Positions 1 to 43,043 of a stretch of DNA of 43,043 nt are shown piece by piece. Both the position numbers and the translations under genes were made by a program. The stretch spans positions 1 through 43,043 of the forward strand of contig CAISEZ010000145.1 in the NCBI GenBank assembly GCA_903884535.1, read 5' to 3'. The DNA is from an uncultured Verrucomicrobia subdivision 3 bacterium (lineage in GTDB: Bacteria; Verrucomicrobiota; Verrucomicrobiia; Limisphaerales; UBA11358). Numbering within the stretch: position 1 is the stretch's first letter; each line of letters starts with the position of its first letter. The notes beneath the pieces were generated by a model. It was not told the origin of the DNA. It made no database searches and saw only the letters and a program-made list of their open reading frames with translations.

Positions 1-102
1 GACACGGAAAACTGAATAATAACCAATGAAATCAATGGTTTCGCAATGGTTGCAAAGGGGAATTAAAACTCGCTAAAAGTGGCTAAAATCGGCCTTTTTG
101 AA

Positions 103-140
103 TTAAAAGGGCACTGCTCTACCGACTGAGCTACCAACCC
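103..140 (-). tRNA. tRNA-Lys(TTT), 5' half only, interrupted at the anticodon loop
   Basis: Read on the minus strand from 140, the sequence gives a 5' acceptor strand GGGTTGG, TA, a D arm GCTC-AGTCGGTA-GAGC, a linker A, an anticodon-stem strand GTGCC and the loop CTTTTAA with anticodon TTT. The next bases (TTCAA) cannot pair with GTGCC, and no T-arm (GTTCRANNC) or CCA-proximal acceptor strand follows in the remaining 102 bases to the window edge. The gene is therefore interrupted right after position 38. This position is used by tyrosine integrases of islands and phages, and also by some self-splicing introns, so the flank at 1-102 may be the end of an inserted element. A functional gene is unlikely unless the 3' half lies beyond the edge as a second exon. 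Confidence 0.6.
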
Positions 141-241
141 AACGCGGACGTTGGAAAATAGACTAACCCCGTCCGAAAGCAAGATTTTTCCCCGCATCAA
201 TTCGGTTGGCAGAATGGCCGCCTGACCTTTAAGCTCCCGCC

Positions 242-1363
242 GTGCGGTTGCATGACCGATATTTTTTCCGTGAATTGTTCACGCCGCTGGCGTTTGTCCT
301 CGGCGGCTTTTCCGTGCTCTGGCTCGCCGACTTTTTTTTCACCCGCATCGGCGAGATGCAGGAGCATAAATTCCAGTGGCGCGACGGCGTGGGCTATTTC
401 ATCGCCCTGTCGCCGGAATTTTTTGTGATGGCCCTGCCCATCGCGCTGCTGCTCGCGCTGCTTTACGCGCTCACCCACCACGCGCGGCACAACGAAATCA
501 CCGCGCTCCGCGCCGCCGGCGTGAGCCTGGGCCGGTTGTGCGCGCCGTATTTTGTCGTGGGGATTCTGGCCAGCGTGGTTTTGTTCGCGGTGAACGAGCT
601 GGCCGTGCCGTGCTGCGCGAAATGGGCGGAGGAAATTTTAGCCCGCCACCAGCCAAAGGTGGCCACTTTGCCGACGCAGAAAATTTTCCCGCCGGTGAAC
701 TTCCGCAATGCGCGGGCGAATCGTCTCTGGCGCATCGGCGAATATGACGCCGCACATGCCACAATGATCAATCCCAACGTGACATGGACGGTGGCCGACG
801 GTTCCTGGAAAGCGCTGCAGGCCGAACGCGCCGAATTCACGAACGGCGGCTGGCTTTTTTTCAACGCGCAACTGTTCGCCCAAAATGGCACACACGGTAA
901 TTTGGCACCGGTCTTCAACACCAATGTTTTGGCCATGCCGGAATTTGACGAGACTCCGCGCCAGATTTTGAGCGAGATCAAATTTGGCGACGCCCGCAGC
1001 CTGCGCGCCTCGCGCAGCGCGGACATCCCGCTGTCGGAAATCTGGGAATATCTTAAGTTGCATCCGCATCTGGAAGGCGACGACGCGCACTGGCTGCTCA
1101 CCAAATTTCACGGTCGCCTCGCCGCCCCGTGGACGTGTCTAGTCGTGGTCTTCATCGCCATACCGTTCGGCGCGGCGTCCGGGCGGCGAAATCTGTTCAT
1201 CGGCGTGGCCGGCAGTATTTTCATCTGTTTCGCTTTTTTTGTGCTGCAAAATGTCGGCCTGGCGCTTGGTCAGGGCGGCCATCTGCCGGGCTGGCTGGCG
1301 GCGTGGCTGCCGAATTTAGTTTTCGCCGCGCTGGGCTTGACCCTAATGCTGCGGGTGCGATGA
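242..1363 (+). CDS. LptF/LptG-family (YjgP/YjgQ) permease of the LPS export ABC transporter
   Basis: Inner-membrane permease of the Lpt machine that extracts lipopolysaccharide and hands it to the periplasmic bridge. It has 373 residues, the usual length for LptF/LptG. The N terminus (LHDRYFFREL) matches the family start of the type 'lDRYilrel'. Hydrophobic segments lie at roughly residues 14-34, 55-78 and 99-120. A soluble periplasmic domain covers about 125-285, and three closing membrane helices lie after about residue 290. The start is a GTG at 242 giving the family-like N terminus; no clear Shine-Dalgarno sequence precedes it. LptF and LptG cannot be separated with confidence by eye. No partner permease, LptB or LptC gene is in the window; the gene stands alone upstream of a sensor kinase. 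Confidence 0.82.
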   Translation: MRLHDRYFFRELFTPLAFVLGGFSVLWLADFFFTRIGEMQEHKFQWRDGVGYFIALSPEFFVMALPIALLLALLYALTHHARHNEITALRAAGVSLGRLCAPYFVVGILASVVLFAVNELAVPCCAKWAEEILARHQPKVATLPTQKIFPPVNFRNARANRLWRIGEYDAAHATMINPNVTWTVADGSWKALQAERAEFTNGGWLFFNAQLFAQNGTHGNLAPVFNTNVLAMPEFDETPRQILSEIKFGDARSLRASRSADIPLSEIWEYLKLHPHLEGDDAHWLLTKFHGRLAAPWTCLVVVFIAIPFGAASGRRNLFIGVAGSIFICFAFFVLQNVGLALGQGGHLPGWLAAWLPNLVFAALGLTLMLRVR

Positions 1364-1453
1364 GTTTTTAATTTTCAATTTTTTATTTCTCAAAACCGGC
1401 GTGGCGCAATACGTTTCAACACCCGACGGCAATTTAAAACTTAAAACGGCGAC

Positions 1454-3175
1454 GTGATTTACGAACTTGAAAAACTGAAGTTGAGCCACGAGCGGTTGCG
1501 TCTGCTGTATCAGGTCAGCAATGTCATCCACTCGACACTCGATTCGCAGGAGGCGTTGCAACTCATCGTCAGCGAGGCCGTGCGCGTGATGCGGGCTTCG
1601 AGCGGCTCGCTCGTGCTGATCAACCCCACCACGAATTTTCTCGAAATTCACGCGGCGCAGAATCTGCCGTCCGCCGCGCGGAAATTAAAATTGCGCGTCG
1701 GCGAAGGCATCACCGGCTGGGTCGCCCGCACGGGCAAACCGGCGCGCGTGGGCGACGTGACGCGCGATCCGCGCTACGTCAGTGTGCGACGCGACGTGCG
1801 GTCGGAACTCGCCGTGCCCTTGCAAGTGCAAGGGGAAGTGCGCGGCGTCATCAACGTGGATTCCGAGCGCACGGACGCCTTCGCGGCGGATGACCAGGAA
1901 TTGTTGCAGGAACTGGCGTTGCAGGCCGCGAAGGTGATTCACAACACCTGGCTTTATGAACAACTGCGTTTGAAAGTGCGGCTGTTCGAAGCGCTGGCCA
2001 GCGTGAGCCGCACCATTAATTCGACGTTGAGTCTGGACGAGGCGCTGCGCGTCATCACCAAGGAAGTGTGCGAACTGATGAGCGCGCGGATGTGCTCGCT
2101 GATGCTGCTGGATGAAAACCGCGAGTGGCTCGATTTGCGCGCGAGCTTCGGCGCGGGCACCGCCTACATTCAAAAACCGCGGCTGCCGGTCAGCGAAAGT
2201 TTGCTCGGCGTGGTGGTGCGGCGCAAAAAACCGCTTCAGGTCGCCAACGTGCAGGCCGATGCGCGCTATCAAAATGTCGAGGTGGCGCGACAGGAAGGCT
2301 TGGTTTCATTATTGAGCGTGCCGCTGGTTTTTTCAGAACAGACCATCGGGACGTTGAGCGTTTACACCGCGCGGCCTTACAATTTTTCCAACGAGGAAAT
2401 CCAGATTTTGAGCGCGCTGGCGGAATTGTCAGCCATTGCGATTGAAAAAGCGCGCCTCTACGAGCGCATCGTGGATGTGGAAGAACAGTTGCGGCAGAAC
2501 GAAAAACTTTCCGCGCTGGGCCTGCTCGCGGCCGAGGTGGCGCACGAAATTCGCAATCCGCTCACGGTGATGAAACTGCTATATCACTCGCTGGATTTGA
2601 AATTCGCGGCAAAAGATCCGCGCGCCAAAGATGCGCAGATCATCGAAGCCAAAATCGAGCACCTGAACAAAATCGTGGAGCAGATTCTGGATTTTGCGCG
2701 GACGACGGAGCCGCAGTTTGCGCCGGTGAACCTGAATGAACTGGTGGACGAACTCGGCCTGCTGGTGCGACACAAGCTCGCGAACCAAGGCATCAAACTG
2801 GTGCGCGATCTCCAGAAGGATTTACCACTCGTCGCCGGCGACGCACCGCAGTTGGAGCAGGCCTTCTTGAATTTGATGTTGAACGCTGCCGAGGCAATGT
2901 CTGATGGCGGCACGCTCACCGTTAAATCTGGCCTCTTGATGACGGAGGGTCAGCCGGCGCAGGTGGTCATGGAATTTAGGGACACCGGCGAGGGCATGAC
3001 TGCAGAATTGCAAAAACGCGCTTTCAAAACCGTGCTCGCCACGACGAAAGCCAAAGGCAGTGGCCTCGGCCTTGCCATTGTTGGCCGCATCATAGAGACG
3101 CACCACGGCCAAATTCGCGTGCGTTCGCGGCTGGGACGCGGCACGACCATCCGCATCAAGCTGCCGGTAAAATAA
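1454..3175 (+). CDS. Double-GAF sensor histidine kinase
   Basis: Soluble two-component kinase of 573 residues. The first GAF domain lies at about 20-165 and the second at about 180-335, each ending in a helical linker. A HisKA dimerisation domain at about 345-415 carries the H box VAHEIRNPL, with His364 the expected phosphorylation site. The HATPase domain at about 455-573 has an N box (LNLMLNAAEAM), a G1 box (DTGEGM) and a G2 box (GSGLGLAIVG). No transmembrane segment or receiver domain is present, and no response regulator lies next to it, so it is an orphan cytoplasmic kinase whose GAF ligand cannot be predicted. The start is a GTG at 1454, which places a short coiled segment before GAF1. 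Confidence 0.88.
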   Translation: MIYELEKLKLSHERLRLLYQVSNVIHSTLDSQEALQLIVSEAVRVMRASSGSLVLINPTTNFLEIHAAQNLPSAARKLKLRVGEGITGWVARTGKPARVGDVTRDPRYVSVRRDVRSELAVPLQVQGEVRGVINVDSERTDAFAADDQELLQELALQAAKVIHNTWLYEQLRLKVRLFEALASVSRTINSTLSLDEALRVITKEVCELMSARMCSLMLLDENREWLDLRASFGAGTAYIQKPRLPVSESLLGVVVRRKKPLQVANVQADARYQNVEVARQEGLVSLLSVPLVFSEQTIGTLSVYTARPYNFSNEEIQILSALAELSAIAIEKARLYERIVDVEEQLRQNEKLSALGLLAAEVAHEIRNPLTVMKLLYHSLDLKFAAKDPRAKDAQIIEAKIEHLNKIVEQILDFARTTEPQFAPVNLNELVDELGLLVRHKLANQGIKLVRDLQKDLPLVAGDAPQLEQAFLNLMLNAAEAMSDGGTLTVKSGLLMTEGQPAQVVMEFRDTGEGMTAELQKRAFKTVLATTKAKGSGLGLAIVGRIIETHHGQIRVRSRLGRGTTIRIKLPVK

Positions 3176-3288
3176 TTTCCAACGCGCTGTCTGCGCGGTT
3201 CGGTTGCCTTCTGTAAAAAATTTTGCACCGGAATTTTCTTGCCAGTGCCGGCGGCAAAATCATTCAATCAGCCGCTGACGAAAAATTT

Positions 3289-4887
3289 ATGAAACTCACA
3301 AAATTGCAATGGTGGGAACGGTTTCAGAAATATTACACCGAATTTCCCCAAATCGGCTTGGCGATTGATTTGAGCCGGATGAACGTGGACGACGCTTTTT
3401 TCGCCGCCATGGAACCCAGGGCCCAAAAAGCACTCGCGGATATGGACGCGCTGGAAAAGGGTGCCATCGCCAATCCCGACGAAAATCGCATGGTTGGCCA
3501 TTACTGGCTGCGAAATCCAAAACTGGCACCCACGCCGGAAATCACCCGCGAAATCGAGGACACGCTCCAAAAAATCAAAGCGTTCACCGCAGAAATTCAC
3601 TCGGGGAAAATTGTAGGAGCCGGTGGGACTTTCAAAAATTACCTATTGATCGGCATTGGTGGTTCGGCATTGGGGCCACAATTTGTCGCCCACGCGCTTG
3701 GCAATCCGGCCACAGATAAGCTTCGTCCGTTCTTTTTTGACAACACCGACCCTGATGGCATGGAGCGTGTGCTGGCAACCATCGGCGGAGACCTGAATCG
3801 GACGCTTTGCATCGTGATTTCAAAATCTGGTGGCACGAAAGAAACTCGAAATGGGATGCTTGTAGCCAAAGCTGCCTATGAAAATGCCGGGTTATTTTTT
3901 GGTCAACATGCAGTTGCGGTAACGATGTCGAAAAGTGAATTAGACAATTATTCCATTAACAACAACTGGATGGAGCGAATGCCAATGTGGGATTGGGTTG
4001 GCGGTAGAACAAGCGAACTTTCTGTAGTAGGATTGTTGCCGGCGGCATTGCAAGGCATTGATATCGACGAAATGTTGCTCGGTGCCAAAGAATGCGATCA
4101 GTTGAATCGGCAAAAGAATCCGTTAAAGTGTCCCTCTATGCTTCTTTCTTTGGCTTGGTATGCTTCTGGTAACGGTAAAGGATTGAAAAACATGGTTCTT
4201 CTTCCTTACAAAGATCGGCTGGAGTTTTTCTCAAAATATTTGCAGCAATTGGTCATGGAATCACTCGGAAAAGAATTGGATTTGGATAACAATGTGGTTC
4301 ATCAAGGGATCACTGTCCTTGGAAACAAGGGAGCCACAGATCAGCATTCCTATATTCAACAATTACGCGATGGATTGAATGATTACTTTGCCACATTTAT
4401 TGAAGTCTTAGAAGATCATTCAGGACCTAGCATCGCGGTAGAAGGCAATTTTACTTCAGGCGATTTTTTGCACGGTTTTTATCTCGGCACACGTCAGGCA
4501 CTTGCAGAAAATGATCGGGAGTCAATAACCATGACCATCCAGAAAGTATCCCCTTATTCGATAGGGTCTATGATTGCGCTCTTTGAACGTGCGGTAAGTT
4601 ATTACGCATTTATTGTTAACATCAATGCTTACCATCAACCAGGCGTTGAGGCTGGTAAAAAGGCGGCGGCAACTGTAATTTTAGTTCAAAATAAAACAGT
4701 CAATTATTTGAGGACAAACTCAGCGCAATGGTTTACTGTGGAGGCAATTGCAAAACATATTGGGTTCGATGATGAACCTGAGTTGATTTTCAAAATTTGC
4801 AATCATCTTTCAAAAAATCCCGGATCAAAAATTAACGCTAGTGTTAGTGATTCACTTGGCCAAAAGAAATATTCAGGGTATAATTAG
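3289..4887 (+). CDS. pgi: Glucose-6-phosphate isomerase
   Basis: Interconverts glucose-6-phosphate and fructose-6-phosphate in glycolysis and gluconeogenesis. It has 532 residues from the ATG at 3289. An upstream in-frame TTG at 3223 would add 22 residues of non-family sequence, so I prefer the ATG. Recognisable family blocks are LIGIGGSALGPQF, the sugar-phosphate-binding SKSGGTKET, DWVGGRTS, and QHSYIQQLRDG near the active site. The gene ends 12 bases before mnmG on the same strand, so the two are probably cotranscribed. Base composition changes inside the gene: the first roughly 550 bases are GC-rich like the surroundings, while the remainder uses AT-ending codons heavily. Confidence 0.93.
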   Translation: MKLTKLQWWERFQKYYTEFPQIGLAIDLSRMNVDDAFFAAMEPRAQKALADMDALEKGAIANPDENRMVGHYWLRNPKLAPTPEITREIEDTLQKIKAFTAEIHSGKIVGAGGTFKNYLLIGIGGSALGPQFVAHALGNPATDKLRPFFFDNTDPDGMERVLATIGGDLNRTLCIVISKSGGTKETRNGMLVAKAAYENAGLFFGQHAVAVTMSKSELDNYSINNNWMERMPMWDWVGGRTSELSVVGLLPAALQGIDIDEMLLGAKECDQLNRQKNPLKCPSMLLSLAWYASGNGKGLKNMVLLPYKDRLEFFSKYLQQLVMESLGKELDLDNNVVHQGITVLGNKGATDQHSYIQQLRDGLNDYFATFIEVLEDHSGPSIAVEGNFTSGDFLHGFYLGTRQALAENDRESITMTIQKVSPYSIGSMIALFERAVSYYAFIVNINAYHQPGVEAGKKAAATVILVQNKTVNYLRTNSAQWFTVEAIAKHIGFDDEPELIFKICNHLSKNPGSKINASVSDSLGQKKYSGYN

Positions 4888-4899
4888 TTTGGATAATCC

Positions 4900-6834
4900 A
4901 TGTTTGTATATCCGAAAAAGTATGATGTCATTGTTGTTGGGGCTGGCCACGCCGGGGTTGAGGCTGCATTAGCTGCAGCGCGAATGGGTTGCCAGACTTT
5001 GCTTCTAACGATTAATGCTGACTCCATTGGACAAATGTCTTGCAATCCAGCAATTGGAGGATTAGCAAAGGGGCACTTGGCCCGCGAAATTGACGCTTTA
5101 GGCGGTGAAATGGGTAAGGCAACTGATATGACCGGCCTCCAATTTCGGATGCTGAATAAAAAAAGGGGGCCGGCTGTTTGGGCTCCACGCGCTCAATGTG
5201 ATAAAAAAGCCTACCAATTTCGCTTGAAGTGGGTTTGCGAATCGGAGCTGAACCTTGATGTAAAGCAAGGTCAGTCGGCCAAAATAGTTCATAAAGACGG
5301 AATAGCACTAGGCGTAGAAACAACGCTGGAGGTTCAGTATCTTGCCAACGCGGTAGTCATTACCACAGGCACCTTTCTGCGCGGCCTAATGCATATAGGT
5401 GCAAACCAACAATCCGGAGGCCGCGCTGGCGATTCAGCCGCTATGAGCCTTTCAGGCTCTCTTAAAGAAATTGGTCTTGAGTTGGGGAGACTGAAGACCG
5501 GCACGCCGCCAAGACTTTTGCGCCGATCCATTGATTTTTCAAAAATGGAAACCCAAGGTGGAGATGAGCCGGTTCCATTTTTTACATTTTGGAAAAACGA
5601 TTTGTTCCACATGGAACAATCCCATGTTCCGTCTCCTGTTTTAAGTCTTTCGGGTGGAAAATATCCTCCGGGATCAATTTTGGATCGGATTAAGGGCCAA
5701 TTGCCCTGTTACATCACCTTTACAACCCAAAAGACAGCGGAGATTGTTCGCGCTAATTTGCATAAATCGCCAATGTATTCAGGCATCATTGAAGGGGTTG
5801 GGCCACGCTATTGTCCTTCGATTGAAGATAAAATTGTAAAATTTTCCGATAAAGAACGTCATCAGATTTTCATTGAGCCAGAAGGAATTGGAACGGATGA
5901 ATTTTACGTCAATGGTTTTTCAACCAGTCTGCCGTTTGAGGTGCAAATAGATTTGGTGCGCACGATTATCGGTTGCGAGAATGCAGAAATATTAAGGCCG
6001 GCCTATGCAGTGGAATACGATTTCGCTTTTCCAACCCAACTTCATCCAACGCTGGAAACTAAAGTTTGCGCCAATCTGTTTTTGGCAGGACAAATAAATG
6101 GCACCTCTGGTTATGAAGAAGCTGCAGGGCAAGGATTGATGGCGGGTATAAATGCTGCGCGAAAAGTAAAACATCTTCAGTCGGTTGTGCTGGGACGCGA
6201 TCAAGCTTACATCGGCGTTTTGATAGATGATCTGGTCACAAAAGGAACTATTGAACCCTACCGCATGTTCACGTCCCGAGCCGAGTATCGTTTACTCTTG
6301 CGACAGGACAATGCCGATTTAAGATTAAGCCAAATTGGTTATGAGATTGGATTGCTTCCCGCACGAAATTATGAACAATTCAAAGCCAAAGAATTGTTAA
6401 TAAAAAATGAAATAAAACGTTTATCGCAAACATTTTACGGAAGCAGTTCTCTTTCTAAAATTCTTTCACGTCCGGAGTTGAATTATACCCAAATGCCACA
6501 ACGGTTGGAGACTTTGCCAGAAGAAGTTATACAGCAAGTCGAAATAGCGGTAAAATATGCCGGTTATGTGGGGCGGCAGGAATTAGAAGTGGCTCGCGCT
6601 AAAAATTTGGAAGACAAACAAATTCCACCCAGTTTTGATTTTACTACGGTGCCAAGCTTGCGATTGGAGGCTCGACAAAAATTTGAAACCATTCGCCCGG
6701 CAACGATTGGTCAGGCGGCGCGAATTTCAGGTGTATCCCCCGCGGACATCAGCATTCTGATGGTTTGGCTGAAACGTTCGGCCATTTCCAAGATCGAGTC
6801 CGAACCTGTGTGCGCGGCAGAATTGGAAAAATAA
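4900..6834 (+). CDS. mnmG: tRNA uridine-5-carboxymethylaminomethyl(34) synthesis enzyme MnmG
   Basis: FAD-dependent enzyme (GidA) that, with MnmE, modifies U34 in the wobble position of certain tRNAs, using methylene-tetrahydrofolate. Its 644 residues fit the family length. The Rossmann FAD motif VVGAGHAGVEAA lies at about residues 11-22. It is followed by the family signatures MSCNPAIGGLAKGHL and GRLKTGTPPRL, the dinucleotide-binding FLAGQINGTSGYEEA, and a C-terminal helical domain (about 550-640) containing AARISGVSPADI. The start is the ATG at 4900, 12 bases after the pgi stop. Codon use is strikingly AT-rich compared with neighbours on both sides, until about the last 40 codons. Confidence 0.95.
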   Translation: MFVYPKKYDVIVVGAGHAGVEAALAAARMGCQTLLLTINADSIGQMSCNPAIGGLAKGHLAREIDALGGEMGKATDMTGLQFRMLNKKRGPAVWAPRAQCDKKAYQFRLKWVCESELNLDVKQGQSAKIVHKDGIALGVETTLEVQYLANAVVITTGTFLRGLMHIGANQQSGGRAGDSAAMSLSGSLKEIGLELGRLKTGTPPRLLRRSIDFSKMETQGGDEPVPFFTFWKNDLFHMEQSHVPSPVLSLSGGKYPPGSILDRIKGQLPCYITFTTQKTAEIVRANLHKSPMYSGIIEGVGPRYCPSIEDKIVKFSDKERHQIFIEPEGIGTDEFYVNGFSTSLPFEVQIDLVRTIIGCENAEILRPAYAVEYDFAFPTQLHPTLETKVCANLFLAGQINGTSGYEEAAGQGLMAGINAARKVKHLQSVVLGRDQAYIGVLIDDLVTKGTIEPYRMFTSRAEYRLLLRQDNADLRLSQIGYEIGLLPARNYEQFKAKELLIKNEIKRLSQTFYGSSSLSKILSRPELNYTQMPQRLETLPEEVIQQVEIAVKYAGYVGRQELEVARAKNLEDKQIPPSFDFTTVPSLRLEARQKFETIRPATIGQAARISGVSPADISILMVWLKRSAISKIESEPVCAAELEK

Positions 6835-7006
6835 CCTGTGCTTTGTTGGGCAGAAAATTGTCTGATAATCACATTTGCGAAAACCGGCCCGGATATTAAC
6901 CTGATGATTTCTTCTCTGTCACCAACGTGTCACTAATCATTTTTAAATTTTTTGATGGATTGTAACCGAGCAAATAACTATACCAAGACCTTCACCACCA
7001 CCACTC

Positions 7007-8410
7007 ATGAAAAAAAATCCTCGCAACGAAATCAGCCGCCGCCATTTCCTAGCCACCGCCGGAGCGGCGATGGTGTTACCGATGATTGTCCCCGGCTGCG
7101 CCGTCGGTCGCGCGGGTCGCTCCCGGCCGTCCAACCGCATTAACCTTGGTGTCGTCGGCTGGGGCATGCAAGGGCCTGGCAACACCAAATCGTTTTTGGT
7201 TGAAGACGATTGCCAGGTGGTGGCCGCGTGTGACCTTGATAAAAATCATCTGCAAAGTGCCGTTGACACGATCAATGACCACTACCAGAACAAATCCTGT
7301 GCGGCCTATCATGACTTTCGCGAAATGATGGCACGGGACGACATTGATGCCGTGATGCTAGCCGTGCCGGATCACTGGCATGCCTTGGTGGCCACGGAAG
7401 CGGCGCGGCGCAAGAAAGATGTCTATGGCGAAAAACCCCTGGCACACACCATCGCGGAACAGCAAGCCATTGTTCGAGCCGTGCAAAAAAATAAAATCAT
7501 CTGGCAAACCGGTTCCTGGCAGCGCTCGGGCGCGACGTTCCGCAAGGCGGCTGAAATTGTGCGCAACGGATTGATTGGCAAACTGGTTCACGTGGAAGTC
7601 GGCTTGCCTGCTGGTCATACTGATTTCGCCCACACCAAAACAGCACTGGTTAATAAACTGGCGGCGTTGCCTGAAAAAATCACCAACCCCGCGCTGGTCT
7701 TGCCAGGCACGGCGGCGTGGAATCTGGCCGTCACTGAGCCGCCGCCGGAATTGGATTTCGAGACGTGGATCGGGCCGGCGAAAATGGAACCTTACATTCA
7801 AGCGCGCATCCACATGAACTGGCGCTGGAACTACAACACCGGCGGCGGCCAGTTGCTCGATTGGATCGGGCACCACTGCGACATCGCCCACTGGGGCATG
7901 GATTGCGATCGCTCCGGTCCTTCCGAGGTTGAAGGCCACGGCGATTTTCCTGATGCCAATGCCGTGTGGAACACCTGCACGAAATATCGAATTGAATTGA
8001 AGTATCCCAACGATGTCACCATGACGATTGCCGGTGGGCATGACGACATCCGCAGCGGCACCAAGTGGATCGGGACGGATGGCTGGGTGTGGGTGGATCG
8101 CGGCGGTTTCGAAGGCTCCAATCCGGAATGGAAAAAGTATAAAAACCTGCCCGAAGAATTCCGCAAAGTGAAGCTCTATGAATCACGCGGCCATCAGCGC
8201 AACTTTTTGGATTGCGTCAAATCACGCCAGCCCACGATCACGCCAGCGGAAACCGCCCATCATTCAGCCATTCCCGGCCACCTGGGATTGATTTCCATGC
8301 GCCTCGGCCGGAAAATCAAGTGGAGCGTCGCGCACGAAACAATTCACAATGACGCCGAGGCGACCAAACTGATGAGCCGCGACTACCGGTCTCCGTGGCA
8401 TCTCAGCTGA
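7007..8410 (+). CDS. Tat-exported Gfo/Idh/MocA-family oxidoreductase
   Basis: Putative NAD(P)-dependent sugar or polyol dehydrogenase of 467 residues. The N terminus has a twin-arginine signal, SRRHFLATAG at about residues 9-18. A hydrophobic stretch and VPGC follow, so it could also be a lipoprotein. The Rossmann domain begins at about residue 46 (LGVVGWGMQGPG), and the family EKPLAH motif, with the active-site lysine, is near residue 143. The C-terminal substrate domain contains WNYNTGGGQLLDWIGHH. Secreted members of this family are numerous in Verrucomicrobiota and Planctomycetota, where they are linked to polysaccharide breakdown. The exact substrate cannot be read from the sequence. It stands alone between mnmG and the GntR operon. 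Confidence 0.87.
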   Translation: MKKNPRNEISRRHFLATAGAAMVLPMIVPGCAVGRAGRSRPSNRINLGVVGWGMQGPGNTKSFLVEDDCQVVAACDLDKNHLQSAVDTINDHYQNKSCAAYHDFREMMARDDIDAVMLAVPDHWHALVATEAARRKKDVYGEKPLAHTIAEQQAIVRAVQKNKIIWQTGSWQRSGATFRKAAEIVRNGLIGKLVHVEVGLPAGHTDFAHTKTALVNKLAALPEKITNPALVLPGTAAWNLAVTEPPPELDFETWIGPAKMEPYIQARIHMNWRWNYNTGGGQLLDWIGHHCDIAHWGMDCDRSGPSEVEGHGDFPDANAVWNTCTKYRIELKYPNDVTMTIAGGHDDIRSGTKWIGTDGWVWVDRGGFEGSNPEWKKYKNLPEEFRKVKLYESRGHQRNFLDCVKSRQPTITPAETAHHSAIPGHLGLISMRLGRKIKWSVAHETIHNDAEATKLMSRDYRSPWHLS

Positions 8411-8517
8411 TCGCGCCACCGCAAACATCACCGCAAGTTTTTCGCCGTAACCGGCGCTGCACTTTGAAGTGCTTTGCCGGCCAGGATTTTCCTGCTACAG
8501 GTGAAAATCAAAACCGC

Positions 8518-8546
8518 TTGACATGCACCCTTAACTGTCCTACTGT
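8518..8546 (+). promoter_or_regulatory. Predicted sigma-70-type promoter of the GntR-ABC operon
   Basis: A perfect -35 hexamer TTGACA at 8518-8523 is followed after 17 bases by TACTGT at 8541-8546 as a -10. Transcription would begin just before the GntR start codon at 8569, leaving a very short leader. The spacing is ideal, but the -10 has only partial agreement with consensus. Confidence 0.5.
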
Positions 8547-8555
8547 CCTATGACA
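8544..8555. promoter_or_regulatory. Possible GntR operator (inverted repeat TGTC-N4-GACA)
   Basis: TGTCCTATGACA is an inverted repeat with 4-base arms and a 4-base spacer. It overlaps the predicted -10 element and sits immediately upstream of the regulator gene. A second TGTCCTA copy lies 8 bases upstream. Position and symmetry suit autorepression by the YtrA-like regulator encoded next; this is inference only. Confidence 0.35.
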
Positions 8556-8568
8556 CTAAAACACAGCC

Positions 8569-8985
8569 ATGATTTTCAAAGTCGATTTCAAATCAGGCAA
8601 GCCGGTCTTCCTTCAGCTCGTGGACCAGATCCGTTACGCGGCGGCGTCCGGCGTGTTGCAGGCCGGCGAAGCGCTGCCGTCCATCCGCCCGCTTGCCGAA
8701 GAGTTGCGCGTCAACCGTAACACCATTGCCAAGGCTTACGCCGAACTGGAAAATCAGGGCGTCATCGAAACCCAGCCGGGCAAAGGCTGTTTTCTCAAGG
8801 AAAATAATTCGCCGTTCACCAAACCGATCCGCCAGAAACTGCTCGTCGCGGAAATTGACGAGGCCGTCGTCATGGCGCATCACCTGCAGGTGGATCGCGA
8901 GAAATTTTTGGCCTTGGTTAAAGAACGCCTCGATTACTTTGAACAGCAATCGGGCGCTCGCAAGGAAAACGATTCAAAAGGCTGA
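8569..8985 (+). CDS. GntR-family (YtrA-type) transcriptional regulator
   Basis: Short 138-residue GntR regulator. A winged helix-turn-helix lies at about residues 8-78 (QLVDQIRYAAASGVLQAGE, then LAEELRVNRNTIAKAYAELE). A helical tail of about 60 residues takes the place of a large effector domain, which defines the YtrA class. Members of this class usually control the ABC transporter genes that follow them, and here the ATPase starts 4 bases after its stop. The start is the ATG at 8569. Likely role: repressor of its own operon through a site overlapping the promoter just upstream. Confidence 0.9.
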   Translation: MIFKVDFKSGKPVFLQLVDQIRYAAASGVLQAGEALPSIRPLAEELRVNRNTIAKAYAELENQGVIETQPGKGCFLKENNSPFTKPIRQKLLVAEIDEAVVMAHHLQVDREKFLALVKERLDYFEQQSGARKENDSKG

Positions 8986-8989
8986 TCGC

Positions 8990-9892
8990 ATGAACACACC
9001 CATCATCGAAATCCAAAACCTCACGCGGCGCTACGGCAAGCTGGATGCCGTGGACGGTCTTTCGCTCACCGTGCAGCCCGGCAAATGTTACGGCTTTTTC
9101 GGCCGCAACGGCGCGGGCAAAACCACGACCATCAAGTGCCTGCTGAATCTGCTCCGGCCCGATTCCGGCACCGCGCGCGTGTTCGGCCTCGACCCGCGCA
9201 CGGACGAAGTCGCCGTCAAATCGCGGCTCGCGTATGTGCCGGACATGGTGGCGTTTTATCCGTGGATGACCGTGCGCACCACGCTGGAATATTTTGCTTC
9301 CTTCCGCCAACACTGGAACCGCGACATCGAAAACGATTTGCTGAACCGCTTCCAGCTCGACGCCGATAAGAAAACCACGAGCCTCTCGAAAGGCCAGCGC
9401 ACGCAGCTGGCGCTCATCAGCGCGATTTGTCCCGAACCGGAGCTGCTCGTGCTCGACGAGCCGACGAGCGGGCTTGATCCGATTGTCCGCCGCGAATTCA
9501 TCGAGACCGTGATCGGCGCGTATCAATCCGGCGATCCCGGACGCCGCACGGTTTTTGTTTCCACCCATTTGATTTCCGAGTTCGAGGGTTTGATTGACGA
9601 ATTTACCATCATCGAGCAAGGCCGCGTTCTGCTGACGATGGAGGCCGATGCCGCGCGGGACCGGTTCCGCAAAATCCGCGCCCGCTTCGCGCAGCCGCCA
9701 ACCGCGCTCAACCTGTCCGGCGCGTTAAACGTCAAGCACAGCGGGCGCGAAATTGAAATCCTCGCCAACGGCAACAGTGAAAAATTACTGGCGAAATTAA
9801 AATCCTGCTCGCCGGAGGAACTGCGCTGCGAATCGTTGTCGCTGGAGGAAATTTTTGTAGCTTCAGACATTTTGAAAAAGGTGCAAGCATGA
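8990..9892 (+). CDS. ABC transporter ATP-binding protein
   Basis: Nucleotide-binding subunit of 300 residues. It has a Walker A (GRNGAGKTTT) near residues 40-49, an ABC signature (LSKGQRTQLALISA), a Walker B (LLVLDEPTSGLDP) and a switch histidine in FVSTHLISE. A C-terminal extension of about 80 residues follows, as in drug/peptide exporters of the CcmA/YtrB type. I chose the ATG at 8990, just after the GntR stop; the reading frame is open further upstream, but that part overlaps the regulator and does not look like protein. Its stop overlaps the start of the permease gene (ATGA), indicating translational coupling. Confidence 0.92.
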   Translation: MNTPIIEIQNLTRRYGKLDAVDGLSLTVQPGKCYGFFGRNGAGKTTTIKCLLNLLRPDSGTARVFGLDPRTDEVAVKSRLAYVPDMVAFYPWMTVRTTLEYFASFRQHWNRDIENDLLNRFQLDADKKTTSLSKGQRTQLALISAICPEPELLVLDEPTSGLDPIVRREFIETVIGAYQSGDPGRRTVFVSTHLISEFEGLIDEFTIIEQGRVLLTMEADAARDRFRKIRARFAQPPTALNLSGALNVKHSGREIEILANGNSEKLLAKLKSCSPEELRCESLSLEEIFVASDILKKVQA

Positions 9893-12570
9893 GCGCGCTC
9901 GTCAAAAAAGAAATCCGCCTGCTGCTGCCGAGCTGGCTGGCCGTCTTGTTGCTGGAAATTGTCCTGCCGTGGTTTTCAAATGAACCGGATTCGATGTTTG
10001 CCGTGATTCCGTTCTTTGTTTTCTTTGGCACGATTATTTTGGCCGTGGATTCGTTTGGCCGGGAGTTCAGCCTAGGAACATTCCCGTCGTTGCTCGCGCA
10101 GCCGATGGAGCGCCGGCAAATCTGGCGCACCAAAATCGCCGTTTTGATTTTCGCCGCCGCGCTTATTTTCGCCGGCTTTTTTATCAGTTGCGAACTGCTG
10201 TTCCACCATGCGCTGAAACTCCCGGTTTGGGGCGTCAACCCAAAGATCATCGGCAGCGATTTTCGCCATGCCATGCTGGGCAGCGGCGTGGTGATGCTGA
10301 TCGCTCTGGTCGGCGGACTGTGGACGACGCTTTTGCTTCGGCAGGCCGCCGCCGCATTTTGGATCACATTTCTGGCCCCCGCCGGATTGTTGATGCTGAT
10401 CGTTTTATTTCTGCCTGCCAAATTGGCCAGCGATGATTACGTCGTTTTTGCACTGCTTTACAGTATGGCCGTCATTTACATCGTTGCCGGATTTTGGTTT
10501 GCGCACCGGCTGTTTCACCGGGCGCAGGATGCTGAATGGACCGGTGGCGTCATTGCCTTTTCAAAATGGCGCTATTTTGAAAATGCTGCTTCATCCACCG
10601 ATTCCACGCGGCACTGGCGGCCGCTGGCCGCGCTGGCGAAAAAGGAGCTGCAACTGCAGAGCATCACCTGGTTTTGCGCGGCGGCGCTGCTGGCGCTGCA
10701 CGTTGCGGTCATCGTGATGCGCAAAGTCCACGGCAGCTTCGAGCGGGATTCCATCGCCGGCGGCGCCTCGGAATTTTTCTGGACCTTGTGGCTGGTCATG
10801 CCGTTGATCATCGGCGGCACGGTGGTGGCCGAGGAGCGGCGGTTGGGCGTGACCGAAGCACAGTTTTGCCTGCCCGCCTCCCGGCGGCTTCAGTTCGCCG
10901 TGAAATTTTTCCCCACGCTTTTTTTTGGAATTTTTCTTGGCGGCGTCTTGCCGCTGCTGCTGGAAACTTTCGCCGCCTACTTTGGTGCGCCCAATCCGGA
11001 CTTCAATCCGTTCAAACCTGATCGTGATTTTATTGGCGCTGCGGCGTTTTTCATCGCCTTGTCGTTTGGTTTGTCCGTGGCCGGTTTTTTGGCCTCCACG
11101 CTCACGAAAAATTTTCTCCAGGCGCTGGGGGCAGTCGTCGTCATCATTATCGGCTCCGTGCTGTTCACCTCGTTCGCCGGACAATTGCATTCGTTTTTTG
11201 GTTTCTTCGGCTGGAATCCCGTTTTGACCATCGCCCTGACAATTTTGACCGCGCTGGTCGTCGTGCCGTCGCTGGCGTATCGCAATTTTATTTTTTCACC
11301 GGAACGCGAACGCGTCTGGCGGCGGAATGTTTTTGGCCTGACGGCGGCCATTTTGTTCATCTTGATTGCCAGCGCCGCGCTTTACAATCGCGTCTGGGAA
11401 ATGGTTGAGCCGGCCGAGCCGCCGCACGGGCCAGCAAAATTGTCGCTGGCCCAACCACAAACTTTGCACTGCGACAACTGGTATAACCTGCTTGTGTGCC
11501 TGCCAGATGGCCGGGTGTGGTTTGGTGATTTGCGTTATGAGGTGCCGGCGTCCAATGCGAGTCGCCTGAAATGGTTCTGGCATTATCTGTTGAGTCCCTT
11601 GCCGATCAGCAGCGGGATGCAGCGGTTCGTTGGTTCAAACTGGGTGGCGTCAACGGTTCGGCACGTAGATTTTTATGGTTATTCCAAGCCCGCACTCTCG
11701 CAAACCAAAAATCATGTTGTCGGTTACCTGGACACGGTCGGCATTCAGAAGGACGGCACGCTCTGGATTTCTGATGCGTCAAAAAACGGCGATTGGAACG
11801 GCAAGCGCATGAGTCGTTTTGGCGGCGAGACAAACTGGCAGCAGCTTGTCCGTGCGCAATACGAAGTGTTGCTTTTGAAAAATGACGGCACGCTTTGGGG
11901 CTGGGGGCCGGGCCATTTTGACTGGAGCAACCTGCTGACCAACTGGCCGAGTCTGCACGCTTACCGGCCGCATCAAATCGGCACGGATACCGACTGGAAA
12001 GAAATTTACACCAGTTGGAACAACCACGCCCGCAAAGCGGACGGCTCTGTTTGGAGCATTCGAGAGTCGGACCGGAGCTTTCAAGATGAATTGCACCTTG
12101 AAACCAATTTAGATCAGGTGTCGTTACCGACTTTGTCTCAAGGCTTCGGTGAAATGGCCTATGTCCGCCCAGACGGAACTTTGTGGATGCGCTGGCTGCA
12201 ACAAGGCAAGGACATGTATTATACGGATTTTGTGCGGGTCGGCACGGAAACCAATTGGACGAGTGTCGCCTTGAATGAGGAAAAAATGGTCGCCCTCAAA
12301 TCTGATGGCTCCTTGTGGGAATGGCGCTTCTTCAATCATTGGAACTTGAGCCAACGGGAATTGGCGGCGGCGGCCCAACAACCACCCGCACGCCTCGGCA
12401 TTCACTCCGATTGGGTCGCGATTGCCAACACTTGGCAAGCTGTGATCGCGCTCGCTGCCGACGGCAGCTTGTGGCTCTGGCCCAATCGCGAACACCCCGG
12501 CCAATCCAGCTTGCTGAAACTGCCCAAGCAGCCGGGCTTTCTCGGCAATGTTTTCAGCCCGCAGCCTTAA
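9889..12570 (+). CDS. ABC-2-type permease fused to a C-terminal RCC1-like beta-propeller
   Basis: An 893-residue membrane protein. Residues 1 to about 500 hold two sets of hydrophobic helices of ABC-2 permease type (around 15-52, 80-103, 130-205, 258-278, 298-312, 340-364, 383-465 and 482-500). From about 520 to the end there are no membrane segments. Instead there are seven copies of an Asp-Gly-x-(Leu/Val)-Trp motif spaced through the domain (DGRVW, DGTLW, DGTLW, DGSVW, DGTLW, DGSLW, DGSLW), several next to T-x-W units. This is the pattern of RCC1-like propeller repeats, and seven is the usual blade number. The start overlaps the ATPase stop by 4 bases. The fusion is unusual; by topology the propeller probably faces the outside. 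The substrate is unknown. Confidence 0.82.
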   Translation: MSALVKKEIRLLLPSWLAVLLLEIVLPWFSNEPDSMFAVIPFFVFFGTIILAVDSFGREFSLGTFPSLLAQPMERRQIWRTKIAVLIFAAALIFAGFFISCELLFHHALKLPVWGVNPKIIGSDFRHAMLGSGVVMLIALVGGLWTTLLLRQAAAAFWITFLAPAGLLMLIVLFLPAKLASDDYVVFALLYSMAVIYIVAGFWFAHRLFHRAQDAEWTGGVIAFSKWRYFENAASSTDSTRHWRPLAALAKKELQLQSITWFCAAALLALHVAVIVMRKVHGSFERDSIAGGASEFFWTLWLVMPLIIGGTVVAEERRLGVTEAQFCLPASRRLQFAVKFFPTLFFGIFLGGVLPLLLETFAAYFGAPNPDFNPFKPDRDFIGAAAFFIALSFGLSVAGFLASTLTKNFLQALGAVVVIIIGSVLFTSFAGQLHSFFGFFGWNPVLTIALTILTALVVVPSLAYRNFIFSPERERVWRRNVFGLTAAILFILIASAALYNRVWEMVEPAEPPHGPAKLSLAQPQTLHCDNWYNLLVCLPDGRVWFGDLRYEVPASNASRLKWFWHYLLSPLPISSGMQRFVGSNWVASTVRHVDFYGYSKPALSQTKNHVVGYLDTVGIQKDGTLWISDASKNGDWNGKRMSRFGGETNWQQLVRAQYEVLLLKNDGTLWGWGPGHFDWSNLLTNWPSLHAYRPHQIGTDTDWKEIYTSWNNHARKADGSVWSIRESDRSFQDELHLETNLDQVSLPTLSQGFGEMAYVRPDGTLWMRWLQQGKDMYYTDFVRVGTETNWTSVALNEEKMVALKSDGSLWEWRFFNHWNLSQRELAAAAQQPPARLGIHSDWVAIANTWQAVIALAADGSLWLWPNREHPGQSSLLKLPKQPGFLGNVFSPQP

Positions 12571-12596
12571 TCTTCGCGGCTGCTACAAATGGGCGG

Positions 12597-12624
12597 TTGA
12601 CGCCGCGCCGTTCCCGCATATCCT
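12597..12624 (+). promoter_or_regulatory. Possible promoter of the ABC-F gene
   Basis: TTGACG at 12597-12602 and TATCCT at 12619-12624 are separated by 16 bases, in the 101-base gap before the ABC-F gene. The match to sigma-70 consensus is moderate. Confidence 0.35.
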
Positions 12625-12671
12625 GTGCGGCTTGTGGTTCGCGTTAAAATTTCCGCGGCCGCAATTTTTCC

Positions 12672-14282
12672 ATGCTCATCATTCGCGATCTTAAAATGAC
12701 TTTCGGCGGGCGCACGCTCTTCGAGAACGCTTCGTTTCAGGTGAATTACGGCGAACGCGTCGCGCTGGTTGGGCCGAATGGCGCGGGCAAAACCACTTTG
12801 TTTTCCATCATCCTCAAGCAGCGCGAGGCGGATGCCGGCACCATCGAACGCGATGAGTGGACGACGGTCGGCTATTTGCCGCAGGAGGCCGAGGCGCATG
12901 GCGACGAAACGATTTTGGATGTCGCCACCGGGCGCGTGGATGAGTTGCCACAGCTCGAAAAATTGCTGCATGATCTGGAAAAAGCCGGCGACGTTTCCTC
13001 CGCGCAATATCTCGAGGCGCACGCGAAGCACGACAAGCTGAACGATCCCGAAGTGGAAACGAAAGCGAAGAAGATGTTGCGCGGCCTCGGCTATCGCGAC
13101 ACGGATTTCAACCGCAAAGCGAAGGAAATGAGCGGCGGCTGGATCATGCGCGCGCGCCTCGCGCGGTTGCTCGTGATGGAACCGGATTTGTTGCTGCTCG
13201 ACGAGCCGACGAACCATCTGGATTTGCTCTCGCTGCTGTGGCTGCAGAATTATCTGAAGAATTATTCCGGTGCGCTGCTGCTGATTTCGCATGACCGGCA
13301 GTTCATGGACGAGGTCATCACGCAGGTGCATGAAATCTCCGAGCGCAAGCTGTTCGCGTATTCGGGCAATTACACCGACTTTCTCCGCCAGCGCGAAGAA
13401 CGCTACGAGCAGCAACTCGCGGCCTACAAAAATCAGCAGAAGGAAATCGCTGACTTGCAGGCATTCGCGGATCGCTTCCGTTCCATTCCGTCCAAAGCGT
13501 CACAGGCGCAGAGCAAGCTCAAGCAGATCGAGCGGCTCGAACTCATCGAGAAACCGCTGGCACCGCGCAAGCCATTTCGTTTTCAAATTCCGCCGCCCCC
13601 GCGTGGCGGTCAGCGCGCCATTTCGCTGGAAGGCATTCACATGGCCTACGGCGCGACGCAGGTTTACAAAGGTCTCGATCTCACGGTGGAGCGTGGCGAA
13701 CGCACTGTCCTTGTTGGTCCGAATGGCGCAGGTAAATCGACCTTGCTGAAAATTCTCGCGGGTGTCGTCGAGTTTCAAAAAGGCAAACGCGATCTCGGCC
13801 ACAATGCGAAGATCGGCTACTTCAGCCAACATCGTGCCGACACGCTCGACCCGGAAAAGACCGTGCTCGAAGAAGTTTTGGCCAGCGCGCCGCTCATGCG
13901 CGAAGACGAGGCGCGCGGCGTGCTCGGCTCGTTCATGTTCCGCAAGGACGACATTTACAAAAAAACGGCGATCTTGAGCGGTGGCGAAAAAAGCCGGCTG
14001 AACCTCGTGAAATTTCTCGTGGACCCGCCGAATCTGTTGCTGATGGACGAGCCGACGACGCACTTGGACATCCACACCGTCGAGTCGCTCACGCTCGCGC
14101 TGGAGCGCTACGAAGGCACGCTGGTTTTCATTTCGCACGATGTGCATTTCATCAGCCATCTCGCGACGAAAGTGCTGCACGTGAACGCCGGCACGGTCAC
14201 GCCTTACGTCGGCGGCTACGAATATTTTCTGGAGAAGACCGGCACCGCCGAGGACGCCCGCGCCGCGCTCACGGCGGGTTGA
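12672..14282 (+). CDS. ABC-F family ATPase (YbiT/YdiF-like)
   Basis: Soluble tandem-ABC protein of 536 residues, of the class that acts on ribosomes as translation factors or antibiotic-protection proteins. The first ABC domain has a Walker A (GPNGAGKTTL), signature MSGGWIMRARLARLL and Walker B LLLLDEPTNHLD. An interdomain linker covers about residues 230-310. The second ABC domain has GPNGAGKSTLLK, LSGGEKSRLNLVKFL and LLLMDEPTTHLD. No membrane domain is present. Its 3' end overlaps the convergent RND pump gene by 14 bases. It is clearly paralogous to the ABC-F gene at 21933-23855; both share the uncommon MSGGWIMRA signature. Confidence 0.9.
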   Translation: MLIIRDLKMTFGGRTLFENASFQVNYGERVALVGPNGAGKTTLFSIILKQREADAGTIERDEWTTVGYLPQEAEAHGDETILDVATGRVDELPQLEKLLHDLEKAGDVSSAQYLEAHAKHDKLNDPEVETKAKKMLRGLGYRDTDFNRKAKEMSGGWIMRARLARLLVMEPDLLLLDEPTNHLDLLSLLWLQNYLKNYSGALLLISHDRQFMDEVITQVHEISERKLFAYSGNYTDFLRQREERYEQQLAAYKNQQKEIADLQAFADRFRSIPSKASQAQSKLKQIERLELIEKPLAPRKPFRFQIPPPPRGGQRAISLEGIHMAYGATQVYKGLDLTVERGERTVLVGPNGAGKSTLLKILAGVVEFQKGKRDLGHNAKIGYFSQHRADTLDPEKTVLEEVLASAPLMREDEARGVLGSFMFRKDDIYKKTAILSGGEKSRLNLVKFLVDPPNLLLMDEPTTHLDIHTVESLTLALERYEGTLVFISHDVHFISHLATKVLHVNAGTVTPYVGGYEYFLEKTGTAEDARAALTAG

Positions 14283-17200
14283 TCGCAACGGCCATTTTAC
14301 TGCCGGTTGCGCACAGCCGACGCGAACGCCACAAAAAGTAAATCGCCGGATACACCGCCAGTTCCATGATGGTGGAGGTGATGACGCCGCCGACCATCGG
14401 CGTGGCGATGCGTTTCATCACGTCCGCGCCCGCACCGTGACTCCACAAGATCGGCGCGAGGCCGGCGATGATGACACACGCGGTCATGGCTTTCGGCCGG
14501 ACGCGTTTCACTGCGCCGTGATAAATGGCGTCGCGCAAATCGCCGGTGTGATTGAGCGCGCCTCGTTTTTTCCAGTCGGCAAACGCGAGGTCCAAGTAGA
14601 GCAGCATCACCACGCCGGTTTCGGCGTCAAGGCCGGCGAGCGCGATGATGCCCACCCAGACGGCGACGCTCAAATTATAGCCGCACAAATAAATCGCCCA
14701 GAACGCGCCGACCAGCGAGAACGGCACTGCGAGCATCACGATGGCGGTCTTGATGGCGGATTTCGTGTTCAGGAAAATGATGAGCGTAATGAGTAGCAAC
14801 GTCAGCGGCACGACGATCATCAGCCGTTCCTTGGCGCGCAACATATATTCATATTGGCCGCTCCAGAAAAGGTTGTAGCCGCCGGGTAGCTTGATGTCGC
14901 CGCGCGCCACGGCCTCGTTCACGGCCCGCATGGCCATCTGCACATACGTCCCGATGTCCACGCCGCGGATGTCCACATAAACCCACGCGTTCGGCACCGC
15001 GCCTTCGCTCTTGATGCCCATCGGGCCATCCACGACCTTCACCGTGGCCAGCTGGCCGAGCGGAATCTGCGCGCCGGTGGGCGTGGGCACAACGATGTCC
15101 TCGCGCAGCGCCCGCAGGTCGGAACGAAAATCGCGGTCGTAACGCAGATTGATTGTGTAGCGCTGCAAGCCTTCCACGGTCGTCGTCAGCGCCATGCCGC
15201 CGAGCGCGACGGACAAAACATCCTGCACATCCGCGAGCGTCAGGCCGTAACGCGCGATGGCCTCGCGATCAATTTCAAATTCAATGAAGCGCCCGCCCAT
15301 CACACGCTCGGCGAAGACGCTGGTCGTGCCGGGAACTTTGCGGACGACGGCCTCGACCTCGGTGCCGATGCGTTCGAGCGTGGCCAGGTCGGCTCCGGCG
15401 ATCTTGATGCCAACGGGGGTCTTGATGCCGGTGGACAGCATGTCAATGCGCGTGCGGATGGGCATCGTCCACGCGTTGTTAAGTCCGGGAATCTGCACGA
15501 CCTCGTTCATCGCGTCGGTCAGTTCATCCGGCGTGCGCTTGCGATGCGCGATGACTTTTCCGTCCTCGTCCTTGATGTCCACGGTGGGCCATTCGGATTC
15601 GGGCTTGAGTCGGATGGTGGTCTCAATCATGTCCAGCGGCGCAGGATCGGTGGCGGTCTCGGCGCGGCCGGCCTTGCCGAAAACCTCGGCGACTTCAGGA
15701 AACGATTTGATGAGCCGGTCGGTGACTTGCAAAATTTCGCGCGCCTTGGTCGGCGAGATGCCGGGAAACGTGGTCGGCATGTAAAGCAAATCGCCCTCAT
15801 AAAGCGGCGGCATGAATTCCGAGCCGATGTTTTGATACGGAAATAATTTCCCCGCCGTGAATGCAGCATCACGCATCTTGCCTTCGGGCAACGCACGCTC
15901 GACAATCCAATTCCATGGCAAAAACACCCACACGATAATTGCGCCGGCGCTGATGATCACCGTCCAGCGTCGTTTGATCACGAAATCCAGCAGCGGGTGG
16001 TAAATCCAAATCAACAGACGATTGAGAGGATTCTTTTCTTCCGACGGAATTCTTCCCCGGATGAACCAGCCCATCAGCACTGGCGCGAGCGTGATGGAGA
16101 GCAGCGCGGCGGCGGCCATGGAATACGTTTTGGTGAACGCCAGCGGCTTGAACAAGCGGCCTTCCTGTTCCTGCAAGGTGAACACCGGCAGGAACGACAC
16201 CGTGATGACGAGTAGTGAGTAAAACAGGGTTGGTCCGACCTCCACCGCCGCGTCGCGGATAATTACCCAGTGCGGCTTTTTGCCTTGATCGCGTTCGAGA
16301 TGCTTGTGAGCGTTCTCGATCATGATGATGACCGCATCCACCATCGCGCCGATGGCAATGGCGATGCCACCGAGCGACATGATGTTTGAGCTGATGCCCT
16401 GGCCGAACATCACGAGCAAGGCGATCAAGACGGCGACCGGTAAAATGATGATGGCCACCAGCGCGCTCCGCAGGTGCAGCAGAAATAGAAAGCAAACCAG
16501 CGCCACGACGATGCTTTCCTCAATTAGTTTGTCCTTCAACGTCTTTACTGCGTGGTCAATCAACTCCGAACGATCGTAGTTCACTGTGACTTTCACATCG
16601 GCCGGCAACGCTTTCATCGCAGTTGCAAGCCGGGCTTTCACATCCTGAATGACCTGATGCGCATTGGCTCCGTAGCGCACCAGGACAACGCCGCCGACGG
16701 TTTCGCCTTCGCCGTTTGCCTCGGCGATACCGCGACGCATGTCGGGGCCGAACTGGATGGTCGCCACGTCGCGCAACAGGATGGGCACGCCTTTGTCACC
16801 GATGCCGACGGCGATTTTCTTCAGGTCGTCGAGATTCGTGACGTAGCCTTTGACGCGCAGGATGAATTCCCGTTCCGCCAGTTCTAGCGAACGTCCACCT
16901 ACTTCGCCATTGCTACGTTCGATCGCGGCGCTGACGTCTTTCAACGCGAGGTGGTAGGCGCGCAGTTTCGTCGGATCCACCGTCACTTGATATTGCTTCA
17001 CGAAGCCGCCGACGCTCGCGACTTCCGCCACCCCGGGCACGGACGTGAGCTGATATTTCAAATACCAATCCTGCATCGAGCGCAACTCGGCGAGATCGCG
17101 ATTGGTGGAGTTCAGGGAATACATGAACGCCCAACCGACGCCCGTGGCGTCCGGTCCGAGCGAGGGCGTGACGCCCTTCGGCATTTGGGCGGTGATGCTG

Positions 17201-17544
17201 CTGAGATATTCCAGCACGCGGCTGCGCGCCCAATAAGGGTCCGTGCCGTCCTCGAAAATCACATACACGAACGAGAAGCCGTAAAACGAATAGCCGCGCA
17301 CGGTTTTCGCCTTCGCCACCGAAAGCATTTTCGTCGTGATCGGATACGTGACCTGGTCCTCGACAATGTTCGGTGCCTGACCTTCCCATGGCGTGTAGAT
17401 GATGACCTGCGTGTCGGAAAGATCCGGAATGGCATCGAGCGGAATGTGCCGTGCCGCATAGACGCCACCGAATACCAGCATCACCGTGGCGAGCAGCACG
17501 AGGAACTTGTTCCGCAGTGAACAATCTATGATGCGCTGGAGCAT
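14269..17544 (-). CDS. CusA/CzcA-type heavy-metal efflux RND pump, Cu(I)/Ag(I) class
   Basis: Inner-membrane proton-driven pump of 1091 residues that would export metal ions through a periplasmic adaptor and an outer-membrane channel. The N terminus has a first helix and DAIPDLSDTQVIIYTPWEG, typical of heavy-metal RND proteins. The TM4 proton-relay block AIGAMVDAVIIMIEN (about 397-411, with Asp403 and Glu410) is of the Cu/Ag-exporting (HME-4, CusA) type. The three metal-relay methionines known from E. coli CusA have counterparts at Met589 (LLYMP), Met639 (LDMIE) and Met702 (IDMLS). The gene follows the adaptor by 12 bases. No outer-membrane factor gene is in the window. Substrate inference: monovalent copper or silver, not Co/Ni/Zn. 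Confidence 0.92.
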   Translation of the reverse strand: MLQRIIDCSLRNKFLVLLATVMLVFGGVYAARHIPLDAIPDLSDTQVIIYTPWEGQAPNIVEDQVTYPITTKMLSVAKAKTVRGYSFYGFSFVYVIFEDGTDPYWARSRVLEYLSSITAQMPKGVTPSLGPDATGVGWAFMYSLNSTNRDLAELRSMQDWYLKYQLTSVPGVAEVASVGGFVKQYQVTVDPTKLRAYHLALKDVSAAIERSNGEVGGRSLELAEREFILRVKGYVTNLDDLKKIAVGIGDKGVPILLRDVATIQFGPDMRRGIAEANGEGETVGGVVLVRYGANAHQVIQDVKARLATAMKALPADVKVTVNYDRSELIDHAVKTLKDKLIEESIVVALVCFLFLLHLRSALVAIIILPVAVLIALLVMFGQGISSNIMSLGGIAIAIGAMVDAVIIMIENAHKHLERDQGKKPHWVIIRDAAVEVGPTLFYSLLVITVSFLPVFTLQEQEGRLFKPLAFTKTYSMAAAALLSITLAPVLMGWFIRGRIPSEEKNPLNRLLIWIYHPLLDFVIKRRWTVIISAGAIIVWVFLPWNWIVERALPEGKMRDAAFTAGKLFPYQNIGSEFMPPLYEGDLLYMPTTFPGISPTKAREILQVTDRLIKSFPEVAEVFGKAGRAETATDPAPLDMIETTIRLKPESEWPTVDIKDEDGKVIAHRKRTPDELTDAMNEVVQIPGLNNAWTMPIRTRIDMLSTGIKTPVGIKIAGADLATLERIGTEVEAVVRKVPGTTSVFAERVMGGRFIEFEIDREAIARYGLTLADVQDVLSVALGGMALTTTVEGLQRYTINLRYDRDFRSDLRALREDIVVPTPTGAQIPLGQLATVKVVDGPMGIKSEGAVPNAWVYVDIRGVDIGTYVQMAMRAVNEAVARGDIKLPGGYNLFWSGQYEYMLRAKERLMIVVPLTLLLITLIIFLNTKSAIKTAIVMLAVPFSLVGAFWAIYLCGYNLSVAVWVGIIALAGLDAETGVVMLLYLDLAFADWKKRGALNHTGDLRDAIYHGAVKRVRPKAMTACVIIAGLAPILWSHGAGADVMKRIATPMVGGVITSTIMELAVYPAIYFLWRSRRLCATGSKMAVAINPP

Positions 17545-17556
17545 GGCGGCTTTTCC

Positions 17557-19209
17557 CTATTTCACCGGCACCAAATCCATTTCGCATTTCGGGCATTTGC
17601 CCGGACGATCCGAAATGACATCTGGGTGCATCGGGCAAGTGTAGAGCTGCTTGGCCGCCGGTTTCGCAGCGGAACTCGACGGTGTTGGCGCTTGTTCCAT
17701 CACTGGAATCAAAGTCATTGCGCACAGCGGGCATTTGCCCGGCTTGTCCTCGTGAACGCTCGCGTGCTCGGGCATCGGACAGGTGTAGTAAAGCACCTTG
17801 CCACCGGGCTGTAGCTTCTTCAGTGCCGACGGTGTGACCGGCACCAGCGCCATGCCGCAAATCGGACAATTGCCGGCGTGATCATAAATAATCGAAACGT
17901 GCTCGGGCATCGGGCAAACGTAAACCGTCGCCTCCGGTTCAGACTTCGTGGGCGCGGCGGCAGTATCATTCGTGGAAATGTCACCGGCCATTTCCAGATT
18001 CGCTGCGGATGTTGGCCCGCGCATTTTTTCAATCGCCTCGCGCAACTGGCTCTCCGAATCCAGCAAAAATTGTCCCGATGTCACCACGCGCTCGCCGGCA
18101 TTCAGGCCGCTCAAAACCTGGCAAAAACCATTTTCCGCCTCCACGCCCAGTGCCACATCGCGCGCCTCGAACTTGCCGCCATCCAAGGCGATGAAAACGG
18201 TGTTCTTCGCGCCGCTGCGCAGCACCGCCTCGGCCGGCACCAGCACGGCTGACGGCTCCAGTTCCGCGTGAATTTGCGCGGAAACAAACATGCCCGGCTT
18301 CAAATAATAACCCGGATTTTCAAACTCCAGCCGCACTTTTGCCGTCCGCGTCTTTTCGTCCACGGTCGGATAAACAAACGTCACGCGCCCGCGAAACTCG
18401 CGATCCGGCATGGACGTGATCTTCACCATCGCCTCCTGGCCGAGCTGCACAAACGCCAAGTCCTGTTCATAGACCTGGGCGATCACCCACACGATGCCGA
18501 GGTCGGCGATGCGGTAAAGCTTGATGCCCGCGTCCACCATCTGGCCCTGCACGGCGTTTTTTTCGATGACGAAACCGGAGATCGGCGCGGGCACGGTCAA
18601 GGTCTTGAGCACCGCGCGATTGCTTTCGATCTCGGCGATCTGCGCGTCGGACACGTCAAAATTTTTCAAGTTGCGGATGGCCGTCTGGCGCTGCGCGATG
18701 TTGCTTTTGAAATTTTTGAATCGATTGGTGACCGTCTTTAAGAATTCCACCTCCGCGTCGTAAACGTCCGGCACGTGCACTTCAAACAGCGGATCGCCGC
18801 GATGCACGAGCTGGCCAGTGGCGTCCACGTCCAGTTTTTCGATCCAGCCCTTGAAATGCGTCGTCACGTCCACCAGCGCCGTCTCGTTGAAATCAATCGT
18901 CCCCACGGTGCGGATGGTTTTGCGCAGCGGGCCGCGTTGGACTTCCGCCGTGCGCAAATTCATGTTTTGCCGCGTCGCCGCGTCCACCGCAATCGCCGAT
19001 GAACTGGCGGTATTGGAACCTGCCCCGGCGGCGCCGTTGCGGATCGCCGTGAGCTTCATGCCGCAGATCGGACAATTACCGGGATGATCCAAGATAACCT
19101 GCGGGTGCATGCCGCAGGTATAAAGTGTTTTTGAACTTTCGCCGCGCGTCTCCGCCGCCAGCCAAAGCAACGCCGAGAGAACGATCAAAATGGAAACTAC
19201 TTTTTTCAT
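17557..19209 (-). CDS. CusB-like periplasmic adaptor with four heavy-metal-binding ribbons
   Basis: Membrane-fusion protein of 550 residues linking the RND pump to an outer-membrane channel. A signal peptide covers about residues 1-23. A heavy-metal-binding ribbon (HMBD, pattern Y-x-C-x-M-H/P ... C-P-x-C-x-M) follows at about 29-56. The adaptor core covers about 95-395, with barrel-sandwich, alpha-hairpin and beta-barrel parts. Three further ribbons lie at about 429-458, 473-503 and 522-549. E. coli CusB has none of these ribbons; one is common in other phyla. Four copies, three of them after the adaptor core, is unusual and suggests a tethered metal-binding tail that feeds the pump or an exit channel. 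It lies between the YHS protein and the pump gene. Confidence 0.9.
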   Translation of the reverse strand: MKKVVSILIVLSALLWLAAETRGESSKTLYTCGMHPQVILDHPGNCPICGMKLTAIRNGAAGAGSNTASSSAIAVDAATRQNMNLRTAEVQRGPLRKTIRTVGTIDFNETALVDVTTHFKGWIEKLDVDATGQLVHRGDPLFEVHVPDVYDAEVEFLKTVTNRFKNFKSNIAQRQTAIRNLKNFDVSDAQIAEIESNRAVLKTLTVPAPISGFVIEKNAVQGQMVDAGIKLYRIADLGIVWVIAQVYEQDLAFVQLGQEAMVKITSMPDREFRGRVTFVYPTVDEKTRTAKVRLEFENPGYYLKPGMFVSAQIHAELEPSAVLVPAEAVLRSGAKNTVFIALDGGKFEARDVALGVEAENGFCQVLSGLNAGERVVTSGQFLLDSESQLREAIEKMRGPTSAANLEMAGDISTNDTAAAPTKSEPEATVYVCPMPEHVSIIYDHAGNCPICGMALVPVTPSALKKLQPGGKVLYYTCPMPEHASVHEDKPGKCPLCAMTLIPVMEQAPTPSSSAAKPAAKQLYTCPMHPDVISDRPGKCPKCEMDLVPVK

Positions 19210-19303
19210 AAATCAACGGGCCGATCTTGGGTCGCCAACGAAAAACGGCGCGCGGGGAAAATTCTCCGCGCGCCGGACACAAGCTTGTTGCCCCAGCCGC
19301 CGG

Positions 19304-19636
19304 TTATTTCTTGTCCGCCGCGCGGATCTTGGCGACATATTTGTCGGGGTTCTTGTCAAAATCCTTCTTGCAGCCCTTGCAGCACAATTTCACTTCCTGA
19401 TCCTTGTAGGCGAAGGTGAACGGCTTGCCCATCTCGCCGAGTTTTTCGCCGGAGACCGGGCAGGTCGTAAGCAAATCCGGCGTGGCGTTGGTGCTGACCT
19501 CGTTTGACATGGTAGTGGTCATGCCGACCATACAGCAGGATGGCATCGCGTTATCCGCTGCCGTGAGTTTAGTGGAGAGGGCCGCAACGCCGAGGGCGCA
19601 GACGGCTAGGAGTGTGTATTGGATGGTCTTTTTCAT
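19304..19636 (-). CDS. Secreted YHS-domain metal-binding protein
   Basis: A 110-residue exported protein with an N-terminal signal peptide (MKKTIQYTLLAVCALGVAAL). Its C-terminal YHS/TRASH-like domain contains CPVSGEKLG and LCCKGCKKDFDKNPDKYVAKI, giving four cysteines suited to metal binding. I start it at the ATG at 19636; an in-frame TTG 9 bases earlier is less likely. It is the first gene of the leftward metal-efflux operon, 94 bases before the adaptor gene. A role as periplasmic metal chaperone or scavenger for the pump is inferred from this position. Confidence 0.82.
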   Translation of the reverse strand: MKKTIQYTLLAVCALGVAALSTKLTAADNAMPSCCMVGMTTTMSNEVSTNATPDLLTTCPVSGEKLGEMGKPFTFAYKDQEVKLCCKGCKKDFDKNPDKYVAKIRAADKK

Positions 19637-20090
19637 GTTTGGCAAAGGTTAATAGTTATGCTCGTGTTCTTATTGAACGATTGGCTTACCCCGCCGGAAC
19701 AGAAATCCCGCAAATTTTTTTCTAACCTTTCCGGCACCGGCTTACAAGCTACCCATTTGCCCAGAATACGCAAGCGGACGGCTCATTCATGGATGATTTT
19801 GGCCGGAGCGGACAAAAAGCACCATGCCGAAGTGCAAGGCGGACGCTGAAACCCGATGAAATGCCTTAAAAACGTGCCATTTCTCTTTGGCATGTCAGCT
19901 GCATACCACCATTCAGCGGTTTTGAGTCAATGCAGTCTGCCCGCAGCCTACTTGCAGCTTCCTTCTTCCCGTCCCGGCCGGTGGATCTACCTCCAGGCCG
20001 GGGCAGTTTTTTGCGTGGTTTCCGGTCAGCCGGGGTATTACAGCTACCAGCAAAGCAATGATGCGATGCCTTAACCAAAAGAAACCAAAT
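19637..20090. other. Divergent intergenic region of the metal locus, with a possible ECF promoter
   Basis: These 454 bases separate the leftward efflux operon from the rightward sensor/sigma genes and should hold promoters for both. Rightward, GGAAC at 19696-19700 followed after 17 bases by TTTCTAA at 19718-19724, with a T-rich spacer end, resembles an extracytoplasmic-function sigma promoter (GGAAC-N16/17-CGTCTAA type). I see no equally good leftward match. A short open frame at 19856-20074 shows no signal peptide or family motif, and I do not call it. Confidence 0.35.
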
Positions 20091-20438
20091 ATGAAAAATA
20101 CAGTTCTCCTCCTCGGTGCGGTCGTGATCGCGTTTACCCTTACCAGTTTTGCGGCCGACGCGCTGCGCTCGCCGCGCGCCCAAGCCAATGAAATCAAGAT
20201 CGTGAACAGCACCGACGCCACTCCGGCGGTCACGGTGGCTTATGTCGCGCCGAACACCACGCCGCTTTCGCCCCGTGCCCAGGCCAATCAAATCAAGGTG
20301 GTCAAAGGCGTGGTGAGCGAACGGAATCCGTATGTGGAATGCCGCAACGGAATGACCGGCAGCAGCCCGAAAGCCATTACCACTTGCATCCAAACCATGA
20401 GCCAGTCCGGCTGCGTGTCGCTCGCGATGCAAAAATAG
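20091..20438 (+). CDS. Small exported protein with paired SPRAQAN motifs, function unknown
   Basis: A 115-residue protein with a cleavable-looking signal peptide (MKNTVLLLGAVVIAFTLTSF). The mature part has two near-copies of a motif, SPRAQANEIKIV and SPRAQANQIKVV, about 38 residues apart. A C-terminal segment has three cysteines and three methionines (VECRNGM, TTCIQTM, SGCVSLAM). The ATG at 20091 gives the signal peptide directly. I do not recognise a named family. Because it heads the rightward gene set opposite a metal-efflux operon and is Cys/Met-rich at its end, a periplasmic metal-binding role is possible but unproven. Confidence 0.6.
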   Translation: MKNTVLLLGAVVIAFTLTSFAADALRSPRAQANEIKIVNSTDATPAVTVAYVAPNTTPLSPRAQANQIKVVKGVVSERNPYVECRNGMTGSSPKAITTCIQTMSQSGCVSLAMQK

Positions 20439-20533
20439 CCAGCCATGGATCACGGCCTCATCAACCGGGTTGTCCCGGCACCCCAAACCTGTTAAACCAC
20501 GGGCGGCGGGAAAACTACGCCGCCCTTCAGCTT

Positions 20534-20851
20534 ATGAAAGAAAACAACCAACATTCTGATGTCGCACAAGTTAGCGCACTCTTGCGTCAGGCCCGCACAT
20601 CGCCCAGTCTGCCGCCGCGCTTCCAGCAAAATGTCTGGCGGCGCATCGAGGACGCCGAAGCGCCCGCAAAATCCGCCTCGTGGCTAGATGCGCTGGCGGC
20701 GTTGATTTTGCGTCCACGCTTCGCGATCACCACTGCCGCCGTGTTGCTGCTCGCCGGTGTTTCCGCCGGCACGCTCGAAGGCCGGCAACTGGCGCGACAC
20801 GATGCGCAAATAAATTACCTCACCGCCGTGGCGCCGCATGCCGTGCGCTGA
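20534..20851 (+). CDS. CnrY-like single-pass anti-sigma factor (putative)
   Basis: A 105-residue protein. The cytoplasmic N-terminal region of about 65 residues includes SLPPRFQQNVWRRIE. One transmembrane helix (about 66-84, FAITTAAVLLLAGVSAGTL) and a short periplasmic tail follow. This topology and size match small anti-sigma factors such as CnrY of the Cupriavidus cnrYXH system, which hold an ECF sigma factor through a short N-terminal segment. The gene is followed after 3 bases by a periplasmic-sensor-like gene and then an ECF sigma gene, the same order as cnrY-cnrX-cnrH. The start is the ATG at 20534; the longer open frame upstream is not protein-like. Sequence similarity to CnrY itself cannot be claimed by eye. 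Confidence 0.68.
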   Translation: MKENNQHSDVAQVSALLRQARTSPSLPPRFQQNVWRRIEDAEAPAKSASWLDALAALILRPRFAITTAAVLLLAGVSAGTLEGRQLARHDAQINYLTAVAPHAVR

Positions 20852-20854
20852 ACC

Positions 20855-21346
20855 ATGAATCGTTCGCTCGTCATCCTGATCGGCGCGCTGGCGCTGGGCG
20901 CGGCGATTTTTGGCGGCGCGTATGTGGCCAGTCAGCGCGCCACCGTGTTGTGCTGCGCCCAACCGGAGGATGATTTGAGCTGGCTGCGCACGGAATTTCA
21001 TTTAAGCGATGCGGAGATGGCGCGCATCCGTGAACTGCATGAAGGCTATTTGCCGAAATGCGCCGAGATGTGCAAATTGATCGCCGATAAAAAAGGCGAA
21101 GTCGCCGCCCTCGTTGGCACCAGCACCAATCTCACCGCCGAGGCGCAAACAAAATTGAATGAAGTTGCCGAGTTGCGCGCGCAATGTCAGACGCAAATGC
21201 TGCAGCATTTTATCACGGTCAGCCAGGCGATGCCGCCGGCGCAAGGTCAGCGTTACCTCGATGAGATGAAACGACTCACACTCGGCAATCACGAGCAGAT
21301 GGAACAATCCATGTCGGGCGACACCGGCCATGAGCATCATCACTGA
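20855..21346 (+). CDS. CnrX/ZraP-like periplasmic metal sensor
   Basis: A 163-residue protein anchored by an N-terminal helix (about 5-26), with an all-helical periplasmic domain. The domain runs from LSWLRTEFHLSDAEMARIRELHEGY through a long helical hairpin to LQHFITVSQAMPPAQGQRYLDEM. This is the layout of the periplasmic heavy-metal-sensor family (PF13801-like) that includes CnrX. Candidate ligands are His49 (REL-HEG), the paired cysteines near residues 33-34 and in KCAEMC, His118 or so in LQHF, and a His-rich end (GHEHHH). It starts 3 bases after the putative anti-sigma gene and overlaps the sigma gene by 17 bases, suggesting coupled translation of sensor and sigma factor. Confidence 0.72.
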   Translation: MNRSLVILIGALALGAAIFGGAYVASQRATVLCCAQPEDDLSWLRTEFHLSDAEMARIRELHEGYLPKCAEMCKLIADKKGEVAALVGTSTNLTAEAQTKLNEVAELRAQCQTQMLQHFITVSQAMPPAQGQRYLDEMKRLTLGNHEQMEQSMSGDTGHEHHH

Positions 21347-21929
21347 CGCCGAGCCATCGCCGGAAGCGCAAGACCGGGCGGACATGGAAAAGTTGCAGGC
21401 CGGCCACGATGCGGCGCTCAACGATTTGATGGAGCGCCACGCCACGCCGCTCTTTCATTTTCTCTGCCGGATGGTTGGCAATGAAGAGGACGCCAACGAT
21501 CTCGCACAGGAAACTTTCGTCCGCGTCTTCAAATCGCGCGACAGTTTTCGTCTCGAGCAAAAATTTTCGACGTGGCTGTTCACCATCGCGGCGAATCTGG
21601 CGCGGAATCATTTTCGCTGGCGCACGCGGCATCCGAACCTCTCGCTCGACGCGGAAAATGCAGAGACGGAACAAACGCTCGGCAGCACGTTGCCGGCAAA
21701 TTCACCGACCCCAAAGGAAGCCGCCCTCACCGGTGAACGCGCGGTCGCCGTCCGCGCCGCCGTGAAAAATCTGCCCGAAGATTTGCGCGAGGCGATTGTG
21801 CTTTGCGAATGGGAAGAACGCAGCCTCGCGGAGGCGGCGACAATTTTAGAAACCACGCCCAAGGCCGTGGAATCGAGGCTTTATCGCGCCCGCGGAATTT
21901 TGCGCGAGCGGCTGAAAACCTGGTTGTAA
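21330..21929 (+). CDS. ECF sigma factor of the putative CnrH-like metal-response module
   Basis: RNA polymerase sigma factor of 199 residues. Region 2 covers about 25-100: LNDLMERHATPLFHFLCRMV, the core-binding EEDANDLAQETFVRVF, and promoter-melting FSTWLFTIAANLARNHFR. A linker follows, then region 4 at about 140-195 (LPEDLREAIVLCEWEERSLAEAA, helix-turn-helix TTPKAVESRLYRAR). No region 3 is present, as expected for ECF sigmas. It is last in the order anti-sigma, sensor, sigma, overlapping the sensor gene. Likely targets are the efflux operon and its own operon; a GGAAC-containing candidate promoter lies upstream at 19696. Confidence 0.9.
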   Translation: MSIITDAEPSPEAQDRADMEKLQAGHDAALNDLMERHATPLFHFLCRMVGNEEDANDLAQETFVRVFKSRDSFRLEQKFSTWLFTIAANLARNHFRWRTRHPNLSLDAENAETEQTLGSTLPANSPTPKEAALTGERAVAVRAAVKNLPEDLREAIVLCEWEERSLAEAATILETTPKAVESRLYRARGILRERLKTWL

Positions 21930-21932
21930 CAT

Positions 21933-23855
21933 TTATGGCGCTTCGGGCTGAACCCCGTCAAATTCCGCCAACTCCTTGTTGGCCGCCTCCCATTGCGCAG
22001 TGGCCACCGGCAACCGGTCGGTCACTTTCATCAACTCGCGGTTGATATGCGTGGCGCGGCCGTTGGCGTAGGCTTCGGGCTTTTCCAGTTCCAAGGCCAG
22101 TTCGCCCTCGCGCACTTCCAAGTCGGCGATTTCTTTTTCGAGCGTGGCGATGCGTTTTTGAATTTCCGATTTTTTATTCGAGCGTGCCTGACGTTGCGCG
22201 GCCTCGAGGCGCTTCTGTTCCTTGCGATCCACTTTTGGCTCGGAGCTTTTTTGCCCAGCGGAAGCGACCTGACTGGAACTCGTCAGCGCCGATCGCGCGG
22301 ACTGCTGTGTCTTGTCCAAATAATATTGGTAGCCGCCGCCGAAATGTTTGAGTTGTCCCGCCTCGACGCGCACGACGTGCGTGGACAGTGCGCGGATGAA
22401 ATGCACATCGTGGCTGATGAAAACCAGCGTGCCTTGATATTGCTTCAACGCGACAATCAGTGCGTCAACACTGGCTAAATCCAAGTGCGTCGTCGGCTCG
22501 TCCATCAACAAAAGATTCGGCGGATCGAGCAGCAACTTCACGAGTGCAAGCCGGCTTTTTTCACCGCCACTCAATACACTGACCGGTTTGTAAATGTCGT
22601 CGCCGCGAAAAAGAAAACTACCGAGCACCGTGCGAATAGCCTGTTCGGTGATGCGTTGCGGCGTATCCATCGCCTCCTGAAAAACCGTGTGCTTGGGATT
22701 CAACATTGCCGCGCGATGTTGCGCGAAGTAGCCGTATTTCGTGTTGTGACCGAGCTTGTGCACGCCCGAAATCGGCTTGAGCACTTCCGCGAGCAGTTTC
22801 AACAACGTGGATTTTCCCGCGCCGTTCGGCCCGACGAGCACGATGCGCTGATCGCGTTCCACTTCGAAATCCAGATTTTCGTAAAGCAGCTTCACCGGTG
22901 GGTGATCCGGTGTCGGCTGCGCCGATTCATCTTCCAAAATGTGCGCGGCCGGCGTCGCAATCTTGCTGTAGCCAAACGAAATTTTTTCCAGCGTGATCAC
23001 GCGCTGACCGCTGCGCTGCGGTTGTGGAAATCGAAAACCCATCGTGGATTCCGGGCCGTCGGGCACTTCCACCATGTCTTCCTTGATGCGCTCGATTTGC
23101 TTGCGCTTGCTTTGCGCCTGCGAGGCTTTGCTGGCTTTCGCACCAAAACGGTCGGCGAATAATTGCAGCCGGTCAATGTCGCGCTGTTGCGCTTTCGCCG
23201 TCGCGATGAGCGTCGCTTCCATCGCCGCACGCTGCACCAGATACTCGTCGTAATTGCCCGTGTAGCGCATGATCTTCGACGCACGCAACTCCGCGATGTG
23301 CGTGCACAGATTATTCAGAAATTCGCGATCATGCGAAATCAGCAGAATCGCGCCCGGATAATATTTTAAATAATCCTGAAACCAGATCAGCGTTTCGAGG
23401 TCGAGATGATTCGTCGGCTCGTCGAGCATCAGCAGATCAGGTTCATCCGCGAGCAGTCGCGCCAGATGCGCGCGCATGATCCAACCGCCGGACATTTCGC
23501 GCGCGGGTCGGTCGTAATCCGTCAGCTTGAAACCGAGGCTGTTGAGAATCTGCTTCACCTTCGCGACGAACTGGCCGTCGTGCTCGTGCTCGTGCGGGAT
23601 CGCGACTTCCAAAACGGTTTCGTTGCCGGCGGGTTCGCTTTCCTGCGGCAGATAGCCGACGCGCGTGCCGCGAATGAACGACACGCTGCCACCATCCGGC
23701 TCCTCTTTGCCGAGAATGATTTTGATGAGCGTGGATTTGCCCGCGCCATTCGGCCCGGTGATGGCGATGCGGTCGCCCGACATGATGTTGAACGAAACGT
23801 CGTCAAACAGTTCGCGGCCACCAAATGATTTAGAAAGTCCGGCAACAGTTAACAT
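21933..23855 (-). CDS. ABC-F family ATPase with C-terminal coiled coil (Uup/YheS-like)
   Basis: Soluble tandem-ABC protein of 640 residues. ABC1 has GPNGAGKSTLIK, MSGGWIMRAHLARLL and LLMLDEPTNHLD. The linker lies at about 235-320. ABC2 has GPNGAGKSTLLK, LSGGEKSRLALVKLL and LLLMDEPTTHLD. After about residue 530 comes a charged region and a predicted coiled coil (KSEIQKRIATLEKEIADLE) like the C-terminal domain of Uup/YheS. It ends 3 bases from the convergent sigma gene. Expected role: ribosome-associated translation factor. Together with the ABC-F at 12672 it brackets the metal locus. Confidence 0.9.
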   Translation of the reverse strand: MLTVAGLSKSFGGRELFDDVSFNIMSGDRIAITGPNGAGKSTLIKIILGKEEPDGGSVSFIRGTRVGYLPQESEPAGNETVLEVAIPHEHEHDGQFVAKVKQILNSLGFKLTDYDRPAREMSGGWIMRAHLARLLADEPDLLMLDEPTNHLDLETLIWFQDYLKYYPGAILLISHDREFLNNLCTHIAELRASKIMRYTGNYDEYLVQRAAMEATLIATAKAQQRDIDRLQLFADRFGAKASKASQAQSKRKQIERIKEDMVEVPDGPESTMGFRFPQPQRSGQRVITLEKISFGYSKIATPAAHILEDESAQPTPDHPPVKLLYENLDFEVERDQRIVLVGPNGAGKSTLLKLLAEVLKPISGVHKLGHNTKYGYFAQHRAAMLNPKHTVFQEAMDTPQRITEQAIRTVLGSFLFRGDDIYKPVSVLSGGEKSRLALVKLLLDPPNLLLMDEPTTHLDLASVDALIVALKQYQGTLVFISHDVHFIRALSTHVVRVEAGQLKHFGGGYQYYLDKTQQSARSALTSSSQVASAGQKSSEPKVDRKEQKRLEAAQRQARSNKKSEIQKRIATLEKEIADLEVREGELALELEKPEAYANGRATHINRELMKVTDRLPVATAQWEAANKELAEFDGVQPEAP

Positions 23856-23870
23856 GAAAAAATTTTAAAT

Positions 23871-23931
23871 GGTAGGGCCGCGCTGCTGCGCGGCCCAATT
23901 AATGGAGGACGAGCGGCAGCTCGTCCCTACC
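23871..23931. repeat. REP-like double-hairpin element
   Basis: Sixty-one bases between the ABC-F and lysS genes form two hairpins. The first is GGGCCGCGC-TGCT-GCGCGGCCC and the second GGACGAGC-GGCA-GCTCGTCC. The ends are mutually inverted (GGTAGGG and CCCTACC). The shape is that of a dispersed extragenic palindrome of the kind mobilised by RAYT transposases. It could also terminate or stabilise lysS or ABC-F transcripts. Confidence 0.7.
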
Positions 23932-23939
23932 TTGGTTTG

Positions 23940-25772
23940 TTATTTCGGTTTCAACTGCGGGAACAGGATCACGTCACGGATGCTTTCCTGGCCGAGGAGC
24001 ATCATGCACAGGCGGTCAATGCCGATGCCGATGCCACCGGCGGGCGGCATGCCATGTTCCAGCGCGACGAGAAAATCCTCGTCCAGCTTCTGCTGTTCGC
24101 CGCCGGCCTGATGCTCCAGCGTGGCGCGTTGCGCGATGGGATCGTTCTGCTCGGTGTAACCGGGCGAAATTTCCTGGCCGTTGATGCAGCACTCGAAAAC
24201 CTCGACGGTCGTCGGGTCGTCGGGCGAAAGCTTGGCGAGCGGCACGAGTTCCTTGGGCAGGTGCGTGACGAACGTCGGATTGATCAACGTTGGTTCGATA
24301 AATTTGGAGAACACGGCGTTCGTGACTTCAAAGTCTTCAAATTCTTTTCCGATTTCCGCGCCCATGTCGTGCGCATGCTGGCGGCGTTCGTCGGCGGAAA
24401 TGGTGAACCAATCTGCACCGGCTTTTTCTTTGACGAGATCGTTGTATTTCGCGCGGCGCCAGTTCGGCGTAAGGTCAATTATCTTATTTAGGCTTTCAGG
24501 TGCAATAGCCCCGGCTTCAATTTTCAAACTTTCCAATTGAGGTAATGCCTGTTCAATAAACGAAAGGAATTCACTGGTGTGACCCTTAACTTGCTTTTCA
24601 CTAACTTCCATTCCTGGAGAAAGTCGGAAAGTGTTTCCTTCAACTGAGCAATTAACAAATGACCGCTTCGCTTGTTCGATTGCCTGATCCAAAGGCGTTT
24701 GGTTGTTTAAGTGCGAAAGCAACTCAAGTTCTCGTATCGAGGCTGAAAACACAGAGTTAAAATTCAAATACGCCTCAGTTGTAACGTCGCTGTTGGTCAG
24801 CGATTTCCCAAAGTCTTCAGTCAGCTTTTGGTGCAAAGCTTTTAATTTTACGATGGCGTTATTCAGTTCTCTTTTGAACCGAATTTTCATTGGATGCTCA
24901 ATAACCAGCGTCCCCAAAACCTTCTTCGCCACCGTCGTGATGAGCGACTCCACCGTTTCCATCATCGTCGCGTAATCGCCGAACGCGCAGTAGGCCTCGA
25001 GCATCGTGAATTCGGGATTGTGCCGGCGCGAGAGACCTTCATTGCGGAAGTTTTTTCCAATCTCAAACAGCTTGTCGATGCCGCCAACAAGCAGGCGCTT
25101 GTGGTAAAGTTCCAGCGCGATGCGCAGATAAAATTCGCAGCCCAGCGCGTTGTGAAAGGTCTTGAACGGCTGCGCCGCCGCGCCGCCGGGAATTCCCTGC
25201 ATCGTCGGCGTCTCGACCTCGACATATTTGCGCTCGTGGAAAAAATTCCGGATCTCGTGGATGATCGCGCTGCGCTTGAGCATCACATCCTTCACGTCGG
25301 GATTCGCCATCAAATCCAGGTAGCGCTGGCGGTAACGAATTTCGGTGTCTTCGAGGCCGTGCCATTTGGCCGGCGGCGGGCGCAGCGACTTGGCGAGAAT
25401 GGTGAAGCTCGAAAGCTTGATGGAAATTTCGCCGGTCTTGGTGGTGAACAGCGTGCCTTTGACACCGACAAAATCCGCGAGGTCAAGGTGCGTGAAAATG
25501 ACGAACGGCTCATCGCCGAGAACATTTTTCTGCGCGTAACATTGGATGCGGCCGCTCTGGTCGCGCACGTCGATAAACATGGATTTGCCCATGTCGCGGT
25601 GCGCAGTGATGCGGCCGGCGACAGAAACTTCGCGGCCTTCGACGTAGTTGCCGCGCGCCTCAGCGCAGGTTTCGGTGGGCGTGAATTTATTTTGGAACGG
25701 GTCAATGCCCTTGGCGCGCAAGGCGGCGAGCTTGGCTTTGCGTTGTTCGATGAGTGAATTCGTGTCTTCCAT
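23940..25772 (-). CDS. lysS: Lysyl-tRNA synthetase (class II) with a large in-frame insertion
   Basis: Charges tRNA-Lys with lysine. It has 610 residues, against about 490-505 usually. The anticodon-binding OB fold covers about 45-145 (VSVAGRITAHRDMGKSMFIDV). Motif 2 is FRNEGLSRRHNPEFTMLEAY (about 242-261), and motif 3 GIGIGIDRLCMMLLG is near the end. Between IEHP (about 294) and IDLTPNWRR (about 432) lies an extra segment of about 136 residues, encoded by DNA much richer in A and T than the rest of the gene. The reading frame stays open, and all catalytic motifs before and after are intact. I start at the ATG at 25772, which gives the family-like N terminus; in-frame ATGs at 25790 and further up add only odd residues. 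Confidence 0.92.
   Translation of the reverse strand: MEDTNSLIEQRKAKLAALRAKGIDPFQNKFTPTETCAEARGNYVEGREVSVAGRITAHRDMGKSMFIDVRDQSGRIQCYAQKNVLGDEPFVIFTHLDLADFVGVKGTLFTTKTGEISIKLSSFTILAKSLRPPPAKWHGLEDTEIRYRQRYLDLMANPDVKDVMLKRSAIIHEIRNFFHERKYVEVETPTMQGIPGGAAAQPFKTFHNALGCEFYLRIALELYHKRLLVGGIDKLFEIGKNFRNEGLSRRHNPEFTMLEAYCAFGDYATMMETVESLITTVAKKVLGTLVIEHPMKIRFKRELNNAIVKLKALHQKLTEDFGKSLTNSDVTTEAYLNFNSVFSASIRELELLSHLNNQTPLDQAIEQAKRSFVNCSVEGNTFRLSPGMEVSEKQVKGHTSEFLSFIEQALPQLESLKIEAGAIAPESLNKIIDLTPNWRRAKYNDLVKEKAGADWFTISADERRQHAHDMGAEIGKEFEDFEVTNAVFSKFIEPTLINPTFVTHLPKELVPLAKLSPDDPTTVEVFECCINGQEISPGYTEQNDPIAQRATLEHQAGGEQQKLDEDFLVALEHGMPPAGGIGIGIDRLCMMLLGQESIRDVILFPQLKPK
24480..24890 (-). other. AT-rich in-frame insertion inside lysS
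   Basis: About 410 bases coding for roughly 136 residues (about 295-431 of LysRS). They lie between the strand following motif 2 and the conserved IDLTPNWRRAKYNDLV block, where other LysRS proteins have only about ten residues. The segment is rich in AT-ending codons, while both flanks are GC-rich. Predicted content is mostly helical and charged, with no intein splicing residues (no Cys/Ser at its start, no His-Asn end) and no homing-endonuclease motif. No clear terminal repeats are visible. Confidence 0.75.
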
Positions 25773-26063
25773 AAAAATGGCGACGGTCATTAAAGCATAA
25801 AATCGGGGGCGAAACCAAGAAGCAAAGTGGGCTGGCAATGGCGTCCGCGATTTACCGATGGTTACTCACCGCATCCGGTTGCCAGGTCAGCCCAAAGCAA
25901 ATTACGACCCGCCGGCAAAAGTGCAAGGGGCGAAGTGAAAAATATTCAACGGGTTTCAGCTTGGCCTGCCTCCATAGCCACGCTCAGCGAGTGCTCCGCT
26001 GCAAACGAAACTTGCCTTGAACCCGGTTGCGCCTAGCATTTGCCAAAATCGGTAGGCAAAAAC

Positions 26064-27062
26064 ATGATTCGCTCATTCGCATTCACCACCGCCGGCAAGC
26101 TGCACACCAAGGATATTGACTTGTTCCTGATGCCGACGCTGCTGGCGGACACCAATCTTTTTCTGTGGGTGGATCTGGAAAAGCCGACAGCCGAAGAATG
26201 GAAAGAAGTGCTGGAACTGATTTTTCATTTTCATCCTTTGTCCATCGAGGATTGTGTTCAGGTCAGTCCGTCGCCCAAGGTTGAGGAATATTCGCCGAAG
26301 GAAGGTGACTTGTTCACGCCGTATCTTTTCATGGTCATTCACGCCGTGGATTACGACCGCAAGGACGGCTGTTTTGCAACGAGCGAACTGGATTTTTTCC
26401 TCGGCAAAAATTTTCTCGTCACGTATCACGCGCAGCCTTTGCGCAGCGTCTCGACGGTGGAAGAGCGCGCGGTGAACGGCACGATGGGCATCGCGCGCGC
26501 GCCCGACCGCGTGGCGCATTCGTTGCTCGACAATCTCGTGGATAATTACAAACCCGCACTCGACGAACTCGGTTTGGAGATCGCCGAATTGGAACAGCTC
26601 GCGCTGCAAAAACCGGACAAGCACACGCTGAACAAAATTTTTCAGATCAAAAAGGAAGTGCTGCATCTGCGCCAGATCATCGGGCCACAGCGCGAAGTGC
26701 TGGCGCGCTTCGCGCAGGGCGAATTCAAGCTGGTGCGCCCCAAACTGGTGCCGTATTTCCGCGACGTGTATGACACCCTGTTCCACATTGGCGAACTCGC
26801 CCAGACTTACACCGATTCGCTCACCGGAATTTTACAAGTGTATCTCAACATGTCCTCCAACCAGACCGGCGAAGTGGTGAAGCTGCTCACGCTGATCACC
26901 GTCATCACCACGCCGCTGATGATGATCGGCACGTGGTATGGAATGAATTTCAAGGATATGCCAGAGCTGGATTACAAACATGCCTACCCGATCGCCGGCA
27001 TTTGTATGGTGCTCTCCACGGTGGCGACGTATCTGTATTTCAAAATGAAGAAATGGTTTTGA
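26064..27062 (+). CDS. corA: CorA-family magnesium/cobalt transporter
   Basis: Divalent-cation channel of the inner membrane, acting as a pentamer. It has 332 residues from the ATG at 26064; an in-frame TTG at 26040 would add eight. A large cytoplasmic N-terminal domain with long helices (about 1-270) is followed by two C-terminal membrane helices. The selectivity motif is present as YGMNF in GTWYGMNFKDMPEL. The basic C terminus (FKMKKWF) is typical. It is divergent from lysS with a 291-base gap, in which I see no Mg riboswitch that I can recognise. Convergent with the next gene, 12 bases apart. Confidence 0.93.
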   Translation: MIRSFAFTTAGKLHTKDIDLFLMPTLLADTNLFLWVDLEKPTAEEWKEVLELIFHFHPLSIEDCVQVSPSPKVEEYSPKEGDLFTPYLFMVIHAVDYDRKDGCFATSELDFFLGKNFLVTYHAQPLRSVSTVEERAVNGTMGIARAPDRVAHSLLDNLVDNYKPALDELGLEIAELEQLALQKPDKHTLNKIFQIKKEVLHLRQIIGPQREVLARFAQGEFKLVRPKLVPYFRDVYDTLFHIGELAQTYTDSLTGILQVYLNMSSNQTGEVVKLLTLITVITTPLMMIGTWYGMNFKDMPELDYKHAYPIAGICMVLSTVATYLYFKMKKWF

Positions 27063-27074
27063 AACCGGCCGCCA

Positions 27075-28715
27075 TCAGGGGGTTTTCCAGCCTTCGGCCA
27101 GAAACAATTCCGTGTTCTCGATGATCTGCTTTCCGGCGGTGGGATTTTTCGCGCGCGCAAACTGGCTGGCGTGGTCGCCGAGCAGATGGGCGACCTGGGA
27201 AACCCAGACCATCGTGTAGGGTGTTTCCGACCAGCCGGATTTTTCCAGCGGCGCGGGCGGCAGGCTGGCCGCCGCCGTCGTGCCGGGATCGGGAACGTCC
27301 ATCCAGCCCGTGCCCGCCAAAACCCACACGCGCTGGCCGCGCTGCAAGGTCGCAACGATGCGCGCCAGCACCGGCTGGATGGCGTTGGTGTTTTGAATTT
27401 GCAGCTGCACGAGGTCGTAACGATGCGTGGTGTAGTCGGCCAGCGGCGGCAACGTGGTCCAAGCGGCTTCGCCCTTGAAATAATGGTTGAAAGCGATGCC
27501 GCAAAACCACGGGACAATCACCACATAATCGCCGGGCGCGGCGGCGGTGTTCAGTTCCGCCGCCCAAGTGTCAACATTGGTGAAGCGGGTGTGCAAATCA
27601 CGGTTCGCCGTCGGCATGGCGATGAGGGCAGTCGCCGCGACCAGCCCGAAAAATCCCGCGCGCATTTTACCGCGTGCGTCGGGCAGGCCGGTTTCAAAGC
27701 CCACCGCCGCCAGCGCGAGCAGCGGCAGCAGATACCACGATTGCGACGGAAAGGCCGCGAGCCGGAGGAACAAAACGTAGCCGACGAACGCAAACAGCAC
27801 GGTGGTGCCGGCGAAAAATCTTAAATCGCCGGCGGCATCGCCGGCTTCGGCGGAATTTTTTGCGGTGCGGCAAACGGTTTTTATCGCCAAAAAAATCAGC
27901 GCGGCGGCGAGCAGCGCCCACGCATAAACGTATTGGCCGAGCGGGAATCCGAGCGCGTCCTGAAAGGCGGCGAAGAAGCGCCAGGATTTCAGGCCGGTCC
28001 GGATGACCGCCGCCGATTTCTGGCCGGCGATCAGGCCGGCGGCATAAGGCAGCAGCGCCAGCGCAGCGACCAAGCCGGCCAGAAAAACTTGCGCGGCGGC
28101 CCGCCCATTTTTTTTCCGCCAGCAGACCGCCGATGCGCCCAGACAAATGGCGGCCACGAGAATCGCATTATGATAAAGCGTCTGCACGCTCAGCGTCGCC
28201 AGCAGCGCCAGCCAGCCGGTGCGCCGCCACGAGGGCTGCCGCAACTGTGCCACGGCGGCGATGGCCGTGAGCATGATCAGCAGACAGCCCAGACCGTAGG
28301 CGCGCAGCGAATCGCCAAAGACGATGAGCGTGCTGTTGCAGCCAAACAGCGCCAGCCCCAGCAATGGCGGCGAGCGACGGGCTTGCCACGCGGCCAGCCA
28401 GAGCGCGGCGGGAATGCCCAGGCCAATCAGCGTTCCCAACAAACGCAGTGTTAGATCGTGGTGGCCCAGCCCCAGCGCCGACCAGCCGCGCACCAGTAGC
28501 GGCATCAGGATTGGGAAGGAATCTTTTTCCATGCCGGCGAGCGACGAGCTGTGCGCGAGGTTGATCAGATTGACCTCGTCGCGCCAGAAACCGCCCGCGT
28601 GCAGCAGAAAATAAAAATGCAGGCCGGCGATGGCGGCTGTGAGCAAAATCGCCGCGAGCCAGGCGGGCTGGCGCAGGGAAATCTGATCAGTGGACGGCGC
28701 GCAGGCGGGCGACAT
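27075..28715 (-). CDS. GT39/PMT-like polytopic membrane protein (GT-C fold glycosyltransferase)
   Basis: A 546-residue integral membrane protein with about ten or more hydrophobic helices in its first 380 residues and a soluble periplasmic C-terminal region of about 165 residues. The first loop contains FWRDEVNL, the acidic pair that lipid-linked-sugar GT-C transferases (PMT/ArnT-like) carry after their first helix. A transferase of a polyprenyl-phosphate sugar to protein or glycolipid is likely, but donor and acceptor are unknown. The ATG at 28715 is preferred to a TTG at 28724. Confidence 0.72.
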   Translation of the reverse strand: MSPACAPSTDQISLRQPAWLAAILLTAAIAGLHFYFLLHAGGFWRDEVNLINLAHSSSLAGMEKDSFPILMPLLVRGWSALGLGHHDLTLRLLGTLIGLGIPAALWLAAWQARRSPPLLGLALFGCNSTLIVFGDSLRAYGLGCLLIMLTAIAAVAQLRQPSWRRTGWLALLATLSVQTLYHNAILVAAICLGASAVCWRKKNGRAAAQVFLAGLVAALALLPYAAGLIAGQKSAAVIRTGLKSWRFFAAFQDALGFPLGQYVYAWALLAAALIFLAIKTVCRTAKNSAEAGDAAGDLRFFAGTTVLFAFVGYVLFLRLAAFPSQSWYLLPLLALAAVGFETGLPDARGKMRAGFFGLVAATALIAMPTANRDLHTRFTNVDTWAAELNTAAAPGDYVVIVPWFCGIAFNHYFKGEAAWTTLPPLADYTTHRYDLVQLQIQNTNAIQPVLARIVATLQRGQRVWVLAGTGWMDVPDPGTTAAASLPPAPLEKSGWSETPYTMVWVSQVAHLLGDHASQFARAKNPTAGKQIIENTELFLAEGWKTP

Positions 28716-28780
28716 GAACTTCAATTGAACAAATCAATTCAAGGCTCACAAGTGAATTCAGTTTCGCGCCAAGCCGATTC

Positions 28781-29248
28781 TCAAAGAAATTCCCACCGCG
28801 CGAACATCGCCGCCTGGCCGCACGGCTCGCCGGTTTCGGCAAGCAGATTCCAGACGGTGGCCTGCGCGATGCGGAAACGGCGGCCGGTTTTAGAAATGCG
28901 GACGCCGGAATAATCATCAATGAAACCGCGCTGTGTGACGGCGGCGAGCAGGCGGGCGCGTTCCGCGCGGTTCGGCGCCTCGGCGGTCAGGCGCGACGGC
29001 GTGCGCGTGAGTTCTTCCCACGACATTTCCCAAAGCGCGAGCGCGGCGGCGTTGCCGAAATTCAAAACCGGGTCGGCCTCGTTGCCGTGCGACACAAGAA
29101 CAAATGGCGCGTGAAAAACTTTCTCCGAGAATTCCATCGGCAAAAAATTTCCCGGCAGCAAATCGCGGCCGGTCCAGTGCTTCAGGCTGCGCGCGATGCG
29201 CTGCGTCTGCGCGATAACCGCAGCGTTTTGCCAAGGTTCGTTCATCAT
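28781..29248 (-). CDS. MEKHLA-domain protein
   Basis: A 155-residue soluble protein covering a single MEKHLA (PAS-related) domain. It has the family layout: an N-terminal helix, FVLVSHGNEADPVLNFGNAAALALWEMSWEELTRTPSRLTAE, and a closing block SKTGRRFRIAQATVWNL. MEKHLA domains are small ligand-sensing modules, and free-standing bacterial forms have no established function. It lies downstream of the alcohol dehydrogenase on the same strand, separated by a small palindromic repeat. Confidence 0.85.
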   Translation of the reverse strand: MMNEPWQNAAVIAQTQRIARSLKHWTGRDLLPGNFLPMEFSEKVFHAPFVLVSHGNEADPVLNFGNAAALALWEMSWEELTRTPSRLTAEAPNRAERARLLAAVTQRGFIDDYSGVRISKTGRRFRIAQATVWNLLAETGEPCGQAAMFARWEFL

Positions 29249-29249
29249 G

Positions 29250-29302
29250 TTTTAACCGCTAATCTTCTATCAGCGGAGATTAGCGCGGATTAGCGGTTTA
29301 AA
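29250..29302. repeat. Intergenic inverted/direct repeat (CGCTAAT type)
   Basis: The arms TTTAACCGCTAATC (29251-29264) and GATTAGCGGTTTA (29288-29300) are inverted copies. The right side also carries a second GATTAGCG unit at 29278-29285. The whole fills the gap between two minus-strand genes. It could form a long hairpin and resembles small dispersed repeats rather than a classical terminator, since no T tract follows. Confidence 0.55.
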
Positions 29303-29304
29303 AT

Positions 29305-30459
29305 TCACAAAGCCCGCCGCAGCGTTTGCGCCAGTTCGTCCGGCGTAAGCTCGATCGGATTCGCCTTCATGCTGCTGGCGTTCGCGGCTTTGGCGACGAG
29401 GTCGGCGACATGTTCTTCGCGGAAGCCGTAGGCGCCGAGCCGTGGCACCGGCAGTTCGGCGACGAGTTTTTGCACCCATTCCACGCCGGCGTCGGCGGTG
29501 GCGTGCGGATTGCCGGTGAGCAGATGGGCAATGCGATAAAACCGGGGCAGCGCAAAACTGTCCGGCTCACGGGCGCGCAAGGCGCGGAGGTTCGCAGCCA
29601 TGACGTGCGGCAGCAACGCCGCGCACACCGCTCCGTGCGGCGCCGGAAACGCGCCGCCAATCGGCCCGGCAAAACCGTGGACCGCGCCCAGCCCGGCATT
29701 CGCCAGCGCAAGTCCGCCAAACAAACTGGCCAGCGCCATGTCTTCGCGGGCGGATTCGCGGCGGCCGTTGACCACCGCTTCGCGCAGCGAACGCGCGGCG
29801 CGGTGCAGGCCCTCCGCACAAAAGCTGTCGGTCATGGGATTGACCCGCCGGCAGACAAACGGTTCGATGAGTTGCGTGAGCGCGTCGAGGCCGGTGCTGG
29901 CAGTCAGCGCGGGCGGCAAGTCGTAAGTCAATTCCGGATCGATCACCGCGACACGCGGCAGCATGAGCGGGCTGCGCAGGCTGACTTTCAATTGGTGTTC
30001 CGGCGACGCGAGCACGGCGTTGCGCGTGACTTCCGCGCCGGTGCCGGCAGTCGTGGGAATGGCAATGAACGGTGCGGGCGGACGGACCAGAGGCTTGCCG
30101 CGCCCAATGATTTCAAGGTAATCCAGCAGCTCGCCAGCGTTGGTTAGCATGGCGGCGATGGCTTTGCCGGCGTCAATCACGCTGCTGCCGCCGAGGCTGA
30201 TGACAAAATCGCAGTTCTCATTTTTGGCGAACGCCACGCCGGTTTCGACGGTGGCAATCTCCGGCTCGCCGGCGACGGCAAAAGTCGCCGCACTGATTCC
30301 GCTGGCCGAAAGGCTGGTCAGCAATTTTTCCGCGCGACCCGCATTGCGACCAGTGACGACGAGTGCGCGGTGGCCAAATATTTTCGCGGTGGCACCAACC
30401 TGGTTGATGGCACCCGCGCCGAAAACGATGCGCGTGGCGGTGGCAAATTCAAAATTCAT
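29305..30459 (-). CDS. Iron-containing (group III) alcohol dehydrogenase
   Basis: NAD(P)-dependent dehydrogenase of 384 residues. The N-terminal nucleotide-binding half has GAGAINQVG and the glycine-rich SLGGSSVIDAGKAIA. The C-terminal helical half has metal-ligand segments around STGLDALTQLIEPFV and GAVHGFAGPIGGAFPAPHGAVCAALLPHV, matching the family's Asp/His/His/His iron site. IPTTAGTGAEVTRNAV is the family signature. The substrate is not determinable. The start is the ATG at 30459; a GTG at 30465 overlapping the stop of the upstream ABM gene is a possible alternative. Probably cotranscribed with that gene. Confidence 0.88.
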   Translation of the reverse strand: MNFEFATATRIVFGAGAINQVGATAKIFGHRALVVTGRNAGRAEKLLTSLSASGISAATFAVAGEPEIATVETGVAFAKNENCDFVISLGGSSVIDAGKAIAAMLTNAGELLDYLEIIGRGKPLVRPPAPFIAIPTTAGTGAEVTRNAVLASPEHQLKVSLRSPLMLPRVAVIDPELTYDLPPALTASTGLDALTQLIEPFVCRRVNPMTDSFCAEGLHRAARSLREAVVNGRRESAREDMALASLFGGLALANAGLGAVHGFAGPIGGAFPAPHGAVCAALLPHVMAANLRALRAREPDSFALPRFYRIAHLLTGNPHATADAGVEWVQKLVAELPVPRLGAYGFREEHVADLVAKAANASSMKANPIELTPDELAQTLRRAL

Positions 30460-30461
30460 GC

Positions 30462-30767
30462 TCACCAGTTTTGGTCGTCAGGGAAAATACTGTTCAACAC
30501 CATGCGGGTGCGCGGTGTGGCCATCATGGGCTCGACGGTGTCGCGCCAGACGGGATAATGCGCGGTCTCCTTGTGCGCCGCATTGGCGGCCGCATCGCGA
30601 TAGACCTCGATGAGAATGAAGCGCGCCGGATTGTCGGCGTGTTGGACGACGTCAAACCGCGCGATGCCGGGCTCCTGCACGCTGGCGCGGGCGTTGGCCA
30701 GCGTGGCGACCTTGAACGCTTCGACGCATTCCGGCTTCACCTGGACATGAACGTGAACGATGAACAT
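30462..30767 (-). CDS. ABM-family (YgiN/LsrG-like) monooxygenase
   Basis: A 101-residue dimeric alpha+beta-barrel protein of the antibiotic-biosynthesis-monooxygenase family. [21 protein letters not shown] forms the first strand and helix, [11 protein letters not shown] the second, and FILIEVYRD the third. These cofactor-free enzymes act on quinols or on autoinducer-2 derivatives; the substrate here is unknown. The ATG at 30767 is the only start giving the normal N terminus. It directly precedes the iron alcohol dehydrogenase, so both may serve one small-molecule pathway. Confidence 0.85.
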
Positions 30768-30873
30768 GATCGAGAAATAGGGCAAACGCGCGCAAAGCTC
30801 AAGCATCCGTTGCAGTTTTGCCGGCTGGCGAAAAATTATCTTCCGTGTAAACTGGCGGTGGAAAATAAAAGTT

Positions 30874-31761
30874 ATGGCCGAAAAAATAAAAATTCCGGAC
30901 GCCGTCAAAGCGGATCTCCCACAAAACAAGTGGGGCAAAATCCTCGGCGTGACACCCATCGTGATGACCGTGATCGCCACCATGCTGGCCGGCCTGGCGT
31001 CGAGCGAGATGACCAAGGCGCAATATGACCGCGCGCTCGCGGCGCAGTTGCAATCCAAAGCCGGCGACCAGTGGAGTTATTATCAGGCCAAGAAACTGCG
31101 CAGCGCCGTCGCGCACAACTCACTGGATTTGCTCGCGGCCACGAGCGAGGTGACGCCGATGGACGCGGCGGTTTTGGCCAACGCCGATGCCGCCACCATC
31201 GCGGCGCTGACGAAAAATCAAATCCCGGAAGCCACGGCGGCGAAATTTGACGCCGGCGTGCAGGCCGCGCTCGACGCGCTGGGCAGTTCCCGGTCGGAAA
31301 CCGAGATCGCCGCCGCACTGACCAAGATTAAGCCCGCGCAACTGGCCGAGGCGCTGCTCGCCGCGCAGGATGCGGCGGCGGCGTTCGACAATGCGACCAA
31401 GGCCATCAACAAGGCCTCGGACAAATTTGACGAGACGCTGATGGCTGGCGACAAAAACGCCTTCCGCAGCTTTTCCGCAGCGCGGCTGCGCTACACCTCG
31501 GCGCGCTACGAAACCGAGGCGCGGCTGAACCAGGCCATCGCGAACGTCTTTGAACTGCAGGTGCGCCAGAACAATTATTCCGCCGAGAAGCATCATCGGC
31601 GCAGCGGCAAGTTTTTCTACGGGATGCTGGCCTCGCAAATGGCGGTGATCATCTCGACATTCGCGATCGCAGCGCGGCAGCGGAGCTTCCTGTGGTCCAT
31701 CGCGGCGGCGGCGGGCGTGGCAGCGGTGTCGTTCTCGCTCTACGTTTACCTCTACGTCTGA
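30874..31761 (+). CDS. DUF4337-domain membrane protein
   Basis: A 295-residue protein matching the DUF4337 layout. There is one helix at about 26-46 ([20 protein letters not shown]) and then a [38 protein letters not shown] block read across the start of a long helical, alanine-rich middle (about 80-235). Two closing helices lie at about 247-268 and 270-295. The function of the family is not known. Divergent from the ABM gene with a 106-base gap. The middle region is longer than in compact family members and looks like a coiled coil facing one side of the membrane. Confidence 0.8.
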
Positions 31762-31768
31762 CCGGGCA

Positions 31769-32509
31769 TCACGGCTGGGCCGGGAGCGGACGCAGCTTGA
31801 TGTTGCGGAAAGAAACCGAGCCGTGGTCGCCTTGCAGCGCGATAAAGCCGCTGCTGGACTTGGCGAAAAACGGCATCTTGCCAAATTTGCTTTTGGCGAC
31901 ACGCGCGTTGAAATCCTCGCTGCCGAGGACGTATTCAAAATATTTCACGCCGTTGATTTCATGCACGCATTTCTCCGGGCTGATGACCAGCCGGACGTGG
32001 TTCCATTCGCCGACCGGTTTGGTGGCGTCGAGAATTTTGCCAGTCTTTGAATCTACCGGCGGCTGATACAGCGCGTAAAGCCAGCCGCAGCGGATTTTGT
32101 CCGCGGCCTTCACGTTGTCCTCCAGTTGAAATTCCGGGCCGGTCGCCCACACCCGGTCGCCGGCCTCCGTGACATGAAACATGATGCCGCTGTTGCCAGC
32201 TTCCGAAATGTTGTAATCCAGTTGCAGCTCGAACCAGTCAAACTTGTCCGTGGTGACAATGTCGCCGGCGTTGTGGGGATCCACGCAGACCAGCGCGCCG
32301 TCCTTCACCTGCCAGCCGGGCCGGAGGCCAACTTGTTTAAAATTATGCCAGCCGGCGAAACTCTGGCCGTCGAACAGCAGTTTCCAGCCGGCGGCTTTTT
32401 CGGCGGCGGTGAGGGTGCTGATTTTGGCGGCCGGCGCGACGTTGTTTTCGGAAACGCAGCCGGCGGCGAGGAGGGCAATGCTGGCGAGCAAAAAAACCAA
32501 TTTCTTCAT
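31769..32509 (-). CDS. DUF1080 / 3-keto-disaccharide hydrolase lipoprotein
   Basis: A 246-residue lipoprotein: signal sequence MKKLVFLLASIALLAAGC with the lipobox LAAGC (lipidated Cys18). A concanavalin-like beta-sandwich follows, beginning WKLLFDGQSFAGWHNF and containing NSGIMFHVTE, GPEFQLED and GEWNHVRLVI, all typical of DUF1080. Characterised members hydrolyse 3-keto-disaccharides and related sugars. Such genes commonly work with secreted Gfo/Idh/MocA oxidoreductases like the one at 7007, although here they are not adjacent. Confidence 0.9.
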   Translation of the reverse strand: MKKLVFLLASIALLAAGCVSENNVAPAAKISTLTAAEKAAGWKLLFDGQSFAGWHNFKQVGLRPGWQVKDGALVCVDPHNAGDIVTTDKFDWFELQLDYNISEAGNSGIMFHVTEAGDRVWATGPEFQLEDNVKAADKIRCGWLYALYQPPVDSKTGKILDATKPVGEWNHVRLVISPEKCVHEINGVKYFEYVLGSEDFNARVAKSKFGKMPFFAKSSSGFIALQGDHGSVSFRNIKLRPLPAQP

Positions 32510-32551
32510 CGCCGAAATTAAACATGGAAAACGGTCCGGCGCGATATTTTT

Positions 32552-32655
32552 TTAATTCCCGTGATTAAACGGATCGGTCCAAAGGTTGTTGTCGTTCAGC
32601 GTGTTGAGGAACGCGATGAGCGCGGCCGGCTGCGCCGTCAAATTTTCGCCGCGTG
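32552..32655 (-). pseudogene. Remnant of a c-type-cytochrome/peroxidase C terminus
   Basis: Directly after the stop codon of the AIM24 gene, and in the same frame, about 34 codons read as protein ending in LIAFLNTLNDNNLWTDPF and then HGN and a stop at 32552. The pattern (T-x-x-x-x-A-L-I-A-F-L-x-T-L) is that of the closing helix of di-haem cytochrome peroxidases and related c-type domains. No start codon or haem motif accompanies it, so it is most likely the tail of a gene lost upstream. It could instead be a C-terminal extension of the AIM24 protein cut off by a nonsense mutation. Confidence 0.4.
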
Positions 32656-33354
32656 TTACTGCTCGCCGCCGTCCATGTGGAAATACATGGATTGCAGCGC
32701 CACCTTGCCCGGCCCGGTGAAGCGGTTCCAGACGATCTGGCCGGCGCTCGCAAAAAATCCGGTCGAAAGTTTCTGGAACATCGTCTGCATCTGCACGGTC
32801 GGCTCCTTGTAAATCCAGCCGCCCGGCTCGATGTCAATCGCCTCGCCCGCCGCGAGCGTGACCTCGAATACATTGCCGTAACCGTGCAGCCAGAGAATGC
32901 CGTCGCGCGCCGGTGCCGAAAATGTATCAATAAAAAATCCCGTGCCGCCGAGCAGCATGTTCGCCGCGCCTTTCACGCGCGTGAAGGTGTATTCCACATT
33001 GTCGGTCGCGGCCAGCCATTGATTTTCGCGCACATCCACGCTCATGCCGGGCTTCAAATGCAAACCGAAGACGTGGCCCGCGCCGTCGCGGCTGAAGGCG
33101 ATGCGCCCCGGCCCGCTCGCGCCGGTCAGCAGAAACGGCATGCCGGCGAGCATCCGCTTGAACGCACCCTTGATCGGGTGCAGCGCGATCTGCACAGCCG
33201 GATCTTTCCACAGCAAAATGTGATGCTCGAAATAAACGCCGGTGTTGCTCAATTCGATGTGCAAGGCCGGCACCAGCTCGCCTTCGATATGATAGGTGAC
33301 GCCGCCGAAGTTTTCGTTCTGGACGTTGGTGGTGAGTTGGACGGGCACAGCCAT
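32656..33354 (-). CDS. AIM24-family protein
   Basis: A 232-residue protein of the AIM24 (TIGR00266-like) family, a double beta-barrel related to tryptophan-RNA-attenuator-like folds. Visible family blocks are MLAGMPFLLTGASGPGRIAFSRDGAG, followed by a second repeat GGTGFFIDTFSAPARDGILWLHGYGN, a lipid- or membrane-associated-looking IEPGGWIYKE, and the end block FTGPGKVALQSMYFH. The family is widespread, and its bacterial function is not established. The stop at 32656 is followed in frame by a further protein-like stretch. Confidence 0.82.
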   Translation of the reverse strand: MAVPVQLTTNVQNENFGGVTYHIEGELVPALHIELSNTGVYFEHHILLWKDPAVQIALHPIKGAFKRMLAGMPFLLTGASGPGRIAFSRDGAGHVFGLHLKPGMSVDVRENQWLAATDNVEYTFTRVKGAANMLLGGTGFFIDTFSAPARDGILWLHGYGNVFEVTLAAGEAIDIEPGGWIYKEPTVQMQTMFQKLSTGFFASAGQIVWNRFTGPGKVALQSMYFHMDGGEQ

Positions 33355-33390
33355 AAATTTATTTGGGTTGAGGGTTGAAGTGCGGAACGA

Positions 33391-33573
33391 TTGGAACTCC
33401 GCCCGACCCCTTCGTCAAGATTTTCTCACCAATCTGCGGTTCCGTCCGCAGAGTTTATTGGCATTGACCGCCGGTGCAGGGGCTCCTCGGCAAGGAATGT
33501 ATCCGCACTGTGATTCTCCGCCCGCAGTGAACGCCGAAATAAAACAACTTTGTCCTGTGGGCGGAGTTTCCAA
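33391..33573. repeat. Possible MITE-like element bounded by inverted repeats
   Basis: TTGGAACTCCGCCC at 33391-33404 and GGGCGGAGTTTCCAA at 33559-33573 are inverted copies differing by one base insertion. They enclose about 150 bases with an internal hairpin (CTGCGG-N-CCGCAG) and no gene. The layout suggests a small non-autonomous element placed just before the redoxin gene. Target-site duplications are not evident. Confidence 0.35.
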
Positions 33574-33581
33574 TGGGGAAC

Positions 33582-34808
33582 ATGAAAATAATTCCCGCCT
33601 TTTTGATGCTGGTGTTAACCGTGATGGCTGCGCGGTCAGAATCATTCGCGTCTTCAAACGCCGTTGAGATGATCGCGTTAAAGCAGGCTTTGCAGAAAGC
33701 CTACACTACCTACTATTCCACCAACGACGAGACGGGAAAGCTTTACAAGGCGTGGAGGGAATTGGAGAAAACCCATTTGCCGAAAATGTTATCCCTCGCG
33801 CAACAAGAACCGGAAACACAATCGGCTTGCGATGTGTTTGTGTGGATCGCGTTGAATGCAGTTGCGGAGCGCGGGCCGTTTTTTACCAATCGGCTGCAAG
33901 CGCTGGACTATCTCGCGAAATATCATTCCACCAATTCAACGGTAGGTCCGCTGTGCAGTTACCTGGGGCGTTACTAGCCCTGGCGCTGGCGTGAGCCGGT
34001 GGTCATGGATTTTCTGAAGTCGGTGGTCAAAAACAATCCCGTCCGCGCCAATCGTGCAGAGGCGATTTATGCGCTTGGTTGTCTCTACGCCAATGAATCT
34101 GAGCAGTTGGCGGACTTTGAGTGCTGGAGCAAGGTGCCGTTTTACAGAAAAAATCTAAATACTAACGATCTGGTTGAACTGCCAACTTTCGGAGGTTCAC
34201 AACAAGCAGGGTTGAAAGCTGAACACGAATTTAGCGAGATCATTTCCAATTACGCCGACTGTCTGGATTTGCGTGAGCTTCGCAATGCCCAGGAGGAGGC
34301 ATCGAACTTAAGCACGCTGGCGGAAGAGAGTTTATTTGCGCTGAAGCATTTTTCACTTGGCAAAAAAGCGCCGGAAATTGAAGCCGAAGGATTGGACGGC
34401 AAGAAATTTAAATTGAGCGACAGCCGTGGAAAAATTTGCCTGCTGAGTTTTTGGGCGTCTTGGTGTGGTCCCTGTATGCAGATGGTGCCGGTAGAGCGGG
34501 CGCTGAACGAGCGCATGAAAGGAAAAGCATTTTCCATGATCGGCGTCAACGGCGATGCGATTCTTCCGGATGCCCACCGCGCGCTGGAGCGCGAAATAAT
34601 GACGTGGCCTTCTTTTTGGAATGGCAAGGAGGGACCCAAAGGGCCGATCGCCACGGCTTGGAATGTTCACGGATGGCCAATGATTTTCGTTTTGGACTCC
34701 GAAGGAATCATCCGGTTCAAGTATGAGGGTTACGGCAACGAATCCAGCAATGTTCTAAATGGATGCGTGGATGAAATGATGAAAAAATTACCAGCTGGAA
34801 ATCCATGA
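33582..34808 (+). pseudogene. TlpA-like redoxin gene split by an in-frame amber codon
   Basis: The region reads in a single frame from 33582 to 34808 (about 408 codons), with one TAG at 33975-33977. The first part (about 131 residues) has a signal peptide (IIPAFLMLVLTVMAARSESF) and helical repeats. The second part contains KKAPEIEAEGLDGKKFKLSDSRGK-type sequence read up to the thioredoxin motif WASWCGPC, then cis-Pro-like GWPMIFVLDSEG, typical of TlpA/AhpC-TSA proteins. No frameshift is needed; a single Trp-to-stop change (TGG to TAG) in Y-x-P-W-R-W would explain it. The second part could restart at GTG 33999 or ATG 34005, but would then lack an export signal. So it is probably a recent pseudogene or, less likely, read through. 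Confidence 0.7.
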
Positions 34809-34930
34809 CAACCGACTTGCTCTCCGCGCCGGAACGCGGAATTGGCAAGGCCGCCGGGAATGATTCCCTGCTGTGATCCAGTGCCCGCAATTGAAGACGC
34901 AATGATCGGCATCCTCCCGCGAGCCGCCCA

Positions 34931-35656
34931 TTACTTGTTTTCGGTCGCCGATTTTTTGGCCGCCGCGTCTGCTTTTTGCTTCGCGGCAAAATCTTTGCGG
35001 GCCTGTTTCGGATCGTAGCCCTGCGCGGTGAGATAAACGTCTTCGATCTGGATTTTGTATTTCTTGAAGAACGCGGATTTCTCCGTCATCGCCTCGCAGT
35101 CAATCGCCTGTTCGCGCGCCGCCTTCAAATCCTGAAGCACCACGGCCTTCTGCGCGTCCGTCAGCGTCGGGAAAATCTGGAGATAGACATTGTAGGTGAC
35201 CTTGACCTTGTTGATGGTCAGCGTGTCCTTGACCGACTCCACCTGTTCCGGCGTCAACACGGCTGACAGATCGGCCAGAAATTTTTCGTGCTGCGGTTTG
35301 AACGCGGCATACACGCCGTCAATCTTCGCCAGCGCGGCGTCGGCGTTCGTGACGTTCATTTTTGAGCGCGCCTTGTTGAACTCGTTCCACAGGTCTTTGA
35401 TCGCCGCGTCATTTTGCGCGTGCCACACCTTCAACGCCTGGAACTGCCCGGCGAGAATGTCATGCACTTTCGCCGCCTTGTCTGCGTCCGCCAAATTCAG
35501 CGCCGTTAAAACCGGCTTGAGGTGTTTTTCCAGCGTCGCCTTTTCGCGGTCCGCCGCGCTTACCGCGGGCGGCGTGGCATTGGTTTGCGCCCGGACCGCT
35601 GCCGGCGTCATAATGAAAAAGCCCGTCAGCGCGGCGAGGAAAATAATTTGCTTCAT
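34931..35656 (-). CDS. Secreted DUF3826-domain protein
   Basis: A 241-residue exported protein with a signal peptide (MKQIIFLAALTGFFIMTPAAVRA). The helical domain matches DUF3826: repeated amphipathic helices, LTDAQKAVVLQDLKAAREQA, then EKSAFFKKYKIQIEDVYLTAQGYD, and a lysine/alanine-rich tail (about 215-241). The function of the family is not known; it is frequent in Bacteroidota and Verrucomicrobiota, commonly beside polysaccharide-degradation genes. It stands alone here, downstream of nothing recognisable on its strand. Confidence 0.83.
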   Translation of the reverse strand: MKQIIFLAALTGFFIMTPAAVRAQTNATPPAVSAADREKATLEKHLKPVLTALNLADADKAAKVHDILAGQFQALKVWHAQNDAAIKDLWNEFNKARSKMNVTNADAALAKIDGVYAAFKPQHEKFLADLSAVLTPEQVESVKDTLTINKVKVTYNVYLQIFPTLTDAQKAVVLQDLKAAREQAIDCEAMTEKSAFFKKYKIQIEDVYLTAQGYDPKQARKDFAAKQKADAAAKKSATENK

Positions 35657-35771
35657 GCCTTAATGAAAGTTTGTCCGGCCCGGAATGTCAATGGCCGACG
35701 CCGTTAGAAATTGCCAAAAGCCATGAAAATTCTGAACCCGCGCATCCGGCGATCTCACAGAAGATGCCGTT

Positions 35772-36857
35772 TCACCACGCCCGCAGATATTGGTTCGGCG
35801 GCGTGATTTTGTATCCCAGCATCCGCGCCGCGTGCGCCGGCCAATACGGATCGCGCAAAAATTGGCGCGCCAGCAGCACCACGTCCGCCTGACCAAGGCG
35901 CACGATGTCGTCCGCCTGTTTCGGTTCGGTGATGAAGCCGACGGCGGCGGTGGCGATGTTCGCCGCGTGGCGAATTTTTTCCGAGAACGGGATCTGGTAG
36001 CCCGGTTTCACCTCGATCTTCGCATCCGGCACCAAGCCACCGGAGCTGCAATCCATCAAATCCACGCCTTCGGCTTTGAGCAATTTCGCCAGCACGATGC
36101 TGTCCTCGATCTGCCAGCCGCCTTCCTTCCAATCAATCGCCGAGATGCGCACCGCGAGCGGCAAATGGTCAGGCCAGACTTTTCGCACGGCGCGGGTCGT
36201 GTCGAGCAGCAGGCGGATGCGGTTTTCAAAACTGCCGCCGTATTGGTCCGTGCGGTGATTGGACAACGGCGAAAGAAAGGAATTGAATAAATAGCCGTGC
36301 GCCGCGTGCAACTCCAGCCATTCAAAACCGGCGGCCAAAGCGCGTTGGGCCGTCGCCACAAAATCATTTTGGACGCGGAGAATGTCGGCTTCGGTCATGG
36401 CACGCGGAACTTTCGTCAACGTGTCGCCGAAAGGAATCGCGCTCGGCGCAATGGTTTCCCAGCCGCCTTGCGCCTCGGATAAATGCGCACCGCCGTTCCA
36501 CGGCAAATCGGCGGACGCCTTGCGGCCCGCGTGCGCGATTTGAATGCCGGCCACCGCGCCGTGGGATTTGATGAGTTTCGCGATGCGCGCCAGCGGCTCG
36601 ATGTGTTTATCGCTCCATAATCCAAGGCAGCCCGGCGTGATGCGGCCTTCCGGCGCAACGCCCGTGGCCTCGACGATGACCAGTCCCGCGCCGCCGACCG
36701 CGCGCGAACCGAGATGCACAAAATGCCAGTCATTCGCCATCCCGTCCGTGGCCGAATACTGGCACATCGGCGACACGCCGATGCGATTGCGCAGCGTCAC
36801 TGAACGTATGGTCAGCGGTTGAAACAGGTGCGGTGTGGTGGTCGGGTTTTTATCCAT
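35772..36857 (-). CDS. Old-yellow-enzyme-family NADH:flavin oxidoreductase (YqjM-like)
   Basis: FMN-dependent ene-reductase of 361 residues with a TIM-barrel fold. The N-terminal LFQPLTIRSVTLRNRIGVSPMCQYSATDG carries the Cys of the PMCQY motif that marks the thermophilic-like YqjM/XenA class. Further motifs are IQIAHAGRK with the substrate-binding His, WLELHAAHGYLFNSFLSP, and the FMN-phosphate segment near the end (DVVLLARQFLRDPYWP). These enzymes reduce activated C=C bonds and often serve in detoxification. The start is the ATG at 36857. Confidence 0.92.
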   Translation of the reverse strand: MDKNPTTTPHLFQPLTIRSVTLRNRIGVSPMCQYSATDGMANDWHFVHLGSRAVGGAGLVIVEATGVAPEGRITPGCLGLWSDKHIEPLARIAKLIKSHGAVAGIQIAHAGRKASADLPWNGGAHLSEAQGGWETIAPSAIPFGDTLTKVPRAMTEADILRVQNDFVATAQRALAAGFEWLELHAAHGYLFNSFLSPLSNHRTDQYGGSFENRIRLLLDTTRAVRKVWPDHLPLAVRISAIDWKEGGWQIEDSIVLAKLLKAEGVDLMDCSSGGLVPDAKIEVKPGYQIPFSEKIRHAANIATAAVGFITEPKQADDIVRLGQADVVLLARQFLRDPYWPAHAARMLGYKITPPNQYLRAW

Positions 36858-37000
36858 AGCGGGTTTAAATTATGCTGGAATGCGAAAAGCGCAAGGGGTC
36901 GCTTGCAAACGATTCGTGGACTTTCCGGCCGGCATGACCGACACTGGCGTTGCTCCCACCCGACGAGCCTGATTTCGGAATCGGTTTCGCCCCAATTTTT

Positions 37001-37441
37001 ATGACCAAAAAGAAAACCGCCGCGCCGGTCGCCAGCCCGGTTCCCGACAAGGAAACCGAACCGCAGCGGTTTGTCCGCATCCTGGCGCGCGGCGAATTCA
37101 AAACGCTGAAGGCCGTGCTGGATCATCTGGTCGCCGACAGCGTCGCCATGAACGCGGCGCTCGTCACCACGAATTCCTACCCGATGTTTCTGGGCAAGCT
37201 GGGCTATCGCGTCATCGTGGAAAAGCAATTGCACGAGCAGGATTGTTACACGCGCCTCGGTCCGGCCGGCGGCATTCGCGCCGTGATTCCGCTGCACAAC
37301 ACCGCGACTTACAGCACGCTCGTGACACTGGTGAATTATGATTCCACCGTCACCACCACGCAGAAATCGGTGGATTATTACGACGACCAACTGGCGGAAT
37401 TCAAAACGCAGTTGATGAACCGTTCCGGCAACGCCGCATAA
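37001..37441 (+). CDS. Hypothetical protein, function unknown
   Basis: A 146-residue soluble protein starting MTKKKTAAPVASPVPD, a short basic and proline-containing tail. A compact domain of about 110 residues follows (RFVRILARGEFKTLKAVLDHLV ... GKLGYRVIVEKQLHEQDCYTRL ... STLVTLVNYDST). I recognise no family. The ATG at 37001 is chosen because residues upstream of it in the open frame are not protein-like. It stands between the divergent old-yellow-enzyme gene and the convergent engB. Confidence 0.55.
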   Translation: MTKKKTAAPVASPVPDKETEPQRFVRILARGEFKTLKAVLDHLVADSVAMNAALVTTNSYPMFLGKLGYRVIVEKQLHEQDCYTRLGPAGGIRAVIPLHNTATYSTLVTLVNYDSTVTTTQKSVDYYDDQLAEFKTQLMNRSGNAA

Positions 37442-37508
37442 GTTTGGAAAATTGGATCGCGGGAAAATAAATATTTACCACGAATCCCGGCGGCCGCCTG
37501 CAAGCACT

Positions 37509-38228
37509 TCACCAAGGACGGGCCGCTTTAATATCCGGACGATTTTTGCGGACTTCTTTTGCCTTCCGCTTTGGCGTGGGCGCAGCTTCGGCAGATTGAT
37601 CTGCGTCTGGCTCGCTTTGTCCGGCCTCGGCCTGAATCGCCGCCATCGCCTCGCCGATCACCGCGAGCAATTCGTGCCGCCCGTGCTTCGCCGTGGCGGA
37701 ACATTTGAAGATGGCCGGCGGTTGCGTGAACCATTCCGCGATGCGATCCATGAACGCGGCGATGTTCGCGGACACCGTGGCGGGCGGAATCTTGTCGGTC
37801 TTCGTGAAGACGAGCACAAACGGCACGGCGTTGCTCGCGAGCCAGCCCACAAACTCGACGTCCATTTCCTGCGGCGTCAGCTCGGAATCAATGAGCGCGA
37901 AGACCAGGCAAAGATTCGTGCGGTGCTTGAGATAATTCGCCACCGCACGATTGAACCTGGCGCTATCTTTCTTCGCCCCAGCCGCAAATCCGTAGCCCGG
38001 CAGATCCACCAGCCGCCACGTTTTGTTCATCGTAAAAATATTGATGAGCTTGGTGAAGCCCGGGGTCGGTGAGGTGCGCGCCAGCCCTTCTTTGCCGGCG
38101 AGCAGGTTCAGCAGCGACGACTTGCCGACGTTCGACCGGCCGATGAAGGCGAATTCCGGCAGCGACTCGTCCGGACATGAATCCAGGTCCGGCGCGCTGC
38201 AATCAAAAATGGCGGATGAAATGTCCAT
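37509..38228 (-). CDS. engB: Ribosome-biogenesis GTPase YihA/YsxC/EngB
   Basis: GTPase that assists assembly of the large ribosomal subunit. Its 239 residues comprise a G1 motif (GRSNVGKSS) at about 30-38, switch region SPTPGFTKLINIF, G3 (DLPGYGFA), G4 (FTKTDK) and G5 region (FKCSATAKHG). The C terminus is about 40 residues longer than the usual 195-200, ending in an alanine-, aspartate- and lysine-rich tail (about 195-239), which may be disordered. Divergent from the esterase gene. Confidence 0.94.
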   Translation of the reverse strand: MDISSAIFDCSAPDLDSCPDESLPEFAFIGRSNVGKSSLLNLLAGKEGLARTSPTPGFTKLINIFTMNKTWRLVDLPGYGFAAGAKKDSARFNRAVANYLKHRTNLCLVFALIDSELTPQEMDVEFVGWLASNAVPFVLVFTKTDKIPPATVSANIAAFMDRIAEWFTQPPAIFKCSATAKHGRHELLAVIGEAMAAIQAEAGQSEPDADQSAEAAPTPKRKAKEVRKNRPDIKAARPW

Positions 38229-38379
38229 GATGAAAAAACCGACAACTGATTATCGCAGCAAAACCATTTTACCGATACAAACATTTTTTCGGACAAAGCG
38301 TGGCAGAATTGAACCGGTTCTGCTTGTGTCAGCAATCTTCAGATGGATACGCTGCGGCCAGAAAATTCTCCGCCAAAAA

Positions 38380-39483
38380 ATGAAGATGATAAAAACGACC
38401 TGTGTTATCGCGCTACTCGGCGCGGTGCTGAATTTATCGGCGGCGTCAACGCGAACGCCGCCGCCCACGCGCGATCCGCATTCGCCCGGCTATGTCACCG
38501 CCACGGAATTGCCCGACGGCGCGGTGCCGCCGGTGGATACCGACGGAAATTTCATCCTCGGTCCGACGCATCGCCCGGCACCGGAAATGGCCACCAACGC
38601 GCTGCAAGGAACGGTTTATGAATTCACCATGAATTCGGCGGACAGCAAAATATTTCCCGGCATCGCGCGCGAACCCGGCACCTTCGGCACGCCCGACACC
38701 AACGATCCCGCCCAGCTCATCGTCACCACCAGCCATCCCGCGCCTTACACGCGCAAGGTGGCGGTGTATGTGCCCAAAGATTACGTGCCCGGCACGGCGG
38801 CGCCGTTCATTGTCGGGGCGGACGGACCGGATAAATTTTTGTTCACGGCTTTGGACAATTTGATTCTGGCGAAAAAAATTCCGGGGATGATCGCCATTTC
38901 CATCGGCAACGGCAGCGGCGACGCGCAAGGCAGCGAACGCGGTTTGGAATACGACACGATGTCGGGAAAATACGCCGAGTTCGTCGAGCAGGAAGTGTTG
39001 CCACTCGTCGAAAAAAATTGCCACGTCACGCTGACCAAAAATCCCGCCGCCCGCGCGACCATGGGCGGCAGTTCCGGCGGCTCCTGCGCGCTCATCATGG
39101 CGTGGTATCATCCGGAACTCTATCACCGCGTGCTCACTTACTCCGGCACTTTCGTGAACCAGCAATGGCCGCACAATGAGGAAACGCCGCATGGTGCTTG
39201 GGGATTTCATGAAACGCTCATTCCCAACAGCCCCGCCAAACCGATCCGCCTCTGGCTCGAAGTTGGCGACCGTGATAATTTGAATTCCAATGCCATGCGC
39301 GATGGCATGCACGACTGGGTCATGGCTAATGAGAACATGGCCAAGGTTCTCGCCGCGAAAAATTATCACTACCAGTTCGTTTTCGCTCGCAACGCTGGCC
39401 ACACCGACCGCGCCGTGAAACAACAAACTTTGCCCGAAGCGCTCGAATGGCTGTGGAAAGATTACCCGCCGGTGGCAAAGTGA
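38380..39483 (+). CDS. Secreted esterase of the enterochelin-esterase (PF00756) type
   Basis: An exported alpha/beta-hydrolase of 367 residues with a signal peptide (MKMIKTTCVIALLGAVLNLSA). An N-terminal Pro-rich segment precedes the hydrolase domain, which begins near YTRKVAVYVPKDYVPG. The nucleophile elbow is MGGSSGGSCAL (G-x-S-x-G), the acid is probably in WLEVGDRDN, and the catalytic His is in RNAGHTDRA. Esterases of this group act on siderophore esters, feruloyl-sugars or other acyl esters; no neighbour tells which. I start at the ATG at 38380; the longer open frame upstream overlaps engB and is not plausible. Confidence 0.87.
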   Translation: MKMIKTTCVIALLGAVLNLSAASTRTPPPTRDPHSPGYVTATELPDGAVPPVDTDGNFILGPTHRPAPEMATNALQGTVYEFTMNSADSKIFPGIAREPGTFGTPDTNDPAQLIVTTSHPAPYTRKVAVYVPKDYVPGTAAPFIVGADGPDKFLFTALDNLILAKKIPGMIAISIGNGSGDAQGSERGLEYDTMSGKYAEFVEQEVLPLVEKNCHVTLTKNPAARATMGGSSGGSCALIMAWYHPELYHRVLTYSGTFVNQQWPHNEETPHGAWGFHETLIPNSPAKPIRLWLEVGDRDNLNSNAMRDGMHDWVMANENMAKVLAAKNYHYQFVFARNAGHTDRAVKQQTLPEALEWLWKDYPPVAK

Positions 39484-39503
39484 CGGCGAATCGCTGAAAC
39501 AAA

Positions 39504-39543
39504 AACGGGAGGGAAGCGCCTGCTGGCAACTTCACCTCCCGTT
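39504..39543 (-). terminator. Rho-independent terminator of the phosphofructokinase gene
   Basis: AACGGGAGG (39504-39512) and CCTCCCGTT (39535-39543) form a 9-base-pair stem. Read on the minus strand, the stem is followed by CGTTTTTGTTTC, a good T tract. It lies 18 bases beyond the stop of the minus-strand phosphofructokinase gene and may also stop the convergent esterase transcript. Confidence 0.75.
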
Positions 39544-39560
39544 GAATTTGCGGCGAGTAA

Positions 39561-40793
39561 TCAGTGCTTCACTTCGACCGCGTTGCCCATCGGCTGGCCG
39601 ATTTCCTTGAGCAACTGCACGAACCACTTGGTTTTGATATTGAAAGGCTTGCCGCCCTTGATGCGCTCAAACTCGATCGCACGCAGCACGTCGCCCCGTT
39701 CTTCATCTTCGCCCACCACGCCGCCCTTGCCAGCGAAGGCGCATTGCACGGCCTTGACGGCGCAGCGCTTGATGAGCTTGCGATCGGCGGCGTTCGCTGC
39801 GGCGGCGCGACTGTAGTAACCGCTCTTTTGCACGAGCGTTTTTTCCGCGCCGATCATTTCCGCAAACTGTTTGGCGAACCACGCGCCGACATTGACCTTG
39901 TCCAAGCGCACGTGACCAAAGGCATCGCGCGGCACTTCTTCGCCGCGGGCTTCGATTTGCTTGACGATGTCCGAGACGCAGGCGCCTTCGGAGACGAACA
40001 AATTCACACAGTCATGCTTGTCCATGATCTTGCGCAAGCGCGCGGCCTCGGCCTTGATGTTGAGCGCCATTTCGGGAATGAAGATGCCATGGACGCCGCG
40101 GCGTTCGCTGCTCAAACCAAGCTCCGGCACAAAGCTCATTTCTTCCATCAGCTTCCGGTATTCGCTGGCGGTGGCCGCGGTAAGCCAGCCGCAATTGCGG
40201 CCCATCACTTCGTGGATGATGAGCATGCGCGGATTCGCGTTGTGCTCGGCGACGACGTTCGCGAAATAATGCGCGCCCTCTTCCGCCGCCGTCCACGCGC
40301 CGAGACTTTGGCGGATCGGGATCACGTCGTTGTCAATCGTCTTGGGCATGCCGACGACGGTGAGATTGTAATTATTATTTTTGAGAAATTTCGCGAGGTC
40401 GGCCGCCGCCGTGTTCGTGTCGTCACCGCCGATGGTGTGCAACACGTCCACGCCGTCCTTGATCAACTGGTCGGCCGCGACCTTCTGCGGGTCCTGGCCT
40501 TCCTTCACGAGTCCGCGCTTCACGCAGTCTTTCACGTTGGTGAGTTTCACGCGGCTGTTGCCGATGGGGCTGCCGCCGTGTTCGACAAGCGCCTTCCAGT
40601 TCTTGCGCACCTGGGCGGTCACCTTGAGGCTCTTGCCTTGGAGCAGGCCCATGTAACCGTTCACGTAACAGATGATTTCCACCTTCGGCGCCTTGCGCGT
40701 GTAGGTTTCAATCAGGTAGCCGATGGATGCGCTCAAACAGGGAGCCAAACCGCCGGCCGTTAGAATTCCAACTTTCTTCACTTTTTTGTTCAT
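39561..40793 (-). CDS. 6-phosphofructokinase, pyrophosphate-dependent type
   Basis: Phosphorylates fructose-6-phosphate in glycolysis, with pyrophosphate as likely donor, reversibly. It has 410 residues from the ATG at 40793. The phosphate-donor site reads GGDDTNT (about 122-128), with the second Asp that excludes ATP. PKTIDND (150-156) carries the catalytic Asp, and the Lys of PKT is also typical of PPi-dependent enzymes. Substrate motifs HEVMGRNCGWL and a regulatory-like C-terminal half follow. With pgi it supplies two glycolytic steps in this window. A possible longer frame upstream runs into repeat DNA and is rejected. Confidence 0.9.
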   Translation of the reverse strand: MNKKVKKVGILTAGGLAPCLSASIGYLIETYTRKAPKVEIICYVNGYMGLLQGKSLKVTAQVRKNWKALVEHGGSPIGNSRVKLTNVKDCVKRGLVKEGQDPQKVAADQLIKDGVDVLHTIGGDDTNTAAADLAKFLKNNNYNLTVVGMPKTIDNDVIPIRQSLGAWTAAEEGAHYFANVVAEHNANPRMLIIHEVMGRNCGWLTAATASEYRKLMEEMSFVPELGLSSERRGVHGIFIPEMALNIKAEAARLRKIMDKHDCVNLFVSEGACVSDIVKQIEARGEEVPRDAFGHVRLDKVNVGAWFAKQFAEMIGAEKTLVQKSGYYSRAAAANAADRKLIKRCAVKAVQCAFAGKGGVVGEDEERGDVLRAIEFERIKGGKPFNIKTKWFVQLLKEIGQPMGNAVEVKH

Positions 40794-41459
40794 AAAATTT
40801 CGGGAGGGACAAACCTCCGGCCGACGATAATGCTTCACCCGCGTTTTAATCTCAATTTCAAACCTCATTGCAGCCAACCGCAACGCGGCTGGCTGTGCTC
40901 CGCAGACGATGCCGCCCCGACGGGGCTGGGGAATGGGGTGGCGCGGGTGGCTACAAAGATTTCGCTCCGGACGCAGCTGCGAACCGGCGCGACAAACCAA
41001 CCGCAACGCGGTTGCATCATTCAGCCCAGCGTTGGCGCGCAGCGGCTACGCTGGGTGAACGGGCAAAATGAAAACAACTCTGAAGGAGTTGTAGCGGCGG
41101 AAAGGGAACCGCGAAATACGCCAAATACGCGAACGGGAATTCGGGTTTAATTTTCGCGTATTTCGCGTGGTTCGCGGTTGAATTGGGTGTGGCTGTGCGC
41201 AAGCACCAACGCCTTCAGCGTTGAAAACATTTTGGGGAACGTAACCCAGGGTAGGCGCTCCTCGCCCGTCCGGCTCGGACCGCCAACCCTAGGCTGATGG
41301 ATTTGAATCCCGTTGGGATTCGCAGACGGAGTGCGGGCGGAATGTCAATTTTGGAGAATTCCAAAAACAGAAAAACCCCTCCTGTTTAGGAGAGGCTTTC
41401 TTTTAGCCGAAATTGGCGTTTACGGTCAAATATGACCTTCAGAGGTATTATCGGTTGTT
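40794..41459. repeat. Gene-free region packed with small palindromes
   Basis: Within 666 bases I see at least seven hairpin-forming repeats. They are at 40871-40895 (CAGCC...GGCTG), 40998-41014 (CAACCGC/GCGGTTG), 41025-41055 (CCCAGCGT/ACGCTGGG), 41074-41092 (ACAACTC/GAGTTGT), 41107-41179 (AACCGCGAAATACGC with an inverted partner), 41207-41223 (CAACGC/GCGTTG) and 41306-41320 (AATCCC/GGGATT). Three of them share a CAAC-x-GCG/GCG-GTTG theme. The open frames across this stretch read as low-complexity peptide and are not called. It looks like a nest of dispersed extragenic palindromes. Confidence 0.7.
41363..41396 (-). terminator. Rho-independent terminator downstream of the zinc-ribbon gene
   Basis: On the minus strand, CCTCTCCT-AAAC-AGGAGGGG is followed by TTTTTCTGTTTTT: a stable stem and a T tract about 60 bases beyond the zinc-ribbon stop codon. 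On the plus strand the stem is followed by CTTTCTTTT, so it may act both ways. Confidence 0.65.
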
Positions 41460-42113
41460 TTATTCTTCGGTCAAGCCTTCGTTTGAAGTTTTTCCTGTAT
41501 CAGCCAAAGCCAGTTCTACCGCCTCTTTTGCTCCCACCGTGCCGACAGGGAGTAGAAGTTCGCAAAGGCGAGTTGAGTCCGATGTTGTCAAAGTGAATTT
41601 GGTCTTCAAACGGCGCACAGCCCCGCGAATGTATGCCTGAAACAATGACGATTGGCTAAACGTGTTCACAAAGGGGATCTTCCAACCTCCTTTGCTTTGG
41701 GGGAACTGAAAAGCACCGCCTTGAAGGAGGATTTTTATGAAAGAGCTCACCATGGATAAATTAAAACCAAGACGCTCCGAGGCAATTCGTTCGATCATTA
41801 ATTTCTTCAGATTACTCGTTGTCTTCTCCGTGCCTTCGGACACGTTCGCGAATACTTCGACGGCGATTGATATAAATCCAATAACCGATGCTGGCTCAAC
41901 CCACACTCCAGTGTAATTTAAAAATCGTGCCCAGTCGTCGTTTGGGCCGTCAAATTTACCACCGATATGAACATCACCTGTCGTAGTCCTATGAATATGA
42001 ACACTGTTTCCACACTTGGGGCAAAACCGTGAGCGTGTCTCGCCAGTTCGCTCAGGAAGCTCAATTACCAAAGGCTCTTCGCAATTTGGACATTGAACAT
42101 TTTCCGCTTTCAT
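41460..42113 (-). CDS. Zinc-ribbon protein of unknown function
   Basis: A 217-residue protein beginning MKAENVQCPNCEEPLVIELP. Two CxxC pairs (CPNC and CPKC, about residues 8-11 and 30-33) form a zinc ribbon. There follows a segment with a possible hydrophobic helix (VEPASVIGFISIAVEVFANV, about 73-92) and a mixed domain without a motif I know. The ATG at 42113 is preferred, since it places the ribbon at the N terminus as usual. The gene is visibly less GC-rich than its surroundings and lies next to repeats and a toxin-antitoxin pair, so it is probably a recent arrival. Confidence 0.6.
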   Translation of the reverse strand: MKAENVQCPNCEEPLVIELPERTGETRSRFCPKCGNSVHIHRTTTGDVHIGGKFDGPNDDWARFLNYTGVWVEPASVIGFISIAVEVFANVSEGTEKTTSNLKKLMIERIASERLGFNLSMVSSFIKILLQGGAFQFPQSKGGWKIPFVNTFSQSSLFQAYIRGAVRRLKTKFTLTTSDSTRLCELLLPVGTVGAKEAVELALADTGKTSNEGLTEE

Positions 42114-42188
42114 TGGTAATTGCGTGCGAATAAGCGGATCGGACACCATGGTTTTGGAGGTTACATGGATGCTTTTGCTGTCGCCAGC

Positions 42189-42329
42189 CTAAACCGTCCC
42201 CGCCAGCTCCTCTTCAAAATCCACGATCTCTTTGATCTGCACCAGAAACCAGCGGTCAATCTTCGTGAGGTTGAAAATCTCCTCGATGGTGAAGCCGGCG
42301 CGCAGGGCGTGGCGCAATTTGGTTTTCAT
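42189..42329 (-). pseudogene. Duplicate of the end of the carB N-terminal half
   Basis: An open frame of 46 codons starting 3 bases after the toxin stop. It encodes [20 protein letters not shown] and then [19 protein letters not shown], ending in AGTV. This is the carbamoyl-phosphate-synthase oligomerisation-domain sequence, and it is nearly identical to the true carB end at 42857-43043. Bases 42220-42314 equal 42891-42985 without a mismatch over about 95 bases. Only the fragment is present, so it cannot be a functional synthetase. Confidence 0.8.
42199..42314. repeat. Direct repeat, copy 1 (partner at 42870-42985)
   Basis: About 116 bases repeated in direct orientation at an offset of 671 bases. 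The inner 95 bases are identical to the partner, while the first 20 differ at several positions. The repeats bracket the toxin-antitoxin genes. Confidence 0.9.
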
Positions 42330-42332
42330 GAT

Positions 42333-42587
42333 TCAGCGATAAATTTCCCGACGGTGGCCAACGGTGATGACCAGAATTCGCAGCAAGCGGTCATGGATTT
42401 CATAAATCACCCGGTAGTCGCCCACGCGAATCCGCCACGCGTCGCGGCCTTTCAACTTCTTCACGTCCGCCGGACGTGGGTTGGTTTCCAATCCGGCCAG
42501 CCGCGCCAGAATCCGGCTGGCAATGTCATCCGGCAAACGATCCAGTTCCTTCCGGATCGATTTCGGCAGGATGACCTGGTATCTCAT
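42333..42587 (-). CDS. RelE/ParE-family toxin
   Basis: An 84-residue toxin of the RelE/ParE superfamily: RYQVILPKSIRKELDRLPDD, then KKLKGRDAWRIRVGDYRVIYEIHD and VITVGHRREIYR, the standard beta-strand/Arg-rich end. RelE members cleave mRNA in the ribosome; ParE members poison gyrase. The R-x-x-x-Y-R pattern near the end fits a RelE-type nuclease. Its ATG overlaps the antitoxin stop by four bases, so the two are translationally coupled. Confidence 0.88.
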   Translation of the reverse strand: MRYQVILPKSIRKELDRLPDDIASRILARLAGLETNPRPADVKKLKGRDAWRIRVGDYRVIYEIHDRLLRILVITVGHRREIYR

Positions 42588-42814
42588 TTTGCCCGGCGTT
42601 TACGATCATTGCGGTAAGACGTCAAAGTCGTGAACTGGCCGGCGGCGATTTCCGAATGCGCGCGGTCACGCAGCGCATCATAAGCATGGATGTCGGCCAA
42701 TTCCTCCTCGGCTTCGCGAAGACGTTCGTAGGTATCCAGATTCAACAGCACCCCAGTGCGCTTGCCTTTGGCATCGGTGAGGAATTGTTCTTCTTTGGCG
42801 ACCAGCACTTTCAT
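42584..42814 (-). CDS. Antitoxin of the RelE-type pair
   Basis: A 76-residue protein lying immediately upstream of the toxin. The N-terminal part (VAKEEQFLTDAKGKRTGVLLN) resembles Phd/YefM-like antitoxins, with LDTYERLREAEEELADIHAYD as an acidic helical toxin-neutralising segment and a basic end (RNDRKRRAK). It would bind the toxin and repress the operon. The assignment is by context and general layout; the exact antitoxin family is uncertain. Confidence 0.78.
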   Translation of the reverse strand: MKVLVAKEEQFLTDAKGKRTGVLLNLDTYERLREAEEELADIHAYDALRDRAHSEIAAGQFTTLTSYRNDRKRRAK

Positions 42815-42856
42815 GACAAAAACATTAATCGATTCAAAATCTTTCGCAACCCGTTC

Positions 42857-43043
42857 TTAATTCTTCGCCCCCGCCAGTTCTTCCTCGAAATCCACGATCT
42901 CTTTGATCTGCACCAGAAACCAGCGGTCAATCTTCGTGAGGTTGAAAATCTCCTCGATGGTGAAGCCGGCGCGCAGGGCGTGGCGGATGAAGAAGATGCG
43001 TTCGGCGTTGGGCACGCTCAGTTTGCGGCTGATGACGTCGCGC
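42857..43043 (-). CDS. carB: Carbamoyl-phosphate synthase large subunit, end of an N-terminal-half gene (5' part outside window)
   Basis: The last 61 or so codons are visible. They read ISRKLSVPNAERIFFIRHA, then [20 protein letters not shown] and [19 protein letters not shown] before a TAA. In E. coli CarB the equivalent oligomerisation segment lies near the middle of a protein of about 1070 residues, so this gene stops after the first half. Split carB genes are known (for example in Methanocaldococcus and Aquifex). No second-half gene is seen in this window. The 3' end is duplicated at 42189-42329. Confidence 0.85.
   Translation of the reverse strand, partial: RDVISRKLSVPNAERIFFIRHALRAGFTIEEIFNLTKIDRWFLVQIKEIVDFEEELAGAKN
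42870..42985. repeat. Direct repeat, copy 2 (within carB)
   Basis: Partner of 42199-42314. It lies in the coding part of carB, in the same orientation. Confidence 0.9.

Follow-up and report, generated by a model that had tools for sequence, protein, structure and literature searches.

A CnrYXH-like ECF sigma factor module and a divergent CusA-type efflux operon preceded by copies of one ECF-type promoter element in a Verrucomicrobiota bacterium

The window analysed here is the full 43,043-nt stretch of DNA from an uncultured Verrucomicrobia subdivision 3 bacterium, and positions refer to it unless another locus is named. It contains three co-directional forward-strand genes: one for a CnrY-like putative anti-sigma factor of 105 aa (20534-20851), one for a CnrX-like membrane-anchored periplasmic sensor of 163 aa (20855-21346), and one for an ECF sigma factor of 199 aa (21330-21929), the sensor and sigma genes overlapping by 17 nt. 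A first-pass annotation had likened the order and topology of 20534-21929 to CnrYXH, and this is borne out, with all three open reading frames in place and encoding a single-pass small protein, a PF13801 sensor, and an ECF sigma factor. The pump unit is divergent from the triad and is transcribed in the order YHS-like gene (19636-19304), cusB (19209-17557), and cusA (17544-14269). Between the triad and the pump unit lies the gene for a small secreted Cys protein (20091-20438, + strand), which, like the YHS-like gene (19304-19636, − strand), was missing from the earlier description of the locus. The module is flanked by two genes for ATPases with paired ABC_tran domains and an ABC_tran_Xtn linker, an ABC-F layout (12672-14282, + strand, and 21933-23855, − strand); the two proteins are about 60% identical to each other. 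Further out, 9889-12570 (+ strand) encodes an ABC-2 type permease; its C-terminal part is similar to an RCC1-like domain, at a score of 29 bits that falls short of the model cut-off.

The first gene of the pump operon encodes a secreted YHS/TRASH-like protein that scores 19.0 bits against the YHS model, below the Pfam cut-off of 30.3. It is followed by the gene for a membrane fusion protein of CusB type, which contains four heavy-metal-binding (HMBD) stretches, and by that for a CusA-type RND pump, which matches TIGR00914 at 1148 bits (cut-off 701) and has Escherichia coli CusA as its best solved relative. M573, M623, and M672 of E. coli CusA align with M589, M639, and M702 of the window pump, D405 and E939 are retained as D403 and E975, and the TM4 stretch GGIAIA(I/V)GAMVDA is common to both proteins; the CusA methionines and the Cu/Ag-type TM4 motif claimed in the first-pass annotation are both confirmed. 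CnrA has S/A/E at the places of the Met triad. Judged by its sequence, the divergent pump belongs to the Cu/Ag branch of the CusA/CzcA heavy-metal RND family.

The triad is also present in 34 of the 37 fully covered CusA-family proteins linked to the module in relatives (39 proteins of at least 600 aa were found). In two of the three exceptions (L118 and L127) the protein is a second pump, the locus having a triad pump as well; the third (L053) is a fragment of a pump gene divided between two frames. Among 30 pumps with no sensor within 10 kb, hand-picked from the same 59 genomes, 11 carry the triad (two of 20 picked from a listing and nine of 10 picked because they looked CusA-like), a figure that is no unbiased rate. 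Met-triad pumps occur also in genomes that lack the sensor. The triad thus appears enriched beside the module, though it is not confined to the neighbours of the module. The window's own genome encodes a second triad CusA-type pump (G000:C17:10367-13504, − strand), which lacks the strict promoter pattern described below; there is a sigma-70-family gene at a distance of 9.6 kb.

The sensor matches PF13801 (Metal_resist) at 34.0 bits (cut-off 29.2), has an N-terminal hydrophobic stretch, and is the sole PF13801 match at E 0.001 in the 3.9-Mb assembly. Identification as CnrX by sequence comparison was tried and abandoned: a PDB search with the single sensor gave nothing useful, and with a sensor profile, NccX (E 0.036) came below coiled-coil and other proteins. 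Because of this ranking, sequence cannot by itself decide the identity of the sensor, and the decision came from a fold search. CnrX is the top structural match of the predicted sensor fold (Foldseek probability 1.00, TM 0.75, E 0.03), although no Foldseek match of the model reached E 0.001. The matches that follow include ZraP and, lower in the ranking, CpxP. The structural match of 20855-21346 to CnrX, whose absence would have counted against the first-pass annotation, was accordingly recovered.

The candidate metal site of the sensor differs from that of CnrX. All 35 sequences of one set carry C69-x3-C73 and C111-x3-M115, as do all 51 sequences of an alignment whose rows, mostly full-length and including the window, were hand-chosen from a longer list; H62 and H118 are near-invariant. 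The metal ligands of CnrX we take to include H42, H46, E63, and H119. M123 is described as a further CnrX ligand (PMC7689651). The sensor lacks counterparts of H42, H46, and M123, with V122 at the place of M123 in 35 of 35 sequences. The H119 place corresponds to H118, and the E63 place to E63 or H62, depending on the alignment. The earlier claim of a ligand set other than that of CnrX, put forward as Cys/His, is therefore upheld in a more specific form, as a Cys/Met set of C69, C73, C111, and M115. Among 29 more distant relatives, C111-x3-M115 is present in 12 only, and 15 have His72 beside Cys73. Many distant sensors of the phylum (L227-L249) have Cys-x2-His-Cys without the Met, and most of these still adjoin a sigma gene. 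Such sensors may answer to another metal.

The most hydrophobic 19-mer of the small protein, at residues 63-81, is its predicted membrane helix and leaves a short periplasmic end. An AlphaFold2 model (pLDDT 76.7, pTM 0.32) has helices at residues 7-20, 30-42, 49-58, and 61-99, the last running through the membrane, and the helices 7-20 and 30-42 are predicted to be cytoplasmic. In an alignment of 71 sequences, again hand-chosen from a longer list and mostly full-length, F30, V34, G79, and Y95 are invariant and the motif PPRF-x3-VW-x-RI is nearly so. The small protein had no Pfam or NCBIfam match over cut-off, a PDB search found no relative, and profile comparison with CnrY detected no similarity. 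CnrY is described as embracing CnrH with two helices (PMC4598750, PMC7406223). The small protein is thus alike to CnrY in layout and topology but not in sequence, and its position and topology suggest that it is an anti-sigma factor. The sigma factor has Sigma70_r2 and Sigma70_r4_2 domains over the Pfam cut-off and matches CnrH at E 2e-16 (31% identity over 182 residues), but among solved structures it is closer to SigW, SigH, and RpoE. In a mutual information analysis of 75 small-protein/sigma pairs, the N-terminal part of the small protein, which makes up 59% of the columns, supplied 18 of the top 50 pairs. Because periplasmic residues rank among the top pairs, this signal reflects subgroup history.

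With E limits of 1e-3 for the sensor and 0.01 for the small protein, protein searches returned 1177 and 797 relatives, respectively. The sensor is encoded in 32 of 59 genomes, its own included, and in 24 of 36 within the genus. A scan of 84,980 species with the pattern MPP[EDA][QE]GxRYL, which misses distant forms of the sensor, gave 73 loci, whose record titles name Verrucomicrobiota, a rankless 'bacterium', or, once, Proteobacteria; an evenly drawn sample of 288 genomes from the phylum contains 44 that match. These 73 loci and 34 fetched stretches were reduced to 85 non-redundant loci, excluding the window itself. Neighbouring genes were clustered with a codon score, and clusters chained by HMBD repeats were left out of the counts. 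The small protein is encoded directly 5' of the sensor in 76 of the 85 loci, the sigma factor directly 3' of it in 78, and all three genes occur in order in 71, which excludes a chance arrangement. The synteny with Cus-type genes that had been anticipated in relatives was likewise found: in the fetched flanks, of up to 10 kb, a CusA/CusB-like pump is encoded at 48 of the 85 loci, and at 32 of the 48 loci that have at least 5 kb on both sides. No CusA/CusB match was present in the fetched stretch at the other 37 loci, 21 of which have less than 5 kb on at least one side; the remaining 16 have at least 5 kb on both. For comparison, the window's own genome has 15 other sigma-70-family genes that exceed the TIGR02937 cut-off, and one of these has a TIGR00914 match no more than 10 kb away.

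Each of the two divergent units is preceded by an ECF-type promoter element. A matrix of a fixed 29 bp (GNGGGNTTTN, 8 bp, and CGGGGTATTAC) was built from 22 sites that precede the small secreted gene. At a threshold of 9 bits, it identifies exactly two sites in the window, one before each unit. The site of the sensor/sigma operon (20013-20041, + strand) scores 31.1 bits and is one of the training sites; the copy before YHS-cusB-cusA (19683-19711, − strand), which lies 75 nt 5' of the YHS start codon, scores 27.9 bits and is outside the training set. At 8 bits or more, and counting the window, the matrix matches 23 of 42 YHS upstream regions (0.24% of shuffles), 21 of 51 anti-sigma upstream regions from loci in which the small gene was undetected (0.2% of shuffles), and four of 54 CusB upstream regions. 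Few sites before CusB are to be expected if YHS leads the pump operon. Over the 85 loci (1.28 Mb) there are 74 matches of at least 20 bits and none on the reversed sequence; 58 of the 74 are no more than 450 nt 5' of the small gene (26), YHS (20), or the anti-sigma gene (12), and 16 fall elsewhere.

A strict pattern of the element has two matches in the 3.9-Mb assembly, both at the module, and a reversed control pattern has none; eight one-mismatch matches elsewhere in the genome score lower (0.9-22.2 bits). Over the 59 genomes, the strict pattern matches 51 times and the control pattern nine times. Within the genus, it is present in 20 of 24 sensor-bearing genomes and in one of 12 others (Fisher p = 2.3e-5). 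That single sensor-less genome is 81% complete, and its element precedes YHS-CusB. Outside the genus there is no such association, the strict pattern occurring in one of eight genomes with the sensor and three of 15 without. In two genomes whose sensor is on another contig (G009 and G027), the element precedes YHS-CusBA by 71-72 nt; both have nearby contig ends, and the sensor-to-element distance there is only apparent. In a genome of another family (G047), the element precedes a gene for an outer membrane efflux protein (PF02321), followed by CusBA, and also a lone YHS gene, both sites being more than 10 kb from their contig ends. The occurrence of the element before pump and YHS genes on other contigs fits action in trans. 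We infer that the element is the sigma factor's own promoter sequence at both units. In G015 (L215:5588, − strand), the element lies 84 nt before a gene whose product, a secreted protein of 131 aa, contains a CPKC motif, has no Pfam match over cut-off, and is a possible further member of the regulon.

The small secreted gene is the first behind the ECF-type promoter. Its frame is open from 20058, the ATG at 20091 fits the relatives, and tblastn matches it in 26 of the 85 loci. Counting the window, all 26 upstream regions of the gene contain the element at 10 bits or more, and 22 of them trained the matrix. The protein has SPRAxxNQI repeats, a conserved C-terminal Cys, and no Pfam match, and is perhaps a periplasmic copper binder. 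Just 5' of the anti-sigma gene is a second conserved promoter-like element, TTGTCC-N17-TAAACC (20465-20498, + strand), which starts inside a CCGGG-TTGT-CCCGG palindrome. It scores at least 8 bits in 33 of 77 upstream regions and in 3.9% of shuffles, 12 of these sequences having been used to build the matrix. As a candidate for the sigma factor's own promoter, TTGTCC-N17-TAAAC was rejected, being conserved 5' of the anti-sigma gene but not at the pump; it may be a separate promoter, perhaps for basal supply of the module. Between this element and the anti-sigma start codon, the predicted leader contains a GC-rich hairpin (20501-20525, + strand). A stem of at least 8 occurs in 45 of 77 such leaders and in 68 of 385 shuffles; folding energy was uninformative, since 221 of the 385 shuffles passed the same threshold. 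The palindromic element and GC hairpin (20465-20525, + strand) are present in many loci of the genus.

Taken together, it is probable that the module is a CnrYXH-like transmembrane ECF sigma switch that has been retuned towards a soft metal, with Cu(I)/Ag(I) as the likeliest candidate, and that drives its own operon and the pump. At rest, the cytoplasmic helices of the small membrane protein would hold the sigma factor at the membrane, with the CnrX-like sensor seated on the end of the small protein that reaches into the periplasm. Cu(I)/Ag(I) in the periplasm would bind the Cys69/Cys73/Cys111/Met115 cluster of the sensor hairpin and change the sensor. In the switch direction proposed here, the signal would then pass via the periplasmic end of the small protein, loosening the putative anti-sigma factor so that its cytoplasmic helices release the sigma factor. 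If the sigma factor pairs with the 29-bp element as supposed, it would transcribe both from the copy before the sensor operon, giving positive feedback, and from the copy before YHS-cusBA, inducing the export pump.

Other signals could in principle act through the same switch. Cysteine pairs in the oxidising periplasm can form disulfides, and the invariant cysteines might form a thiol-redox switch that responds to envelope oxidation or copper-driven disulfide formation, with the pump as a downstream response. Conserved, probably periplasmic cysteines of NrsF are described as mattering for control of sigma-F in Caulobacter, which answers chromium and cadmium (PMC3511200). We consider a redox switch unlikely, however, since Met115 is conserved with the three cysteines in 51 of 51 sequences and 34 of 37 linked pumps are CusA-type, while the His72 beside Cys73 in 15 of 29 distant relatives looks like ligand exchange, unlike a disulfide. 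Cys-rich sites also bind Cd, Hg, and Zn, and the signal could be another metal, either a soft divalent ion (Cd, Hg, Pb, or Zn) or Ni/Co as for CnrX. Although CnrX is the closest fold and is described as acting on Ni and Co (PMC7689651), only H119 (as H118) and, by alignment, E63 (as E63 or H62) are kept of its ligand places. The linked pumps moreover carry the CusA Met triad that is absent from CnrA, and HMBD and YHS-like proteins are encoded nearby, which makes a different metal improbable.

A chaperone role for the sensor is very unlikely. The membrane anchor, the invariant Cys/Met residues, the fixed place between the small protein and the sigma factor, and the private promoter common to module and pump all argue against a Spy/CpxP/ZraP-like protein in a module that answers envelope stress, with copper as one cause, even though ZraP and CpxP are among the structural matches and one source names a close homologue a Spy/CpxP-family chaperone.

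On the reading preferred here, a Cu(I)/Ag(I)-responsive sigma switch, we lean towards a broader proposal, that Verrucomicrobiota possess their own class of such switches. In this class, the CnrX-fold sensor would have gained a second metal site, of Cys/Met type, deeper in the hairpin, and a private promoter code (GNGGGNTTT ... CGGKGTAW) would control linked and unlinked CusBA pumps, the Met-less Cys-x2-His-Cys relatives suggesting further retuning. CnrYXH is the studied case of metal signalling in which a membrane anti-sigma factor works with a periplasmic sensor that is a protein of its own. A Cys/Met version that is linked to copper-type pumps and widespread in a little-cultured phylum bears on how one fold is retuned between metals. 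The defined promoter element makes the regulon readable from sequence, at least within the genus, and the module offers a compact three-gene copper or silver reporter. An ECF group for the window sigma factor may already exist in the ECF classification; the 29-bp ECF-type element before both divergent units is new here.

The module shares with CnrYXH, the Ni/Co resistance system of Cupriavidus metallidurans on pMOL28, the order anti-sigma, sensor, and ECF sigma (kept in 71 of 85 loci), and a membrane-anchored sensor with periplasmic helices and, in its predicted model, the CnrX fold. CnrYXH is described as controlling Ni/Co efflux in Cupriavidus (PMC7689651). Unlike CnrX, the window sensor has the invariant Cys/Cys/Cys/Met set and lacks H42, H46, and M123, and the pump is CusA-type with the Met triad instead of a Ni/Co pump (CnrCBA), and divergent rather than co-directional. 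The first-pass annotation had called the system undescribed; no description of it was found among the open-licence papers listed, as judged from titles and abstract openings, but an analogous system with a CnrY-like anti-sigma factor has been published, SigAb-AabA-AabB of Acinetobacter baumannii (PMC12153292). As described there, SigAb is a copper-responsive, autoregulated ECF sigma factor, and its partners are a small (107 aa) membrane anti-sigma factor predicted to bind like CnrY and a periplasmic protein (PMC12153292). By that description the components are alike, whereas the SigAb gene order is sigma first, the system is called Acinetobacter-specific, and heavy-metal pumps are placed in its indirect regulon (PMC12153292). 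CorE of Myxococcus, a copper-dependent ECF sigma factor, is described as sensing via its own Cys-rich C-terminal extension and not via an anti-sigma factor (PMC10141476, PMC8999054). The window sigma factor, in contrast, lacks a Cys-rich extension, region 4 reaching residue 188 of 199 with no Cys after it. Finally, the module resembles CusRS/cusCFBA of E. coli in having the same kind of pump opposite the regulator genes, but CusRS is a two-component system, whereas the window encodes a sigma factor, a putative anti-sigma factor, and a sensor.
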